Assembly: GCA_004298155.1 (NCBI GenBank)
Contig: SCRD01000001.1
Location: forward strand, 62,001-126,000
DNA length: 64,000 bases
Reading direction: 5' to 3'
DNA from: Acidobacteriota bacterium
GTDB taxonomy: Bacteria > Acidobacteriota > Terriglobia > UBA7540
This document shows positions 1 to 64,000 of the stretch, in pieces (position 1 is the first letter of the stretch; each line of letters starts with the position of its first letter). The notes under the pieces are model-generated. The model saw only the letters and a list, made by a program, of their open reading frames with translations. It searched no databases and was not told the origin of the DNA. The translations under genes and the position numbers were made by a program.

Positions 1-489
1 ATTGTCGCGGATTGATGCCTTGATCATGCCTTTGGCATCGTATACCGTAGCCGGAGCCACCACTTTCAGCCCGGGGACGTGTGCAAACCACATTTCATTC
101 GACTGGGAGTGGAACGGACCGCCATGCACGCCGGCGCCCGACGGACCTCGAATTACGATCGGCACGGCGGCGCCCCACCGGTAGTGGATCTTTGCCGCCA
201 TGTTAACAATCTGGTCAAACACGCAGGAGATGAAATCCATGAACTGCATCTCCGCCACGGGGCGCATTCCCATCAGGGCCGCGCCGACGGCAGCGCCTAC
301 AATAGCCGATTCAGAGATGGGAGTGTCAATTACGCGGTCCTCGCCAAACTTTTCCAGCATTCCGGCGGTCACTTTGAACGCGCCGCCGTAAGGGCCGATA
401 TCCTCACCCAGAATAAAAACGGAAGGATCGCGCTCCATCTCCTCCCATATGCCCTGTCGAATTGCTTCAAGATAAGTCAGCTGTGGCAT
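1..489 (-). CDS. 2-oxoacid dehydrogenase E1 component, beta subunit (partial, C-terminus off the left edge)
   Basis: The first 163 residues of an E1 beta subunit are present, and the frame stays open to base 1. E1 beta pairs with E1 alpha to decarboxylate pyruvate or a branched-chain 2-oxoacid using thiamine diphosphate in the cytoplasm. Visible marks are the N-terminal GEDIGPYGGAFK segment (about residues 28-39), TPISE with the Glu near residue 60 expected to activate TPP, and EMQFMDF. The start at 489 is 12 bp after the E1 alpha stop, so the two are surely co-transcribed. The E2 acyltransferase is not in the window and may lie beyond the left edge. Whether the substrate is pyruvate or a branched-chain acid cannot be decided from this part. 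Confidence 0.9.
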   Translation of the reverse strand, partial: MPQLTYLEAIRQGIWEEMERDPSVFILGEDIGPYGGAFKVTAGMLEKFGEDRVIDTPISESAIVGAAVGAALMGMRPVAEMQFMDFISCVFDQIVNMAAKIHYRWGAAVPIVIRGPSGAGVHGGPFHSQSNEMWFAHVPGLKVVAPATVYDAKGMIKASIRDN

Positions 490-501
490 GGATTTTTGCG
501 T

Positions 502-1539
502 TCACTTGGAAGGAGCCTTTTTCCACCAGCAATCAGCATCACAATAGACGCCTTTCAGGGCGTCAGCACCTTCCGGAAAAGGGCTGGCGTCCGCCTGAGC
601 GATAGCGTCATCAACCTGTCTCCTTACTTCTTCATCCAGATCGTCAATCTGTTTTCTGTTCAGGACTTTTCTTGCCAGCAGGGCCTTTTCCAGTCGCGAA
701 ATCGGGTCCTTCTTCTTCCAGCGTGCGAATAGCCTTTCGGGAACGTATTCCGCCCCGTCATGGGCGGAATGGCCCGTCATGCGGAATGTCTTGCACTCAA
801 CGAAGCTTGGTCCGTGTCCCGCGCGAGCGCGCTGGATTGCTTTTCCCACCGTGGAATATACCGCCAGCACGTCGTTGCCATCTACGCTGACTCCCGGCAT
901 GCCGTAGGCTGCTCCGCGCACGGCAAGGTCCTTGACCGCGTACTGCTTTTCGGTCGGCGTCGAGTAGGCGTAGGCGTTGTTGTTGCAGATGAAAATGACA
1001 GGAAGCTTCATCACGGCGGCCATATTCATGGCCTCGTGGACGTCGCCCCGGCTGGTGGTTCCTTCGCCGAAGTGGACGAGTGCCACATTCCCTTTTTTTC
1101 GCCACTTCAATACCATGCCCACGCCGCAGGCTACCGGGCACGTATCGCCGAGGTGCGAGATGATCGGAATGACGTTTCGGCTCATATCACCAATGTGGAG
1201 CGTGTTGTCACGGCCCCGGGAAGGGCCATTAGCCCGGGCCATCCAGTTGCAGAAGATTTCGCGGAGAGTAAACCCGCGGATCAGGAATGAAGAAAAATCC
1301 CGATGGCTGGGCAGAACAACATCACCGTCGATAAGCTGGATAGCAGAGCCGACGCCGATAGCTTCCTGGCCTCGGCCCACGTAGACGCCACCGACAATTT
1401 TTCCCTGGCGGTAAAGGACATGCTCAATTCGCGTCTCGGCTTCGCGAGTGACCTTCAGGTAATAGAGCATTCGCTCCAGGGTTTGAGCAGCAGGAGCGGG
1501 CGTCTTCTTTTGGTTTTTGGTGGATTGAGCTTGAGCCAT
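502..1539 (-). CDS. 2-oxoacid dehydrogenase E1 component, alpha subunit (PdhA/BkdA1 type)
   Basis: The 345-residue protein has the length and layout of the E1 alpha subunit. The TPP-binding motif runs from GEG (158-160) to NNN (186-188), and there are the SHRDF segment (about 78-82) and a phosphorylation-loop-like SRGRDNTLHIGD region (107-118). The protein binds TPP and catalyses the first decarboxylation step of a pyruvate or branched-chain 2-oxoacid dehydrogenase complex. The first 20 or so residues (rich in Q, K, P, A) look like a flexible extension. It lies 27 bp after lipB and 12 bp before E1 beta on the same strand, within one operon that also supplies E3 and octanoyl transfer. Family is certain; substrate preference is not. 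Confidence 0.92.
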   Translation of the reverse strand: MAQAQSTKNQKKTPAPAAQTLERMLYYLKVTREAETRIEHVLYRQGKIVGGVYVGRGQEAIGVGSAIQLIDGDVVLPSHRDFSSFLIRGFTLREIFCNWMARANGPSRGRDNTLHIGDMSRNVIPIISHLGDTCPVACGVGMVLKWRKKGNVALVHFGEGTTSRGDVHEAMNMAAVMKLPVIFICNNNAYAYSTPTEKQYAVKDLAVRGAAYGMPGVSVDGNDVLAVYSTVGKAIQRARAGHGPSFVECKTFRMTGHSAHDGAEYVPERLFARWKKKDPISRLEKALLARKVLNRKQIDDLDEEVRRQVDDAIAQADASPFPEGADALKGVYCDADCWWKKAPSK

Positions 1540-1566
1540 ATCGCGCCAGTTGGAATACTCCTGGCC

Positions 1567-2280
1567 TTACCGGTGAACCGGCCTTGCCGGCTGTCCAGCC
1601 ATTGATGCCTGTTGTTTGGGCCTTTTCATCTCTAATCCGAAAACCACACCGAAGTGGCGGATCACGTATTCAACCGCAACATCCATGGAAACGGGCCGGC
1701 CCAGGAGTTTCTGGAGCGACGTCACTCCCTTGCCGCGCAGGCCGCAAGGCACAATCCAATCGAAAAAGCGCAGGTCGGTGTTGACGTTGAACGCGAAACC
1801 GTGAGACGTCACCCAGCGTGACACGTGAACGCCCAAAGCAACCAGTTTGTCGTTCCCGACCCAGGCTCCACGCGCGCCGTCAATCCGCCCGGCGTTTATT
1901 CCAAATTCGCCGGCCACGCGAATAAAGACTTCTTCCAGCGAGCGCATGTACCATGCAAGGTCTCGCCTGTGCCGAGTGAGGTCAAGAATGGGATAGCCGA
2001 CAAGCTGGCCTGGTCCGTGGAAAGTGACATCGCCTCCTCGGTCGGTTTCAAAAACCTCGGCGCCCAGGCCGCGCAAACGCTCTCGAGAAAAGAGAATGTT
2101 TTCACGGTTGGCGTTTCGCCCCAGCGTGTAAACAGGATTATGCTCCAGGAGAAGAAGCGTGTCGGTAATTTCGCCGGCCTTCCGCGCAATGGCCCGCTCA
2201 TGCTGGAGGCGCAGGCCTTCCTTGTACTCGACAACGCCCGGTAGTTCGACCTGGCAGATCATCAGGTAGGCGGACGCCAT
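1567..2280 (-). CDS. lipB: Lipoyl(octanoyl) transferase LipB
   Basis: LipB moves the octanoyl group from octanoyl-ACP to the lipoyl domains of E2 and GcvH, the first step of endogenous lipoate synthesis. The 237-residue protein carries the family signature RGGDVTFHGPGQLVGYP (81-97), the catalytic Lys in GNDKLVALG (about K145) and the nucleophilic Cys in IVPCGLRGKGVTS (about C179). The last 20 or so residues, rich in Q, P and R, extend past the usual fold. It sits between lpd (53 bp) and E1 alpha (27 bp), so the cofactor enzyme is made together with the complex that needs it. The partner lipA is not in the window. Confidence 0.96.
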   Translation of the reverse strand: MASAYLMICQVELPGVVEYKEGLRLQHERAIARKAGEITDTLLLLEHNPVYTLGRNANRENILFSRERLRGLGAEVFETDRGGDVTFHGPGQLVGYPILDLTRHRRDLAWYMRSLEEVFIRVAGEFGINAGRIDGARGAWVGNDKLVALGVHVSRWVTSHGFAFNVNTDLRFFDWIVPCGLRGKGVTSLQKLLGRPVSMDVAVEYVIRHFGVVFGLEMKRPKQQASMAGQPARPVHR

Positions 2281-2333
2281 GCCGCCGACTGAGTAACGTC
2301 TCCACGCACCCGCAGGCGTGATGGCGTTCCCAG

Positions 2334-3743
2334 CTAAATGTGGATTGCCATTCCATGGACCGCGTGTGCGGCTTCAGGAACTGCCTCTGTGAGTGTCGGA
2401 TGTGGATGGATAGTGCGCTCCAGGTCCTCAACCGTTCCTTCCAGGCGCATCACGACGACAGCCTCCGCGATCATCTCGGTGACGCGTGGCCCGATCATAT
2501 GGACGCCCAGAATCTCGCCATAATGCCCGTCACTGACGATTTTGACAAAGCCTTCCTGCATACCCAGAATGGTGGCCTTGCTGTTTCCGACAAAAGGAAA
2601 CTTTCCAACTTTTACATTGTATCCCGCCTCGCGGGCCTGACGTTCAGTGAGCCCCGCGCTGGCGATTTCCGGCTCGCAATATGTGCAATTCGGAATCTGT
2701 CGATAGTTGATGGGCTCGACAGGTTTTCCCGCGGCATGGGTTACGGCTACGATCCCCTCCATCGAACCCACATGGGCCAGCAGAGGGCTTCCGGCAACGA
2801 TATCCCCAATCGCGTATACCCCGGGCTCATCCGTTCGCATGTAGGGATCCACCTTGACAAACCCGCGCTCCAACCTGATGCGGGTCTTTTCTATCCCGAT
2901 GCCTTGCGTGTTTGGCGATCGACCCACGGCCACCAGGCACGTTTCTGCCTCAAGTTTTTGGGCGTTGCCCTGGGCATCTGTAAAATCAACCGTAACGCCT
3001 TTGGCTGTTTTTGAAACTTTCTCCACCTTCGCCTGGGTGTGGATCGCGATACCCTGTTTCTTGAAAGATTTCTCAAGGGTTGCCGAGACCTCTTCGTCTT
3101 CAAGAGGAACAATGCGCGGCAGCATCTCGATGATGGTTACGTCAGTTCCAAATCGCTTGAAGATAGAGCCGAATTCGACCCCGACTGCACCCGAACCGAT
3201 GATGACCATCGACTTGGGCAGCTTCTTCAGGCTCAGAATCTCCTTGTTTGTCAGGATTGTTTTGGCGTCCGGTTCAAGGCCGGGAAGCATTTTGGCCTCG
3301 GAACCCGTTGCCAGGATTATGTTCTTAGCCTGAATTTCGCGGGACTTTTTGTTTGAGTCCGTTACGGTAATACGGCCCGGCCCGGAAAGCTGCCCAAACC
3401 CCTGCACAATTTCAACTTTGTTTTTCTTCAGCAGGAATTCCACCCCTTTGGCCAGCTTCGTGACTACCTTGTTCTGGCGTGCCTGGACCGCCGTCCAATC
3501 GACAGAGTATTCCTTGCACTCAATGCCGAATTCCTGCGCGTGTTTGAAGTAGTCATAAACCTCAGCATTAAGGAGCAGGTCCTTGGTGGGGATGCACCCA
3601 ACGTGCAGGCACGTTCCCCCGAATTTATTGTCTTTTTCAATCAGAACGGTTTTCAATCCCAGCTGGCCGGCCCGAATGCCTGCCACATATCCGCCTGGTC
3701 CGCTTCCAATCACTGCAACATCGTATTTCGGCGCTTCTGCCAA
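2334..3743 (-). CDS. lpdA: Dihydrolipoyl dehydrogenase (E3)
   Basis: This is the flavoprotein that reoxidises dihydrolipoamide with NAD+. It shows the FAD-binding GSGPGGY near the N-terminus, the redox disulfide in GGTCLHVGCIPTK, the NAD-binding GSGAVGVEFGS, and the C-terminal catalytic HPHPTLTE that reaches the partner subunit of the dimer. A GTG at 3749 would also open the frame, but a strong GGAGG at 3751-3755 leaves only one base before it. The in-frame TTG at 3743 has 7 bp spacing, so I prefer it (469 residues; 471 from GTG). It is the first gene of the lpd-lipB-E1alpha-E1beta operon. Confidence 0.95.
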   Translation of the reverse strand: MAEAPKYDVAVIGSGPGGYVAGIRAGQLGLKTVLIEKDNKFGGTCLHVGCIPTKDLLLNAEVYDYFKHAQEFGIECKEYSVDWTAVQARQNKVVTKLAKGVEFLLKKNKVEIVQGFGQLSGPGRITVTDSNKKSREIQAKNIILATGSEAKMLPGLEPDAKTILTNKEILSLKKLPKSMVIIGSGAVGVEFGSIFKRFGTDVTIIEMLPRIVPLEDEEVSATLEKSFKKQGIAIHTQAKVEKVSKTAKGVTVDFTDAQGNAQKLEAETCLVAVGRSPNTQGIGIEKTRIRLERGFVKVDPYMRTDEPGVYAIGDIVAGSPLLAHVGSMEGIVAVTHAAGKPVEPINYRQIPNCTYCEPEIASAGLTERQAREAGYNVKVGKFPFVGNSKATILGMQEGFVKIVSDGHYGEILGVHMIGPRVTEMIAEAVVVMRLEGTVEDLERTIHPHPTLTEAVPEAAHAVHGMAIHI

Positions 3744-3791
3744 ATTCACACCTCCCCGGAGGTCTTATCAATTTCTTCCGGATGACAAGTT

Positions 3792-3821
3792 GTTATAACG
3801 GGAAATCTTACATGATGACAA
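3792..3821 (-). promoter_or_regulatory. Putative sigma70-type promoter of the lpd-lipB-E1 operon
   Basis: On the minus strand, TTGTCA (3821-3816) is followed after 18 bp by TATAAC (3797-3792). This would start transcription near 3785, about 40 bases before the lpd start. The match was read by eye and has not been tested. Confidence 0.4.
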
Positions 3822-4123
3822 ACGGGCAAACAAGTTTACGCTCCAGCTCCGCCTTTCATCCACTTGAAAATTGGGAACTGTGGCGGGAGGTAAAGCCCAA
3901 AGTTTACTTTACCATAAGGCGATGCGGGTCCGGCCGCGCGGGACAATCGCGGCGCGCGATTCAGTCGGGATTTGGTTTTGGAAATGATCTTGTCGGCACT
4001 GGCAAGGTTCTTGGACAACCGATGCGGGATTGTGGCCTTCACGTCCACTATGATAGGTTCAAGAATCGGGCTGAATCGTTCAAAGTTCGTAAGCCCTTAA
4101 AATTTCCCAAGCGAGGTTAAGCG
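3822..4123. other. Intergenic region between divergent lpd operon and flavoprotein gene
   Basis: About 300 bp separate the putative lpd promoter from the flavoprotein gene. Open frames exist here on both strands, but they have no ribosome binding site and no recognisable protein features. I see no repeat or clear hairpin. Confidence 0.5.
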
Positions 4124-5503
4124 ATGAATTGGACTGCCGATCTCTCTCGCGAAGTCAGTGGACAGGTTCTTGTGGATGATACATCGCGCGAAGCGGTGTC
4201 CACTGATTTTGGCCGGATCATTGTGCGGAAACCCGCCGCCGTGGTGCGGCCAGCGTCAAGCCAGGACGTGGCGAATGTCGTTAAGTTTGCGGTTCGCAAC
4301 GGGCTTTCAGTTTCGACGCGCGGCGGCGGTCATTCGCAGACAGGGCAGTCCCTTTCAGACCAGATCGTACTGGACATGTCCACGCTAAAGGCCATTGCGA
4401 AGGTCGATCCCGGGAAAGGAACCGTCGCCTGCCAGGCCGGGTTAACGTGGCGTGATCTGGTAAACCACCTTGCTCATCAGCAGTTGTCGCCTCCTGTGCT
4501 GACCAACAATCTGGACGTGACGATTGGGGGCACGCTTTCTTCCGGTGGATTAGGCGTTGCTTCCTGGCGGCACGGAACCCAGGCCGATAATTGTCTGGAA
4601 CTTGAAGTCGTTACTGGCGAAGGGGAAATCGTTTATTGTTCCAGCCAGCAAAACCAGGAACTTTTCAATGCCGTCCGCGCGGGCATGGGCCAGTTTGGCG
4701 TCATGACAAGTGCCGTGCTCAAGGTTCGTCCTCACCTTCCGCGCTTCCGCTCATATTACCTGCTCTATGATGAATTGCACGTCCTGTTGAAGGACCTGGA
4801 AGCATTGATGACGGACGAAAAGTTCGATTTCCTGGAATCCTGGTGTACCCCCTGTCCACAAGGCTTCAAGCAGGTTGGCGACACTCGCCAGGCATTCGCC
4901 GAGTGGTTTTTCCCGCTGCACGCCACCATTGAAATTGGCGATAGTCCGAGCGCTCCAAGCGATGAAAAGCTGGCGGGGCTGAAGTTTTATAAGCATGTCC
5001 ACACCGAAGAAGGGAGCCTCGTCGATTTTTACTCGCGCCTCGACGCCCTGTTCGCCCTCTGGAAGCGGGCCGGTTTCTGGGACTATGCGCATCCCTGGAT
5101 GGAATGCGTTTTGCCCTGGCAGACTACCCCGCTTTACATCGGGCAAGTCCTCCAGAATCTGCCCCCACAAGCGATTGCCGGAGGCCATATTCTGTTGTGG
5201 CCGGGCCGTGGTAAATCTTCATCGGTTCCCCTGTTCATGCACCCGTCGAGTGAGTACGTGATGGGGTTCGGCATCTTGCCAGCCGTTCCCCAGCGCTTTG
5301 TTGAAGAAGTGCTTCCACGGCTGAATATGGCCAGCCAGGCATCCACCATGTTGGGGGGGAAGCGCTACCTTTCGGGCTGGATTGCCTTTGATGCCTCCCA
5401 ATGGGCGGCACACTATGGTGACAAGTGGGCTGACGTGTTGCGTATGAAGAAAAAATTTGATCCGCACCGGGTGTTGAATCCAGGTTTTGTCCGTTACGAG
5501 TAA
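4124..5503 (+). CDS. FAD-linked oxidoreductase, cytokinin-dehydrogenase-like
   Basis: This is a 459-residue PCMH-type flavoprotein. RGGGHSQTGQS (66-76) is the loop that in this family binds FAD covalently through the His. GGTLSSGGLG with the following WRHG and LELEVVTGEGE are arranged as in plant and bacterial cytokinin dehydrogenases. The C-terminal FDPHRVLNPGF (about 444-454) is the usual end of the substrate domain. No signal peptide is visible, so it is probably cytoplasmic. It stands alone between the lpd operon and the ATP synthase genes. The cytokinin-dehydrogenase reading comes from motif resemblance; an aldonolactone or sugar oxidase of the same superfamily is the main alternative. 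Confidence 0.8.
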   Translation: MNWTADLSREVSGQVLVDDTSREAVSTDFGRIIVRKPAAVVRPASSQDVANVVKFAVRNGLSVSTRGGGHSQTGQSLSDQIVLDMSTLKAIAKVDPGKGTVACQAGLTWRDLVNHLAHQQLSPPVLTNNLDVTIGGTLSSGGLGVASWRHGTQADNCLELEVVTGEGEIVYCSSQQNQELFNAVRAGMGQFGVMTSAVLKVRPHLPRFRSYYLLYDELHVLLKDLEALMTDEKFDFLESWCTPCPQGFKQVGDTRQAFAEWFFPLHATIEIGDSPSAPSDEKLAGLKFYKHVHTEEGSLVDFYSRLDALFALWKRAGFWDYAHPWMECVLPWQTTPLYIGQVLQNLPPQAIAGGHILLWPGRGKSSSVPLFMHPSSEYVMGFGILPAVPQRFVEEVLPRLNMASQASTMLGGKRYLSGWIAFDASQWAAHYGDKWADVLRMKKKFDPHRVLNPGFVRYE

Positions 5504-5539
5504 GCCGCGTAAGACGGGGTGTCTGGGGGGCTGCTTTTC

Positions 5540-5568
5540 TTGACAGGCATAAGAGTTGCGTGTTAGAT
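5540..5568 (+). promoter_or_regulatory. Putative sigma70-type promoter of the atpF'FHAGDC operon
   Basis: A perfect TTGACA (5540-5545) is followed after 17 bp by TTAGAT (5563-5568). Transcription would start near 5575, giving a leader of about 47 bases before the b' subunit start. It is the best consensus promoter I found in the window. Confidence 0.6.
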
Positions 5569-5621
5569 TTTTAGTCTTTTGTGTTCATAAATATTCCAAT
5601 CCGTACCACTGACTAACATTT

Positions 5622-6098
5622 ATGGGTGAAATCGCGAGCCAGCTTGGACAACTTCTTGTCCAGTCAATCCCGACAATAGTCTTTGTCGTTTTTCTGGTGG
5701 CTTTTCTTAACCGCCTGTTCTTTAAGCCGCTTTCCCGGGCGATGGATGCACGCGCAAAAGCCACGAGCGGCGCCCTCATCGAGGCCCGGGAGCAGGCTGA
5801 AAGAGCTGACGCGAGGCTTGCTGATTATGAGAGAGCCATTCAGGAGGGTCGCCAGAAGATCTATCAGCATGCCGAAGACGTACGCCGGGAGTCATTGAGC
5901 CAGCGTGACAGCCGGATCCACGAAGCGCGCAGTCGAGCGGACTCCATGGTGAACGAAGCTCAGGCCAGCTTGGCGAGGGAAGCGGCTATGGCTAAGCTGG
6001 AGCTTCAAACTACCGCGGATTTGCTGGCTGTAGAAGTTACAAACGCTCTTTTTGCTCCCCGTCATTTGCCGGGAGGACAGGGAGGCGCGCAGGGATGA
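5622..6098 (+). CDS. ATP synthase F0 subunit b' (first b-type subunit)
   Basis: The 158-residue protein has one N-terminal membrane helix (about 13-31) followed by a long, highly charged coiled coil, as expected for a peripheral-stalk b subunit. Its helix ends in FLNRLFFKPL, and the first cytoplasmic residues (MDARAKATSGALIEA) fit the family. A second b-type gene overlaps its stop codon, so the stator is probably a b/b' heterodimer as in cyanobacteria and alphaproteobacteria. No clear Shine-Dalgarno sequence precedes the ATG. Which of the two genes should be called b' is a guess based on gene order. Confidence 0.85.
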   Translation: MGEIASQLGQLLVQSIPTIVFVVFLVAFLNRLFFKPLSRAMDARAKATSGALIEAREQAERADARLADYERAIQEGRQKIYQHAEDVRRESLSQRDSRIHEARSRADSMVNEAQASLAREAAMAKLELQTTADLLAVEVTNALFAPRHLPGGQGGAQG

Positions 6099-6697
6099 GC
6101 CGCACATTGCGTGCAAGCATTCTTGCGGTATTTCTGTTAGGCGCATTCCATATCTTCCGGGCGCCGTTGCTGGCGGACGCCCCGCCAGCCGAACAGGCGG
6201 AAGAGGGCCGAGCAAACCATGAACTGCTCTTTGAGACGATCAATTTCGTTCTGCTTGCTGGCCTTCTGGTCTATTTATATCGAAAGCGAGGCAAAGCTTT
6301 TTTCAACGAGCGTTCAGACGCAATTCGAAGAAGTCTTGAAGAAGGTCGCCAGGCTCTTGGAGAGTCGCAGGCCAGGCTTGCCGAGGCCGAAAAGAAATTG
6401 GCCGGCCTTCAGGACGAAGTCCGGGCGCTCAGAGAGCGCGCGGAGGCTGAAATTGCAAGTGGGCAGCAAAGAATGCGAGAGGCCGCTGAGGATGAAGCAC
6501 GAAGGATTGAGGCCTTTGCCAAGGCCCGGATCCTTGCTGCAACCAATCTGGCCAAGCTGGAACTGAAAGACTATGTTGTGAAGCAGGCCCTCGAACAGGC
6601 GCGCGGGAAGATTCAGCAGCGAATGGACGGAGAGAGCCGCAAGAAACTGGTTGGATTTTTCCTTGCTGACTTAAGCTCAAAGACGAAAAATAACTAG
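6095..6697 (+). CDS. atpF: ATP synthase F0 subunit b
   Basis: The 200-residue b-type stalk subunit starts inside the stop codon of the previous gene (ATGA overlap), so translation is coupled. It has two hydrophobic stretches: residues 6-26, which look like a cleavable signal peptide ending near LLADAPP, and about 45-62, the true membrane anchor. From there a long Ala/Glu/Arg-rich coiled coil runs almost to the C-terminus, where it would hold the delta subunit on top of F1. The signal-like leader is unusual for subunit b in model bacteria; the atpE product here has a similar leader. Confidence 0.88.
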   Translation: MSRTLRASILAVFLLGAFHIFRAPLLADAPPAEQAEEGRANHELLFETINFVLLAGLLVYLYRKRGKAFFNERSDAIRRSLEEGRQALGESQARLAEAEKKLAGLQDEVRALRERAEAEIASGQQRMREAAEDEARRIEAFAKARILAATNLAKLELKDYVVKQALEQARGKIQQRMDGESRKKLVGFFLADLSSKTKNN

Positions 6698-6759
6698 ACG
6701 GCGGAATGGCTCCAGGTGGAAATCCCGCCGGGCGGTTTAAGACGGAAGAATACAGAATT

Positions 6760-7299
6760 ATGTCAATGGCCATTGCCAGCCGGTATGCGCAGGCTTTAGC
6801 GGATGCGTTGGGCCCGAAGGGTGATTTCGGCCAAATGCAAAAGGAGTTGGAAGATTTTGCCGGCATCTGGCGGGAAAGCGATGACCTGCGGCAGGTTTTG
6901 GTGAGTCCTACAATCCCGGTTGAGCAGAAGCGAAGTGTGCTGGATATTGTGATTCAAAAGCTTGGGCTTTCATTAATGGCCGGAAACTTTCTGCGGGTTT
7001 TGCTGGTGAACTACCGGATGCCGTTGCTGAAAGAAGTGATGGGGGCTTTCCATAAGGCTGCCAATGACCGGCTCGGAATCGTCGAGGTACAGGTCTCATG
7101 CGCTCAGGACCTGATGCCCGAGGAGAAGGAGGCGCTCCGGAAAAAGTTTGCAGAGTTGACCGGCAGGATTGTGGAAATGAAGTTTCGACGTGAGGAGAAG
7201 TTGCTTGGAGGCATTCAGGCGCGTGTCGGAAGCACGATTTACGATGGGTCCGCCCAGGGATACCTCGATCGTCTTCGCGGGCAGTTGATGTCCACTTAG
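6760..7299 (+). CDS. atpH: ATP synthase F1 subunit delta
   Basis: This is the OSCP/delta subunit that joins the peripheral stalk to the alpha3beta3 head. From the ATG at 6760 the protein is 179 residues, the normal family length, and opens with the typical ASRYAQALADAL. The family C-terminal pattern is present too (KFRREEKLLGGIQARVG, followed by a YDGSAQGYLDRLR end). The frame is open back to 6706, but those 18 codons have no family character, and a GGAAG at 6745-6749 favours 6760. It lies between the b subunit and atpA; the 232 bp before atpA contain no gene. Confidence 0.93.
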   Translation: MSMAIASRYAQALADALGPKGDFGQMQKELEDFAGIWRESDDLRQVLVSPTIPVEQKRSVLDIVIQKLGLSLMAGNFLRVLLVNYRMPLLKEVMGAFHKAANDRLGIVEVQVSCAQDLMPEEKEALRKKFAELTGRIVEMKFRREEKLLGGIQARVGSTIYDGSAQGYLDRLRGQLMST

Positions 7300-7531
7300 C
7301 CGGACTTTGAAGCGCGGCCCGCTGGCTTTAGAACTCACAACGCAGCAGGATGCGGGCTGAAAAGAGCCCCCCTTGCTGGGAGGACCGCGTTTCCCCCAGT
7401 TTTTGCGCCGCGCGCATCCTCCGCGCTGCGCCTAAAGATAGAATTGATAACGTGACGGACCTGGCTTCAGGCGCATCCGGACTCGCTGCAAGGGCAAACT
7501 CAATTTTGGGGACAAGCGAAAGCATAAAGAC

Positions 7532-9064
7532 ATGGCAAAAATCAGACCAGATGAAATTACGGATATTATCCGCGAGCAGATCGAAAACTTTGACCGCACC
7601 GTAAGTGTCAGCGAAGTGGGCACCGTGATGTCTGTGGGTGACGGCGTGGCGCGCATTCATGGGCTTGAAAACGTGATGGCAACTGAACTGCTTGAACTTC
7701 CCCACGGGGTTTCGGGTCTTGCCCTTAACCTGGAAGAAGATCAGGTTAGCGCAGTGCTACTTGGGGATTACACCAGGATTGAAGAAGGCGACGTTGTCAA
7801 ACGGACCGGGCGCATCATGTCAGTCCCGGTAGGCGAGGCGCTCATCGGACGTGTCGTGAACGCTCTGGGCCAGCCCACTGACGGCAAGGGGCATATCGCC
7901 ACGACGGAATTCAACCCTCTTGAGACAATTGCTCCGGGTGTTGTTGACCGGCAGCCTGTTCGGGAGCCGCTGCAAACGGGTTTAAAGGGCATCGATACGA
8001 TGATTCCCATTGGCCGCGGCCAGCGTGAACTGATTATCGGAGACCGGCAGACCGGCAAGACTGCGGTTGCAATTGACACGATACTCAACCAGCGTGGCGG
8101 GGACGTGATCTGCATTTATGTTGCGATTGGGCAGAAACGCTCGACGATTGCCCAGGTGGTGAAGATCCTTGAGCAGTACGACGCCATGAAATACTCCCTA
8201 GTGGTTGAGGCAAGCTCCACCGACCCAGCGCCGATGCAGTATCTGGCCCCGTACGCGGGGTGCGCTATCGGCGAATATTTCCGTGACCGCGGCCGCCACG
8301 CCTTGCTGATTTACGATGACCTTTCCAAGCACGCCGTGGCTTATCGTGAAATTTCCCTGTTGTTGCGCCGCCCCCCCGGCCGCGAGGCGTATCCCGGCGA
8401 CGTTTTTTACCTTCATTCACGGCTTCTCGAGAGGGCTGCGAAATTAAACCAGAAGCTGGGCGGAGGATCGCTGACCGCTTTACCGATTATTGAAACACAG
8501 GCGGGTGACATTTCGGCTTACATTCCCACAAACGTCATCTCCATCACCGACGGCCAGATTTATCTTGAGACCGACTTGTTCAACAGCGGCATCCGCCCTG
8601 CAATCAATGTGGGACTCTCTGTCTCGCGCGTGGGCGGCAATGCGCAGATCAAGGCTATGAAGCAGGTGGCTGGAACGTTGCGGCTTGACCTTGCGCAATA
8701 CCGCGCTCTGGCGGCTTTTGCGCAATTTGCCAGCGACCTCGATCGCGCTTCGCAGGCGCAGCTTCGCCGCGGTCAGCGCCTGACGGAGATTCTCAAGCAG
8801 GACCAGTACAATCCCTTGCCGGTGGAGAAGCAGATTGCTGTGATTCTTGCCGGAACCTCAGGTTTTCTCGATGACCTGGAAGTGGAAGAATGCCGGGCCT
8901 TTGAAGCCGGACTCTACCAGTTCATGGATTCTTCCGCTCCGGAAATAGGCAGAACAATTCTCGAGAAGAAACAGCTTGATGATTCGTTGCGCGCTGAAAT
9001 CAAGAGCATGCTCGAAGACTACAAGAGGAAATTCAAAGCAGAGCGCGAAGCCGCAAAAGCGTAA
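7532..9064 (+). CDS. atpA: ATP synthase F1 subunit alpha
   Basis: The 510-residue protein is full length for the non-catalytic nucleotide-binding subunit. It has the P-loop GDRQTGKT (170-177), the Walker B region [16 protein letters not shown] with the following [12 protein letters not shown], and SVSRVGG with the arginine finger that reaches the beta catalytic site. Only a weak ribosome binding site precedes the ATG. It is followed by atpG after 18 bp. Confidence 0.98.
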
Positions 9065-9082
9065 TTGTGAGGCGAATCGAAA

Positions 9083-9943
9083 GTGGCCACCTTACGGGAC
9101 ATCCGGCGCCGTATCGGCTCGGTTCGAAATACCAAGCAGATCACCCGCGCCATGAAGGTTGTGGCAGCATCCAGACTGCGGCGGTCACAGGAGCGCATCT
9201 TTAATGCGCGCCCGTACGCCAACCAGATGATGGCGCTGCTGGAAAGCCTTGCAGCACGGCTGGAACAGCAGCAACACCCTCTGCTGGCGCGCCGCACCGA
9301 GCGGAAGGTTCTTCTGATTGTGGTAACTGCCGACCGCGGATTGTGCGGCGCTTTTAACGCCAACCTGCTTCGCACCTCCCAGAACTACATTCATGAATGC
9401 GGGGCGGACAAGGTTTCCCTGATGGCCGTGGGGCGGAAGGGACGTGACTATTTCCGCAAGCGGCCGGTCAACATTATGGCCGAGTATGTGAACATTTTCC
9501 GGCAGCTCGAGTTCTCTCATGCGAAAGCGCTGGCGGAAAGGATCATCGAGCTTTACACCAGCGAAAAGGTTGACGCGGTTGATTTTGTTTACAACGAATT
9601 CAAATCGATGATGGCCCAGAACGTGAAGGTTGAGCGCTACCTTCCCATAGAACCGCGTATTGCCGCTGGGGGCGAATACTACTCGGAGTATATCTTTGAA
9701 CAGCCGCCGGCTGAAATTTTAGAAGCGCTTCTTCCGCGGTATGTTGAGGTCCAGGTGTTCAGGGCCTTGCTGGAATCGCAGGCGGCTGAGAATGCGGCGC
9801 GAATGACGGCGATGGATTCCGCCACCAATAATGCGGACGACCTGATCGAAGCGCTCCGGCTGAAACTGAACCGCCTGCGCCAGGCCGGCATTACCAAGGA
9901 AATTATTGAAGTTGTGAGCGGGGCGCAGGCATTGGAGTATTAA
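9083..9943 (+). CDS. atpG: ATP synthase F1 subunit gamma
   Basis: This is the central rotor shaft. The protein starts at GTG (9083), has the typical N-terminal helix with IRRRIGSVRNTKQITRAMK, and ends with the matching C-terminal helix RLNRLRQAGITKEIIEVVSG; these two helices form the antiparallel coiled coil inside the alpha3beta3 ring. At 286 residues the length is normal, with no cyanobacterial or chloroplast regulatory insertion visible. GAGG lies 10 bp before the GTG. The next gene is atpD. Confidence 0.97.
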   Translation: MATLRDIRRRIGSVRNTKQITRAMKVVAASRLRRSQERIFNARPYANQMMALLESLAARLEQQQHPLLARRTERKVLLIVVTADRGLCGAFNANLLRTSQNYIHECGADKVSLMAVGRKGRDYFRKRPVNIMAEYVNIFRQLEFSHAKALAERIIELYTSEKVDAVDFVYNEFKSMMAQNVKVERYLPIEPRIAAGGEYYSEYIFEQPPAEILEALLPRYVEVQVFRALLESQAAENAARMTAMDSATNNADDLIEALRLKLNRLRQAGITKEIIEVVSGAQALEY

Positions 9944-11455
<1,512 letters not shown>

Positions 11456-11503
11456 ACGGCGAGGCTGGCCCCTGGGATACCTGGTTCTCCGCAAGCAATT
11501 ATT

Positions 11504-11929
11504 ATGGCTGATTTGCTTCCTACATCCATCAAGTTGCAGATTGTCACTCCCGACCGCGCGGTTGCGGAAGGAGAAGTGGAATGGGTCTCAATCCCTGGAA
11601 AAGACGGCTATCTGGGAGTTTTGCCGGGTCACGCTCCCCTGCTGACCGAGCTTCAGCCAGGCACGCTCGAGTACCGCGAGAACGGAAATAAGCATTATGT
11701 GGCTATCCATTGGGGGTTTGCCGAAGTCCTTCAGGACCGCGTGATCGTTCTGGCAGAGATTGCGGAACGCGCCGAAGATATCGATGTTGAGCGGGCGGAA
11801 ACGAAGCGGACAAAGGTCGAAGAATACTTGAAGTTGCGTACCGGGTCAGACCCGGAAATCGAGAAGGCCCGCGATGATCTGCGCAAAGCCATCTGCCGCC
11901 TGGAAACCGCCCGCCATTCGCGGTCCTGA
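11504..11929 (+). CDS. atpC: ATP synthase F1 subunit epsilon
   Basis: The 141-residue protein has the epsilon beta-sandwich signature: LQIVTPDRAVAEGEVEWVSIPGKDGYLGVLPGHAPLL over residues 9-45, where PGKDGYLGVLPGHAPLL is diagnostic. A C-terminal helical part follows (about 92-138), the segment that in other bacteria inhibits ATP hydrolysis. It closes the operon, 48 bp after atpD. No Shine-Dalgarno sequence is obvious, so it may depend on re-initiation. No strong terminator hairpin is visible after the stop. Confidence 0.95.
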   Translation: MADLLPTSIKLQIVTPDRAVAEGEVEWVSIPGKDGYLGVLPGHAPLLTELQPGTLEYRENGNKHYVAIHWGFAEVLQDRVIVLAEIAERAEDIDVERAETKRTKVEEYLKLRTGSDPEIEKARDDLRKAICRLETARHSRS

Positions 11930-12059
11930 GTCTCACCTATATCTTCAGTGTGGGCTATTTTTCAAGGCTGCCGCTAACTTGTTCAAGCCTGTTGAATGAC
12001 GGCGAGGGACTTGGACGGGGCGACGCGACACTGCCGCGATTGTATCAGGCTGAGGGAAC

Positions 12060-12314
12060 ATGCACCGGAAAATCCGGATGTACACAACCGAATGGTGCCC
12101 TGACTGCTGGCGCGCCAAACAATTTCTGAAGCGGTACGGCCTGGAGTTCGAGGAGATTAACATCGAGAAAGTTCCCGATGCCGCAGAGTTCATCATGAGC
12201 GTCAACGGCGGGAGGCGGAAGGTCCCTACGTTTGAAATGGAAGGACGCACTTTTAACTGTTCCCCCTTTGACCCCTTTTTGCTGCGACGCGAACTCGGTC
12301 TTGCCTTAGAGTAA
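12060..12314 (+). CDS. Glutaredoxin-like protein (NrdH/Grx family)
   Basis: A small thioredoxin-fold protein of 84 residues with the active site CPDC (about 13-16), the conserved cis-proline in KVPTF (about 57-61) and the usual beta-alpha-beta order. Grx/NrdH proteins reduce disulfides or ribonucleotide reductase in the cytoplasm. AGGGA lies only two bases before the ATG at 12060. A second in-frame ATG at 12078 has GGAAAA at better spacing and gives a 78-residue protein starting MYTTEWCPDC, so the start is uncertain. It stands alone between the atp operon and the sigma factor gene. Confidence 0.85.
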   Translation: MHRKIRMYTTEWCPDCWRAKQFLKRYGLEFEEINIEKVPDAAEFIMSVNGGRRKVPTFEMEGRTFNCSPFDPFLLRRELGLALE

Positions 12315-12491
12315 GGGCATCTATATCCGGCCTGGCTTCGAGAGCTTCTACAGGAAAAAGGCTGGAGACGGTACTCGCAGCCACCCATTTCTCCCCAGAG
12401 CCCTGGCCGATGCCTGGGAAAAGGGCTCAGCCGGATAGAGTTCCCGGTTCGTCTTGCTCTGAGGGTCTGAAACTGATATCTTTGGAGTACA

Positions 12492-13130
12492 GTGAATACG
12501 ATGCGTTCCGCAGGCGTTGTGCTCGACCGGACGGCCCCCTTAGTCAGTGATGAAGCCGCTCTCGTGGCGGAGTTGAAGGCGGGTTCGGAGGAGGCGTTTG
12601 CTTACCTGCTGGCCATCTATCAAAATCCTCTCTTTAACCTGATTTCCCACATGGTGGCTGAGCATGGTGATGCCGCCGATGTTCTTCAGAATGTTCTCCT
12701 CAAGGTTCTTCGGGGCATCCGGCAGTTCAATGGCAGGAGCAGCCTGAAAACATGGATTTACCGCATCGCCGTGCATGAGGCGTCCAATCATCGGCGCAGC
12801 TGGCGGCGGCGGCTCGTCCATGAGCCTTTCTCGGTGGACGATGAGACCCTGCATTTGGGCATGCATTCGTCGATATACAAGAAGAGTGGACGGGAGACGC
12901 CATACAGCGTATACGAGAAAGCAGAGTGCCAGGCAGAGGTCACACACGCTTTGGCGGACCTCGCAGAACCATACCGTGCGGTCGTGGTGCTGAGAGAGAT
13001 TGAAGGGCTCAGCTACGATGAAATTGCGGAGGTGCTCGGGGTTGCCGAAGGAACAGTGAAGTCCCGATTGCGACGGGGGCGGGAGACCTTGAAACGCAAA
13101 CTTGCCGCCCGATTGAGCAGGTCCATATGA
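12492..13130 (+). CDS. ECF RNA polymerase sigma factor (sigma-70 family, RpoE-like)
   Basis: The 212-residue protein has the two ECF regions. Region 2 covers about residues 30-100 (EEAFAYLLAIYQNPLFNLI, then DAADVLQNVLLKVLRGIRQF and LKTWIYRIAVHEASNHRR). Region 4 covers about 150-205 (YRAVVVLREIEGLSYDEIA, then VLGVAEGTVKSRLRRGRETL, a helix-turn-helix that reads the -35 box). GGAG at 12484-12487 supports the GTG at 12492, with an in-frame ATG at 12501. Its stop overlaps the start of the next gene (ATGA), which encodes the likely anti-sigma factor. Confidence 0.92.
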   Translation: MNTMRSAGVVLDRTAPLVSDEAALVAELKAGSEEAFAYLLAIYQNPLFNLISHMVAEHGDAADVLQNVLLKVLRGIRQFNGRSSLKTWIYRIAVHEASNHRRSWRRRLVHEPFSVDDETLHLGMHSSIYKKSGRETPYSVYEKAECQAEVTHALADLAEPYRAVVVLREIEGLSYDEIAEVLGVAEGTVKSRLRRGRETLKRKLAARLSRSI

Positions 13131-13774
13131 TCTTTGAATCTTGCTCGGAAATCCGCGACCACTTTTCCGATTATATTGACGGGGTGTGCCAGGCGGAAAC
13201 GATCCACTCGATCCGTTACCATCTGTCGCATTGCTTTTCCTGCGCGTCTGAACTGGAGCGGTACGAGGCGCTCCAGGCGGAATTGCAAGGGTTGTCCCGG
13301 CAACAGGTTTCGCCCGGTCTGGCTTTGCGTCTTCGTGTGCAGATGTCACAGGAACTGCACCGCAATGTTTTCCAGCGCTTTCTGGTTCGTCTGGAAAATA
13401 TGTTCCAGCCCGTTTTGTTTCCCTCGGTGGCGGGATCTCTTGTGGCGCTGATCTGCATCGGTCTGATGTTGGGCGCGGGAACGCCGCAGACAAGCAAAAT
13501 CCCTGATGTCCCCTTTTTGACGCCGCCGCGGGTCCAGGTCCTGCCTCCGGTTAATCTTGAGATGGGCGCCCAGCCGCTGGTCCTGGTGACTTATGTCAAT
13601 GCGGAGGGCCGGGTTACCTCGTACAAAATCATTTCCGGCCAGCAGTCTCCCTCGCTGATGCAGCGGCTTGACCAGATGATGTATTACAGTCTTTTTCAAC
13701 CTGCCACCTTCTTTGGCCAGCCCACCAGCGGCCAGGTGGTCCTTTCATTCCGAACAATCACGGTCCGAGGTTAG
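13127..13774 (+). CDS. Zinc-finger anti-sigma factor with C-terminal TonB-like domain
   Basis: The N-terminus has the anti-sigma zinc-binding pattern H32-x3-C36-x2-C39 in YHLSHCFSC. One membrane helix follows at about 102-120 (VAGSLVALICIGLMLGAG). The periplasmic C-terminal part (about 145-215) has the pattern of a TonB C-terminal domain: VTYVNAEGRVTSYKIISG, then FQPATFFGQPTSGQVVLSF. The start overlaps the sigma factor stop (ATGA), so the pair is translationally coupled. The family role is to hold the sigma factor at the membrane until a signal releases it. The TonB-like tail suggests that the signal may come from the outer membrane or its receptors; this is inference. Confidence 0.85.
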   Translation: MIFESCSEIRDHFSDYIDGVCQAETIHSIRYHLSHCFSCASELERYEALQAELQGLSRQQVSPGLALRLRVQMSQELHRNVFQRFLVRLENMFQPVLFPSVAGSLVALICIGLMLGAGTPQTSKIPDVPFLTPPRVQVLPPVNLEMGAQPLVLVTYVNAEGRVTSYKIISGQQSPSLMQRLDQMMYYSLFQPATFFGQPTSGQVVLSFRTITVRG

Positions 13775-13779
13775 GCTGC

Positions 13780-15333
13780 TTGCGCTTGAGACGTTCGAAT
13801 CCCCTGCCAGACATGCTGGGCGCTTCCAGAGTCCACAGGCGGGAGAAGGTTTCCCTCGGGGCCGTTTGCGCGGCCGCCGTTCTCACTCTTGTTTTCCTGC
13901 TCCTGCCATCGACTTCGCGGGCACAGCAGGGCAAGGTCCTGGTTGAATCGAGCGAACAACTTTTCTGCACGCTCGCGGCCCTCAACGCCGCCGGCTACAA
14001 TGCGGGCCCGGAGAGCGCCGCGCGCGATGCCGTGAACGCATACCTTGCCGGCAAGCAGGTCCCCGTCATTCCCGACATCCGAACGTTCTATGAAGCCCAC
14101 AAGGTCGTCGGCGATCCCGGACGGAACCTGGGACAATACATCTCCCTGGCCCTCCTGCTGGGGCCGCCTCCAGACTTCAAATTGACGGTGGCCCAGGCTG
14201 ATCTTCCGCCTGACGCCAAAAATGCTGCCGGCATGGTCCCGCTGCTCAAGCAGTTCTACCAGCAGGCGGACATGGCCAACCTCTGGGCCCGGGCCAAGGT
14301 TGACTTCGATTCCGCCCTTGAGCGTTACAGCTCTCCGGTCCGCCGGAGCATTGAGTTGACCGACGCCTATCTTCGCTTTCCCGCCGGATCTTATCTTGGC
14401 CGGACATACATCATCTATCTCAACGTTCTTGGAGCGCCCAATCAGGTCCAGGCCCGAATCTATGGTTCGAATTACTACCTGGTGGTCACACCATCCGAAA
14501 GGCTCAGAATCCGCGATATCCGCCATCAATATCTTCATTTCCTGCTGGATCCGCTGGCGGTGAAATATGGTCCTGAAATCCAGCATGCCTCGGCACTCGA
14601 AGCGGTGGCAAGAAAAGCGCCGGCGCTTGGAAGTGATTTCAAGTCAGACTTCGCGCTTCTTGTAACTGAATGCCTCATCCGGGCCGCCGAGCTGCGGATG
14701 GATAAGGCGCCGGCGGCGGACGCGAACAGGCAGATCGAACAGTTGACGGCCTCCGGGCTTATTCTGGTGCCCTATTTTTACGACGCCCTGCAACAGTTTG
14801 AAAAGCAGGACGCTTCGATGAGCAGCTATTACCAGCAGATGGTCCAGGGCATCAGCCCTGCCGAGGAAGCCATCAGGCTGGGCAAGGTGAAGTTTTCGGA
14901 ACCTCCCCCACAGGCTGCCTCGGCTGCCGGAACCACGGAGACGGAGCGGTTGCTCGATGAGGGTGACAACGACATTTATTCCGGCAATTATGATGGCGCG
15001 AAAGCGGCCTTCGAACAGGCGCTCGCCAAAGATCCGAAAAGCGAGCGCGCGCTGTTTGGCATGGCCGTAGTGGCCAGCAATACTCGCAAGCCGGACTTGG
15101 CCCGGCAATACTTTGAACAAACCCTCGACGCTGCCACCGACCTTCGCATCGTGACGTGGTGCCACATTTACCTTGGTCGCCTGGACGATATCAGCGGCAG
15201 CCGTAACAAGGCCCTTGCCCAGTACCGCACCGCATCTCTTACCGCCGGGCGATACCCCGAAGCCATGCGTGCGGTTGAAGCGGGCCTGCGCGAACCTTTC
15301 GGCGTGGAAGTTTCTTCATCGCCCGGCCACTGA
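13780..15333 (+). CDS. Secreted tetratricopeptide-repeat protein
   Basis: A signal-peptide-like stretch (about residues 23-45, ending TSRAQQG) precedes a long domain I cannot name (about 46-375), followed by two or three TPR-like repeats (about 390-490: NDIYSGNYDGAKAAFEQALA, then RALFGMAVVASNTRKPDLAR). The frame opens at TTG 13780, 5 bp after the anti-sigma stop; an ATG at 13813 just before the signal peptide is an equally good start. Position in the sigma/anti-sigma operon suggests an envelope function under that sigma factor. The middle domain has the look of a processing/secretory repeat protein but no catalytic motif I can recognise. Confidence 0.8.
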   Translation: MRLRRSNPLPDMLGASRVHRREKVSLGAVCAAAVLTLVFLLLPSTSRAQQGKVLVESSEQLFCTLAALNAAGYNAGPESAARDAVNAYLAGKQVPVIPDIRTFYEAHKVVGDPGRNLGQYISLALLLGPPPDFKLTVAQADLPPDAKNAAGMVPLLKQFYQQADMANLWARAKVDFDSALERYSSPVRRSIELTDAYLRFPAGSYLGRTYIIYLNVLGAPNQVQARIYGSNYYLVVTPSERLRIRDIRHQYLHFLLDPLAVKYGPEIQHASALEAVARKAPALGSDFKSDFALLVTECLIRAAELRMDKAPAADANRQIEQLTASGLILVPYFYDALQQFEKQDASMSSYYQQMVQGISPAEEAIRLGKVKFSEPPPQAASAAGTTETERLLDEGDNDIYSGNYDGAKAAFEQALAKDPKSERALFGMAVVASNTRKPDLARQYFEQTLDAATDLRIVTWCHIYLGRLDDISGSRNKALAQYRTASLTAGRYPEAMRAVEAGLREPFGVEVSSSPGH

Positions 15334-15416
15334 CACTGCCTTTTTGCCTGTAAACCAACACGCGCGGTCCGGGCACAGCCAGCCGGCGGCTGCCCAGAAC
15401 AGACCCGCATCAGAAA

Positions 15417-16367
15417 TCAAAGACTCCCTGGAATACCGCTGCCGTCTGCTTCGGCTACAGCGTCAGCGATCCTCACTGCCGGGACCATCTGTTCCACATC
15501 GTGCACGCGGACAATGTGCGCGCCATTGAGAATGGCGATGGCCACGCCCGCCGCATCGCCAAAGGGCAGTGAACGGAGCAGCTTCTTACCGGCAGAATCA
15601 GGAGTTCGGGCGCGGCGGCCTCCTGCTGAGGGATGAGGCACCAGCCCTTCGCCGCTGACGATGGCCCGCATGAAGGATTTTCTCGAACTGCCAACCATGA
15701 TGGGCAGTTTGAACCTTTGCAGCCGGTCAAGGTGGGCGAGGATTGCAAAGTTCTGCGCCCGCGTTTTCCCGAAGCCCAGGCCGGGATCCAGAATCAGTTG
15801 CCGGCGTCGAACGCCGTGCGCCAGCGCGCGCTCAATGGAACGCGCCAGGCCATCTTCAAGCGAGCGCCAGATGGACTTCGCGAACGGCCTCTGCTGCATA
15901 TTGCGCGGCCGGCCACGAATGTGCATCAGGACCAGCGGAGCTCCGCTCGTCCGCGCCAACTCGGCAATGCGCTGGTCAAACCGCAGGCCGCTGATGTCGT
16001 TCAGAACGGAGGCGCCCGCCTCGATTGCCCGCTCGGCCACCTGTGCTTTGGTGGTGTCAATCGAAAGGGGAATTGAGGGCAGCTTTCGGTGAAGGCCCTT
16101 GATGACGGGCAGCACCCGCGCGCATTCCTCCTCAGCGGAAACGGGACGCGAGCCCGGGCGTGTTGATTCTCCGCCCACGTCAATCCAGTCAGCTCCCTGC
16201 CGGGCCATCTCAACCCCGCGCGCGATGGCCGCAGCGGGACTGAGATAGAGGCCGCCGTCGGAGAAGGAATCCGGCGTGGCGTTCAGCACTCCCATGATGA
16301 GCGTCCGCGCACCCAGGTGCACTTTTCGGCCCATCACGCTGATTTCGAAATGGTGTCGCCTATTCAT
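15417..16367 (-). CDS. folP: Dihydropteroate synthase
   Basis: The enzyme joins 6-hydroxymethyl-dihydropterin diphosphate to p-aminobenzoate in folate synthesis. All family motifs are in order: LIMGVLNATPDSFSDGG, DWIDVGGESTRPGS, LNDISG, LMHIRG, LILDPGLGFGKT, IMVGSSRKSF and the C-terminal RVHDV. I chose the ATG at 16367 (316 residues); the frame runs open to TTG 16475, but the added part has no family character. An extra loop of about 25 residues (GEGLVPHP to SAGKKLL) lies after the SSRKSF motif. The gene is convergent with the TPR gene (83 bp apart). Confidence 0.95.
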   Translation of the reverse strand: MNRRHHFEISVMGRKVHLGARTLIMGVLNATPDSFSDGGLYLSPAAAIARGVEMARQGADWIDVGGESTRPGSRPVSAEEECARVLPVIKGLHRKLPSIPLSIDTTKAQVAERAIEAGASVLNDISGLRFDQRIAELARTSGAPLVLMHIRGRPRNMQQRPFAKSIWRSLEDGLARSIERALAHGVRRRQLILDPGLGFGKTRAQNFAILAHLDRLQRFKLPIMVGSSRKSFMRAIVSGEGLVPHPSAGGRRARTPDSAGKKLLRSLPFGDAAGVAIAILNGAHIVRVHDVEQMVPAVRIADAVAEADGSGIPGSL

Positions 16368-16574
16368 TCGCCCTGGAGTTGGCCTTCGCCTGATAGCTGC
16401 CGTAGCCTTCCGGTCCACGTCCTGAAACCGGACCCGCGATGTCCCAGAGTGCCCAATGGCAGGTGTTGGTGTCAATAGCCCTTTAGAGACTCAGGTGCGC
16501 CTGGTGGCAGGTGTTTTGTTTAGCGGGGCGGCAAGGCGGGTTGGAGGGGCTAGATTCAGTCTGGAATTTTCCGA

Positions 16575-16861
16575 TTCATTTTCCCACTCGTTTTTAGCTT
16601 CGTTTCCGGTTCGTTTTTTCAGCCCTCTAATGTTTTCAACAACTTCTCCGCTTCGTTTTTCGGTTCGTTCCGGTTCGTTTTTCAGGGACGATCCTTTATT
16701 TTCAACAACCTCTCCGGTTCGTTTTTCAAAAAACGAGTTTTTTGTCCCACAATTTTAGGTTCAAAGGAATTGGTGTGTGTTTTCTGTAACTTAGCAAGAT
16801 ATTAAAAGTCCAGACAGCCTGTTTATTCACGTTTTCCCGGTCTCTCCGCCGCCATCAGAAA
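16575..16861. repeat. AT-rich dispersed repeat, copy 1
   Basis: This stretch is much richer in T than its surroundings and is built on the core GGTTCGTTTTT and the longer unit TTTTCAACAACYTCTCCG, which occurs twice (about 16632 and 16699). A second copy with long near-identical segments lies at 32828-33113, on the same strand and in the same order. The copy runs straight into the direct repeat at 16862. No convincing gene is present. Confidence 0.8.
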
Positions 16862-17106
16862 GACTACCATGCTAGGCCACAAAAGTCAAGCCAATTCGCC
16901 ACCGGGGTGATGTCAAGCTGCGTGTGTAAAAAGTTGGAGGGTGCGGGTTCGCCACCCCTGCTGCGGCTGGAATGAACACCAGCAAGAGCTTCTTGCTTTG
17001 TGAGAACTCAGCTGGTAGCCATGGTCAATTACTTTTTCGATGGATCGTGGGTTCGTCCTCCATTAAGGGACCACTGTCAGCAGAGCACTGACAGTGGCTA
17101 CCCGCT
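16862..17106 (+). repeat. 245-bp direct repeat, left copy (upstream of TonB-domain gene)
   Basis: This segment begins near GCTAGGCCAC and ends at CTACCCGCT, and matches 18272-18517 almost base for base, 1410 bp downstream, in the same orientation. It holds a perfect hairpin, CCACTGTCAG (17071-17080) and CTGACAGTGG (17088-17097) with a 7-base loop. The first 40 or so bases also occur at 33114-33150. The two full copies enclose the TonB-domain gene. Confidence 0.9.
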
Positions 17107-17153
17107 GCCCGTTGAATTGTGGTACATTCGCCCTATCTCGACGGAGCATCGCC

Positions 17154-18050
17154 ATGGGGCACGCACAACACTCAATCTTGCCGTTCTTGATCCTGGCGCT
17201 CGCAGCCCCTCTCAGCGCTACCGATCGGCACGCGATCTCCTCGCTTCTCGACAAGGCTTACAAGGACCAGAACCTGGTGCTTCGAACTTCCAACAGCGGC
17301 GCAACCATTCGTTACTCGCAGGACGGCCGCCTCATCAAGGGCGGAGAGCCAGGGCCGTGGACGCTCGATGCCGACATCCATTGCGCCCGAGTCGAATTGA
17401 AGCGGAAGGATCTGGCTATCAAGGGCAAGCGCCTATATTTCCTATATGACAAGAAGCTCGAAGTACTCCGGCCCTATCTGGGTCCGGACGTAAACGTTGA
17501 AATCGCTCTCGACAGTGATTCTCCCAGCCTTTCCGCCCTCCAGCAGGCAATCGCGAACGTATTTGTCACGGGAAGCGAGAATGCGAGGCTTCTTGTCCCC
17601 CATTACTGGAAGGATTACCTGCTTCATCCCAACGTGCATGCCACCGTGTCCCCGCGGCAAGAGATGTCCGCGGTCCCTCCCGGCTCCATCCAAAAGTTGA
17701 CGGGCGAAAGCAAGGAACAGGCATCGCCGGTGTCGTCCCGTCACAACATAGAGTTTTCCGCCGACCCGGGAAAAAACGGCAACGTGACTCCGCCGAGGCC
17801 GACGTACAAGCCGGAGCCGTCTTACACCCCGGAGGCGCGAATGGCCCGCATTGAAGGCACGGTCGTTTTTTCAGTCGTGATCGATGCCAGTGGCCGCGTC
17901 ACAGACGAGTCCATCCTCAGACCGGTCGGCCTGGGCCTGGATGACAACGCCGCCCAGACCTTGCAAACATGGAAATTCCAACCCGCCACGGTTGACGGCA
18001 AGCCCGTCGCTGCTCGCGTTGGGGTGGAAGTCTCCTTCCAGCTTCGCTGA
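17154..18050 (+). CDS. Secreted TonB C-terminal-domain protein (energy-transducer-like)
   Basis: The 298-residue protein starts at ATG 17154 (GGAG 7 bp upstream; an earlier GTG at 17094 is less likely). Residues 5-24 form a signal peptide (LPFLILALAAPLSA). The C-terminal 90 or so residues are a TonB domain: PEARMARIEGTVVFSVVIDA, GRVTDESILRPVG, and LQTWKFQPATVDGKPV. Between them is an unassigned domain (about 25-200). There is no N-terminal membrane anchor with a Pro/Lys-rich linker, so it is not a classical TonB that couples ExbBD to receptors; in acidobacteria such secreted TonB-domain proteins are common and poorly characterised. It lies between two 245-bp direct repeats, which suggests mobility or duplication. 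Confidence 0.75.
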   Translation: MGHAQHSILPFLILALAAPLSATDRHAISSLLDKAYKDQNLVLRTSNSGATIRYSQDGRLIKGGEPGPWTLDADIHCARVELKRKDLAIKGKRLYFLYDKKLEVLRPYLGPDVNVEIALDSDSPSLSALQQAIANVFVTGSENARLLVPHYWKDYLLHPNVHATVSPRQEMSAVPPGSIQKLTGESKEQASPVSSRHNIEFSADPGKNGNVTPPRPTYKPEPSYTPEARMARIEGTVVFSVVIDASGRVTDESILRPVGLGLDDNAAQTLQTWKFQPATVDGKPVAARVGVEVSFQLR

Positions 18051-18271
18051 ATCCGCCGTACGCCTCGCGGGTGGCGCATATGTTCCGAACTAGCTTGGAA
18101 TGTATGCGGCTTTTTGAAAAATGCCACGCACCACTATCGGGAGGCCGCAAATTATCACAAGCTGGGGAGGGCACATCTGTTGCTTGGCTCCAGGGTGTTT
18201 GTCCAGCACAGTGCTGGGGTGCCGTCGAGCCGCATACATCGCAAAGGCGGCGATGTATGCGCCACCAGCGA
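18051..18271. other. Intergenic spacer with repeat fragments
   Basis: No gene is visible. The end (about 18239-18270) carries GCAAAGGCGGCGATGTATGC, related to GCAAAGGCGACGTATGCGC at 33502-33520, so this is another fragment of the repeats shared with the 33-kb region. Confidence 0.5.
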
Positions 18272-18517
18272 GGCTATCATGCTAGGCCACACAAGTCAAA
18301 TCAATTCGCCGCCGGGATGATGTCAAGCTGCGTGTATAAAAAGTTGGAGGGTGCGGGTTCGCCACCCCTGCTGCGGCTGGAATGAACACCAGCAAGAGCC
18401 ATTCGCTTCATGAGAACTCAGCTGGTAGCCAAGGTCAATTGCTTTTTGGCTTGACCATGGGTTCGTCCTCCATTTAAGGACCCACTGTCAGCAGAGCACT
18501 GACAGTAGCTACCCGCT
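18272..18517 (+). repeat. 245-bp direct repeat, right copy (downstream of TonB-domain gene)
   Basis: Same sequence and orientation as 16862-17106, with scattered substitutions and one or two single-base indels. The hairpin near its end is damaged by one substitution (GACAGTAG instead of GACAGTGG). Confidence 0.9.
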
Positions 18518-18846
18518 AAAAGGCGAGTATCTCCGCCGCCCGCGCGAGCCGCTTGTTGAAACCCATTTCCGTTTTCCAATTCCAGGGCCTGGCGTATACT
18601 GGCTTCAAACGATTATACCCGTGCCGGTTAAATTGTCTATTCGGCATTCAGGAGCGAGGAACCCCGCGGATGAGCTTCTGAAGCGGTCCATTCATACGGC
18701 TTTCATCAGGTTCTTGCGCGCCGCTCTTCAATGATTTCGAGTCAACTGGGACCGTGGCCAGTTGATGGTGCGACAGTTGGACGAATAACCGGCCCATAGA
18801 AGGCACGCCTCACAAGCTCCGGGCACAGCGGAGGGAGAAAAAATCC
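18518..18846 (+). promoter_or_regulatory. Leader of the MDR oxidoreductase gene with a perfect inverted repeat
   Basis: No gene is visible in these 330 bp. TCAACTGG (18742-18749) and CCAGTTGA (18758-18765) form an 8-bp perfect inverted repeat with an 8-base spacer, about 80 bp before the start codon; it could be an operator for a dimeric repressor or a hairpin in the leader. GGAGGGAG just before 18847 is a strong ribosome binding site. Confidence 0.4.
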
Positions 18847-19875
18847 ATGAGACACACTCGCATTATCGTCACCCACTACGGCGGTCCCGACGCACTTCAA
18901 GTGGTTGAAGAAGAGTGCCCCGAGCCGAAGGCTGGTGAAGCCCGGGTGAGGGTGCTGGCTGCAGGCGTCTCCTTGCCCGACATTTTGGCGCGCGAAGGCG
19001 TTCATCCTGAAACACCCCATGTACCCTTCACGCCGGGATGGGACCTGGTCGGTTCGGTGAACCGGCTCGGCGACGGTGTCATTGGAATCGAACCAGGCCA
19101 GATAGTTGCCTCAATGCCAATTCACGGTGCTTACGCGGAGTATGTCTGCTTGCCTCAGCGTGAACTGGTTCCGGTGCCAACCGGGTTGGATGCCGCCGAG
19201 GCTGTCAGTTTGGTCCTGAACTACACCACGGCGTACCAGATGCTGCATCGCTCTGCTAAGGTCAAGCCGGGCCAGCGCGTGTTGATTCATGGCGCGGCAG
19301 GCGGCGTCGGCACGGCCCTCCTGCAGCTTGGCCGCCTCGCGGGGTTGGAGATGTACGGAACCTGTTCGTCGCGGGGAGCCGCTGCCGTTTCCCAACTGGG
19401 CGGCATCCCGATTGACTACCAGCATCAGGACTTCGTGGAAGAGATTCACCGCCTCACAAACGAGGGGGTAGATGTTGTCTTTGACGGCATAGGAGGCAGC
19501 AACCTCTGGCGTTCCCGCGAAGCTCTCCGTCGTGGCGGGACGATCGTGGTCTATGGATTTACTGCCAAGCTCCGTGAGGGACGATTGGGTTCAGGCGGCC
19601 GGCATCGCTTTCGTGAAGCCGCCATCCTCGGGTTGTACATTGCGCGCAACTGGTTTCTGCCTGGCCGGAAACGGATGGTCCCCTACAGCATCCAGACACT
19701 CAAACGGCTGAAACCTGAATTGTTTCGAGAGGATCTGATTACTCTGCTCAATCTCCTGCAACAACAAAAGATCAAACCAATCATCGCACAGCGGTTTCCT
19801 CTTGCCGAGGCACGACGCGCACATGAGTTGCTCGAAAAGGGAGGCGTGGTCGGCAAGCTGGTCCTGCTCCCCTGA
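18847..19875 (+). CDS. Zinc-type MDR superfamily oxidoreductase (quinone-oxidoreductase-like)
   Basis: The 342-residue NAD(P)H-dependent medium-chain reductase has the GroES-like N-terminal half (GEARVRVLAAGVSLPDILAR, then FTPGWDLVGSV) and a Rossmann half with AAGGVGTALLQL (about 151-162). The cysteines that bind structural zinc in alcohol dehydrogenases are absent, which points to the quinone reductase/enoyl reductase branch. Such enzymes reduce quinones or alpha,beta-unsaturated carbonyls. A strong ribosome binding site precedes the ATG. It is convergent with the sulfatase gene (62 bp apart). Confidence 0.85.
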   Translation: MRHTRIIVTHYGGPDALQVVEEECPEPKAGEARVRVLAAGVSLPDILAREGVHPETPHVPFTPGWDLVGSVNRLGDGVIGIEPGQIVASMPIHGAYAEYVCLPQRELVPVPTGLDAAEAVSLVLNYTTAYQMLHRSAKVKPGQRVLIHGAAGGVGTALLQLGRLAGLEMYGTCSSRGAAAVSQLGGIPIDYQHQDFVEEIHRLTNEGVDVVFDGIGGSNLWRSREALRRGGTIVVYGFTAKLREGRLGSGGRHRFREAAILGLYIARNWFLPGRKRMVPYSIQTLKRLKPELFREDLITLLNLLQQQKIKPIIAQRFPLAEARRAHELLEKGGVVGKLVLLP

Positions 19876-19937
19876 CCGGCCGGCACTTTGAGAAGGGAAG
19901 AAGGCCAGAATGAAGTTTGACTGACGGTGGCTAATGA

Positions 19938-21386
19938 TTACGGCACAGTCGTCGCGGGGTCGCCGGGAGAAATTTGATCAGGGTTGTTGTACCTTGCTCC
20001 GTGGGGAGCCGGGACCGGGCCGCGCAGCAGGGGATCACTGGTGGAGCGCATCCAGTCATCCATTCGCCGCCGCATCTCGTCGAGCGTGGAACGGTGGGCG
20101 GGATCATTCGCCAGGTTATTTCGCTCGTTGGGATCAAAGACGAGGTCATACAGGGCCTCCAAAGCGACCTCCTGATTGGCCCAGCCGTTCTTCACCCAAT
20201 AGCTCTTGGTGAGGCCGTCGTCGCAATTGGGCAGCACAGGATGAGTTCGCCCGCCGTAATGGCGGATATATTTCCATCGTTTGGTCCGCACGGCGCGCTT
20301 GGGTTCATAGCTGGCGTGATAGTTTACTTCAGAAAAAATAGCGTCATTGATCTCCTCTGTTTCGCCGCGCAGCACTGGCATAAAGGAGCGGCCCTGGAGC
20401 CACGTGGGCGGTTTGATCTGCAGCAGTTCGCAGAGGGTGGGGTAAATGTCAAGATGCGAGACCATGGCTTCGCATACTCTGCCGCCGGCGAAAACTCCCG
20501 GGCCGCGCATTACCAGATGCACGCCCATGCCGGCGTCGTAGAGGTTGCATTTCATCGTGGGCCAGGCAATGCCATGGTCCGTGGTTGAAATCACCAGCGT
20601 ATTTTCCGCCAGCCCTGCCGCCTCCAGCGCCGCCAGCACTTCTCCCACGCCCCAGTCGAGCGTTCTTACGGTGGCGTGGAAATCCGCCATGTCCTGGCGG
20701 CTGGCCGGCACATCCGGTACGGGCTCCGGCGGACGGACGTAACGGCTGTCGTCAGCAGGCGCGGCCTTGTGGTAAGGACGGTGGGTCTCAAAAAAACCGA
20801 CCGTCAGCCAGAAGGGCTGCTGAGGATGGCTTTCGAGGAATCGAACGGCATGCGGTGTGACTTCCGCCACGCGATTGCCGGGAACGGCCTGGACGTGGTC
20901 GTATCCAATCGTGCGGGGATCTCTGGCGATGTGCTGCAGTCCGATCAACGTCGAATGGTACCCGGCTTCGCGCCGCAAGGTGCGGACGATGTGGTGCTCG
21001 TAGCCTTCGGGCGGCATTTCGAAGCCGCGGTTCACCAGCCCAAGCATGCCGTTGCTGTGCGGGCACTCGCCCGTCAGCAGACTGGCGCGGCTGGGCGAAC
21101 ACGTGGGTGCGGCATTATATGCCTGCCGGAAAAGGATGCCCTCTTCCGCCAGGCGCTGCAGGTTGGGCGTGGGGACCGCGTAGCCGTACGGGCTGGTCAT
21201 GCGTCCGGTATCGTGCGAATGGATGTAGAGGATATTGAGGCGGCGCGCCGTTGCGGGCAGAGAGGCGGAGTGTGCTCCGCCTGGGGCCATGGCGGCGCCC
21301 ACTGCTCCAGCGACCGAGGCTTTAAGAAAGGCCCTCCGCCCTGTAACGCTGCGCCGACTGAATTTTTGATCACCCTTCTTATCCAT
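19938..21386 (-). CDS. Tat-exported sulfatase (formylglycine-dependent, arylsulfatase family)
   Basis: From the ATG at 21386 (GGGAGG 7 bp upstream) the protein has 482 residues. It opens with a Tat-like signal (SRRSVTGRRAFLKASVAGA, about 10-28). The active-site signature CSPSR (C96-R100) within APTCSPSRASLLTG is the Cys that a formylglycine-generating enzyme must oxidise. Other family parts are the metal-binding region near HSHDTGR and TTDHGIAWPTMK. Substrates in this family are sulfate esters of sugars or aryl compounds in the periplasm. No sulfatase-modifying enzyme is in the window. The frame is open up to 21533, but the extra part lacks a ribosome binding site. Confidence 0.92.
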   Translation of the reverse strand: MDKKGDQKFSRRSVTGRRAFLKASVAGAVGAAMAPGGAHSASLPATARRLNILYIHSHDTGRMTSPYGYAVPTPNLQRLAEEGILFRQAYNAAPTCSPSRASLLTGECPHSNGMLGLVNRGFEMPPEGYEHHIVRTLRREAGYHSTLIGLQHIARDPRTIGYDHVQAVPGNRVAEVTPHAVRFLESHPQQPFWLTVGFFETHRPYHKAAPADDSRYVRPPEPVPDVPASRQDMADFHATVRTLDWGVGEVLAALEAAGLAENTLVISTTDHGIAWPTMKCNLYDAGMGVHLVMRGPGVFAGGRVCEAMVSHLDIYPTLCELLQIKPPTWLQGRSFMPVLRGETEEINDAIFSEVNYHASYEPKRAVRTKRWKYIRHYGGRTHPVLPNCDDGLTKSYWVKNGWANQEVALEALYDLVFDPNERNNLANDPAHRSTLDEMRRRMDDWMRSTSDPLLRGPVPAPHGARYNNPDQISPGDPATTVP

Positions 21387-21731
21387 CAATGAGCCTCCCT
21401 GTGAGCACCTTGCTAGAGAGGGGATCGAGACCAAGTAGCGGCAGACGATGCCGCGACAAACAGAGCAATAAACAACTTCCGTTGACCGGTCATCTCCACC
21501 TCTGTCGTCCCCTGTTCCTTCGATCCGTCCCAATCAGCTAAGATATTCTGCCCGTCAGGTTTAACCTTTGCGAAGGCCTTGGGCAAAGCTACGTGCGCCG
21601 ATTTTACCACCATAGTGCCGGGCCTGCATTTATTGGATGACCTTGCAAGGCGAGTGGCTTTGGGCCTTGGCAATGCGGTAAGATGCGGGGCGGAAAGCCG
21701 CGGGGGCAGGCAACCTGGAAAATGGCTGCCC

Positions 21732-22715
21732 ATGGCACTACCCCGGCGCGCGAAGTCCTCAAGAGGCTTGTTGTTGAGAAGTTCAACCAAATTCAGGATT
21801 GGCAAGCGCGTGGCGCTGGCCAGTATCGCAGTCAGCGGCATACTGGCGGCGTTGAAGATTACCCTGGGCATCTTCGGGCATTCCGCTTCGGTGCTGGCGG
21901 ACGGCTTTGAATCGGCGGGAGACGTGGTAGCTGCCACGGCCGTCTTCTTCGGCTTTGCGATTGCCTCCCGTCCGGCCGATGAAGAGCACCCTTACGGGCA
22001 CGGACGCTATGAGACGCTCACCGGGCTGGTCGTGGGCATGATCCTTTTTGTCGCCGGCATCAGTATCTGTTTTCGATCGCTCCAGGGGGTTGATCGCGTT
22101 CACGATGTGCCTGCGTTCTACGGAATCTGGGCCCTGCTCGTCTCGATGGTTTCGAAGGCGGTGATGTCCGCCGTAAAGTTCCATTACGGGAAGAAGATCC
22201 GCAGCGCCGCGCTGACCGCCGACGCCTGGAACGATTTTGTGGATATCCTTTCAGCACTGACCGCCCTGACCGCGCTTGGGCTGACCCTGCTGGATCCCGG
22301 ACGTTTTCTTGCAGCGGACCACTACGGCGGGTTTGCGGTGGGACTGTTTGTCATTTTCACGGGCATGCGGGTTGCCAAGGATACTTCCGCCCGGCTGACG
22401 GATGAAATGCCGGACGACGAGATGATGTCGGCCATTCGCGAAGCGAGCCTTACTGTTCCCGGGGCGGTGGGAGTCGAAAAATGCTTTGCCCGCAATGTGG
22501 GGCTCCTGTACTACGTTGATCTCCATCTTGAAGTCGACCCGGACCTGACGGTGAGGAGATCGCATGACATCGCGACAGAGGTGCGGTTCGCCATTCGCAG
22601 AAAGCTGGACTGGGTGGCCGACGTGCTGGTGCACGTCGAGCCGGCGCCTGAAAATTCACAGCCCGTCGCTTCCGGGCGCTCCAAAACAGGCCCTGGGGAG
22701 CCACATGACGGATAA
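21732..22715 (+). CDS. Cation diffusion facilitator (CDF) family metal efflux protein
   Basis: A membrane protein of about 327 residues with six hydrophobic helices and a C-terminal cytoplasmic domain ending in the family DVLVHVEP. The first membrane-site helix reads SVLADGFESAGD, where Glu stands in place of the usual His or Asp, and helix 5 reads ADAWNDFVD, where Asn stands in place of the usual His. HPYGHGRYE between helices 2 and 3 is typical. CDF proteins exchange Zn, Fe, Mn, Co or Cd for protons at the cytoplasmic membrane. The start is unclear: ATG 21732 lacks a ribosome binding site, while TTG 21774 has AAGAGG 7 bp upstream; the frame is open from 21579. Confidence 0.88.
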   Translation: MALPRRAKSSRGLLLRSSTKFRIGKRVALASIAVSGILAALKITLGIFGHSASVLADGFESAGDVVAATAVFFGFAIASRPADEEHPYGHGRYETLTGLVVGMILFVAGISICFRSLQGVDRVHDVPAFYGIWALLVSMVSKAVMSAVKFHYGKKIRSAALTADAWNDFVDILSALTALTALGLTLLDPGRFLAADHYGGFAVGLFVIFTGMRVAKDTSARLTDEMPDDEMMSAIREASLTVPGAVGVEKCFARNVGLLYYVDLHLEVDPDLTVRRSHDIATEVRFAIRRKLDWVADVLVHVEPAPENSQPVASGRSKTGPGEPHDG

Positions 22716-22778
22716 GCGCGGGCGCGCGCGCTCGATCCTTGATAATTTTCCAGCCGTCGGCCATAGTAATGGAGAGGC

Positions 22779-23507
22779 ATGAAGGTCAACGACAGTGTCC
22801 GGACAGTTTTGCGTTTACTTTTCCTGGTCGCCGTCCTGATGTCGATCGCCGTCGTCTCCGCCATCACCACCATTCGTCTCACTGTCCACGGCCGCCAGGA
22901 AACCCTTCCCAACCTGGTTGGCATGCCGATTAGCCAGGCCCGAAGCACCGCGCGCTCGCTCGGCCTGAATCTGGACGTCGAAGACCGGCTTTATAGTGAC
23001 AAGATTGCGCCCGAAGCGGTCGTATCGCAGATGCCGGCCGCAGGGACCAGTATCAAACCGCAACAGCAAATCCACATCCTGTTGAGCCTGGGACCCCAGA
23101 AGGTCAGCGTCCCCGACGTGGTTGGACGCAGCATTCGCGCAGCCCGCATTACAGCCGTTGAGCGCGGGTTGACTATCGGCGATGTTGCCGCGCTTTATTG
23201 GCCACAGGCTGAACAGAACCAGGTGGTGGCGCAGGACCCTCCTCCGGCTACAACTGACCTGCAGAGCCCCGCCGTCAACTTTCTGGTTTCACTGGGTCCC
23301 ACACCGGCAGCATATCTGTGCCCGAATTTTCAGGGAAAACCCGTTGGGGTGGTCCAGTCTGAGCTGGAGCAGGCTGGGTTCCAAAACATCAGAATAACTC
23401 AGGCCGCTGTTGCGGGCGCTCTGCAGGGCAACATCATTCAGCAGCTTCCGCTTCCGGGAAGCAGAGTTACACCGAACACGGTTTTTGAATTCCAGGTTGC
23501 GCAGTAG
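22779..23507 (+). CDS. Membrane-anchored protein with three PASTA domains
   Basis: The 242-residue protein has a membrane helix at 10-32 and three consecutive PASTA repeats (about 42-108, 109-176, 177-242). The starts of the repeats read LPNLVGMPISQARSTARSLG, VPDVVGRSIRAARITAVERG and CPNFQGKPVGVVQSELEQAG. PASTA domains bind unlinked peptidoglycan or beta-lactams, and usually sit on Ser/Thr kinases or PBPs; here there is no kinase or transpeptidase domain. It lies 63 bp after the CDF gene, on the same strand, and is convergent with hom. A role at the cell wall or in septum signalling is inferred. Confidence 0.88.
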   Translation: MKVNDSVRTVLRLLFLVAVLMSIAVVSAITTIRLTVHGRQETLPNLVGMPISQARSTARSLGLNLDVEDRLYSDKIAPEAVVSQMPAAGTSIKPQQQIHILLSLGPQKVSVPDVVGRSIRAARITAVERGLTIGDVAALYWPQAEQNQVVAQDPPPATTDLQSPAVNFLVSLGPTPAAYLCPNFQGKPVGVVQSELEQAGFQNIRITQAAVAGALQGNIIQQLPLPGSRVTPNTVFEFQVAQ

Positions 23508-23547
23508 GCCCATTTTCTCCCATCGACATAAATGAACTCCAAAGGTT

Positions 23548-23720
23548 GCTGAAAGACTCCGGGCGTGATGTCATCCTGAGCCCTTCGGGGTCAATCCGAG
23601 CGCAGCGAGGAATCCGCTATTGCCTCAGGGTAAACTCCGCGAAGGACCTGTTTTGTCTATTTCCTGTAAGGTAAAGCAGATGCTTCGCTGCACTCAGCAT
23701 GACGGGCAGCCTTTTTCAGC
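23548..23720. repeat. Palindromic interspersed element between convergent genes
   Basis: The ends are imperfect inverted repeats: GCTGAAAGACTCCGGGCG at 23548 faces GCTGAAAAAGGCTGCCCG read on the other strand from 23720, each followed inward by TCATSCTGAG. The inner core TCATCCTGAG plus the GAGCGCAGCGAGGAATCC segment is repeated in related form near 33551 (CTGCGCTCAGGATGACA on the plus strand). The element probably folds into a long hairpin and may serve as a two-way terminator. Confidence 0.65.
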
Positions 23721-23726
23721 AGTCTG

Positions 23727-25079
23727 TCAGGGCAGATCGACAAAGGGCAGCAGCAGAGGCGGTTGCACCAGGAAGGGAAGCCGCGCAATTTCACGGACGG
23801 CGGCCCGCACGCGAACTTCAGCCGTAGGCTCAAGGGTCATGACAAAGGGCAAGTTTTCCTTGGGCATCGCGGGTTCCTGGAGAACGGAGTCAATGTTGAT
23901 CCGATGTCGTCCGAGCGTGGCGCACACGCGCGCCAGGATGCCGGGACGGTCGCGCACCACCAGTCGTAAATAAGAGCTGACGAGTTCGCCTGAGGGCAGG
24001 CCGACTTTTTCTCTGTGCCATTCAGAATAACCCAGAGGCGTGCTGCCGGCGCCTCCCGTCGCAATTGTCCGCGCAATTTCCACGACGTCGGAAAGGACGG
24101 CGACGCCGGTAGGCTCGCCTCCTGCGCCGCGACCGGTCAGCGTGGTGGCGCCTCCCATGTTTCCAAGCAGCAGAATGCCATTGGTGCTTCCCCAGACGTT
24201 GGCCAGTTGGGACGCCTGCGGAATCATCATGGGCCGCACCGTGATTTCCAGGTTGCGGCCGCGCTGCCTGCGGGCGGCGGCAATTAGACGGATGGTGCGG
24301 TTGAGGCGGTGGGCGTAAGCAAAGTCCACCTGCTCGATCCGCGTGATTCCTTCAACCGGAATCTCCTCCACCGGCACCGCCTGGCCAAAGCAGACCATGG
24401 TGAGAATGGCAATCTTATAACGGGCGTCAAAACCTTCCACATCAAAGGTGGGGTCCGGCTCGGCGAAGCCCAGTTTCTGCGCTTCAGCCAGCGCCTCGGA
24501 AAAGGAGGCACCGCGCTGCTCCATTTCCGTCAGGATGTAGTTCGTGGTGCCGTTCAGAATTCCGTATACTGCCGCAAAGCTTTCCCCGGCAAGGCCCGAA
24601 CGAATGGCGTGCAGAATAGGAGTTCCACCGGCCACGCAGGCTTCAATGCCCAACTTGACGCCTTTCTTGATGCTGCGGCCCACCAGCTCGATGCCGTGCT
24701 CAGCCACAAGCTGCTTATTGGCGGTCACCAGATGCTTCCCGGCGTCCACCGTGGCAAAGGCAATGGCACGGGCGGCCGGAAGCTTCCCCACAAGCTCCAC
24801 GACGATGTCCACTGCCGGGTTGCGGACCACTTCCTTCCAATCGGTGGTAAGGGCGGGCTTGTTGTTGATCCAGGAAAGGTCTTTTTTGTGGATGCTGCGC
24901 GAGCAGATCATCTTCAGCCGCAGCCTGCAACCCAGCCGGCGTTCAATCTCCGGCCGGTGTTCCTGCAGGACTTTGATGGTCCCCGTGCCTACGGTCCCGA
25001 CGCCGATGATTCCAAGCCCGATAGGCCTGGGGGCGCGTCCTGCGCCAGGCTGCTTCTTTGTCTTTGGTGCTCCTGTCAT
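23727..25079 (-). CDS. hom: Homoserine dehydrogenase
   Basis: The enzyme reduces aspartate semialdehyde to homoserine for threonine and methionine synthesis. The N-terminal NAD(P)-binding loop reads GIIGVGTVGTGT, the catalytic region GIEACVAGGTPILHAIRSGL and ILNGTTNYILTEM is intact, and SEALAEAQKLGFAEPDPTFDVEG follows with the substrate-binding GFAEADPxxDVxG pattern. The last 85 or so residues (SYLRLVVRDRPGILARVCAT onward) are an ACT domain, expected to give feedback control by threonine. I chose the ATG at 25079 (450 residues); a TTG at 25094 is also open. It is followed on the complementary side by a palindromic element. Confidence 0.96.
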   Translation of the reverse strand: MTGAPKTKKQPGAGRAPRPIGLGIIGVGTVGTGTIKVLQEHRPEIERRLGCRLRLKMICSRSIHKKDLSWINNKPALTTDWKEVVRNPAVDIVVELVGKLPAARAIAFATVDAGKHLVTANKQLVAEHGIELVGRSIKKGVKLGIEACVAGGTPILHAIRSGLAGESFAAVYGILNGTTNYILTEMEQRGASFSEALAEAQKLGFAEPDPTFDVEGFDARYKIAILTMVCFGQAVPVEEIPVEGITRIEQVDFAYAHRLNRTIRLIAAARRQRGRNLEITVRPMMIPQASQLANVWGSTNGILLLGNMGGATTLTGRGAGGEPTGVAVLSDVVEIARTIATGGAGSTPLGYSEWHREKVGLPSGELVSSYLRLVVRDRPGILARVCATLGRHRINIDSVLQEPAMPKENLPFVMTLEPTAEVRVRAAVREIARLPFLVQPPLLLPFVDLP

Positions 25080-25174
25080 TTGTTTGTTCCGCAATCTTCA
25101 GCAGCGGCCCGCACAGCAGAAGGGCGCAAGTTACTCCGGTTGGCAAGTGAATTCCCGACCGGAAACATTCTATC

Positions 25175-27976
25175 CTACCATTCAAATTCAATCCGGGTCC
25201 GGCGAGCTGCGTATTCTTCGTATGGCGCCACGCGAAGCGTCCGGACGTGTCCGGGCTGGTCGGTATAGGCCAGGGCGACGGTGAGGACATCTTTCCCGCC
25301 TGCTTCGCTGGTGAACCATGGTTCGGGAAGGTAGAAGTCCTTTTGAGGGCCAATGGTCATGTAGCGGCCCACGAAGCGGCCGTTCAGGTAGATCAATGCA
25401 TCGCGGTCAGCCTCAAAGGTGAGCTTCCACGGGGCAAACCACTCTTCAGAGGAGTGCTGGACATCAAACTCGGCGTTGCACCAGATGAAGAGCGGAAGAA
25501 GGTTCTTGCCTCCGCCCGTGCCGATCGCCGCGGGTGCGCTCCAGCCTCCGGGGACCTGCGTCGGACCAATTTTGCCACGGCCCTGGGCAAGCGCCGGGAA
25601 GCGCTGGATCTCCCAGTGATCAATTGCCACTGCGGACTGCACACTCGTTCCAATGCTGACCGACTGCACGCCCTTCAGTTCGCCGATACTTTCACCGAAA
25701 TTCGGCGACCCAAAAAGTTCATAGGCAATCTCAAGAGTGTTGCTCCCCTGTTTCGCGTATTTCGCCAGGTCAAATTCTATCTGCTTCTTATTGTTTGCGG
25801 CCTCGGGTACCAGCTTACCGTTCACAAATACCTTTTTGTCATCGTCGGCAAAAGTGGAAATAAACATCCTGCCTTGGTCGCTGTAGGTGAAAGGCTCTGA
25901 GCGGTACTTGACGTAGCCGTAGGGAAGCTGGCCAAGTTCTTCAAGCGGCCGGAGAGGCGATGAGATCCACTGGCCGGCATCCTGTCCGGAGATTTTTTCA
26001 ATCCACGTCTGGACTTGCCTGATGGAAACCGGCTGGCTTGGGAGATCAGGCGTTCGAAAGCTGATGCGCGTGGCCCGTCCGGCGCGCGTATACCGCAGCT
26101 CTGTTTCGATGCTGTCGATGCGGCATTTGGCCGGCACAGGCGGCAGCACAGCCGTCAAATCATGATTGCCGGGGCGGAATTGCAGATCTGCCCAGACGCG
26201 GCCCCGTTGCGAGCCGCTTGTGACCAGCAGCGCAGCGTCTGAAATAAATGGGATTGCGACGGGCTTATCGCCTTCCGCACCCGCGAAATCCTTGATTGGG
26301 AAATCCGCTGTCCAGGTGCGCAGCGCTCGATGCCGGGGAACGAGGACCACAATCAGGTCCTGGTTTACAACCAGGGTCTTTTCGTCCTGATCGAAGCGCG
26401 CGCCGAACACCACGGATTCGTACGCGCGGTCCCAATAGATGTAGGTAGTGTCGCCTTCCACGTGCGGCTCGTCTTCAGTCGAGAGTGAAATTTCAGCCAC
26501 GCGCCCCGGGTCGTCATAAAGCACCAGGTACCATTTGTCCAGATTCAGCCCATAAGCCAGCACTTCTGAGGTCGCGTAGCGAAGGATGGTTTCACCAATG
26601 GGGACGTATATGGGCAGCATCTTCATCTCACGCGGCCCGATGCTCAACTGGCCTTCGCGCGGCGCGGAGATGGTGCGGTGAGAGGGGCTTGCCGGGTCCA
26701 TGAACGTCAGCTTGAACTGCTGCTCGGCATTGGCGTTTTCGCGCACGAACAGGAACCCGCTCTTGCTGTTAGCACGTTCGATGGCGCTGACGGCGGGGTT
26801 TGTTGAGTCCGCGGCGCCCGTTTGCATGTCCGCTCGTGCAAGTTGTTCACCGAACATTTCCAGCGCCAGGCTGATGCCGCGGACTTCGTAATACTTGCCC
26901 CACAGCCCACCGGGCTCGCGGATGGGCGCCGCATAATCGTACGTTGTGGTCAGGTCCTTTGCGGCCCATTCGAAGTTGGTGCCGCCAAAACCCATGTAGT
27001 AGCAGTAGAATGTGGCGCCTTGCTCGATCACGGTCCTGGTGAGCGGGCCGATCTGGTCCGGCCCCACCCCTTCCTGGTCCACGGAAAGCTTCCCGCCAAA
27101 CTTGCTGAACCATCCTCCCTGCAATTCCGTAACACCCTCGGGCGAAAATGGTTCCTCGGCCCGCAGTTTGGCCAGCGCAGGAAGGACTTCGTCTGTGATT
27201 TTCCAGCGAGGATAGAAATTGCAGAAGTCGGCAATGCGCGCCATGTCCGGGTAGGAATTTTCGCGGGACTGCTGCGTCCAGCAGGTGATGAGCGGAACGT
27301 CTATTCCGCCGCTCCACGCCATCCGGGCCAGCGCGGAAATGTAAGCGCGTTTTTGCTCGTCGGAAACCCCCTTCCAGAAATTGTACTCGTTCTCAACCTG
27401 CATCAGAATGATGGGCCCGCCGGCAGTGATCTGGTTTTTCGCAATGATCGGGAGCACCAGGCTGTACCAGTGCTGGGAAGCTTTGACGCTTTCGGGATTG
27501 TCGCTGCGCAGCGGAAATTGCCTGGCAATTACCCAGTCTGGAAAACCACCCCCATCCCACTCCGCGCAGGCATAGGGGCCGATGCGGGCGATCATCCAGA
27601 AGCCCATTTCCTTGACCAGTTGGATAAAGCCCTCGAGCTCAGTAAAATCGGCGTGGCCTTCTTCCTGCTCGTGGTAGTTCCAGAACACATAACTCTCCAG
27701 CGTGTTGAAGCCCGCGCGCTTAAACTTCAGCAGGCGGTCCCGCCAGAGAGATTGAGGGCAACGAGGGTAATGGAACGCTCCGCCGTTCAGAAACGTGTCG
27801 TGGCCGTTGATGGTGAAGCAGTGCGCGTCAAAGCGGATGATGTCAGGATTCTGGAATGACGTCTGGCCGGGGGGAAGGAGAAGTGCATCCGCCGATTCGA
27901 CGACAGGGCCTCCAAATGCCAGCGCCACCGGCGCCGCCAGGGTGGATTGCAGAAACCTGCGACGGCTGGACTTCAT
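25175..27976 (-). CDS. Tat-exported GH35 beta-galactosidase
   Basis: The 933-residue protein begins with a Tat signal (SSRRRFLQSTLAAPVALAFG). The GH35 TIM barrel covers about residues 45-380: FHYPRCPQSLWRDRLLKFKR, then GFNTLESYVFWNYHE, ARIGPYACAEWDGGG, and the acid/base motif MQVENEYNF (E197). The nucleophile is probably E284 in TELQGGWFSKFGG. The C-terminal 500 or so residues are beta-rich carbohydrate-binding-like domains. It would release terminal beta-galactose from plant polysaccharides or glycosides in the periplasm. It lies 28 bp after the enolase-superfamily gene; both are on the minus strand and likely form an operon. GGAG 8 bp upstream supports the ATG. Confidence 0.94.
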   Translation of the reverse strand: MKSSRRRFLQSTLAAPVALAFGGPVVESADALLLPPGQTSFQNPDIIRFDAHCFTINGHDTFLNGGAFHYPRCPQSLWRDRLLKFKRAGFNTLESYVFWNYHEQEEGHADFTELEGFIQLVKEMGFWMIARIGPYACAEWDGGGFPDWVIARQFPLRSDNPESVKASQHWYSLVLPIIAKNQITAGGPIILMQVENEYNFWKGVSDEQKRAYISALARMAWSGGIDVPLITCWTQQSRENSYPDMARIADFCNFYPRWKITDEVLPALAKLRAEEPFSPEGVTELQGGWFSKFGGKLSVDQEGVGPDQIGPLTRTVIEQGATFYCYYMGFGGTNFEWAAKDLTTTYDYAAPIREPGGLWGKYYEVRGISLALEMFGEQLARADMQTGAADSTNPAVSAIERANSKSGFLFVRENANAEQQFKLTFMDPASPSHRTISAPREGQLSIGPREMKMLPIYVPIGETILRYATSEVLAYGLNLDKWYLVLYDDPGRVAEISLSTEDEPHVEGDTTYIYWDRAYESVVFGARFDQDEKTLVVNQDLIVVLVPRHRALRTWTADFPIKDFAGAEGDKPVAIPFISDAALLVTSGSQRGRVWADLQFRPGNHDLTAVLPPVPAKCRIDSIETELRYTRAGRATRISFRTPDLPSQPVSIRQVQTWIEKISGQDAGQWISSPLRPLEELGQLPYGYVKYRSEPFTYSDQGRMFISTFADDDKKVFVNGKLVPEAANNKKQIEFDLAKYAKQGSNTLEIAYELFGSPNFGESIGELKGVQSVSIGTSVQSAVAIDHWEIQRFPALAQGRGKIGPTQVPGGWSAPAAIGTGGGKNLLPLFIWCNAEFDVQHSSEEWFAPWKLTFEADRDALIYLNGRFVGRYMTIGPQKDFYLPEPWFTSEAGGKDVLTVALAYTDQPGHVRTLRVAPYEEYAARRTRIEFEW

Positions 27977-28004
27977 CTAAAGACTCCAGGTGTATGAAAT
28001 GACT

Positions 28005-29156
28005 TCAGCTCGTGAACTGGCGCATGTGCCAGTCCTTTTCCCACATATTGAAGAAACCTTCTTTGTAGGGATGCTCTTTGATCAGGTCCTCGTTCAATTC
28101 CACGCCGAGGCCTGGCTTTTCCGGCGGGTAGAAATAACCGCCGCGTGGCCGTGGAGTTCCTGGGACGGCGTCCACCACCCAGGTCTCGGAGAAATCGTCA
28201 AAGCATTCCTGCACTTTCACATTGGTGGTGCAGAAATCAAAGTGAACGCTGGCGGCCGTACAAACCGGGCCGTTCGAATTGTGGGGCGCCATCACCATCG
28301 AGCGAAGGTCGCCCATGGCGGCAATCTTCTTCATCTCCATCAGGCCTCCGGCGTGGATGACGTCGGGCTGAAGGATGTCAGGCGCGTTCGATTCCAGAAC
28401 TTCGCGGAACCCGTAGCGCGTGTAATAGCGTTCACCGGTAGCGACGGGAAGATTAACGTGATCGGCCACCTTGATGAGCGAGGGAATATCTTCCGGCGGA
28501 CAAGGTTCTTCAATCCAGCCGGGATGCCAGGGCTCCAGCATGCGAGCGATCTCGATGGCTGTGGCAGCGCTGAATCGGCCGTGCATCTCGACGAAAATTT
28601 CGACGTCGGGTCCGACCGCTTCGCGAATAGCGGCCACCAGTTCCACCGACCTTACCTTTTCGGCATGGGAAATCTCGAGGCCGCCCGGCCCAAACGGGTC
28701 CACCTTGAGAGCGTGATAGCCCTTGTCGAGGACCACCTTTACCCGCCTGGCAAATTCTTCGGGCTTGCGCTCAACCGTGTACCAGGCGTTAGCGTAAGCC
28801 TTGACTTTTTCATGGCATTGTCCGCCAAGCAGACGCCACACGGGCTGGCCGCAGGCCTTACCGACAATATCCCAGCAGGCGATCTCAATACCGCTCATCA
28901 CCGTGGTAGCAATAGCGCCGTTGCGCCAGAATTCGTTCCGGTACATGCGTAGCCACAGGTCTTCAGTGTTGAAAGGGTCGGAACCGATAACGTGCCGGCG
29001 GACGGCCCCCTGGAGGTATCCCAGAATTCCTTCCTCCCGATTGTGAAGCGTGCATTCGCCAATCCCAACCAGACCCTCGTCAGTCTTCACCTTAATAAAG
29101 ATCAGATTCCGCCATGCTGCTCCAAGCACCAATGGCTCAACGGCAGTGATTTTCAT
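28005..29156 (-). CDS. Enolase-superfamily dehydratase (mandelate racemase/galactonate dehydratase type)
   Basis: The 383-residue protein has a capping N-terminal domain and a barrel with the metal ligands in IFVEMHGRFS, WIEEPCPPED and ATGERYYTRYGF, and the base region DILQPDVIHAGGL plus MAPHNSNGP. This arrangement is close to D-galactonate and related acid-sugar dehydratases, which remove water from an aldonic acid in the cytoplasm. Its partner gene encodes a beta-galactosidase, which supports a galactose or galactonate substrate, though that is inference. GAGGA 7 bp upstream supports the ATG at 29156. An inverted repeat, CCTGTT (29209-29214) and AACAGG (29222-29227), lies upstream and may be an operator. 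Confidence 0.92.
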   Translation of the reverse strand: MKITAVEPLVLGAAWRNLIFIKVKTDEGLVGIGECTLHNREEGILGYLQGAVRRHVIGSDPFNTEDLWLRMYRNEFWRNGAIATTVMSGIEIACWDIVGKACGQPVWRLLGGQCHEKVKAYANAWYTVERKPEEFARRVKVVLDKGYHALKVDPFGPGGLEISHAEKVRSVELVAAIREAVGPDVEIFVEMHGRFSAATAIEIARMLEPWHPGWIEEPCPPEDIPSLIKVADHVNLPVATGERYYTRYGFREVLESNAPDILQPDVIHAGGLMEMKKIAAMGDLRSMVMAPHNSNGPVCTAASVHFDFCTTNVKVQECFDDFSETWVVDAVPGTPRPRGGYFYPPEKPGLGVELNEDLIKEHPYKEGFFNMWEKDWHMRQFTS

Positions 29157-29208
29157 GACATGTCCTCTCGATGGAGCGATTACTGCTGCGAAAGCCTGCC
29201 CCAGTTGA

Positions 29209-29227
29209 CCTGTTCAGAATCAACAGG
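29209..29227 (-). promoter_or_regulatory. Possible operator upstream of the galactonate/galactosidase operon
   Basis: CCTGTT and AACAGG form a 6-bp inverted repeat with a 7-base spacer, about 50 bp before the start of the dehydratase gene. The length and symmetry would suit a GntR- or LacI-type repressor. No regulator gene of these families is next to the operon. Confidence 0.3.
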
Positions 29228-29444
29228 CCGAGAGGCACTTTACCCCAAAGGGCATAGCTCTACAATAGGTTAGAAAGAATGACTTGGGAGAAGCAAAAAG
29301 CCTCTGATGTGCCAAGCTTCCTAATGGGAGCAGTTCACAGGAAGTGGTTGTGCGTGTCAGGCGGAGCAACGTTTGGCTTGCCCGGCACACACATACCCCC
29401 TTCCTGCAAAGTCGCAAGGAGTTAATATGCTGATACGAAGGGGG

Positions 29445-29792
29445 TTAGTTCCTGCTACGCAGTTCTTCGCAGTCGAGGCAATATTCTGCCCAGGGAATCG
29501 CCTTGAGCCGGTTCACAGAAATTTGTTCTCCGCAGGCCTGGCACACGCCATAGGTGCCACCCGCGACGCGCTCAAGCGCATAATCAATCTGCCTGAGCAT
29601 GCGGCTGCGAACGCTGGCCGTTGTTACATTGACATCCTGCTCTACGCTACGAACGGCAAACTCCATTTCGTCGGCCGACTGGATTGCCGAAAGGGCCTCT
29701 GGGTTGTTTCTGGAACCCGCCAGAAGTTCCTGCCGCTTCTTCAGCAGCATCGTGCGGTACTCGTTCGTTCTTGTTTTCAGTGTTGCTGGCAT
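29445..29792 (-). CDS. DksA/TraR-family zinc-finger protein
   Basis: A 115-residue protein with the C4 zinc finger CQACGE (C84, C87) and YCLDCEE (C105, C108) typical of DksA/TraR, preceded by a coiled-coil segment (about 5-75). DksA-type proteins enter the secondary channel of RNA polymerase and, with ppGpp, tune transcription of ribosomal and amino-acid genes. The coiled-coil tip DxxDxA of true DksA is not clear here, so it may be one of the many shorter paralogues. AAGGAAGG 8 bp upstream supports the ATG. Confidence 0.85.
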   Translation of the reverse strand: MPATLKTRTNEYRTMLLKKRQELLAGSRNNPEALSAIQSADEMEFAVRSVEQDVNVTTASVRSRMLRQIDYALERVAGGTYGVCQACGEQISVNRLKAIPWAEYCLDCEELRSRN

Positions 29793-30020
29793 AGTACAAC
29801 CTTCCTTAATGTGATCGTGTCTCTACTTCTTCTACTCTCTTTCCGCAAGTTTCAGATGGTTTGGAGAGGACGAAGGTTGCACGAAATTTAACATAGATTA
29901 AAAAAAATCGCAAGGCACGAGTATCGTTGTAAATTGCGAGGCCTGAATTGCCGTATAAATGATAGAATTTCAAGCAGTTGAAACTTATAGATGGGACGTA
30001 AGCACGAAGGAGCCTGACCA

Positions 30021-30749
30021 GTGTCAAGTCGTGACGAAATGCTCGGAGTTATTCGTAACATATTGAAAACGCATGAGAAGGGAAATCCTCTGGCTTCAAA
30101 TCGCAAGCTGCCGCCACCTCTTGAGGACGTAATGCCGCTGATTCCGCCCGGCGAATTGCTTGAGCGGTTTGAATCGGAATTGCAGAGCCTGGGGTGCAAC
30201 ACGCACCGCGCGTCCATATGGTCGGAATTAGAGGAAAAACTTTATTCGATTCTGGAACAGGCCCAGGCTCAGAGTGTCGTGCTCTCCAGGAACTCCTTCC
30301 TTCACGAGCTGCAAGTCGGGAAGATGCTTGACCATCGCGGCATACGCGTAGTCGTTTGGCCTGCCAGCACGGAAAAAGAACCGGAGGGGAGCTTTTTCCA
30401 CGACGAATGTTTTGCCGCAGGAGCGGGCATTACTGGCGTTGACTTTGCGCTGGCTGAAAGCGGCAGCCTTGTCCTGACCAGCGCTACAGAAGGGAGCCAA
30501 CTGGCCTCGCTGGCCCCCCCCGTCCATATTGCGCTTTACCGTCGCAGCCAGATCCGCGCGACGCTGGACGAAGTCCTCCAGAATCTCCCTATCTCCTGCG
30601 ATCCTGGCAAGCCCAGCCCGGCCCGGTCTGTCGTTTTTGTCTCAGGCACCAGCAAGACGGCTGATATCGAACAGATCCTCGTTCGCGGAGTGCATGGACC
30701 GCGAAGTGTTCATGCCATCCTGGTGGAGGAATCCTGCCTGGAAGGGTAA
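30021..30749 (+). CDS. LUD-domain protein (LutC/YkgG family)
   Basis: The 242-residue protein has the LUD hallmarks in its C-terminal half: AGITGVDFALAESGSLVLTS and SGTSKTADIEQILVRGVHGP, then HAILVEE. LutC works with the iron-sulfur proteins LutA and LutB in lactate oxidation, but neither is here, so the gene stands alone. AAGGAG 9 bp before the GTG supports the start at 30021. Upstream is an AT-rich region with TATAAAT at about 29953 that could be part of a promoter. A lactate role is therefore only a family-level suggestion. Confidence 0.85.
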   Translation: MSSRDEMLGVIRNILKTHEKGNPLASNRKLPPPLEDVMPLIPPGELLERFESELQSLGCNTHRASIWSELEEKLYSILEQAQAQSVVLSRNSFLHELQVGKMLDHRGIRVVVWPASTEKEPEGSFFHDECFAAGAGITGVDFALAESGSLVLTSATEGSQLASLAPPVHIALYRRSQIRATLDEVLQNLPISCDPGKPSPARSVVFVSGTSKTADIEQILVRGVHGPRSVHAILVEESCLEG

Positions 30750-30996
30750 CCGCCCCATCCCTTTCCCGCTCTGGACCTGCGCCGCCGTCGAATTTGCTGC
30801 CCCGCAGATCATGCAAAAAGATTATTGTTGATTCTATTACCTTATGGCACAATAGGACTGCGTTTGTCGCTCTTGAATCCCTTTCGAGTTGTACTCAAAG
30901 GCTGCGACGGAAGATTGCGGCTGTTTGTGTTTTTCAGCCACGGAAGTGAAGCACAGAACTGACGGCGCGAACTATCAACAAGGAGTAGAAGTAAAC

Positions 30997-31209
30997 GTGA
31001 GTAACAATCGTGAGCAAGGAACCGTAAAGTGGTTCAACGCCAGCAAGGGGTATGGTTTCATCCAGCGGCAAGGTGGCGAGGACGTTTTCGTCCACTTTTC
31101 TGCGATCCAGGGAGACGGTTATCGTAGCCTTCAGGAAGGTGCGCCCGTCGAGTTCGAAGTCGTAAGGGGACCGAAAGGACTCCAAGCGGCTAACGTGGTT
31201 CAACTCTAA
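30997..31209 (+). CDS. Cold-shock-domain protein (CspA family)
   Basis: The 70-residue protein is a single cold-shock domain with RNP1-like KGYGFIQR and RNP2-like DVFVHFSAI, preceded by [13 protein letters not shown]. Csp proteins bind single-stranded RNA and DNA and act as RNA chaperones. The start is the GTG at 30997 with AAGGAG 11 bp upstream; a longer frame opens at 30889 but adds no family sequence. The 240-base leader could fold to give temperature control, as in other csp mRNAs; that is inference. A strong hairpin follows the stop. Confidence 0.95.
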
Positions 31210-31216
31210 CACCCGC

Positions 31217-31241
31217 CGGGGCCGGACAACCTCCGGCCCCG
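31217..31241 (+). terminator. Strong hairpin after the cold-shock gene
   Basis: CGGGGCCGGA and TCCGGCCCCG make a perfect 10-bp stem with a 5-base loop (CAACC), 7 bases after the csp stop codon. There is no T-run after it, so it may act as a Rho-independent-like stop of weak efficiency or as a 3' stabiliser. Confidence 0.65.
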
Positions 31242-31242
31242 A

Positions 31243-31443
31243 TCACCGCAGCATTCTGTCCTGAATCTGTTCTACCTCCACCCCGGTTGTCAGCCGGCGC
31301 ACGGTGTCATGTGCGCAAGCCATAAACCGTTGGCCCTCTGCGTGTGCCAATCTCCTCTCCTGGCTGATTCTTGCAGCTTCTTCACCCGTGCCAACCTGCC
31401 ACGCATCCATACGCCGGGGTGACCGCAGCCAATGTGTACCCAT
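31243..31443 (-). CDS. Possible small protein, convergent with csp
   Basis: A 66-residue frame with a plausible composition (charged, Arg/Glu-rich, no membrane segment) opens at ATG 31443 and ends next to the csp hairpin. No Shine-Dalgarno sequence or known domain is visible. It fills most of the 384-bp gap between csp and the SIS gene, which otherwise holds only the hairpin. It may be a chance frame. Confidence 0.25.
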   Translation of the reverse strand: MGTHWLRSPRRMDAWQVGTGEEAARISQERRLAHAEGQRFMACAHDTVRRLTTGVEVEQIQDRMLR

Positions 31444-31593
31444 CGATTGATTTTCAATCTTCTGGCCGGAGTGCTAGAATCGGCGAGTAAGCGCAGAATA
31501 GTGTGAAGAGAGCGGATGGCCTGGCCGGTTGCGACAAGCGGCACATACGCCTCGAACGCTTTGCTCGCTGAATTCCAGGCAAGAGCTGACAAC

Positions 31594-32667
31594 ATGACTC
31601 CATTAATGGAAGAAATCCTGCAGCAGCCGGAGGCGCTTTCCTGCGTTCGCAAATACTATGCCAGCCCCGGCGCCATTCCGATGAGCATCCGGAAAAAGCT
31701 TGGGATTTCACGAGAGACGCTGGTGGTTTTTACGGGCATGGGCTCTTCGCTGCATGCTGCTTACCCGGCGCAGGCCTGGCTTACGGCCATGGGATACCGG
31801 GCGATCGTTTGGGAGGCGGCCGAGCTGCTGCACCATCACTTGAACGTGCTGAGCCCAGACACCCTGCTGGTCGTTGTATCGCAATCGGGCGAAACCGTGG
31901 AAATAACTCGGCTGATCGAGGTCCTTCCGAAAAAGATTAACGTTGTCGCCGTCACCAACGTCGAGAACAGCCACCTGGCCCGAAAAGGGAAGCTGCTCCT
32001 GCCCATGATGGCGGGCGTCCAGGCGGCGGTGAGCACCAAGACTTATACGTGTGCCGTGGCGGTCCTGATGTACCTGGCGTTTGCGATCGCGGGAGAAGCC
32101 AACCGGCCGCTAAGCCAGGCTCTGATGCACGCCGTGGACGCGCAGGAAGATATCCTGGAGCGGCGCGACGACGTGATGCTGCCTACCCTCGAATTTTTTA
32201 ACCACCCGCCTTACGTGGCTCTGCTTTCAAGAGGCGCGGACATGGCTTCAGCCTTTCAGGGGTCCCTGATGTTGAAGGAAGTCGCCCGCCTGGCCGCTGA
32301 GCCCATAACGGCGGCGCAATTCCGGCACGGGCCCATTGAAATTGTCAATCCGTCGCATTGCTACATCATTTTCGCCCGGCACACCCTGCCCGGCGCTGCG
32401 GCGCCGCGCACGCGAAAGCCCGCCACCCTGCTGCTGAAACTGGCCGATGACATCCGGTCTCACAAAGGGCGCGTCCTGCTGATTTCTGACCGCACCGTTG
32501 ATGACGTCACCAACATGCGCCTGATCCACGTTGACCCCATCCGGCTGGGCCTCGGGACGCTGGTGGATATTGTTCTGATTCAACTTCTGGCCCACGACTA
32601 CGCTCTGCGCGCCGGCTTCGAGCCCGGCAAATTCTGGATTGCCGAGGGCGTCACCCGCCGGGAATAG
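31594..32667 (+). CDS. SIS-domain sugar-phosphate isomerase (GlmS isomerase-domain/AgaS-like)
   Basis: Two SIS domains are present: about residues 40-165 with VVFTGMGSSLHAAYPAQAWL and VVVSQSGETVEITRLIE, and about 200-340 with SRGADMASAFQGSLMLKEVA and AEPITAAQFRHGPIEI. The latter is the phosphosugar-binding and catalytic region of GlmS and its relatives. There is no glutaminase domain, so it is more likely a deaminase or isomerase of amino-sugar phosphates (AgaS, NagB-II) than GlmS. The ATG at 31594 gives the N-terminus usual in the family (MTPLMEEILQQPEAL); a frame from 31516 adds 26 residues. No neighbours of amino-sugar metabolism are adjacent. Confidence 0.9.
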   Translation: MTPLMEEILQQPEALSCVRKYYASPGAIPMSIRKKLGISRETLVVFTGMGSSLHAAYPAQAWLTAMGYRAIVWEAAELLHHHLNVLSPDTLLVVVSQSGETVEITRLIEVLPKKINVVAVTNVENSHLARKGKLLLPMMAGVQAAVSTKTYTCAVAVLMYLAFAIAGEANRPLSQALMHAVDAQEDILERRDDVMLPTLEFFNHPPYVALLSRGADMASAFQGSLMLKEVARLAAEPITAAQFRHGPIEIVNPSHCYIIFARHTLPGAAAPRTRKPATLLLKLADDIRSHKGRVLLISDRTVDDVTNMRLIHVDPIRLGLGTLVDIVLIQLLAHDYALRAGFEPGKFWIAEGVTRRE

Positions 32668-32827
32668 CCCCGGTCGATACCCCGGCATGACGGCCCGCAC
32701 AGGTAATAACTTCCCGTAACAGCGGCGTACTCCAAGCAGCATTCCATAAGTGCCAAGGCGCTGGATTGCGATGAAAATGCCTGCTGGCTGAAGGGCATTC
32801 GTGAGGAAAACAGGCTAGCCAGTTTCG
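32668..32827. other. Intergenic spacer after the SIS gene
   Basis: No gene or clear hairpin was seen; the repeat-rich region begins at about 32828. Confidence 0.5.
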
Positions 32828-33150
32828 AGTTCATTCTTCGGTTCGTTCCGGTTCGTTTTCGGTTCGTTTTTTGCACAGCAACGTGTTTTCAACAACTTCT
32901 CCGCTTCGTTTTTAGCTTCGTTCCGGTTCGTTTTTCAGACCCGGTCCTTTGTTTTCAACAACCTCTCCGGTTCGTTTTTTAAAAAACGAATTTTTCTGTC
33001 CCACAATTTTAGGGCCAAAACAATTGGTTTGTGTTTTCTGTAAGTTGGCAAGACATTAAAAGTCCAGTCAGCCTATTTATTTATATTTTCCCGGTCTCTC
33101 CGCCGTCATCAAGGAGACTACCACGCTAGGCCACACAAGTCAAGCAAATT
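32828..33150. repeat. AT-rich dispersed repeat, copy 2
   Basis: Second copy of the T-rich element at 16575-16861, followed directly by the start of the 245-bp direct repeat (GCTAGGCCAC at 33124), which breaks off after about 40 bases. Order and orientation are the same as in copy 1, so both belong to one larger element. The core GGTTCGTTTT occurs several times. Confidence 0.8.
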
Positions 33151-33155
33151 CGGGG

Positions 33156-33498
33156 CTGGCGCAGACGTTGGTTTTCGATGTCTGCGATCAGCGAAGCTGA
33201 GTGGGGTTAGAATGGGGCGACGTGATGACCGTGTTACGACAATTTAGTTTGTGAACTGCAATGGACTGCGGGCTTCAGTTTCAAGAAGAACCTCTCGCTG
33301 CGCGGGATCGCAGACACTACAAAGCGAGCGTCTGCGCCAGCCGCGATCAGCGAAGCTGAGTGGGGTTAGAATGGGGCGACGTGACGACCGCGTTACGACA
33401 ATTTAGTTTGTGAACTGCAATGGACTGCGGGCTTCAGTTTCAAGAAGAACCTCTCGCTCCGCGAGACGCAGACACTACAAAGCGAGCGTCTGCGCCAG
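33156..33498. mobile_element. MITE-like element with 12-bp inverted ends and an internal tandem repeat
   Basis: CTGGCGCAGACG at 33156-33167 and CGTCTGCGCCAG at 33487-33498 are perfect inverted repeats, and the second also occurs at 33329-33340. Between them lies a 159-bp unit repeated twice (33186-33344 and 33345-33502) with only a few differences. There is no transposase frame, so if mobile it would be non-autonomous. It sits directly beside a copy of the dispersed repeat. Confidence 0.6.
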
Positions 33499-33501
33499 CC
33501 G

Positions 33502-33619
33502 CGCAAAGGCGACGTATGCGCTACCCGCGGTATTTCGCCCGAAAACTACAGTGATCCTTCGCTGCGCTCAGGATGACACGCGAAGCAGGACTGTGAAGCT
33601 TCTTCGTTGCGTCACGGCA
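33502..33619. repeat. Fragments of short intergenic repeats
   Basis: GCAAAGGCGACGTATGCGC (33502-33520) is related to a fragment at 18239, and CTTCGCTGCGCTCAGGATGA (about 33557) is related to the palindromic element at 23548-23720. No gene is present. Confidence 0.5.
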
Positions 33620-35326
33620 CTATCGCTTGAAGGGACGCGTGGAGAGGATTTTCCCGCCTTCCTGGATGGCGTATGTGGCGTTGGCTTTCAGGTTTGTGAG
33701 CTTATCCTGGTGGCCGCTGGGCCAGTCGATTTCCACTTCATCCGCCGCGCCTGCCTTCTGCAGCCCGAAGGTCAGCGGAAGTTCGCTTTGCGAGCAGTAG
33801 CTGGAACCCGAATGGACAGTCTGCCAACCCGTATTGCGGCCGGAGCGCACCCGAACCCGCGCTCCGATGCCGTTGCGGTTTGAGCGGGTACCGACGGCCT
33901 TGATGCGGATGGCGTTGGCAGAATTTTCGCCTTCGTTCCTGAAGAGGTAAGCCGGGCCGCCGTTGGTGGTGACGAGAACGTCCGGGTATCCGTCATTATC
34001 GATATCGGCATACGCCGCACCACGCGCCACGATCTGCCTCGAAAAGCCCGCTTCTTTTCCGACTTCATCGAACTTTCCGCTCCCGTCATTTTGAAACAAC
34101 AGCGGGCGCTCCGCGTAAGTCACCTGGGCTTGAATGCGGGCGATATCGGGTTCGATGTGGCCGTTGGCAGCGAAAAGGTCCTGACGCCCGTCGAGGTTGT
34201 AGTCATAGAAGAACAGGCCAAAGGTCAGCGACAGGCGGCTTTCCTGCCCGATGGAAGATTGCGGGGCGACGTCAATAAAAAAATCGTGCTTTTCGTTGTG
34301 GTAGAGGCCCAGCATCTGGTTGGCAAAGTTCCCGATGGCGAGGCTGGGATAACCGGAGCGGTCGAAATCGGCGGCGTCGATGCCCATGGCGCCGCGCGCC
34401 GTGCCGTTGGCGTCATAAGCGATCCCGGCCTGGACGGAATCCTGCGTAAAGGTGCCGTCGTGGTTGTTGTGATAGAGCTTGTTGGGCTCGGTGTCATTTG
34501 ACACGGCAATGTCCGGCCAGCCGTCCATGTCGTAATCAACGATGGCCACGCCCAGGTTTTTGCCCGTGGGGTCGTAGATGCTGGCTTTCCGGGTTACGTC
34601 CTCAAACCGGCCGCCGCCCAGGTTGTGAAACAGGCGGCAGCTTTGGCCCTTGTAGGCCGCGGGAGTGCAATAAGATTTGTGCGTGCCGTCGAGCGAGCAA
34701 GTGATGTCCGTCTTCTGGGTCCACTCGACGTAATTACAGACAAAAAGGTCCAGCCTTCCATCTTTGTCGTAATCAAACCAGGCTGCGCTGGCGCCATACC
34801 CCGTGTTGTTTACGCCGGCCACCCTGGTGACATCGCGGAACGTGCCGTTGCGCTCATTGTGGAAAAGACGCGCTTCGCCGAGAGCGGTAACGTAAATATC
34901 GTCCCAGCCATCATTGTCATAATCGCCGATCGCCACGCCCATTCCATACATGGGGACGTTCAAGCCGGCGCGCGCTGTGACGTCCGTAAAAGTCCCGTTA
35001 CCGTTGTTGTGGTAGAGCTTCATCGTCGTCTGGCGACGGACGTGGCCGGTGAAATCGGTCCCATTGATCAGCAGGATGTCCTGATTGCCGTCATTATCAT
35101 AATCGATAAAGGCGCAGCCGGAGCCCATGGTCTCCGGCAAATACTTTTTGCCGAACGCGCCCGTATTGTGGATGAAATGGATTCCCGCCTGCGGCGCGAT
35201 GTTTACGTACCTTCTTGCCGAAGTTTGAGCCGCAGCGGCGAGCTGCCGCGGATCGATGACCTGCGCTCCGCCGGCCATCAGCGCCAGGTTTTTGAGAAAA
35301 TCGCGGCGCGAAGATGGGCTCATCAT
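33620..35326 (-). CDS. Tat-exported CRTAC1-like FG-GAP/ASPIC-UnbV protein (copy A)
   Basis: The 568-residue protein has a Tat signal (SSRRDFLKNLALMAGG), then FG-GAP/VCBS repeats that would form a beta-propeller (for example DYDNDGNQDILLING, DYDNDGWDDIYVTALGE and DYDKDGRLDLFVCNYVEW, each with calcium-binding Asp/Asn patterns). A C-terminal ASPIC/UnbV domain covers about 485-560 (GVRVRVRSGRNT region, then SSYCSQSELPLTFGL and VEIDWPSGHQD). Proteins of this family are exported and often act in binding or adhesion; no enzyme activity is established. It lies 102 bp after the multihaem cytochrome gene on the same strand. Its paralogue is copy B at 38904. Confidence 0.92.
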   Translation of the reverse strand: MMSPSSRRDFLKNLALMAGGAQVIDPRQLAAAAQTSARRYVNIAPQAGIHFIHNTGAFGKKYLPETMGSGCAFIDYDNDGNQDILLINGTDFTGHVRRQTTMKLYHNNGNGTFTDVTARAGLNVPMYGMGVAIGDYDNDGWDDIYVTALGEARLFHNERNGTFRDVTRVAGVNNTGYGASAAWFDYDKDGRLDLFVCNYVEWTQKTDITCSLDGTHKSYCTPAAYKGQSCRLFHNLGGGRFEDVTRKASIYDPTGKNLGVAIVDYDMDGWPDIAVSNDTEPNKLYHNNHDGTFTQDSVQAGIAYDANGTARGAMGIDAADFDRSGYPSLAIGNFANQMLGLYHNEKHDFFIDVAPQSSIGQESRLSLTFGLFFYDYNLDGRQDLFAANGHIEPDIARIQAQVTYAERPLLFQNDGSGKFDEVGKEAGFSRQIVARGAAYADIDNDGYPDVLVTTNGGPAYLFRNEGENSANAIRIKAVGTRSNRNGIGARVRVRSGRNTGWQTVHSGSSYCSQSELPLTFGLQKAGAADEVEIDWPSGHQDKLTNLKANATYAIQEGGKILSTRPFKR

Positions 35327-35428
35327 TGTCAGTCAGCAACCTTCCGTTTCGGGGATTTCAGCCTCGTGAAGAGTGGAATCACGGATGGCTTTGATGGCTG
35401 CGCCGCCTTCCGATAGCGGTCGAGCTCA

Positions 35429-38400
35429 TTAAAAAGGCCCGGTTTCTGCCACAATCTTATGCGCGGGACGGGCGCGCAGCCTGTCGCCGCCAGCCACTTT
35501 GTGGCGATGCCGCGCCGGCGGCAGGTGCTGTGCCGTCACCCGATGGTTCGCGCGCATTTTGAGCTTGTCTTTCCGCATTGCGGCAAGATAGCCGTAGCTG
35601 CCATCCTTTTTGTAGCGCGAAAGGGCGGCCCGCTGTTCGGTTTCGAGCCTGCCCGGCAGCCAGTCCCACTGCTGGCCGTAGTTCCAATAGAACTGCAAGC
35701 CTGGGAGGCTTTCGTCGGTGATCGAAACGTGCTCATGGATGGGCTGCGCCTCAGTGTTATCGTCCGGATGGCCCAGATCGTAGGGGCCGATGAGGGAGTT
35801 GGCGCTTTCATCCGCCTTGAAGCGCATGTACAGCTTCTCTTCGTGGTCCGATCTGGCGTTGTCCTGCAAGCCGCGGTAGCAGAGCATCAGGTTATAGTGC
35901 GCAATCAGGTCCTCAGGATCGATGCTCAGCGTATATTGGAACTGCTTTACAGCCTGCTCATACTTGCGCTGGAGGAAAAGGATGTGGCCTATTTCATCGC
36001 TGACAACGCGGTCGCCGGGATGGAGATCATGGGCCTTCTCATATTCCGAGTAGGCTTGTTCGTAGTCGCCCCGTGTCTGGTAAACCTGCCCCATAAAGTA
36101 GTGCGCGCTTGCAAGGTCAGAATTCAGCGACATCGCCGTCTTCAGGTAAGGAACGGCCCGGTCCACGTTGCCTTCCTGGACCAGCGCGCGGGCGACGTTG
36201 ACCCATCCATCGGCATATTTCGGGTCGATTCTTGTAACGATCTCGAACGCGCGGGCCGCGCCCTTCAGATCTCCCTGGAGGAGGAGGCCGATGCCGTAAT
36301 CATTCCAGCGGTAAACGTCGTCCGGGAGCAAGCTGGTATTCTGCTCGAACGGCTTCGAGGAAGCTGGCAGCACGGGCACTGTCACGGAGTCTTCAGACAT
36401 CACGACGATGGGAACATCAGGGACCTTCTTCTCCCTGGCGGAAACGTCCGCGAGGTTGCCATCGAAGAGCCAATGCGTGTTGTCATAATAGGGAGTTGTC
36501 TGGCGGTCTTTCTGATGCGGATCGGGCCGGCCGGCAAAAGCCCATTGAGTGTTCCACCAGTCGAACTTGCGATAGTTCAGTTTGGCGGTGAAAGTGATTT
36601 TGCCGCCGCAATCATTCGGGACCTTCACGCGGAAATGGACGGCGTCCGCTGCGCCGGGAGGAATCAGATGGGCGTAAACGGTGGCGTGCGCCGACCACGC
36701 GTTGCGCTTGTTGATCCAGTTCCCGTGTTCATCAACCGATAGCGAGCGGTAATAATGCGCTGCGGGATCGACAGGGCCTTTCCCGTTGCCGGCCGCTTCG
36801 CCGCTCCAGAAGATCGTGTGGCCCTTATCGTCCACTCCCTTGAGTTCCACCCAGCAATCGAATGCATCGACGGTGCCGCCGGGGAAGAAGTGTCCGAGGG
36901 ATTTGGTGCGCACGACCACCTCGACGCGCGCGGTCTCGCCCCGGCGCAGATAGGCGACGCCGCGATTGACCGGCGCCATCAGCTTTGCCGGGGGTGCCGC
37001 GGTAACCATGGCTGCTTGCTGGCCGTGGGCCGATTCTTCGCCTACCGCGAACATGGTGGAAGCCTGCGGGGCGCCGGCTGCCGGGCGGGATAGCTGCTCA
37101 GACTGGCCTTTGGGCTCATCGGTAATTGCAAAGATATCTACGGTCACTGCCCCCTTCAGAAACTTTTCAACGTCTGCTACCTGCGACGTATCATCGTGGG
37201 AGGTTGGCACGGCCGTATTGGCGGCTATAAAGCGGTGCGAATGGACATAGCCGTCAATGTTTCCAAAGTCGCCGGATTTGACCATCGGCATGTGGCAGTC
37301 GATGCAGACCATCGGCTTGGGCGGATAATAGAAGGACCTCGCACTGTTGCCAGAAACTCCGCTCCCCTGCCAGTTGTCGTAGTCGTTGAATCCACGGAGC
37401 CAGCGATAGTGATCTACAGGGACATCCAGGTGGACCTTGTGGCATGACGAGCAGAACTCTGCCACGTCTTTACGTTCCCGGTGAAAGGGCTTCAGGAATA
37501 CTTCCCGGTGCGGCTTGGGGTTGAGGAGGATTGAAAAATTGGCGATGTAACGCATCAGCGGGTTCTTGCTGGCCACCAGGCGGTCGAGCTGTGGATACTT
37601 CATGACGTAGCTGCCGTTTCCCATGGTGCTCGTGACGTGGGCGATGGCATGGCACGACATGCAACCCAGGCCGGCCTGGCCTTCGGGCGTGAACTCGATC
37701 TGCCGGATCGGGCGTTTCTGCATCACGTCGGTAAAGGCAATGGCATGGTCATGGCAGCCGGCGCACCACATGGACGGCTTGATCCCGACGGTATCCTGCA
37801 TGTACTCGATCGACTTGCGGTACCACTGGTTGTTGAAGGACGAGAAGTGGTGCATCGAGTGCTGCCACTGGAGATAGATGTCCTTATGGCACGGCTCGCA
37901 GGTTTCTGAATTCATGAAGAACTGGCCCGGAATCGTCTTGCCGTCGGCGGTCTGCGCGGAGTTGGGCCACATCAGGCTGTTCCTGCCTCCGCCTTCTTCG
38001 TACATGCTGACGGGTGCGGTCGGCGGGTTCTTGATCGTATATTCCGGGTTGGGGAAGTATTGATGGTAAAGGGAAACTGCGCCATAGAAGATCAGCGCCG
38101 TGATAAACCCGGCTGCGGCAATCTGCCAGGGATTGCGGGCAAACGGGATTCCTCCTCGGTCGCGCATAAAGGAGCGCAGACGGACCAGCAGGAAGAAAAG
38201 CCCGCCAAGAGCAAAGCCAACGTGGAGGTAAAGGGCAAGGCTGTGAGGGACCGTCATTCCAACGAAGAAGAGGTAAATCCCGAAACCTGCGGAGACGGCA
38301 AAAAAGAGGACGGAAATCGGGCCTGAATGGCCGGCGAGATATTCCCGGCGCCGATTGAGATAAATAAGAAAGAGAATCGCGGCAACAACGCCGAGGAAAG

Positions 38401-38578
38401 GATGCAGGATCGCATTGGCGACATAGAAGAGATCCGGCGTGGCATACGCGGCCAGATAGGCTGCGTTGAAAACCAGCACGAGCCCGAGAACGAACAGGAC
38501 CCTGTTCAGATCGCCCCGGCGACCGCCACCCTTGGGATCAACACCCTTGTGCAATTTGAAATGCCCCTCTTGCCCCAA
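35429..38578 (-). CDS. Membrane-bound five-haem cytochrome c with TPR domain
   Basis: The 1049-residue protein has five N-terminal membrane helices (about 25-46, 49-74, 85-108, 111-134, 150-174), several with His (H60, H112, H119) that could bind haem b. The periplasmic part has five CXXCH motifs at about 227, 272, 306, 376 and 425 (CEPCH, CAGCH, CMSCH, CSSCH, CIDCH), a beta-rich domain (about 460-740), and TPR repeats (about 755-930). The start is a TTG at 38578; GTG or TTG codons shortly after it are possible. It shares the strand with CRTAC1-like copy A, and its promoter region faces the divergent copy B operon. A role in electron transfer between quinol and an exported partner is inferred. 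Confidence 0.88.
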   Translation of the reverse strand: MGQEGHFKLHKGVDPKGGGRRGDLNRVLFVLGLVLVFNAAYLAAYATPDLFYVANAILHPFLGVVAAILFLIYLNRRREYLAGHSGPISVLFFAVSAGFGIYLFFVGMTVPHSLALYLHVGFALGGLFFLLVRLRSFMRDRGGIPFARNPWQIAAAGFITALIFYGAVSLYHQYFPNPEYTIKNPPTAPVSMYEEGGGRNSLMWPNSAQTADGKTIPGQFFMNSETCEPCHKDIYLQWQHSMHHFSSFNNQWYRKSIEYMQDTVGIKPSMWCAGCHDHAIAFTDVMQKRPIRQIEFTPEGQAGLGCMSCHAIAHVTSTMGNGSYVMKYPQLDRLVASKNPLMRYIANFSILLNPKPHREVFLKPFHRERKDVAEFCSSCHKVHLDVPVDHYRWLRGFNDYDNWQGSGVSGNSARSFYYPPKPMVCIDCHMPMVKSGDFGNIDGYVHSHRFIAANTAVPTSHDDTSQVADVEKFLKGAVTVDIFAITDEPKGQSEQLSRPAAGAPQASTMFAVGEESAHGQQAAMVTAAPPAKLMAPVNRGVAYLRRGETARVEVVVRTKSLGHFFPGGTVDAFDCWVELKGVDDKGHTIFWSGEAAGNGKGPVDPAAHYYRSLSVDEHGNWINKRNAWSAHATVYAHLIPPGAADAVHFRVKVPNDCGGKITFTAKLNYRKFDWWNTQWAFAGRPDPHQKDRQTTPYYDNTHWLFDGNLADVSAREKKVPDVPIVVMSEDSVTVPVLPASSKPFEQNTSLLPDDVYRWNDYGIGLLLQGDLKGAARAFEIVTRIDPKYADGWVNVARALVQEGNVDRAVPYLKTAMSLNSDLASAHYFMGQVYQTRGDYEQAYSEYEKAHDLHPGDRVVSDEIGHILFLQRKYEQAVKQFQYTLSIDPEDLIAHYNLMLCYRGLQDNARSDHEEKLYMRFKADESANSLIGPYDLGHPDDNTEAQPIHEHVSITDESLPGLQFYWNYGQQWDWLPGRLETEQRAALSRYKKDGSYGYLAAMRKDKLKMRANHRVTAQHLPPARHRHKVAGGDRLRARPAHKIVAETGPF

Positions 38579-38903
38579 TCTTCACGCGAGGGCTTTACGT
38601 TATCGAATATCGCAGGGGGATTGCAAGGCCGTTTTGTACGCGCTACATCATTTTAAAATACTACGGAACCAATTTTTTTCTATTAACAATGAGACTTTGC
38701 GCGGATGGATAAAGGCCGGAGGTTTAATTGCAGACGTTCGATAGCTTTCTGGCTTTCTCCTAGTTTGAATCCATTATTTTATCTTGATGGATTCTAGTAG
38801 ATGGCCCATTAAATGACTCTATGCTCTCAAAAACGCTTGCTCTGTAGCTCAACGCCCCGTTATTGTGAATTTCGCTTGAGGGTCGGGTCGGAACGTACAC
38901 GCA
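38579..38903. promoter_or_regulatory. Divergent promoter region between the cytochrome and CRTAC1 operons
   Basis: These 325 bp are AT-rich compared with the genes on either side (for example around 38650-38690 and 38760-38800) and hold no gene. The two operons that start here must share this region. Several weak -10-like AT-rich stretches exist, but I cannot single out a promoter. Confidence 0.6.
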
Positions 38904-40652
38904 ATGAATCGTCGGAATTTGCTTAAGCTGCTTGCCGGGATAGGGGCTGTGGGTGGGGCAGGCGGCCTGGTTTACGAATCAGCACGCATCAGGGAAGAAC
39001 TGGTGCGCCTGACGAACAGAACGGTCCCAAGACACGCTTTTCCCAACCAGCTGGTTGATGTTACCGCGCAAGCCGGCATCATCTTCAATCACAATAGCGG
39101 CGCCTTCGGAGAGAAATATCTTCCGGAAACTCTGGGTTCCGGTTGCGCCTTTCTCGACTACGACAATGACGGCTGGCTGGACATCCTGCTGATCAACGGA
39201 AAAGACTGGCCGGGGCATGGCAGCCGCCGCACAACGATGAAGCTCTACCGAAACAATCGAAACGGCACCTTCACCGACGTCACCCGCCAGGCCGGCCTCG
39301 ATGTTGAAATGTACGGCATCGGCGTGGCGGTGGGGGACTACGACAACGACGGATTTGAGGATTTTTACGTTACGACTTATGGCCAGAGCCGTCTTTTCCA
39401 CAATAACGGTAACGGCACCTTTACGGACGTAACGCGCGCCGCGCATCTGAGTGGCTACTCGAGCCTGAGCACCTCGGCCTTATGGTTTGACTATGATCGC
39501 GACGGCCATCTGGACCTTCTGGTAGCCAATTACGTCAGATGGTCTCCGGAAACCGACATCTTCTGCAGCCTGGATGGAACAACCAAATCCTATTGCACGC
39601 CGGAAGCGTATCCGGGAACAACGTGCTGGTTTTTCCATAACCGCGGCGATGGAACGTTTGAGGACGTGACCGGCAAGTCCGGCCTGCATGATTCCACCTC
39701 CAAATCGCTCGGCGTCACGATGATTGATTACGATCTCGACGGCTGGCCCGATGTCTTTATCGCCAACGACACGCAACCCAACAAGCTTTATCACAATAAT
39801 CACGATGGAACTTTTAAGGAGGTTGCAGTATCGGCGGGAGTCGCATTCAGCGAAGACGGCGTGGCCAGGGCCGGAATGGGCGCTGACGCTGCCGACTATG
39901 ACAATTCCGGAATGCCCAGCCTGGTGGTCACCAACTTTTCGCAGCAGATGGTGGGACTCTACCGGAACGAGGGCCACGGCTTCTTCATTGACGAGGCGCC
40001 GTCAAACGCCGTGGGACAATCCACGCGGATGACGCTTGGCTTCGGCTGTTTCTTTTTTGATGTTGATCTCGACAGCATGCTTGACCTGCTGGTGGCCAAC
40101 GGCCACATCGACGCCACCATCAACCGGGTTGACGCCAGTATTACCTATGCAGAGCCGCCGCGCTTGTTCCATAATGAGGGGCATGGCAAGTTCCGTGATA
40201 TCAGCACGCTGGTAGGAAAATCGTTTGATCAGCCAAAAGTAGCCCGGGGCGCGGCTTACGGAGATTTTGACAACGACGGCGACCTGGACGTGCTCATGAC
40301 GACGAATAACGGGCCGGCTTATCTATATCGCAACGATGGAGGGGAGAACCACAGCATCCGTTTTTTCATCCGGGGCGTCCGCTCAAACCGCGATGGAATT
40401 GGAACTAACGTTCGCATCTGGGCGCCCCAGGGAAAACGCTGGCTGACCGTAAAGAGCGGGTCCAGCTATCTCTCCTGCTCAGACCCAAGAGTCACTTTCG
40501 GGCTCGGTCGTTACCGGTATATCGAAAAAGCATTGCTCGAATGGCCCAGCGGGGAAAAGCAGGAACTTGGAAGGCTGGAAGCCGGCCGCACGTATGTGGT
40601 CCAGGAAGGTAAAGGCGTTATCGACGATATTCCTTTCCAGGGCCGTTCTTAA
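38904..40652 (+). CDS. Tat-exported CRTAC1-like FG-GAP/ASPIC-UnbV protein (copy B)
   Basis: The 582-residue paralogue of copy A begins with NRRNLLKLLAGIGAVGG, a Tat-like or membrane-anchor signal. Its first propeller blade is nearly the same as in copy A: HNSGAFGEKYLPETLGSGCA against HNTGAFGKKYLPETMGSGCA, followed by LDYDNDGWLDILLING. The FG-GAP blades continue to about 490, then a C-terminal ASPIC/UnbV domain (about 490-570) with NRDGIGTNVRIW and SSYLSCSDPRVTFGL. It is followed after only 5 bp by a histidine kinase gene, so the two are co-transcribed. It may be the periplasmic ligand-binding partner of that kinase; this is inference. Confidence 0.92.
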   Translation: MNRRNLLKLLAGIGAVGGAGGLVYESARIREELVRLTNRTVPRHAFPNQLVDVTAQAGIIFNHNSGAFGEKYLPETLGSGCAFLDYDNDGWLDILLINGKDWPGHGSRRTTMKLYRNNRNGTFTDVTRQAGLDVEMYGIGVAVGDYDNDGFEDFYVTTYGQSRLFHNNGNGTFTDVTRAAHLSGYSSLSTSALWFDYDRDGHLDLLVANYVRWSPETDIFCSLDGTTKSYCTPEAYPGTTCWFFHNRGDGTFEDVTGKSGLHDSTSKSLGVTMIDYDLDGWPDVFIANDTQPNKLYHNNHDGTFKEVAVSAGVAFSEDGVARAGMGADAADYDNSGMPSLVVTNFSQQMVGLYRNEGHGFFIDEAPSNAVGQSTRMTLGFGCFFFDVDLDSMLDLLVANGHIDATINRVDASITYAEPPRLFHNEGHGKFRDISTLVGKSFDQPKVARGAAYGDFDNDGDLDVLMTTNNGPAYLYRNDGGENHSIRFFIRGVRSNRDGIGTNVRIWAPQGKRWLTVKSGSSYLSCSDPRVTFGLGRYRYIEKALLEWPSGEKQELGRLEAGRTYVVQEGKGVIDDIPFQGRS

Positions 40653-40657
40653 GCCCG

Positions 40658-42076
40658 ATGAGCGAGTCTGCCTCTCAGTACGAACAGTTGCGGAAAATCC
40701 CATCCCCTTCCACGCGCCTGTGGATTGGCCTATGCATCATTCTTTCCATCTTCCTGGTCTTTGTGGTGTACAGCAGCCGGCAGATTCGCTGGCTTGAGGA
40801 TTTCCAGGTCAACGTGGTACAGAATAACCGCAAGGCTTCATTGCAGCTATCGCGGCTGCAGAATGATGCCTATCTGCTGGCCCTGTCACTGCAAGGCGTG
40901 ATGCTTTCCAAAAGCGGTTATCCGGTCCGCGACTGGCAACCGGAATTCACGCGCCTGCGGAACGACATGGAAAATGCTGCGGTGCTTGAAGGCCGATATG
41001 CGGTTGACACGCCCGCCAGCCACGATAAACGGATCCAGTTGCGCCAGGCCCTGGCAGACTTCGGCACGACCGCGGACGGCATTTTTGCCCTGGCGCGGCA
41101 AGGTAAAACCGAGGAAGCACGGAAGTTAATCGAGACGGAGCTTGGGAACAAGCGGGCTGTCATTTCCGAGATCATTTTCAGACTTCTGGTCCTGAACGAC
41201 CAGGCGCAGTCCAATGCCGCTGACCGAATCAATGCAACGTATGAAAACGTCAAGACCGACATCCTGCTGATAACGGCCCTCCTGTTTCTGCTGGCGCTTG
41301 GGACCGGCCTCTATACGTTTGAAGCCAATAAAAAGACTTTCGCAAAGCTGCAGCATTTGGCCGAACAACTCCAGGTGCAGTCCGGACAGTTGCGGAAGCT
41401 TTCCTGGAAACTGATCGAGGTCCAGGAGGAGACGCTTCGGCGTGTAGCCCGGGACTTGCACGACGAGTTCGGGCAGATCCTGACGGCCATCGGCGTCATG
41501 CTCAACCGGGCAGGGCGCAAGGCGCATGGTCCCGATCCCGCCCTGATTGCGGAACTTGAGTACGTGAAGAGTATTGTTGAGGAGACGCTGGCGAAAGTCC
41601 GTGACCAGTCGCAGATGTTCCGTCCGGGCGTCCTGGATGATTTCGGGCTCGACCAGACGCTCGAGTGGTTTACGCGTCAGTTCACGCGCCAGGCAGGAAT
41701 CGATGTCCATTTCAGCGGCGCGCTGGCAAGCGGCCGGTTGCCGCCGGAAGAATCCATCCATGTCTATCGCATTGTTCAGGAGGCGCTGAACAACGTGGCG
41801 CGCCACTCCCGGGCCACGGAAGCATGGGTGGAGATGGAAGAGCGCGAACGCGAACTCCGCTTGGAAATCCGCGATAATGGTGTAGGATTTGAGGTAGGCA
41901 ACCCGGCGGAACGCTCGCCGAATGACGGTATTGGTTTGATGGGGATGCGCGAGCGCGCCGAGCACCTGAACGGTACCATCGAGATGCAATCAGCCCCGGG
42001 GAAGGGCACAACCATCAACGTCCGAATACCTCTGAAAAAAGCGCCAGAAACGCGAGTTGCAGAAAAGGTAGGATAA
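40658..42076 (+). CDS. Membrane histidine kinase of the NarL/DegS type
   Basis: The 472-residue protein has two membrane helices (about 20-40 and 201-221) enclosing a periplasmic domain of about 160 residues that is all-helical by composition, as in four-helix sensors. Then comes a HisKA_3 dimerisation helix with the phospho-His in RRVARDLHDEFGQ (about H268), and a HATPase_c domain (N box near EALNNVARHSRAT; G boxes DNGVGFEV and GIGLMGMRERAEHL). It lies 5 bp after CRTAC1-like copy B and 6 bp before the response regulator. The signal is unknown; the exported neighbours suggest an envelope or redox cue. Confidence 0.93.
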   Translation: MSESASQYEQLRKIPSPSTRLWIGLCIILSIFLVFVVYSSRQIRWLEDFQVNVVQNNRKASLQLSRLQNDAYLLALSLQGVMLSKSGYPVRDWQPEFTRLRNDMENAAVLEGRYAVDTPASHDKRIQLRQALADFGTTADGIFALARQGKTEEARKLIETELGNKRAVISEIIFRLLVLNDQAQSNAADRINATYENVKTDILLITALLFLLALGTGLYTFEANKKTFAKLQHLAEQLQVQSGQLRKLSWKLIEVQEETLRRVARDLHDEFGQILTAIGVMLNRAGRKAHGPDPALIAELEYVKSIVEETLAKVRDQSQMFRPGVLDDFGLDQTLEWFTRQFTRQAGIDVHFSGALASGRLPPEESIHVYRIVQEALNNVARHSRATEAWVEMEERERELRLEIRDNGVGFEVGNPAERSPNDGIGLMGMRERAEHLNGTIEMQSAPGKGTTINVRIPLKKAPETRVAEKVG

Positions 42077-42082
42077 ACAACC

Positions 42083-42757
42083 ATGCCGTCCTCTTCCACT
42101 GACAAAAAAATCAGGGTTTTCCTGGCTGATGACCACGCGCTGGTCCGTCAGGGCTTCCGCCGTTTGCTGGAAGACGATCCCCGTATTATGGTGGTGGGTG
42201 AAGCCAATACAGGGCTTTCCGCTATTGACCAATGCGGAAAGATCAAGCCTGACGTTGTGGTCATGGACCTATTGATGCCGGAAATCGGAGGGCTTGAGGC
42301 CACGGCGGAAATCCTGAAAGCCAACCCCGAAACCAAAATACTGATCCTCAGCATGTATTCCAATCCGGCTTATGTTCGCAAGGCCATCGAAGCGGGCGCC
42401 AAGGGCTATATTCTGAAGGACGCGATTGAGGTGGACCTGGCCCAGGCCGTGGTGGTGCTTTCTCAGGGCGGCGCCTACATGAGCCCGGCGATTTCAAACC
42501 TGGTGCTCGAGGGACTGAAGACAGGAACAATGCAGGAAGAGAGGGCGGACCCTTATGACCGCCTGACGCTGAGAGAGAAAGAAGTCCTGCAGCTCATCGC
42601 CCAGGGAAAATCCAATAAGGAAATCGCCACGCTTCTGGACATCAGCATCAATACGGTGGCCGTCCACCGTGCCCGGTTAATGGAAACGTTGGGTCTGCAT
42701 CGCACGGCGGAACTGGTGCTTTACGCTGTGAAAAAGGGGATTGTCCAGCCGCAGTAG
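42083..42757 (+). CDS. LuxR/NarL-family response regulator
   Basis: The 224-residue protein has a receiver domain (acidic pair D16-D17, phosphoacceptor D62 in VVMDLLMPEIGG, K112 in GYILKD) and a LuxR-type helix-turn-helix at about 155-215 (LTLREKEVLQLIAQGKSNKE, then IATLLDISINTVAVHRARL). It is the cognate partner of the kinase gene 6 bp upstream, whose end (AGGATAA) supplies the ribosome binding site. Its likely targets include the divergent promoter region at 38579-38903; that is inference. Confidence 0.95.
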   Translation: MPSSSTDKKIRVFLADDHALVRQGFRRLLEDDPRIMVVGEANTGLSAIDQCGKIKPDVVVMDLLMPEIGGLEATAEILKANPETKILILSMYSNPAYVRKAIEAGAKGYILKDAIEVDLAQAVVVLSQGGAYMSPAISNLVLEGLKTGTMQEERADPYDRLTLREKEVLQLIAQGKSNKEIATLLDISINTVAVHRARLMETLGLHRTAELVLYAVKKGIVQPQ

Positions 42758-42780
42758 ATTTCAAAGAGGCTTTCCTCGTC

Positions 42781-43941
42781 TTACCTTGTCTTCCTGACGG
42801 CAGCTTTGCACGCGGCCATCAGGCTTGAATAGATTGCTCCGCAGGTTTGCGCCTGGACTCCCAGTTCGCTGATGCGGATCGGCGGGCAGTTGGGCTGGAT
42901 CCTCTTTGCCACGCGCGCGACTGTTTGGAGCATGAACTCGGGAGCGCCCCGGCTGATGCCGCCGCCCAGCACGATCAGGTCCGGGTCAAGCACGCCCACA
43001 ATATTCGCGACGCCAACGCCCAGAATGGTAAAGATGGTTTCCAGCGTCTTCCGAGCCTGTCGATTGCCCCGGCGAAAAGCGTCAAAAACAAAGTAGGCGT
43101 CGCGCGTTTCAGCGAGCCCCGCTGACCGTCCACCTGGCCGCGGTTTCATGAGCTTACGGCCGAGGGTTGCGATCCCTTGCCCCGAAGCATAGCTCTCAAA
43201 ATACCCGGTGACCCCGAAATCTTCATTCCAGCGTGGCCACTCGACTTGCAGAAACTGCAACTCGCCAGCCGCGCCCGTCCGCCCGGCATAGAGATGCCCG
43301 TTTACAAATATCCCGGACCCGATGCCGGTCCCGAGAGCAATGAATACAAAGTTGTCAAGGCCGCGGGCGACGCCGCGCCAGTGTTCGCCGATGGCGGCCA
43401 TGTTGGCGTCATTATCAATGCAGACGGGCAGGCGGAATTCCTTCTCCAATTCGCGCTTCAGATTGATGTTCTTCCAGCCCTGAAGATTGTTGGCCATCAG
43501 CACCAGGCCCGTGCGTGGATCGACAGCGCTGGGCACTGCCATCGCGACGGCGCGAAGAGTGTTGCGCTTTCCCGCAGGAATAAGCCGGTGAATGCCTTTC
43601 TTAATCTGGCTGATAGTTCTTCGGGGCCCATCTTCCGGCCTGACCTTTTCCTTGGTATCGGCCACGATCTCGCCCGTAAAGTCAGCCAGCGCAAAATGGA
43701 GGTGGCTGGCCCCCATGTCGATACCCACCAGGCAGCCGTAATCAGGATTCAGGCTGGTGCCGCGGCGGTCGCCGGAAGGGATGACAAGCCCGGCCCTGCT
43801 CAGCCTCCTCGTTTGACTCCTGACGGCGGCCCGGCCCAGATTCAACTTTGCGGCAAGCGCTTGTGGCTGGATGGACGGATGGCGCGAAACTTCTTCAAGA
43901 AGTTGAAACAGACTGGCTTCCAAATGAAAGTCGCTCTTCAT
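42781..43941 (-). CDS. ROK-family protein with N-terminal helix-turn-helix
   Basis: The 386-residue protein has a winged helix-turn-helix (about 10-60, QALAAKLNLGRAAVRSQTRR) and a ROK sugar-kinase fold with the phosphate loops GCLVGIDMGASHLHFALADF and CIDNDANMAAIGEHWRG, then ALGTGIGSGIFVNGHLYAG. This layout is that of NagC/XylR-type repressors and sugar kinases. The usual zinc site CxCGxxGC in the middle is missing: the region after GRTGAAGELQFLQVEWPRW has only FGVTGYFES. It may therefore be a regulator that no longer binds zinc or sugar in the usual way. It is divergent from the endonuclease V gene. Confidence 0.88.
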   Translation of the reverse strand: MKSDFHLEASLFQLLEEVSRHPSIQPQALAAKLNLGRAAVRSQTRRLSRAGLVIPSGDRRGTSLNPDYGCLVGIDMGASHLHFALADFTGEIVADTKEKVRPEDGPRRTISQIKKGIHRLIPAGKRNTLRAVAMAVPSAVDPRTGLVLMANNLQGWKNINLKRELEKEFRLPVCIDNDANMAAIGEHWRGVARGLDNFVFIALGTGIGSGIFVNGHLYAGRTGAAGELQFLQVEWPRWNEDFGVTGYFESYASGQGIATLGRKLMKPRPGGRSAGLAETRDAYFVFDAFRRGNRQARKTLETIFTILGVGVANIVGVLDPDLIVLGGGISRGAPEFMLQTVARVAKRIQPNCPPIRISELGVQAQTCGAIYSSLMAACKAAVRKTR

Positions 43942-44170
43942 GGGAGATTGTCGGCGGCGGATGCGCTCCGCCGCTTATGGCCCTCTTAAGGCTTCTGGGA
44001 AAGGTTCAAATCCGAACAGTCCTTCATGCAATAAGCTAGAGTTCATAAAGTGTACCGCGATTTCTGGCTTGTGCCAAATGGCGGCACTTGAGCCAGACGC
44101 GACTCTATCCCCGTAACGTCAATTCCTGGTACATGGCCGGAATGCAGTATGATCAGGTTTTGGAAGTGCC

Positions 44171-44866
44171 ATGACTCCCATATTTCGAACCTGCTGGAAA
44201 ATCACTCCACGCGAGGCGATGCTGCTGCAGGAGAGGCTGCGCGAGCGGGTGGTGCTGGAAGACAGCTTCAAGCAGATCCGCTATGTGGCAGGCGCCGACA
44301 TCGCTTTTGACCCGGCAACCGAAGTGGCGTTCGCCGGAGTCATTGTTTACCGTTACCCGTCGCTCAAAGAAGTTGAGCGCCGGATGGCCCGCCGAAAATT
44401 GCAATTTCCCTACGTGCCGGGGCTGCTCTCTTTTCGTGAAATCCCGATCCTGGCGGCGGCTTTCGCGCGTCTGGAGACCGAACCTGACCTTCTCCTGATC
44501 GACGGCCATGGCCGCGCCCACCCACGGCTGTTCGGGCTGGCGTGCCACGTGGGCTTGTTATTTGATAAACCGGCTATCGGATGTGCCAAGTCCCTTCTGG
44601 TTGGGGAAGCGGGTGAGCCCGGCGTGAAGTCTGGATCAACTGCGCCGCTCGACTATCGCGGAGAGCGCGTGGGCACGGTGCTGCGAACCCGTGACCATAC
44701 GCGGCCCATCTTTGTGACCCAGGGGCACCGCATCTCTCTCGCAACCGCAGTGAAGGTGGTCCGCAAGTGCGCGGACGGCTATCGCATTCCCAGGCCTACT
44801 CGCGAGGCCGACCACTACGTGCGCGAACTCCGCCGTGCCTACCAGCAGAGGTTGCAGAGAAGTTAG
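44171..44866 (+). CDS. nfi: Endonuclease V
   Basis: The enzyme cuts DNA near deoxyinosine and other deaminated bases. The 231-residue protein shows all its motifs: VAGADIAF (D43), the FPYVPGLLSFREIP strand with E90, and LLLIDGHGRAHPRLFGLACH with D111, followed by GLLFDKPAIGCAKSLLVGE. GGAAG 4 bp before the ATG supports the start. It lies alone between the ROK gene (divergent) and the gluconate-dehydrogenase-like gene (convergent). A deamination-repair role is secure from the motifs. Confidence 0.95.
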   Translation: MTPIFRTCWKITPREAMLLQERLRERVVLEDSFKQIRYVAGADIAFDPATEVAFAGVIVYRYPSLKEVERRMARRKLQFPYVPGLLSFREIPILAAAFARLETEPDLLLIDGHGRAHPRLFGLACHVGLLFDKPAIGCAKSLLVGEAGEPGVKSGSTAPLDYRGERVGTVLRTRDHTRPIFVTQGHRISLATAVKVVRKCADGYRIPRPTREADHYVRELRRAYQQRLQRS

Positions 44867-44948
44867 CGCCGCCGGCTGTCCTGTGCGAAAAGCCGGTGTG
44901 GCGCCGTGCCGGTGTCTATCCTGGAGTTGAGAGGCAACGCGGACCGCT

Positions 44949-45620
44949 TCAGGCAGAAGTTTTGTCGCTTGCCAGGCTCAGCGCCACGCCTTTCGTCTGG
45001 AGGTTCTTCTCGATTTGCGCCAGAACGTTGGAAGGGCAGCCCTCCCAGGAGGCAACCATCTGGTTACCTTGATAGGGCAGATCTTTCACGCCTTCCTTGC
45101 TTGAAAAGAATCCGCCTACAACAAGGTCCCGCAGGTGGTTGAAAAACGCCACGTAATTCAGGTCTTCAGCCGAGGCCTTATCGGGATATGCGATGCGGTC
45201 CAGGATCTTCTTCTGCTGGGCAGAGGTGGAGTCAATGAAATCATGGCTAAACACCCGATTGCATTCCAGGTCGAGCCAGGTAAGGCCGCCCAGAATTTCC
45301 GCCTTGAGCCTTCCGCCTCTGAAATCGAGCCAGTCGTCGATAAACTCCGGAACCCCCGCCTGGGTGGCGCTGCTGCTTCGCTCGTCGGCAGGAATGATCA
45401 GATCGCTCAGCGCATTAATGGTTTCCCACTCGTGATCGTTGAAGGCCTTCCGCTTGTAGCCGGATGCCGCCCCCGCGGATGCGCTGCCGCGGGTCTTCTG
45501 AGGCGCCGCTACGGCAGCGCCCAGCGGGACCAATGCAGCAGCTGGAACAGCCGAGAAGACTTTCAGCATGTCGCGCCGTTTGATGGCGCCTTTGCGTTTT
45601 TCGTTTTCCTTTTCAGCCAT
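44949..45620 (-). CDS. Gluconate 2-dehydrogenase subunit 3-like, Tat-exported
   Basis: The 223-residue protein starts with a Tat signal (KRRDMLKVFSAVPAAALVPLG) and continues with the subunit 3 pattern FNDHEWETINALSDLIIPAD, then DWLDFRGG, and KKILDRIAYPDKASAEDL further on. In the known enzymes the small subunit escorts the flavoprotein through the Tat pathway, because the GMC subunit lacks its own signal. It lies 39 bp after the GMC gene on the same strand, as expected for such a pair. No cytochrome c subunit is adjacent. Confidence 0.9.
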   Translation of the reverse strand: MAEKENEKRKGAIKRRDMLKVFSAVPAAALVPLGAAVAAPQKTRGSASAGAASGYKRKAFNDHEWETINALSDLIIPADERSSSATQAGVPEFIDDWLDFRGGRLKAEILGGLTWLDLECNRVFSHDFIDSTSAQQKKILDRIAYPDKASAEDLNYVAFFNHLRDLVVGGFFSSKEGVKDLPYQGNQMVASWEGCPSNVLAQIEKNLQTKGVALSLASDKTSA

Positions 45621-45659
45621 GATGCGTATAGCCCCCTGTTACAGCCGCGATGATTGCTT

Positions 45660-47366
45660 TTAAATGTTGCGTTTCTTAACCTCATCCACAATGTGCTCTG
45701 AAGTCCGCCAGGCCAGCGCCAGAATAGTGAGCGTGGGGTTCTTGTCGGCGTTGCTCACGAACGGTGCTGCGTCTGTAATAAACAAGTTCTTGCAATCCCA
45801 GGCCTGGCAATAGGCGTTCAGTGCCGATGTGCTGCGTTCTGATCCCATCCGCGCCGTGCCCACTTCGTGGATAATCTCGCCGCCGCGCGAGATGCCCCAG
45901 TTTTCGTCGGCCCCGGCGGTCTGCACAACTTCTCCGCCGGCGGTTTCAATGATTTCGCGGAAAGTTTCCCGCGCGTGCCGGGCCTGCAGAATTTCATCCT
46001 GGGTCCATTTGAAGTGGAATTTGAGCACCGGAATGCCCCATTCATCGACAACGTCCTTGTCGATTTCGCACCAGCTGTCGTCGTTGGGAATCATTTCACC
46101 GCGGCTTGAAAAACCGACGAAAGCTCCGAACAATTTCCGGCACCCTTTTTTCAGCTCCGCGCCGTAACCTCCGCCGAGGTAGCGATGCGAGCCGCCGAAC
46201 GTGCCCTCGCCGGGCATATGGCGCCCGCCGCCGAACTCGATGTGATAACCACGGGAGAAAGGCATCTGGTTCTTGAACTGCTTGTCGTAATTCCACCAGG
46301 GCATATAGAGGTGCATCCCGCCGGTGCCGTCATCGTTGTGCGGGGGCAGGTCCATCAGCACGGGGAAGAAGCCTACCGTGCCGTCTGCTCCGACGGTATC
46401 CATCAGGTATCGGCCCACGACCCCGGTGGAATTCGCCAGGCCGTCCGGATGCCGCGTGCTGCGCGAATTCAGCAGCAGACGACAGGTCTCGCAATTGCTG
46501 GCCGCCAGCACCACAACCTTGCCGCGCGCCTGCACTTCCTTGCGAGTCGTCCTGTCGACGTAGGATACGCCCGTTGCAAGGCCGTCGGGTCCTGTCAGGA
46601 CCTCACGCACCATGGCATTACAGATGATGTCGAGGTTTCCTGTTTCCATGGCCGGCGGGATCAGCACCGTTGGCGAGGAAAAGTTCGATGAAGTTGCGCA
46701 GCTTCGCCCGCATTGTGAGCAGTAATGGCACGCGGGCCTCCCGTTGAGCGGTCGCGTCAGGATCGAGTGACGTGAAGGTATGCAGGTTATGTGGAGCTTT
46801 TCACAAGCCTTCTGCACCAGCAACTCGTAGCAGCGGGGCGCAGGCGCCGGCTGGAATTTGCCATCCGGTGCGTTTTCCACGTTTTCAATAGAGCCGTAAA
46901 CGCCGATCAGTTCCTCTGTCTTGTCGTAATACGGCGCCAGGTCTTCATAAGTAATTGGCCAGTCAAACCCCTTGCCATCGCGCGAGTAAGGTTTAAAGTC
47001 GTATGGCCCGAAGCGCAGCGAGATGCGGCCCCAGTGATTGGTGCGGCCTCCCAGCATTCGTGAGCGGAACCATGTCCAATCAGTGCCAGGAGCGTTGGTA
47101 TAGGGCTCTCCCGGAATCTGCCATCCGCCCACAGCAGCGTCAAAATAACCAAAAGTGGTGTTGGGCTTCACTGCACCACGGTGCGGGGCCTGATAGTCCC
47201 ACTCAAACATCTTGGATTGCTTGGCTGTGTCATACCAGCCGCCTGCCTCGAGCATCAGGACCTTGGCGCCGGCCCTGGTCAGAACATAAGCGGCCATGCC
47301 GCCGCCCGCTCCTGAACCCACAATAATTGCGTCATAAACTCGTGAAGGTTTTTTGATTTGTGCCAT
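45660..47366 (-). CDS. GMC-family oxidoreductase
   Basis: The 568-residue flavoprotein has the FAD-binding GSGAGGGMAAYVLTRAG (17-33) and the GMC middle region with a conserved Cys-rich loop CHYCSQCGRSCATSSNFSSP. The C-terminal catalytic part reads HEVGTARMG, then NLFITDAAPFVSNADKNPTL. With the neighbouring subunit 3 gene it forms a gluconate- or sugar-oxidising pair. I chose the ATG at 47366; earlier starts up to 47426 are open but have poor ribosome binding sites. Substrate cannot be told from sequence; 2-keto-gluconate production or choline/alcohol oxidation are possible. Confidence 0.92.
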   Translation of the reverse strand: MAQIKKPSRVYDAIIVGSGAGGGMAAYVLTRAGAKVLMLEAGGWYDTAKQSKMFEWDYQAPHRGAVKPNTTFGYFDAAVGGWQIPGEPYTNAPGTDWTWFRSRMLGGRTNHWGRISLRFGPYDFKPYSRDGKGFDWPITYEDLAPYYDKTEELIGVYGSIENVENAPDGKFQPAPAPRCYELLVQKACEKLHITCIPSRHSILTRPLNGRPACHYCSQCGRSCATSSNFSSPTVLIPPAMETGNLDIICNAMVREVLTGPDGLATGVSYVDRTTRKEVQARGKVVVLAASNCETCRLLLNSRSTRHPDGLANSTGVVGRYLMDTVGADGTVGFFPVLMDLPPHNDDGTGGMHLYMPWWNYDKQFKNQMPFSRGYHIEFGGGRHMPGEGTFGGSHRYLGGGYGAELKKGCRKLFGAFVGFSSRGEMIPNDDSWCEIDKDVVDEWGIPVLKFHFKWTQDEILQARHARETFREIIETAGGEVVQTAGADENWGISRGGEIIHEVGTARMGSERSTSALNAYCQAWDCKNLFITDAAPFVSNADKNPTLTILALAWRTSEHIVDEVKKRNI

Positions 47367-47596
47367 GGCCCCTTGCCCCATTAATTTTAAGTTCGGGGGG
47401 GAGTGTATCACAAAAATCCCCATCAAGGCTTTTCAGTTGTGATGCAGATTACGAGATTCCGGTTGGGTCAGTCGACGGAGAGAGAAACTGGCCGAAGTTG
47501 AACCCCACCCCGCAGCGCTCCAAACCAGGTTGGAACAGGGACCGGTGGAGAGGGCTTCTGAGTTTCGACTGCCAGGGCGTGCTAACATTTAAGAAT

Positions 47597-48505
47597 ATGG
47601 TTACTGGGGTGGAACGGATCGTGGGGCTGCCATTATCGAGGTTGGTGATGGCGTTTCTGTTTGCAGTAATAGGGCTCCATGCGGCAGACGCCTCTGAACT
47701 GGTTGCGGCCGAACTGAAGCCGAAAACGCTGCAGACTTTCAACCATTATGTCGCGCTGGCTGAGGCTCGCATGAAGCGTGATGAGAGCCATCCGAACGAC
47801 TTTCTGTATATCGAAACCTTGCCCAGGCCTGACTATGATTCCATCATGGAAACCCTCAGGCAAGGCCAGGTTTACGTTCAACCCGTCAGAATGCTCGACG
47901 CTGACGGGGACTCTATTGATGTTCCCGACGGCATGATTCATCACTGGGTGGGAGATATTTTCATACCCGGAAAGTCAGTGGGTTCGGCGCTTGAAATTCT
48001 GCGCGACTATGACAATTTCAAGAATATCTACAAACCGGAAGTCGTCCGCTCGCAGCTCATACGGAGTGAAATCCACAACAACTACAAGGTTTATTTGCGC
48101 CTGCAGAAGAAGAGTGTTGTGACGGTTACGCTTGACACCTGGTATGACATCCATTTCACGCCTGTCAGCAAGGACAACGGGTACAGCCGGAGCGTCTCGA
48201 CGCGCATTCAGCAGGTGGATGACGCGGGGACGCCAAACGAGCACCTTGAGCCTGTTGGGAACGACAGCGGCTACCTCTGGCGCATCAATTCCTACTGGCG
48301 GTATCAGCAGCGCGGCAACGGCGTAATTATCGAGTGGGAATCGATCTCCCTTTCACGCGACGTACCGTTTCTGGTGGCCTGGTTTGTAAACCCCCTCATC
48401 CGCAAGATCGCTCGTGAAGCAGTGTCCGACATGCTGACGGCCACGCGAAAGGCGGTGCTGGCCGAGAACGGCCAGCACGAGCAGGCGAATTCCACAGCCC
48501 GATAA
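47597..48505 (+). CDS. Secreted SRPBCC/START-like protein
   Basis: The 302-residue protein has a membrane helix or signal peptide at about 13-32 (RLVMAFLFAVIGLHAADA), then a domain with the pattern of a lipid-binding START/SRPBCC fold (HHWVGDIFIPGKSVGSALEI, then LRDYDNFKNIYKPEV, and IEWESISLSRDVPFLVAWFV near the end). No catalytic residues are recognisable. I start it at the ATG 47597; the frame is open back to 47360 but that part overlaps the divergent GMC start. It may bind a lipid or hydrophobic ligand at the envelope; this is a fold-level guess. Confidence 0.65.
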   Translation: MVTGVERIVGLPLSRLVMAFLFAVIGLHAADASELVAAELKPKTLQTFNHYVALAEARMKRDESHPNDFLYIETLPRPDYDSIMETLRQGQVYVQPVRMLDADGDSIDVPDGMIHHWVGDIFIPGKSVGSALEILRDYDNFKNIYKPEVVRSQLIRSEIHNNYKVYLRLQKKSVVTVTLDTWYDIHFTPVSKDNGYSRSVSTRIQQVDDAGTPNEHLEPVGNDSGYLWRINSYWRYQQRGNGVIIEWESISLSRDVPFLVAWFVNPLIRKIAREAVSDMLTATRKAVLAENGQHEQANSTAR

Positions 48506-48642
48506 TTCCCCCTCGCACCTCGCCTCAATCCAGCAACTTTTGCACGGCAAGAGCTGATAGAATCCACCAAATTTTCACGGCGGGCTCAGGGGCGCGCGGG
48601 AGTGGTTCCGCGTTCGGTAAAGGGAATCACTGATTTCTGCAA

Positions 48643-49035
48643 TCATTTCTTCTTGCGAACCAGGCGGTCGAGGCTCACGGGCCCGCCGCCGGCCACAAAC
48701 AGATAGAGAAAGACGAAGCAGTACACCACGGCCAGTTCTCCGCCGTTCTGAATCGGCATGAAGCCCCTGGGAAAGTGGGCTTTAAAGTAGGCTACAACCA
48801 TCTCGCCCGAGAGGACGAAGGCCACGGGGACTGTGAAAAGCCCGAAAATCAGCAGTACCCCCCCAACGCTTTCCAGTATGCCGGCCAACCCGAACAGGGA
48901 AAACAGGTGAACCCGTTCGGATCCTCCAAACAATCCAAAAAGCTTTTGAAATCCGTGCTCAGAAAAAGTCAGGCCCACAATGATTCTCAACAGTGAACGA
49001 AACCCGGGTTCCACAGATCGGATTGTACTAGCCAT
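48643..49035 (-). CDS. DoxX-family membrane protein
   Basis: The 130-residue protein has four membrane helices (about 16-33, 48-67, 69-90, 100-122) and family pattern LRIIVGLTFSEHGFQKLFG, then VGGVLLIFGLFTVPVAFVLS and EMVVAYFKAHFPRGFMPIQNGGE. DoxX-like proteins act in thiosulfate oxidation or in redox-stress complexes with SodA and SseA. GAGGAGG 4 bp before the ATG is a strong ribosome binding site. It has no obvious partner genes here. Confidence 0.9.
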   Translation of the reverse strand: MASTIRSVEPGFRSLLRIIVGLTFSEHGFQKLFGLFGGSERVHLFSLFGLAGILESVGGVLLIFGLFTVPVAFVLSGEMVVAYFKAHFPRGFMPIQNGGELAVVYCFVFLYLFVAGGGPVSLDRLVRKKK

Positions 49036-49132
49036 CCCGCCTCCTCATATTCACTCTGGTAATTTGGCCCTTCGGCTTTTCTAACAGAAAGATAACCGGC
49101 GCGCAACAGGGCGTGCACCAGCCGTGCCGCCC

Positions 49133-50002
49133 TTAGTGTTCCGGAAAAAAAGGAAACAGCCTGCGGATCTCAGCGTCGCTCGGCTGGCTGCCGTATTCTG
49201 TGATTTCAAAAGCCTCTGCATGATGAACGGAATCCGCCCGCGCGCTGTACCATTTTTTCAGCGATTCCCTCCATTCCGCGGGCACGCCGTCCGGGCGCTG
49301 AGTGCGAAGCCACTGCTTGCGTGACGCTGCGTCTTTGGGGACTTCAGACAGCTTGCCGTCGTGCCAGGGCAGCCACTCATAAACCTGCGAGACGTGCGCA
49401 TCGAGCATGTCGATCTTTTTATCGTAGACATCATCAATGGAGACCACGATGTCCGGGCGGAATGGCTGCGGGCGCTCGAAGTTGTCCGAAAAATAGAGGA
49501 AGACGGGATTCTTGCGTAGAGCAGGGACATCTGTGACGACGTTGGGCACCGTCACCATGTAGGCGGCGTCCTGGACTACGACCCCTGTGTTCCGGTGGTC
49601 AGGATGGTAATCGTTGGGGCGGGGTGAAAGAACGATGTCTGCGTGCCATTCGCGGATTTCCCGAATCACCTGGCGGCGCACAGCAAGCGTAGGCTCCAAC
49701 TCCCCGTCGTGGTTGTCGAGCACGTCGTAAACGATTCCGATGCGCCGGCCCGCCTCTTTTGCTTCAGAGCGGCGGCGCCTGGCCAGCATTCCTCCGCCTT
49801 CAGAAAAATGGCCCGCATCGCCGTTGGTAAGCGAGACAAATTTGACCAGTGCCCCGGCTCTGGCGAACTTTGCGGCAATGCCGCCGGCCTTGCCATCGCA
49901 GTCGTCCGGGTGCGCGCCGAAGGCAATCACATGCAATTTGGCTTTGTCTTGAGCAGGCAGCGGTGAAGCGATTATCATGAGTAACGCCAGGGCCCACGCC
50001 AT
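49133..50002 (-). CDS. Secreted PIG-L family deacetylase (GlcNAc deacetylase-like)
   Basis: The 289-residue protein starts at 50002 (GAGGTGA 5 bp upstream), with a signal peptide MAWALALLMIIASPLPAQ. The zinc site reads AFGAHPDDCD (residues about 27-36) with a second metal His in YHPDHRNTG. PIG-L/LmbE enzymes remove N-acetyl groups from GlcNAc-containing lipids, mycothiol precursors or other amides. The long frame up to 50062 is unlikely because it lacks a ribosome binding site. An exported member would act on envelope or external substrates. Confidence 0.92.
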   Translation of the reverse strand: MAWALALLMIIASPLPAQDKAKLHVIAFGAHPDDCDGKAGGIAAKFARAGALVKFVSLTNGDAGHFSEGGGMLARRRRSEAKEAGRRIGIVYDVLDNHDGELEPTLAVRRQVIREIREWHADIVLSPRPNDYHPDHRNTGVVVQDAAYMVTVPNVVTDVPALRKNPVFLYFSDNFERPQPFRPDIVVSIDDVYDKKIDMLDAHVSQVYEWLPWHDGKLSEVPKDAASRKQWLRTQRPDGVPAEWRESLKKWYSARADSVHHAEAFEITEYGSQPSDAEIRRLFPFFPEH

Positions 50003-50199
50003 CAGGTCACCTCGAAGCAAAGGGATATGGAACTCATACCCTTTAAGCGGGTCTGGAGTCAAGGGCTGTCCTCACACCGTGGTGACCCAGTCTGGTTCCT
50101 GCTCCAAGGCACAGCCGTCGCGGCCGTGCCTTTTGTTCCGAGCACGGGCGAAGACGACCGTGTCATAAGTTAAAACGAGCCACTAAGCATCAAACATTC
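50003..50199. other. Intergenic region with a long hairpin
   Basis: Between the PIG-L gene and the putative atpZ promoter no gene is visible. AAGGCAC (50106-50112) and GTGCCTT (50126-50132) with inner GCCG/CGGC form a hairpin with one A-C mismatch and a TCG loop, followed by TTGTT on the plus strand. It could be a Rho-independent terminator for plus-strand read-through or a palindromic repeat. Confidence 0.5.
50106..50137 (+). terminator. Terminator-like hairpin with short T-rich tail
   Basis: The stem is 7 + 4 bp, arms AAGGCAC-A-GCCG and CGGC-C-GTGCCTT, with a 3-base loop and a tail TTGTT. No plus-strand gene ends just upstream, so it may shield the divergent PIG-L gene or be an interspersed palindrome. 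Confidence 0.4.
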
Positions 50200-50227
50200 T
50201 TGACTGGTCCGGCTCCCGCGATAAAAT
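50200..50227 (+). promoter_or_regulatory. Putative sigma70-type promoter of the atpZIBE operon
   Basis: TTGACT (50200-50205) and TAAAAT (50222-50227) are 16 bp apart. Transcription would start near 50235, leaving about 417 bases before atpZ. That long leader includes a hairpin (GCCGCC at 50587-50592 and GGCGGC at 50605-50610). Confidence 0.4.
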
Positions 50228-50651
50228 CCGAAGCTCAAAAATCCCCGCAGCGGGACATTCACCACGAGTCAGGATGCGGTTCGGAGGGAGCTCCTAAGAG
50301 TTGGAAGCGCCTCTATGCCGTGCGGACACAACGAGGAGCGCCTTCTGCAGGACGCAATGCCGGGATTTGGAGTCATTTTTTGCTTCGCTGATCAGGCCGA
50401 TTCATTATATTCTATTACTCTTGGTTGTCACGGACAGGATCGCTGCCTTAAGTTCTGAATTCCGGACATTATTGCAAGTATGACGATATAGCAGGGGCCC
50501 CCCAGAAGGATGCCGACAGTGGTGATCCCTGGAAGGGACGCGGCCATTATCGAGCTGCTATCCAAAGCGGCGGGTTCCGAAAAAGTGCCGCCGCATTTTC
50601 CGGTGGCGGCGCGGTGGCTGGCCCGTGGGTTACTGTGACTGAGGCGTGGGA
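50228..50651 (+). promoter_or_regulatory. Long leader of the atpZIBE operon
   Basis: No gene was found. The leader contains the hairpin arms GCCGCC/GGCGGC at 50587-50610 and a GAGG (50641-50644) that serves as ribosome binding site for atpZ. A regulatory role of the leader is possible but not shown. Confidence 0.4.
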
Positions 50652-50921
50652 ATGGCGTTCCCACAAAAACCGGATTCCGGGAGCATCTGGGCGCAAGCTG
50701 CGTTCTACTCGAGTCTGGGTTTTATCATCCCAGGCGCGGTTGTAGGGGGCGTCCTGTTGGGATGGTTTCTCGACGAGCATCTGCACACGTCGCCTGTTTT
50801 TATTATATTAGGAGGTGTGGCAGGAGCTGCCGGGGGGATCATCGAAATCCTCCAAATTTTGACCCGGACAGAAAAGAGTGCAGATCGGGACAGTGAATCC
50901 GACCGCTCTGGAAGGGGCTGA
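50652..50921 (+). CDS. F0F1 ATP synthase assembly protein AtpZ-like
   Basis: This 89-residue protein has two membrane helices (about 12-38 and 46-64). The first helix is AAFYSSLGFIIPGAVVGGVL with LGWFLDEHLHTSPVFII after it, the pattern of AtpZ (F0 gene 1-like). AtpZ with AtpI is thought to help c-ring assembly and Mg2+/Ca2+ transport. GAGG 7 bp before the ATG at 50652 supports the start; GTG 50646 is an alternative. The C-terminal tail (TEKSADRDSE) overlaps the start of the next gene. Confidence 0.8.
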   Translation: MAFPQKPDSGSIWAQAAFYSSLGFIIPGAVVGGVLLGWFLDEHLHTSPVFIILGGVAGAAGGIIEILQILTRTEKSADRDSESDRSGRG

Positions 50922-51291
50922 AGCGCGGCTGCCTCGCTGGATGGTGGCCATTGCCGGCTTGGGAGGGCTCGTTTTTCTGGTGCTGGGCCGGGGGCTGATG
51001 GCTGCCGCTTTTATCCTGGGAGCGGGAATTTCCATCCTGGGTTATCTTTGGCTGGCACAAGCCGTAAAGGCTGCTCTCAATGCCAGTGAAAAGGGCGTGC
51101 CCAAGCGCGTTCTGGTAAACCTCGTGCTGCGGTATCCGGTCGCGTTTGGAGCTGTGCTCCTCTTTTATGAGACGCACTGGCTACCTTTCACGGGGGTACT
51201 CGTCGGGTTGTTTGTGCCGTTTGCCGGGGCCCTTGTGGAATCGCTGAACCTGCTGCGCAGATTGATTCGGACAGAAAACTATGGAGCATGA
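50893..51291 (+). CDS. ATP synthase subunit I (AtpI-like)
   Basis: The roughly 132-residue protein has four hydrophobic helices (about 15-40, 42-60, 75-92, 96-118) and the pattern of subunit I, which assists c-ring assembly: WMVAIAGLGGLVFLVLGRG, ISILGYLWLAQAVKAAL and LPFTGVLVGLFVPFAGALVE. It overlaps the end of atpZ and the start of atpB. The exact start (GTG at 50893 or 50878) cannot be fixed because neither has a good ribosome binding site. Confidence 0.75.
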   Translation: MNPTALEGAEARLPRWMVAIAGLGGLVFLVLGRGLMAAAFILGAGISILGYLWLAQAVKAALNASEKGVPKRVLVNLVLRYPVAFGAVLLFYETHWLPFTGVLVGLFVPFAGALVESLNLLRRLIRTENYGA

Positions 51292-52036
51292 ACTCTGGTT
51301 TACAGCTATTCTGAATAAGCTGTTTGCATACGTGATTACCCCGCTGCTGGTGGCGATTTCGCGCCTTCCGGACCTGGCTTTTGTGCGGCCCGCTGACCCG
51401 CTGCACCCCATCCCCAATTATGTTGCCGGCGAAGTCCTTGTGCTCCTGGTGATTGTCGTGGTGACGCTCATCCTTCGGAGAAATCTCTCCATGGAGAATC
51501 CTGGGAAGCTGCAGATGTCGATGGAGATTTATTTCGATTTTACCCGCAACCTTGTGGATGAAGTGGTTGGCCACGGCGGCCGCCGCTACGTGGCCATGGT
51601 CGGCGCGCTCGGCCTGTTCATTCTGCTGTGCAACATTGAAGGTTTGATTCCTACACTCATCACTCCCACGGCGACCGTTTGTGTGCCTTTCGGATGCTCG
51701 GTGGTGGTCTTTCTTCATTACAACTACCACGGTTTCCGCGTGAAAGGGATTTTCGGGTATCTCCGCCATCTGGGCGGGCCGATGGTTTTGATCTCTCCGC
51801 TTTTCTTTGTCGTCGAGGTGTTCAGCAACGTTCTCCGGATGCTTTCCCTCACCGCGCGTTTGTGGGCTAACATGCTGGCCGGCGTGGCGCTGCCGATAGT
51901 TTTCGCCTCGCTCATCCCCATCGGTGTTCCGGGGCTGTTCATGGGATTGCACGTTTTCGAATCGTTCCTCCAGGCCTACGTCTTTATGATTCTTCCGGCG
52001 CTTTATATCAGCTTGGCGACTTCGGAGGAGCACTAA
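51281..52036 (+). CDS. atpB: ATP synthase F0 subunit a
   Basis: The 251-residue protein is the proton- or sodium-conducting stator subunit. The membrane helix that carries the essential Arg is recognised by VLRMLSLTARLWANMLAG (about residues 186-203), with the Arg in TARLW facing the c-ring. FFVVEVFSNVLRMLSL before it and QAYVFMILPALYIS at the end are typical. The start at 51281 overlaps atpI by 11 bp, so these genes are translationally linked. The length is normal for an a subunit. 140 bp separate it from atpE. Confidence 0.95.
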   Translation: MEHELWFTAILNKLFAYVITPLLVAISRLPDLAFVRPADPLHPIPNYVAGEVLVLLVIVVVTLILRRNLSMENPGKLQMSMEIYFDFTRNLVDEVVGHGGRRYVAMVGALGLFILLCNIEGLIPTLITPTATVCVPFGCSVVVFLHYNYHGFRVKGIFGYLRHLGGPMVLISPLFFVVEVFSNVLRMLSLTARLWANMLAGVALPIVFASLIPIGVPGLFMGLHVFESFLQAYVFMILPALYISLATSEEH

Positions 52037-52176
52037 AGTAAAGTTGCTTATTCTAAATTTGGCTTTATCCGCGAGCGTGAGACCTGTCCTGCCCCCGCGG
52101 TGACAGGTAACCACCCACTGGCGGAAATTTCATAGGGCTCTCCTGAAGCAAGGAGGAGGGTTCCAGGAGGTAGTAG

Positions 52177-52494
52177 ATGAAAGCGAAAGTGCTTGGTTTG
52201 ATGACCATGGTGATCGGTTTGCTTTACACCATGCCGCTGCTTGCGGCGCAGACAACCGGTGGCTCGGGTGGCGGTGGTACCGATTGGGTGCCAATTGGCG
52301 CGGGCATCGGAATGGCGATCGCCTCGGGACTTTGCGGATTGGGACAAGGGCGTGCCGCTGCGGGCGCCTGTGAAGGTATGGCCCGCAACCCTGGCGCCCG
52401 GCAGGGAATCTTTCTGTTCCTGATTTTAGGACTCATCTTTATTGAGTCACTGGCCCTCTACACGTTTGTGATTATTTTCATCAAGGTGAAGTAG
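52177..52494 (+). CDS. atpE: ATP synthase F0 subunit c with an N-terminal leader
   Basis: At 105 residues this is longer than a normal c subunit (about 75-85). The extra part is a signal-like N-terminal helix (about 5-24, ending LLAAQ) and a Gly-rich linker. The rotor hairpin follows: GAGIGMAIASGLCGLGQGRA (helix 1) and ILGLIFIESLALYTFVIIF (helix 2, with the ion-binding Glu in FIES). The Gln in GLGQG and the ES...Y pattern match the sodium-binding c subunits. AGGAGG 7 bp before the ATG is the strongest ribosome binding site in the cluster, as expected for the subunit needed in most copies. Confidence 0.9.
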   Translation: MKAKVLGLMTMVIGLLYTMPLLAAQTTGGSGGGGTDWVPIGAGIGMAIASGLCGLGQGRAAAGACEGMARNPGARQGIFLFLILGLIFIESLALYTFVIIFIKVK

Positions 52495-52499
52495 GGCAG

Positions 52500-52651
52500 C
52501 CAGGATTGGGCCCGCGGAGGCCCCGTGGAACCGCCCATGGCAATCGCAAGTCGCCAAAGCCTGCGTAACAAGGTTGTGGTTGGTGTGAGACGGCGCTCTT
52601 CAACTTGAGGCCCTTTACACGCTGGCGATCATCCTCGTTAAAGTTCGTTAA
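52500..52651 (+). pseudogene. Decayed second c-subunit gene (atpE relic)
   Basis: Directly after atpE there is sequence that reads as the second half of a c subunit, but in two frames. ATG-GCA at 52537 gives MAIASRQSLRNKVVVGV, like the loop AIARQP...K-V of c subunits. A frameshift near 52588-52594 then gives GALQLEALYTLAIILVKVR and a stop (52649-52651), like the ion-binding helix. The last 9 codons (LYTLAIILVKVR) match the end of the intact atpE (LYTFVIIFIKVK). No intact frame is left. The likely story is a tandem atpE duplication that has decayed. Confidence 0.6.
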
Positions 52652-52853
52652 TCCCGCGTTACTAAATGGTAGGAGGCTCCGGCCTCCCACTCTTGCATCC
52701 GGATTCACGTGTGCCTGACCGTTCTGTCCTGTCGAGAGAAGGCTTGTTATTTGTATCGGCTGAGTTTTCTATTGCCTTGCAGCGCCAGCATCGTTACTAT
52801 TTTTATAAGCTTGGGCTTGCAGGGAATTTCGGGGTGCTTCGGGGGTCCGGAGC
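52652..52853. other. Spacer with a small hairpin
   Basis: GGAGGC (52672-52677) and GCCTCC (52682-52687) form a 6-bp stem with loop TCCG, possibly a terminator-like palindrome at the end of the atp segment. No gene is visible in this 200-bp spacer. Confidence 0.4.
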
Positions 52854-53144
52854 ATGGCAAGTTGTTTTAATACCGAAGTGGAGTTTGAAGGAACGCTTTT
52901 CCATATTCAGACTGAGGTTCGAAAAGAAGCGGACATCGAAACCGTCGTGTATGTCAAAGGCGCTATTGTCCATTCTCTCAGGACCTCGCCCTGTGGCATA
53001 TCCGCAGCACAGGATGGCGATGGGGAGCAGTTTGCGCAGCTGCTGGAAAACCAGCACCGTCATGTGATTGTCCAGATTCGCGCCGGAGAAATCAGGCCGC
53101 CATCGGTCGCGGCCACGGTTTCTGGTCCTGTGGAAGAACCATGA
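52854..53144 (+). CDS. Small protein of unknown function, coupled to ThiS-like gene
   Basis: The 96-residue protein has beta-rich composition ([18 protein letters not shown], then [15 protein letters not shown]) and no membrane segment. I do not recognise a named family, though small proteins with a similar FHIQTE start occur in acidobacteria as far as I recall. Its stop overlaps the ThiS-like start (ATGA at 53141-53144), a sign of translational coupling and the main evidence that it is real. No clear ribosome binding site precedes the ATG at 52854. Confidence 0.65.
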
Positions 53145-53386
53145 CATTGCAGTTGAACGGCGAGGCGCGTGAAGTTCCCGATGGCCTTGACCTTGCGGGT
53201 CTTGTCGAATGGCTGGAGCTTCCTGCCGATCGTGTCGCAATTGAGCGCAATCTGGAAGTTGTCAAGCGACCTGACTGGGGAAACACGCGGCTGGAGGACG
53301 GCGACCGGCTTGAGATAGTCCGCATGGTCGGGGGCGGGTGCGCCTTTGATCTGTGTCCTGGGGATTGTTCATGCATCCCACTGTAA
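53141..53386 (+). CDS. ThiS-family sulfur-carrier protein with Cys-rich C-terminal tail
   Basis: Residues 1-66 are a ubiquitin-like ThiS/MoaD domain ending in RMVGGG. Normal ThiS stops right after the Gly-Gly, where it is adenylylated and loaded with sulfur. Here 15 more residues follow (C67 to L81, with Cys at 67, 72, 76 and 78). The codon after GGG is TGC (53339-53341); a single base change would make it a TGA stop. Either the tail is cut off by a protease before use, or this copy has lost its stop codon. The tail overlaps the start of the histidine kinase gene. No thiG, thiF or thiE is nearby. Confidence 0.8.
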
Positions 53387-54759
53387 CCAGCGCCTCCGGA
53401 CTCGTTCTTGTTACTCTTCTCATCAAGCTGGGCGTCATTGCTTCATTGGCCAGCATCATTGCCCGGTTTGATAAGTTTCGCCGCCTTCTGCTGGTTGAGA
53501 TCCGCGCTCCCAAACAAAAGCTGCTTTTTGCCGCATTCCTGGGCGTGCCTTTCATGCTGGGTGTTCTTACGCGTCTGATCGCCGGCTATCAGGGCGGTGA
53601 CCTGAGCCTGGAAATCACGGTCCTCGGCGGCTTGTTGGGCGGCACCATGGTCGGGCTGGTGGTGGGCATGATTGTCAGCCTGCCGGCTGTCCTTATCCCT
53701 CATGTGTTTGTCTTACCGACAGGGCTGGTTATACCTGCAGCGCATGAACTCCTTGCCGTTCCGATGGCGGTCCTCTACGCGGTGGTGGCCGGATCGGCCC
53801 GCTGGCTCTGCCCCAACAAAGAGGAAGTCTGGAAATTTTCTCCTTTCATCGACCTCAGCCTGTATCGCTCCATCAAGCAGCGGTTCAAGCAGCCTTCGAT
53901 GGACTGGCAGATCCTTTTTTTCCTGATTTGCGTTTTTTTGGAATTGTCGCGCGTTGAGCTCGGACGAGTTTCGAACGGCAACCTCTTTTTCCTGAACCCG
54001 ACGGGCCCGTGGACGGAAATCCTGGTCCTGTTTGCCACAGCCATTGCAGTGGCGCTTCCATTGCGCATCTGGAACAACACTCGTATTGAGAGAAAGCTGG
54101 AGGAGAAGGAGCGCAGTCTGATCCAGGCCCGCATGGACAGCCTGATCAGCCAGATCAATCCCCATTTTCTCTTTAATACGCTGAACACCGTTTCGTCGCT
54201 GATTCGTCTTGACCCGGACACTGCCCGCAAGGTGCTCGTGAAGCTCTCCAACATCCTGCGGAGGAGGCTTAAAACGCAGACCCACTTTGCACCCCTGCGC
54301 CAGGAGCTCGACTTCATTGCCGACTACCTGGATATTGAGGTCGTGCGTTTTGGGCGCGATAAGCTCCGGGTGGTTGAGGAAATCGATCCGGCAGCGATGG
54401 ATGTGATCGTGCCAACGATGATCCTGCAGCCGCTGGTAGAAAACGCCATCCGCCATGGCATCGGGCCAAGGATCGAAGGCGGAACCATTACCCTGTACGC
54501 CACCCGCCGCAACGGCAGGATTGCCATCCAGGTCAGCGATGACGGCCTGGGGATACCCAAAAGCAGGCTACCCGAAATCTACGCATCCGGCATTGGAATT
54601 ATGAACGTCCAGGAACGGCTGAAGGTGCTTTACGGCCAGGACTTCTCCATGAAAGTGGAAAGCGAACCGGGAAAGGGAACGACTGTCCGCCTGGAGTTGC
54701 CGGAGGTGGTGGCGGCTGAAGAGACGGTTTCGGTTGAAGCGGCACAGGCCGAACCGTAA
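53371..54759 (+). CDS. LytS-type sensor histidine kinase
   Basis: The 462-residue protein has five or six N-terminal membrane helices of the 5TM-5TMR_LYT type (about 10-155) and two more helices (about 178-190 and 216-230). A His-kinase (PF06580) domain follows with H265 in [13 protein letters not shown], then a HATPase_c domain ([37 protein letters not shown]). LytS-type kinases sense cell-wall or membrane-potential changes and normally pair with a LytTR regulator, which is not in the window. GGGGA 6 bp before the ATG at 53371 supports the start; it lies inside the ThiS-like reading frame. Confidence 0.9.
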
Positions 54760-54874
54760 GCCAAAGCCAGATGCGATTGTGGATGGCCGCTGACGATACT
54801 CCTCACATCTTTCTGCGGGAAGTGGTTCCGCCTGTCCCGCCCATTAATCTGTGTTAATATCAGGATTTTGTACC

Positions 54875-54890
54875 CGGATTCGTGAATCCG
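54875..54890. repeat. Short palindrome upstream of the AhpD-like gene
   Basis: CGGATTC and GAATCCG form a perfect 7-bp inverted repeat with a 2-base spacer. It may be an operator, or part of a hairpin that also includes the flanking GTAC bases. Confidence 0.4.
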
Positions 54891-54976
54891 TACTACCCCG
54901 TGGCGGTTTTCTGAACGGCTGATCGGTCAAGGCGCTGGGCTCCCAGCCCGCAAATTCAAATGCCCGAGGATGGTTG

Positions 54977-55315
54977 ATGGCTAAAAGTGACTCCGATAAA
55001 ATGAAAACAACTCCCAGCTCAATGAGCATGATTGAGCCTCGTTTTCGCAATATCTACAAGACTTTTTACAAAGAGACCTATTTCACCACCTCCACTCTCG
55101 ACGCCAAGACCAAGGAGTTGATTGCAATCGGATGCTCGCTGGTAGCGCACTGTGAAGGTTGTGCCAGGGGCCATATTAAGAAGGCACTGGAACTCGGAGC
55201 CACCAAGGAAGAGATTTCGGACGCCATCGTCGTGGCGGTTGGAATCGGCGCTGCCAGCGTTGTTGACATGACCGACAAGGCCGCGACCCACCTGGATCTT
55301 CATCATTTCGAATAG
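54977..55315 (+). CDS. Carboxymuconolactone decarboxylase/AhpD-family protein
   Basis: The 112-residue protein has the AhpD-like CxxC plus His motif HCEGCARGHIKKA in a family-typical position (SLVAHCEGCARGH). AhpD proteins use this pair of cysteines as a redox centre against peroxides or as hydroperoxidase activity, while CMD proteins decarboxylate ring cleavage products; the CxxC favours the redox type. GAGG 8 bp before the ATG at 54977 supports the start. It is a single-gene unit; the MFS gene follows after about 110 bp. Confidence 0.88.
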   Translation: MAKSDSDKMKTTPSSMSMIEPRFRNIYKTFYKETYFTTSTLDAKTKELIAIGCSLVAHCEGCARGHIKKALELGATKEEISDAIVVAVGIGAASVVDMTDKAATHLDLHHFE

Positions 55316-55429
55316 AGTTGGCAGAAAGATTCCTCCGGAGCGGAGTGGTATAAAGGCTCCGGATTATAGAACACTTTGGCACCCCTGAAGGCCCCAGAGC
55401 CGTCGATTACCACCTTGCGAGGACGACCG

Positions 55430-56641
55430 GTGGACTTTCTGATCATCGGTATTCTGTTTCTCCTGTTGTTCCTGGGGCTGGCCGACAACCAGACCATTCC
55501 CGCGCTTCTCCCCCTGTTGATTGATTCTCTTCACATCACCGTCGAGCAGGCAGGACTGCTGGCCGTTTTTTACTCGGTGGCTGCGGCCCTTGCGTCTTTG
55601 GTCACGGGAATTGTCTCCGACCATTATGGCCGAAAGCGTTTTCTAGTTGCGGGAGCGGTGGTGTTTGGCTGCGCCTCGTGGATGTCCGCGCACGCCGTCA
55701 GCTTTACGAGCCTGACGGCGTCCCGCGGATTGACCGGCCTTGGCGCCGGCGCCATTTCAACCTGTTCGATAGCCTTCGCAGGCGACTGGTTCCACTACAG
55801 CATTCGGGGCCGTGCCCTAAGCTGGATATCCACAGCCTACTTTGCCGCTCCGATTCTGGGAGTTCCTCTCGCCGCCCAGGTGGCCGACCGCCTGGGATGG
55901 CGCAACACCTTCTATTTCTTTGCCGTTCTGTCTGTGGCGGTCGCTCTGCTTTCGCTGCGGCTGCCGCGTGAAAGGAGGGAGGCCGCTAACACATCGGAAA
56001 AGTGGATGACCACCTTTCGCGCCTGCCGGTCGTTTTTCAGACGTCGGGACACCAGCGCCGGCCTGGCGATCGCCTTCCTCGTCTCAGGCGGGCTCTACGG
56101 CTTTCTCTATTACATCGGCCAGTGGATGAATTCATCGTTCGGCGTCCCAACGCGAACTATTGGCTGGGTCTTCATGCTCGGGGGCCTCGTGGCGCTGGTT
56201 AGCGCGCCGCTGGCTGGCATCCTTTCGGACCGATGGGGGAAAAGGCCCGTGTCGATTGCAGGGAACGTGCTGCTGGCGCTCTCGGTGGCGCTGGTCCCCT
56301 TTTTCCCGTGGGGCGCCGGCCTGCTGATCGTTTTCGCCCTCACCAGCCTTGGCGCTGCTTCCAGGCAAGGGCCGCTGGCGGCCTTGATGACCGAGCTTGT
56401 TCCGACGGCTGAGCGCGGTTCTTTTATCGCTCTCCGCAATGTCTTTTCGCAGATGGGGATTGGGCTGGTGGTGCTGGCCGGCGGAGCTATTTATGAACAC
56501 CACGGCTACCTCGCGGTGACGACGCTATGTGCGGTCATGACAGGCCTTGTTGCGCTCCTCCTGGCGACGCATATTGTTGAGCCGCGACAGGCCTCACCAG
56601 ACCCCAGGCATGATGGAGTGAAGCAACCGGACGAGTGTTGA
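55430..56641 (+). CDS. MFS transporter
   Basis: The roughly 403-residue protein has 12 predicted helices. The motif-A-like loop GIVSDHYGRKRF between helices 2 and 3 and its repeat GILSDRWGKRPVS between helices 8 and 9 are hallmarks of the family. GAGG (55419-55422) 7 bp upstream supports the GTG at 55430; TTG starts further upstream are also open. Substrate is unknown. The alpha/beta hydrolase gene follows closely (28 bp), so the two may form an operon. Confidence 0.9.
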   Translation: MDFLIIGILFLLLFLGLADNQTIPALLPLLIDSLHITVEQAGLLAVFYSVAAALASLVTGIVSDHYGRKRFLVAGAVVFGCASWMSAHAVSFTSLTASRGLTGLGAGAISTCSIAFAGDWFHYSIRGRALSWISTAYFAAPILGVPLAAQVADRLGWRNTFYFFAVLSVAVALLSLRLPRERREAANTSEKWMTTFRACRSFFRRRDTSAGLAIAFLVSGGLYGFLYYIGQWMNSSFGVPTRTIGWVFMLGGLVALVSAPLAGILSDRWGKRPVSIAGNVLLALSVALVPFFPWGAGLLIVFALTSLGAASRQGPLAALMTELVPTAERGSFIALRNVFSQMGIGLVVLAGGAIYEHHGYLAVTTLCAVMTGLVALLLATHIVEPRQASPDPRHDGVKQPDEC

Positions 56642-56669
56642 TCCGGCGGCGGAGGAGGAGAAGGAGACT

Positions 56670-57581
56670 TTGTCAAAGCGTCGAATCATACGGAACATCG
56701 TCCTCGTTCTGCTGGTGCTGGCGGCCCTCTTTTTCCTTATTGTCGTGCCTTGGTTCCTTACCAGCATCATCACCCAAAGAAGGTTTCACTTTCACGACCG
56801 GAACGATGGCAAAACGCCGCAGTCGTATGGGCTTGATTACCAGCCCATCGAATTCCATTCTTCAGACGGTATCGAGCTGAAAGGATGGTACGTGCCAGCC
56901 GGGCCCAATGCTCGCGGCACCATTATCTACTGCCATGGCCTCAACCGCACTCGTATTGAAATGCTCCCCATGGAAGTCTACGGCCACAGCCTCGGTTACA
57001 ATGGCCTGCTCTTTGATTTTCGCCACTCGGGCGAGAGCAGCGGAACGATCGGGACTCTGGGGTACCAGGAGCGGCTTGACGCCATTGCCGCTGCCCACCA
57101 TGCCCTGGACTATGAGAAGGCAGCGCGCCCCATTATTTATTGGGGCGTTTCGATGGGCGCCTCGGCCTCGCTGATGGCCGCGGCTGACACGCCGGACGTG
57201 GCCGCAGTAATCTCAGACAGTTCCTTCCTCTCTTACAGCCACGTTATCGCCCATCACGCCCGTCTGTTCTTTCATCTTCCAGCCTTCCCGATTGTGGATG
57301 AGGTCATCTACTGGTCTGCCTGGCGAGGCGGCTTCTGGCCCTCGGAGTTTGATCTTAGGAACGCCGTCGGCCGCATCAACCCGCGTCCCATTCTCTTCAT
57401 CGCGGTTGAAGGTGACCGGCGCATCACACCTGAAGTTGCACGCGAGCTGTATTCCCATTCCACCAGCCCTGGCAAAGCAATCCTGGTGGTTCCCGGCCGC
57501 CGTCATGGAGAAGGGTTTACATCCGGCCAGGAGCCTTACGAGCGGGCCGTGAAGGACTTCCTCGCCAGCCTACTCCGTTGA
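56670..57581 (+). CDS. Membrane-anchored alpha/beta hydrolase
   Basis: The 303-residue protein has a membrane helix at 9-31 and an alpha/beta hydrolase domain. The nucleophile elbow reads YWGVSMGASASL (Ser in GVSMGA), the Asp lies near IAVEGDRRITPE, and the catalytic His is in GRRHGEGF. The oxyanion region near TIIYCHGLNRTR is typical of the BD-FAE/serine aminopeptidase-like group. The start is a TTG at 56670 with AAGGAG about 5 bp upstream. It lies 28 bp after the MFS gene, so the transporter and hydrolase may act on the same substrate. Confidence 0.88.
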   Translation: MSKRRIIRNIVLVLLVLAALFFLIVVPWFLTSIITQRRFHFHDRNDGKTPQSYGLDYQPIEFHSSDGIELKGWYVPAGPNARGTIIYCHGLNRTRIEMLPMEVYGHSLGYNGLLFDFRHSGESSGTIGTLGYQERLDAIAAAHHALDYEKAARPIIYWGVSMGASASLMAAADTPDVAAVISDSSFLSYSHVIAHHARLFFHLPAFPIVDEVIYWSAWRGGFWPSEFDLRNAVGRINPRPILFIAVEGDRRITPEVARELYSHSTSPGKAILVVPGRRHGEGFTSGQEPYERAVKDFLASLLR

Positions 57582-57682
57582 ATTTGCAGTGTCTTGTTTC
57601 GGCTTACGGAGTTAGAATGTCCGCAACGTGCGTTGTGCCCGAGGACCTGTTGCAACCATTCTGGATTTGAAGGAGGTTCCCG

Positions 57683-58561
57683 ATGGCCGTAGTTGCAGAG
57701 CAAACCCATTCAGATTTCCGTTACCGCCCGTGGCTGGCGGGTCCGTTCGCATTTATTGCGCTGCTGGTAGTGGTCCGGTTCCTGCTGGAGATCTTCGGGG
57801 TGCCTCACCAGTTGACGAGCTACCTTTCCAGCACCGGGGCCGTCTATCTGGTGGCCATTTACCTGGGAGCGGTGGCTCCGCTGCGCGGGGTGCGTAAATC
57901 CTGGCAGATCGTCCTGCCCGGGGTTGTGCTGGCCGCCTGGACACAAGCCTGGGTGATCCTGTTCACCGTCATCTCCGGAGTGTTAAAACTGGAAAAAAGC
58001 CACTTTGCCGAGCCGCAGGACTGGGGAAACTCAGGACACCTCTTTCACCACATCCTCGGGCACCTGCTGGATATTGTTCCGGTCGCCATCGTCGTATTGG
58101 TCCTGATGGCAGCCATGTTGGTGCTTTGGCGCTGGCCGGTTACCGTTGGACCCGGAGCTGTCCTGGGCGGGTTGGTGGTGATTCGTTTCTGGTCTGAAGT
58201 CCTGGATATGCCCCCGGTTGTATCCTCGGCATGGAGCTCCACAGTCGTCTTCCTTATCTGCGGGTTCTTCCTGGGAGGTGTCGGGGCCCTGATCGGAATG
58301 TCCACACCTCGCAAGCTCTTGGTCCCTGCCATTGTGCTTGGGTGGACCTGGCGCTTCTGGGTGTTTGTGGCGATGTTGATGGGAGCGGCTTTCCCATACC
58401 TCAAAACGCACTTTTACACTCGCCCGCAAGGCCACGTGTGGACTTACCTGCTCGGCGCATTTGCGCTGGAAGTGGTAGTTGTTGGTCTTGTTGGCGGGCT
58501 CATAGTGTGGGGGATGGCCTCGTGGACGGTTTGGGCTCTGCGTACCAGAGGTCCGGAGTAG
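57683..58561 (+). CDS. Integral membrane protein of unknown function
   Basis: The 292-residue protein is nearly all hydrophobic, with about seven helices (first near 18-36, last near 260-282). No motif I know is present. AAGGAGG 6 bp before the ATG is a strong ribosome binding site. It is on the same strand as the hydrolase gene, after 101 bp. A transporter or lipid-handling role is possible, but nothing in the sequence points to one. Confidence 0.7.
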   Translation: MAVVAEQTHSDFRYRPWLAGPFAFIALLVVVRFLLEIFGVPHQLTSYLSSTGAVYLVAIYLGAVAPLRGVRKSWQIVLPGVVLAAWTQAWVILFTVISGVLKLEKSHFAEPQDWGNSGHLFHHILGHLLDIVPVAIVVLVLMAAMLVLWRWPVTVGPGAVLGGLVVIRFWSEVLDMPPVVSSAWSSTVVFLICGFFLGGVGALIGMSTPRKLLVPAIVLGWTWRFWVFVAMLMGAAFPYLKTHFYTRPQGHVWTYLLGAFALEVVVVGLVGGLIVWGMASWTVWALRTRGPE

Positions 58562-59386
58562 GTGCCCGCGAGAGGCAGGAGGCCCGGTCGTATTCTCATG
58601 CGGTCCCCGGGGTTTACGATTCAGTCAATGTGAAATATTTTGCATGCATCCGGTTTCCGTTCAGACGCAAACTACTGCGTATGACCGCCACCAAACACGG
58701 TGGCCTATCGACGGAATCCGGAAAAACACATCCTCGCCAACCGTTTTTCCTCCTTCGTTTCGCAGGCGGCGTTGTTGGCACACCAGGGATGTTGTGGTTC
58801 CCACCAGGAAGCTAACCGTTTATTTTTCTTATAATTTGGCGCGGTAGAGTGCCAGCGTGATGGCTTCTGGCCGATTGCGAATGCATGCCGCAGGGCGGTG
58901 CAAATATGAAGGTTGGCGTGTGCTTGGCGCTGGGAACCTCAAGAGCAACTTGAGCAGGTCGATAAATGCAGGGATGAAAGCTCTCTATGTTCCAATGCTA
59001 CTGAGAGGCCGTTTGGAACACGGGTTGCTGAATACGTGAACTCGGGAGGGGGATGTAGTGGCGCCTGCTAGCCATGGTGTTGGTAAACAAAGCCGGGATT
59101 TCTTTGCCGGTATGTGTCAACCGGGAGGTTCTGATCATGTAGTTAATGATGACCTCTTCCATGGCCGATCTTGCATTACTCAGCTAGCTTCTTGTGCGTT
59201 TCATGCTTGCTGATACATTATGGTTTTAATTGCAGCACTCGAGCAGGTTTGTTGGAGCTGCGGGGGTCCAAACCGGGGTCCGGAGCTGTTGAAAAATAGA
59301 ATGTTCGACTTGTAGTTATGCCGACGCGCACGCGCCGCGCGAACGGTGTGGCTGTATGCAGGAGCAGTCAGGAGGGGCTGCAAACA
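58562..59386. other. Long gap between membrane protein and TadG-like genes
   Basis: No convincing gene was found. Small open frames exist (for example at 58857) but have no ribosome binding site. A TATAAT at 58830-58835 could be a -10 box, without a matching -35. The end is the leader of the TadG-like gene. Confidence 0.5.
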
Positions 59387-60736
59387 ATGAGGAACCTTTA
59401 CGCCAGCAGAAATAGCTATGACGATCGCGGAGTCAGCATCCTGATCATTGCCGTTTCCATGATTTTTGTCCTCGGGATGGCCGGACTCGGAATTGACCTT
59501 GCGTCGCTTTACGTAGGACGAAGCCAGGCCCAACGCGCGGCTGATGCCGGCGCTCTGGCAGCAGCGCAATATCTCGCGCAAAGTTGCACGGCGGGAAGCG
59601 GCACAATCTCCGCAGACTGCCAGGCGAAAGCCCAACAACGGGCTGTCGCGGTGACGAACGCGAACCTGGTTGCCGGGATCACGCCCAACATCACCACCAA
59701 TGACGTCACATTTCTAGAGACCAGTGCCAGCGATCCGCAGGTCCAGGTCATCGCCGGACGCGACACAGCCCACAGTAATCCCATGCCAACATTCTTTGTG
59801 AAGATTTTCGGGATTAATTCGGCTGACGTTTCAGCCAAGGCGGTGGCAGAGGCATATAATCCTGCGGGCGGAGGCCCTCCGGTAGGAGCCACGTGCCTCA
59901 AACCATGGCTGATGCCTAATTGTGATTGGGGCCATAGATACACATCAGGTTACAAAAACCCTGCATGTGTCGATAATTCAACTGGAACTTCCATCCAGTA
60001 TTCCCAGTATCTTGACTCAAGTCCCTCTACCCAGTACAGTACAACACTCCTCAACCCTGGGCCGTATTCCTCGGGCGGAGTACAGGGAGAATCTATTACG
60101 GTGAAGTCAAGCAATCCCGCGCAGGCGTCCGGCCCGAGCCAGTTTTATCCGGTTTACCTTCCACCGGGCGGGGTTGCGAGCGCCTGCCCCTCCTGCGCAA
60201 CCGGTGGCAGTTCAGGTACTGGTGCTTCCAGCGGGGCGTTTTACAAGCAGAACATCGAATGCTGCAACACCACACAAATCAATTGTGGCAGCCAGACGAT
60301 CCAGCCGATCACCGGCAACATGGTAGGCCCTACCGGGCAGGGAGTGGATTGCCTGATTCATGAGAATGGCGGGTCAGGGCAGGACATCATGACCGTTAAT
60401 TCAGGCTCCGGGGGGGACTTGTGGACGATTACCGCGGGTTCCGCAAACCCCTATGGTTTAAGCGGGCCCATTGCCACTTCTGACTCGATCGTGACGCTTC
60501 CCCTTTACGACGGCGCAACCCTGTGTCCGGGCGGTTCCTGCCCCTCACAGGTTAACATTTTCGTGGTGGGATACCTGCAACTGTTCCTCAATAACGAGAC
60601 CAACGGGAACGTCAACGCCACTGTTATGAATGTGATTCCGTGCCCGGCGACCGCCGGCAGTCCCGGTAACGGCGGCCCGCCTGTGATCGCATCGGGCGGG
60701 AGTTCCCCGGTTCCGATACGACTGATTCACGAGTAA
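59387..60736 (+). CDS. TadG-like pilus-assembly-related protein (TadE/G-like N-terminus)
   Basis: The 449-residue protein starts MRNLYASRNSYDDRGVSILI, with a Tad/TadG N-terminal membrane helix (about 17-37) in the pattern VSMIFVLGMAGLGIDLASLY, then YVGRSQAQRAADAGALAAA. The rest is a low-complexity region rich in Gly, Ser, Cys and Asn that looks exported. AGGAGG 11 bp before the ATG at 59387 fits; a start at 59318 adds 23 residues. No other tad, flp or cpa gene is in the window, so it may be an isolated envelope protein. Confidence 0.75.
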   Translation: MRNLYASRNSYDDRGVSILIIAVSMIFVLGMAGLGIDLASLYVGRSQAQRAADAGALAAAQYLAQSCTAGSGTISADCQAKAQQRAVAVTNANLVAGITPNITTNDVTFLETSASDPQVQVIAGRDTAHSNPMPTFFVKIFGINSADVSAKAVAEAYNPAGGGPPVGATCLKPWLMPNCDWGHRYTSGYKNPACVDNSTGTSIQYSQYLDSSPSTQYSTTLLNPGPYSSGGVQGESITVKSSNPAQASGPSQFYPVYLPPGGVASACPSCATGGSSGTGASSGAFYKQNIECCNTTQINCGSQTIQPITGNMVGPTGQGVDCLIHENGGSGQDIMTVNSGSGGDLWTITAGSANPYGLSGPIATSDSIVTLPLYDGATLCPGGSCPSQVNIFVVGYLQLFLNNETNGNVNATVMNVIPCPATAGSPGNGGPPVIASGGSSPVPIRLIHE

Positions 60737-60856
60737 CTGAAGAGATGCAACAAACAACTTGCCGCAGTGATGCCCAAATCCTCCCGGGTTTCTCTGCGGC
60801 AAGTTGAACCGATGGCCACATTTTTTTCTCCGAGGCAATCTCCAACCTGGTTTCCG

Positions 60857-61558
60857 CTAAAATCGCGTCCTGAAGGTCATGCCGAGTGCGTTCAAATCCC
60901 CTGGGCGGGAGACCCCGTCGTTCTGACGCACGTAGAAAACGTCGATGGAAACTCGCCTGCTGAGCCTTCGGCCTGCGCCCACGGCAAAACGGTTTCGGTA
61001 CCACTTGCCGAAGGTCGAACTGTAAAAGACTTCATCCCAGGCGAAAACGCTCATCTGGCTGCGAAACACTGTAACTGGCCGTCGCAGCTCCACCCGGTTT
61101 CGATACCGCCAATCACGTGCATTCTCCAAAAAACGCCGTTCGCCCGTGTTCCTGTCACTGAGTTCCCACCTCTTCCAGGGAGTGCCGGCGGTGGCGGCAA
61201 AGGCAATCCGGTTTTCAGGCGTTATAGCTCCGGTCAATGAATCGCTTACCGAATACTGATAGTAAGGTTCCAGCGTAACGAACCTGTGCCAGTGGAAAGC
61301 GAAGCCAGAGCTGATTTTGCGGTAGATCGTGTGCCCCTGGTCATCGCCGTAACGGAGTTCACCACCTACCAGCAGCTCGGTACTTTCGCTAAGCGGATGG
61401 GCAACGCTCAGGGCGGTCCAGCCCTGGAAGTCCCGACGAGGATACTGCCGAGAAGCCTGGCCGAAAAGCAGTTGGGGAAAAAATGCCAGACTGGCGCCCA
61501 ATACGACTCCGGGGGAAAGCCGGCGGCGGCGCCCTTCTGAGTATTGAACTTTCAACAC
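60857..61558 (-). CDS. DUF2490-like outer-membrane beta-barrel protein
   Basis: The 233-residue protein starts with a signal-like stretch (about 17-34, SPGVVLGASLAFFPQLLFGQ) and has alternating aromatic/charged strands with many Arg and Tyr, as in small outer-membrane barrels: FQGWTALSVAHPLSESTELL, then YRKISSGFAFHWHRFVTLEP and WYRNRFAVGAGRRLSRRVSI. The C-terminal Phe fits insertion by BamA. The start (GTG 61558) is uncertain; TTG 61555 and a TTG further in are alternatives. It lies 79 bp after the TonB-dependent receptor gene on the same strand. Confidence 0.75.
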   Translation of the reverse strand: MLKVQYSEGRRRRLSPGVVLGASLAFFPQLLFGQASRQYPRRDFQGWTALSVAHPLSESTELLVGGELRYGDDQGHTIYRKISSGFAFHWHRFVTLEPYYQYSVSDSLTGAITPENRIAFAATAGTPWKRWELSDRNTGERRFLENARDWRYRNRVELRRPVTVFRSQMSVFAWDEVFYSSTFGKWYRNRFAVGAGRRLSRRVSIDVFYVRQNDGVSRPGDLNALGMTFRTRF

Positions 61559-61637
61559 AGAGGCTTGACCATTACGGTTGTTGGGATCGGAAGCCCGGCA
61601 TTACCCGCAGAAGATCACAGCTCCCGGCACAAAAATC

Positions 61638-64000
61638 TTACCACAACAGCTTCAGTCCAAACTGGATCTGCCTTGCGCTGGTGGATGTGCCGGTGATGAT
61701 TCCTGCCGTTGTTGCCGGAGCGCCCGTGGGTAGAGTGAAGACGATCAGGTTGGGCGTGCTGAAATTTGGCCGGTTAATAACATTGAAGAATTCGGCCCGG
61801 AGCTCGATTTTCAAGCCTTCCGTCACGGCCATGTCCTTCGTGACCGATGTGTCGAAACTTTCCATTCCTGGCCCGGGAAATGTGTCTCTCCCGACGTTTC
61901 CATAAGTTCCGTTGGGCGGAACGATGAAGGCATTGGGATCAAAGTACCGGCCCGGGCCTCCCAGGACCACTGGTCCTGTAAAGGCTGGATTAAAGGAGGG
62001 CCGGACCGAGTTGCGAGTGTCGCCATTGTTTGAAGGATTAAAACTCAGCTGCGGCGTAAAGGGAAAGCCGGACCGCGCCGTTACGACGGCGTCCAGCATC
62101 CAGCCGCTTGCCAGATTGCCCCTCCAGCCGGTCTCCGCAACGAGAAACCGGTGTCCCTCCCCGAACGGAAGCTGATAACTGCCGCTGAGTACCGCAATAT
62201 GTCGAACGTCAAACGTGGAGAGACCGTAATCCATAGACAGGTTTTGAGGATTCATGGCGAGCCCGGGAGCATTTGTGGCGGCGCTAGGATTCAGCGTGTC
62301 ACCGTTGTCGAGGCTCTTCGACCACGTATAAGCTCCGCGGAATTCAAGTCCGCGTGAAAAACGCTGTCGTATTTCAGCGTTCAGCCCGTTATAAAAACTA
62401 ACGCCTTCCGAAAACCACGTCCACGTATTCGCCAGTTCCGGGTTGGCCCGTCGTGCGCCCCGCGGCGTGTAAATCGTTCCTGCAGGCAATGTCGCCGGGC
62501 AGGGTAGCGCTGGGCATATAACCGGAACCGGGATGTTAGCGTCGATACTGACAATTTCGTGATAGCTGTGCGACCCTACGTAGCTTGCCCGTATGACCGT
62601 GTTGCTGGCGAGGGCATGTTCAATTCCGAGGCTGTAGACCTCCACCATGGGTGTTTGCAGGCTGGGCTGGACGCCGGCCGGTTCGACCAGGGCCGTAGCA
62701 GGCAGGGAGCTGCCGGGAACCAGCGGAAATGACGCCAGAGGTACATTCTTCATGTGGAGGGTCGTGTTGAATGGAGCATTCTGGTCCAGCCGGTAGCTCA
62801 AAGCATCCTGGAGATGGGCGTACAATCCGAAACCGGCGCGGACAACCGTCTTTTCGTTTCCGAACGGGTCCCAGGCAAGCCCGACGCGCGGCTCCGGAAG
62901 AAATTTGGCGCGGTTGAGGGTGAAGGCGGAGTGTGCGACGCGCGGGCTGGTTTCAATGACTCCCTGAGAATCGAAAACGAAGTTTGCGGCCCTGTCTCTC
63001 GCTTCGTTCCAGCCGTTGGTGAATTCGTCCCTAAATCCGAGTGAGAAAGTCAAATTGCGCCGGAGCCGCATGTTGTCCTGCACGTACAAGGCGCCTTCCA
63101 GCGACCTCCAGGCCATTGCTGTCGGGGAGGGAACGGCGACGAAAGTCGAAACGTTTCCTTCGAGAAAATCCTGCAAGCTCGAAAACGACGCCTGGCCGTA
63201 CTGGGATAGCGCCAGCCTGTCGTTCGACTGGACCTGCTGGAACCACACGCCACCTGTAATCTGGTGGCGGCCTTCGTGAACAGCCAGCCGGTCCTCATAG
63301 GTGAACAGGTTTCGGTTGATGAACAGATTGCTTCCAATATTGGTTCCCGCCTGGCTGATCTGCGTTGCCGCGTTGGGCGACGCGCCGCCCCCGATTACGA
63401 CCGAGCCGATGGGCCTGCCCTGTATGAAACCGGGCAGATCGACGGCCGAAGTTCCCGTAAAGAAGTAAGCAGCGCGCGAAAAGCCGATGCGCGCAACGTT
63501 CAGTGCCGTGGGTGAAATCAGGTGCGTTTCTTCCAGGCTTGCCACCTGCTCCCGCAAGCTCTCAACCTCCACGCTGAGCGGGTTGGCGCTGGGGGTGACA
63601 TCGTCGCTGTCATCGATAGTGTAGATAGCGCTCATCGAATCCCTGGCCGAGAACTGCCGGTCGAGTCTTGTTGTACCGAAATCCTCGTGGATGGTCTGGA
63701 GAGGATGGCTGAATGCCTCGGCGATCCCGCTGCCCAGTTCAGGGCCATTCGCTTGCGGCCAAAGTGAAAGCAAAGGCGCTGCTCCTGGCGCGACCCCAAC
63801 ATAAATGGGCACGCCGCTCGGTCCAGGCAGGTATCCCTGGCGCGCCTCGTTGTCCGGGACAAGCGCCACGTTGCTTAGCCGCAGGTGCTGGCGGTAGCCT
63901 TCATAATTGCCAAAGATGAAGGTTTTGTTCCTCTGGATGGGGCCGCCAAGCGCCCCGCCGAACTGATTCCTTTGAAATGACGGCTTGGATCCCCGATCGA
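61638..64000 (-). CDS. TonB-dependent receptor, Oar-type (partial, N-terminus off the right edge)
   Basis: The last 787 residues are present and the frame stays open to the right edge: the region near 63990-63870 reads FQRNQFGGALGGPIQRNK and TFIFGNYEGYRQHLRL, the pattern of Oar-like receptors after the plug domain. From there to the C-terminal Trp (IQFGLKLLW) it is a large barrel with many aromatic strands. Such acidobacterial receptors take up polysaccharides or siderophores. The stop at 61638 is 79 bp from the DUF2490-like gene. An internal GTG at 63869 should not be taken as the start. Confidence 0.92.
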   Translation of the reverse strand, partial: DRGSKPSFQRNQFGGALGGPIQRNKTFIFGNYEGYRQHLRLSNVALVPDNEARQGYLPGPSGVPIYVGVAPGAAPLLSLWPQANGPELGSGIAEAFSHPLQTIHEDFGTTRLDRQFSARDSMSAIYTIDDSDDVTPSANPLSVEVESLREQVASLEETHLISPTALNVARIGFSRAAYFFTGTSAVDLPGFIQGRPIGSVVIGGGASPNAATQISQAGTNIGSNLFINRNLFTYEDRLAVHEGRHQITGGVWFQQVQSNDRLALSQYGQASFSSLQDFLEGNVSTFVAVPSPTAMAWRSLEGALYVQDNMRLRRNLTFSLGFRDEFTNGWNEARDRAANFVFDSQGVIETSPRVAHSAFTLNRAKFLPEPRVGLAWDPFGNEKTVVRAGFGLYAHLQDALSYRLDQNAPFNTTLHMKNVPLASFPLVPGSSLPATALVEPAGVQPSLQTPMVEVYSLGIEHALASNTVIRASYVGSHSYHEIVSIDANIPVPVICPALPCPATLPAGTIYTPRGARRANPELANTWTWFSEGVSFYNGLNAEIRQRFSRGLEFRGAYTWSKSLDNGDTLNPSAATNAPGLAMNPQNLSMDYGLSTFDVRHIAVLSGSYQLPFGEGHRFLVAETGWRGNLASGWMLDAVVTARSGFPFTPQLSFNPSNNGDTRNSVRPSFNPAFTGPVVLGGPGRYFDPNAFIVPPNGTYGNVGRDTFPGPGMESFDTSVTKDMAVTEGLKIELRAEFFNVINRPNFSTPNLIVFTLPTGAPATTAGIITGTSTSARQIQFGLKLLW

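What the first reader, a model, noticed from the sequence alone, without database searches (positions are those of the whole stretch)
38904..42757. CRTAC1-like protein encoded in one operon with a two-component system
The gaps are 5 and 6 bp, so the propeller protein and the kinase are made together. A propeller or ASPIC/UnbV protein as the extracytoplasmic partner of a NarL-type kinase with an approximately 160-residue helical periplasmic domain would be a new kind of signal input.
Basis: partly seen in the sequence, partly recalled or inferred. Interest (0 to 1): 0.55.

Follow-up and report, generated by a model that had tools for sequence, protein, structure and literature searches.

The report
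Propeller protein tied to sensor kinase
In many Acidobacteria a probably secreted propeller-shaped protein, related to an animal cartilage protein, is encoded almost always with the same sensor kinase and its regulator and has evolved in step with the kinase's outer sensing part, so it is probably a partner in a signalling system for which I found no description.

Summary
In detail: CRTAC1-like protein (CRT_B), histidine kinase (HK) and NarL-type regulator (RR), gaps 5 and 6 bp. In 399 genomes of the class, 150 have the HK's sensor half and 112 a CRT_B-type gene; 111 of the 112 have this HK, 103 of them on one strand within 4.5 kb. Outside the window's family the usual order is HK-RR-CRT_B, with RR and CRT_B overlapping by 4 bp in 58 of 67 loci. 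TCS-linked CRTs form one clade, separate from CRTs encoded behind a five-heme membrane cytochrome; in the window the two operons are divergent neighbours. CRT_B branch rates follow the HK's periplasmic four-helix domain (partial r 0.56) more than its kinase domain (0.24) or the RR (0.12); the paralogue CRT_A shows no such tie to the sensor (weaker on one alternative tree). Against an obligate partnership: 17 of 109 HK loci lack CRT_B. No binding was tested and no shared operator was found. Best reading: a three-component system with an exported CRTAC1-type propeller as signalling partner, working like TorT-TorS-TorR or AioX-AioS-AioR without belonging to them.

The parts
38904..40652 (+). CRT_B: CRTAC1-like protein (FG-GAP propeller + UnbV_ASPIC domain), 582 aa
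   Evidence: seven D-x-D-x-D-G-like motifs, from which seven blades are inferred
38904..38966 (+). probable twin-arginine (Tat) signal, MNRRNLLKLLAGIGAVGGAGG
   Evidence: TIGR01409 15.1 bits, below its 16.7 cut-off; twin-Arg motif near the start of 62 of 67 non-f1 CRT_B proteins
40395..40595 (+). UnbV_ASPIC domain of CRT_B, residues 498-564
40658..42076 (+). HK: sensor histidine kinase, HisKA_3/HATPase_c, 472 aa; predicted phospho-acceptor His268
   Evidence: the role of His268 is by family knowledge
40781..41254 (+). periplasmic four-helix-bundle sensor domain of HK, about residues 42-199
   Evidence: hydropathy, AF2 model; 4HB_MCP_1 below cut-off
42083..42757 (+). RR: NarL/LuxR-type response regulator, 224 aa
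38579..38903 (.). divergent intergenic region between the CYT and CRT_B operons; partly conserved in the congener G001
   Evidence: no shared inverted repeat found
35429..38578 (-). CYT: protein with five TM-like segments, five CXXCH motifs (cytochrome c554-like) and TPRs, 1049 aa
33620..35326 (-). CRT_A: CRTAC1-like paralogue (58% identical to CRT_B), downstream of CYT

Best explanation
CRT_B, HK and RR form a three-component signalling system. CRT_B is a CRTAC1-type propeller with probable calcium sites, exported (probably folded, by Tat) to the periplasm, where it binds or modulates the four-helix-bundle sensor domain of the HK; the HK phosphorylates the NarL-type RR. The likely business of the system is the neighbouring electron-transfer module CYT-CRT_A (five-heme, five-TM cytochrome plus a sister CRTAC1 protein): CRT_B may report the state or substrate of that module. 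Shown here by sequence: the operon, the conserved association, overlapping frames, a single clade, rate covariation of sensor domain and CRT_B. Inferred: calcium binding, export route, binding to the sensor, direction of signalling, target genes.
For: Of 112 genomes with CRT_B, 111 have this HK; in 103 same strand and within 4.5 kb. Beside the HK also in 6 of the 10 non-class genomes with an HK hit, by coordinates. RR/CRT_B overlap of 4 bp in 58 of 67 loci. TCS-linked CRTs are one side of a branch, SH-aLRT 99 (44 rows). In G080 and G307, where the HK lies on another contig, RR and CRT_B stay together. Branch-rate partial correlation with CRT_B: sensor 0.58 (95% 0.41-0.71), kinase 0.23, RR 0.24, 76 loci; with CRT_A as control, 58 genomes: sensor-CRT_B 0.56 (0.39-0.70), sensor-CRT_A -0.19 (-0.40 to 0.06); on three topologies with 55 genomes sensor-CRT_B is 0.50-0.65. 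Loci without CRT_B have relatively faster sensor domains: median sensor/kinase tip ratio 1.39 (17) against 0.88 (78), p 0.006. CYT lies in the fetched stretch of 20 of 109 TCS loci, in two orientations and four families.
Against: 17 of 109 HK loci have no CRT_B beside HK-RR. The rate test within f1 alone is not significant (12 against 8 tips, p 0.13; p 0.44 with contig-edge loci) and tips are not independent. Rate covariation can come from shared selection without contact; CRT_A also covaries with CRT_B (0.44); with tips only the kinase reaches 0.41 against 0.52 for the sensor, and on a CRT_A-only topology the sensor exceeds the kinase in only 84% of bootstraps. No shared inverted repeat upstream of CYT and the TCS operon, so the target rests on neighbourhood only, and 89 of 109 loci had no CYT in the stretch fetched. 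No complex was modelled.
Confidence: 0.5

Rival explanations
1. CRT_B is an output, not an input: the TCS senses a small ligand directly in its four-helix bundle and drives its own operon, so that CRT_B, a periplasmic effector or subunit of a CYT-CRT_A complex, is made when needed.
For: The sensor bundle aligns with a ligand-binding chemoreceptor domain (MCP2201, 9kup: Z 16.5, rmsd 2.1, 130 residues), though designed helical bundles score as high; 4HB_MCP_1 matches below cut-off. HK-RR persists without CRT_B in 17 of 109 loci while CRT_B lacks the HK in 1 of 112 genomes. RR and CRT_B stay together where HK has left. Arg66 and Asp70 of the sensor are invariant in a 15-row alignment (columns R54 and D58).
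Against: Rate covariation of CRT_B with the sensor domain more than with kinase or RR; faster sensor evolution where CRT_B is missing.
Confidence: 0.33
2. Both: CRT_B is an induced feedback partner, made with the RR and damping or resetting the kinase like CpxP (recalled precedent), while the primary ligand is bound by the bundle itself.
For: Overlap of RR and CRT_B frames and sensor-CRT_B rate covariation together; explains dispensability.
Against: No data on autoregulation.
Confidence: 0.13
3. Neutral neighbourhood: an operon inherited together without functional link.
For: Vertical inheritance explains part of the conservation within families; related genomes are not independent.
Against: Two gene orders (CRT-HK-RR in f1, HK-RR-CRT elsewhere), 111 of 112 co-occurrence, frequent frame overlap, presence outside the class, rate covariation.
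Confidence: 0.04

Closest known systems
AioX-AioS-AioR / ArxXSR / ArrXSR (PMC5908839: abstract, outline and passages seen)
   Same: Conserved three-gene cluster of exported partner, HK and RR that regulates a respiratory redox enzyme; the abstract says the regulatory proteins evolved together
   Different: X is a periplasmic binding protein; CRT_B is a CRTAC1-type propeller. AioR acts at an RpoN promoter (passage); the RR here is NarL/LuxR type
TorT-TorS-TorR with TorC (PMC8534201: passages seen; TorC as a pentaheme cytochrome is recalled)
   Same: All-helical HK periplasmic domain that takes its signal through an exported partner (TorT) and is inhibited by membrane-anchored apo-TorC; here a helical HK domain, a probably exported CRT_B and a membrane-anchored five-heme cytochrome nearby
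   Different: No sequence relation tested; TorS has two stacked bundles (passage) and is a hybrid kinase (recalled); the HK here has one bundle and no receiver
XylFII-LytS (PDB 5xsj; title only)
   Same: Helical sensor domain of an HK solved in complex with an outside protein partner (Z 14.9, rmsd 2.5, 121 residues)
   Different: Partner is XylFII, taken from recall to be a sugar-binding protein; helical bundles, designed ones included, reach such Z by common arrangement
Bacteroidetes HTCS with Reg_prop propellers (PMC3243724: passages seen)
   Same: Beta-propeller as extracytoplasmic input to a histidine kinase
   Different: Propeller is part of a hybrid kinase and of another family; here it is a separate FG-GAP/UnbV protein
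CRTAC1 family protein beside hydrazine-synthase-like genes (PMC12758564: three passages seen)
   Same: A CRTAC1 gene flanked by genes for such subunits, some of which carry cytochrome c554 domains; compare CYT-CRT_A
   Different: No two-component system mentioned in the passages seen; which organisms carry it I did not check
Animal CRTAC1 (murine, PDB 9etn)
   Same: Homologous fold and domains (Foldseek E 1.7e-29, TM 0.74 by target; profile E 3.4e-29)
   Different: 20% identity in the structural alignment; no histidine kinase in animals (general knowledge)

Membership tests
CRTAC1 / UnbV_ASPIC family | FG-GAP repeats and C-terminal UnbV_ASPIC domain over cut-off | tested here: met
   FG-GAP_3 175 bits (cut-off 26.9), UnbV_ASPIC 53.2 bits (cut-off 23.4)
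CRTAC1 / UnbV_ASPIC family | fold of CRTAC1 | tested here: met
   AF2 mean pLDDT 84.6; best PDB match murine CRTAC1
NarL-type two-component system | HisKA_3 + HATPase_c kinase with receiver + LuxR/GerE regulator | tested here: met
   kinase part matches VraS and DesK structures
4HB_MCP_1 sensor (PF12729) | Pfam score over the cut-off | tested here: not met
   21.1 and 23.4 bits against 27; 11 of 15 relatives match at E<=0.1
four-helix-bundle sensor fold (as a fold, not Pfam membership) | four-helix bundle between two TM segments | tested here: met
   AF2 model and hydropathy
Three-component systems with exported partner (works like AioXSR, TorTSR) | partner, HK and RR genes conserved together | tested here: met
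   HK in 111 of 112 CRT_B genomes, 103 within 4.5 kb; RR between or beside
Three-component systems with exported partner (works like AioXSR, TorTSR) | partner is exported | tested here: inconclusive
   twin-Arg motif near the start in 62 of 67, but Tat model below cut-off for the window protein
Three-component systems with exported partner (works like AioXSR, TorTSR) | partner binds the HK sensor domain | not testable with these tools
   indirect support only: rate covariation
AioX/TorT-type periplasmic binding protein | partner has a periplasmic-binding-protein fold | tested here: not met
   CRT_B is modelled as a beta-propeller of CRTAC1 type
Bacteroidetes HTCS (Reg_prop) | propeller fused to hybrid kinase | tested here: not met
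   separate genes; no Reg_prop or receiver among the Pfam matches of the HK

The most novel reading that the evidence does not exclude
Bacterial CRTAC1 proteins include a dedicated signalling lineage: an exported calcium-site propeller that is a subunit of a histidine-kinase sensor and reports the state of a five-heme cytochrome/CRTAC1 electron-transfer module. To my knowledge it would be the first function for a bacterial CRTAC1 protein, and a new class of kinase input.
Probability: 0.4. Interest if true: 0.8.

Novelty: new variant of a known kind. Interest (0 to 1): 0.6.

Why it matters
CRTAC1/ASPIC-UnbV genes are numerous here (17 in this genome) and have an animal relative, yet I found no function in print for a bacterial one (searches; open-licence papers only). 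An HK-RR-CRT cassette kept in many Acidobacteria gives one of them a testable job, adds a new kind of exported partner to histidine-kinase signalling, and points to a five-heme cytochrome/CRTAC1 module whose physiology is unknown.

Tried and rejected
Neutral operon: disfavoured for the reasons given. CRT_B as indispensable input: rejected as stated, since HK-RR stands alone in 17 of 109 loci. Separate recruitment of a different CRT in each lineage: not supported by the tree (the first tree gave support 88). Compartment effect as cause of the rate covariation: tested with CRT_A, the paralogue with the same domains (its export was not tested), and not seen on the joint trees. CRT_A lies at another locus, so a different history could lower its correlation; on a tree made from CRT_A alone sensor-CRT_A is 0.18 (-0.11 to 0.46) against 0.50 for sensor-CRT_B. 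Shared operator upstream of CYT and the TCS: nothing above shuffled sequence in f1; small excesses elsewhere (up to 6 of 30 non-f1 CYT upstreams) were not followed. NarX, NarQ and TorS did not appear in the 50 rows; that is no evidence against them.

Plasmid search with the HK: 920 records, none covering 80% of it; the five rows shown are matches of the kinase half. Literature: CRTAC1 + Acidobacteria, no paper; ASPIC + FG-GAP + histidine kinase, none; UnbV + two-component, two papers, passages show no link; FG-GAP + two-component system + operon, three papers, one opened for a passage, no link there; 'CRTAC1 family protein', one paper, passages; cartilage acidic protein 1 + bacterial + propeller + structure, two listings, not opened; Acidobacteria + multiheme + tetratricopeptide + cytochrome, one listing, not opened; a five-term search on accessory proteins, none; two searches gave three and four listings, of which one and two were opened for passages. 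The library holds open-licence PMC papers only.

Rows dropped before counts; the 109 loci are L039-L067 (29) plus 80 of the 119 non-f1 hits, chosen by hand to spread over families and genera; L068-L071 (two fragments, two distant hits) left out; the window's own locus not counted; 10 loci undecided (contig edge, or no RR beside HK). 'Beside' means a CRT over 50% identical, same strand, within 900 bp. One of the 82 with CRT_B (G026, L040) shows only fragments of the gene. CRT_B rows are those from 890 bits up, less the second rows of G116 and G342 (they fit the CRT_A profile better) and G078 (it follows CYT); fragments (G009, G029) fall below the threshold, so 112 is a lower bound. One search picks the start codon nearest the RR stop, which favours overlaps; edge loci and tips with very short branches left out. 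CRT_B rows thinned to 11 a family outside f1, three fragments left out; six loci whose best match was CRT_B left out as CRT_A; three doubtful CRT_A rows (G125, G193, G248) were in, and were dropped.
Full report
What is there. At 38904-42757 three + strand genes with gaps of 5 and 6 bp encode a CRTAC1-like protein (CRT_B), a histidine kinase (HK) and a response regulator (RR). CRT_B carries FG-GAP repeats, seven D-x-D-x-D-G-like motifs and UnbV_ASPIC; its AlphaFold2 model (mean pLDDT 84.6) matches murine CRTAC1 best. The HK has two TM-like segments around about 160 residues that are modelled as a four-helix bundle, and a VraS/DesK-like kinase part. Divergently upstream lie CYT (five TM-like segments, five CXXCH, TPRs) and CRT_A, a paralogue of CRT_B with 58% identity. 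CYT homologues over 40% identical have five CXXCH in 37 of 38 cases, four in one.

Conservation. The sensor half of the HK was found in 34 of 61 genomes, the window's own included, and in 150 of 399 genomes of the class, with few exceptions once per genome. I examined 109 HK neighbourhoods (29 from the first search, 80 of 119 non-f1 hits of the second, spread by hand over families). CRT_B stands beside HK-RR in 82: upstream of HK in 14 (13 in f1, one in f6; one of the f1 cases, G026, only as fragments) and downstream of RR in 68 (f5, f6, f10, f13). It is absent in 17 and undecided in 10; none of the 17 genomes has a CRT_B-type match at E<=1e-258. Asking the other way, 112 of 399 genomes have a CRT_B-type gene; 111 have this HK, 103 on the same strand within 4.5 kb (91 downstream, 12 upstream). 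Of the remaining nine, G263, G329, G326 and G344 show an HK fragment, RR and CRT_B at a contig's end; G074, G378 and G278 have CRT_B, or RR and CRT_B, at a contig end (no HK was found in G278); G080 and G307 keep RR-CRT_B together with the HK on another contig, divergent from a run of genes that includes CYT. Outside the class the HK search hit 10 genomes; in six a CRT match lies beside it by coordinates (G734, G638, G411 at 938-1021 bits; G512, G687, G724 at 607-622 bits).

Form of the operon. In 58 of 67 non-f1 loci the CRT start overlaps the RR stop by 4 bp, a common sign of translational coupling; the start choice leans towards overlaps. Under that choice 62 of 67 CRT_B proteins have a twin-arginine motif within the first 20 residues; the window protein has MNRRNLLK, with the Tat model just under its cut-off.

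Two CRT lineages. In a tree of 90 CRT proteins the 44 TCS-linked rows are one side of a branch with SH-aLRT 99, against 42 CYT-linked or other rows and 4 outgroup rows (15 rows with support 88). CYT stands next to the CRT_A-type gene in 32 of the 37 loci L087-L123; the other five are at or near contig ends. In 60 HK-bearing genomes searched with a CRT_A profile all had a match, and in 54 the best match was not the CRT_B gene. CYT lies in the fetched stretch (mostly about 5 kb each side) of 20 of 109 TCS loci: 12 in f6 as HK-RR-CRT_B-CYT, 2 in f15 without CRT_B, and divergent in 5 of f5 and one of f1, besides the window itself. So the window looks like a rearranged form of a recurrent five-gene neighbourhood HK, RR, CRT_B, CYT, CRT_A; the link of the two halves is much looser than that of CRT_B with HK-RR.

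Is CRT_B tied to the sensor? On a fixed tree of 76 loci, branch lengths of CRT_B correlate with those of the HK sensor domain after removing kinase and RR (partial r 0.58, bootstrap 0.41-0.71), more than with kinase (0.23) or RR (0.24). With CRT_A added as control for fold and, presumably, compartment (58 genomes, 107 branches) sensor-CRT_B stays 0.56 (0.39-0.70), sensor-CRT_A is -0.19 (-0.40 to 0.06), kinase-CRT_B 0.24, RR-CRT_B 0.12 and CRT_A-CRT_B 0.44; the sensor exceeds the kinase in 97% of bootstraps. With tips only, kinase-CRT_B rises to 0.41 against 0.52 for the sensor. After dropping three doubtful CRT_A rows (55 genomes) sensor-CRT_B is 0.65, 0.61 and 0.50 on topologies from all parts, from kinase and RR, and from CRT_A; sensor-CRT_A is -0.14, -0.16 and 0.18; the sensor exceeds the kinase in 96%, 98% and 84% of bootstraps. 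Loci without CRT_B have higher sensor/kinase tip ratios (median 1.39, n 17, against 0.88, n 78; p 0.006), but tips are not independent and within f1 alone the difference is not significant (p 0.13; 0.44 with edge loci). These are indirect signs of functional coupling between the outer domain of the kinase and the propeller.

Mechanism. Most likely CRT_B is an exported signalling partner of the kinase, in the manner of TorT for TorS or AioX for AioS (PMC5908839, PMC8534201, passages), and the system serves the CYT-CRT_A module. TorS is of interest because its periplasmic part is also bound by membrane-anchored apo-TorC (PMC8534201 passage). The sensor bundle aligns with a ligand-binding domain (MCP2201, Z 16.5, rmsd 2.1, 130 residues) as well as with a domain solved in complex with a protein partner (XylFII-LytS, Z 14.9, rmsd 2.5, 121 residues), but designed helical bundles score as high or higher (6egc, Z 18.5), so the fold does not decide between direct and indirect sensing. 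The main rival is that CRT_B is an output of the TCS. CRT_B almost never occurs without HK, while HK occurs without CRT_B, which fits both a dispensable partner and a target.

Novelty. My literature searches found no report of a CRTAC1-type protein in a two-component system; they covered open-licence papers only. Exported partners of kinases are known; a CRTAC1 propeller in that place is, as far as I could see, not. I file it as a new variant of a known kind, with the caveat that binding is untested.

Noticed in passing
window 33620-38578; L087-L123: CYT-CRT_A, a five-heme, five-TM, TPR cytochrome gene followed by a CRTAC1 gene, stands together in 32 of 37 loci, also in genomes without an HK match such as G041, G049 and G056; function unknown.
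   Followed up: partly
L088:7929-11417, L090:7812-11366, L095:2551-6057, L097:2560-6480, L119:7711-11151: Very long ORFs (about 1,150-1,300 aa) with a CRT-like part lie next to the CRT_A-type gene in several families, possibly a further member of the module.
   Followed up: no
G000 (whole genome); L073, L076, L078-L080, L082, L083, L085, L086: 17 UnbV_ASPIC genes in one 5.2-Mb genome; several of the others stand near ORFs with weak similarity to the TPR/cytochrome protein.
   Followed up: partly
L053:2702-4645, L056:9570-11567: HKs of genus g4 (G005, G021) carry an extra stretch of about 160 residues just before the kinase part.
   Followed up: no
L185 (G149, family f6): CRT-HK-RR order and 52% HK identity like family f1, in a family whose other 19 loci with CRT_B have HK-RR-CRT: possible lateral transfer or misplaced genome.
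   Followed up: no
L040:8039-8526 (G026): Only fragments of CRT_B in different frames were found directly upstream of an intact HK-RR: a decaying gene or an assembly error.
   Followed up: no
window 42781-43941 and 44949-47426; L092, L096, L099, L107, L113: A ROK-family gene and two ORFs that look like a GMC-type oxidoreductase and its small subunit (names recalled, no family search run on them); relatives of the ROK gene and of the larger ORF also lie near CYT-CRT_A in other f1 genomes.
   Followed up: no
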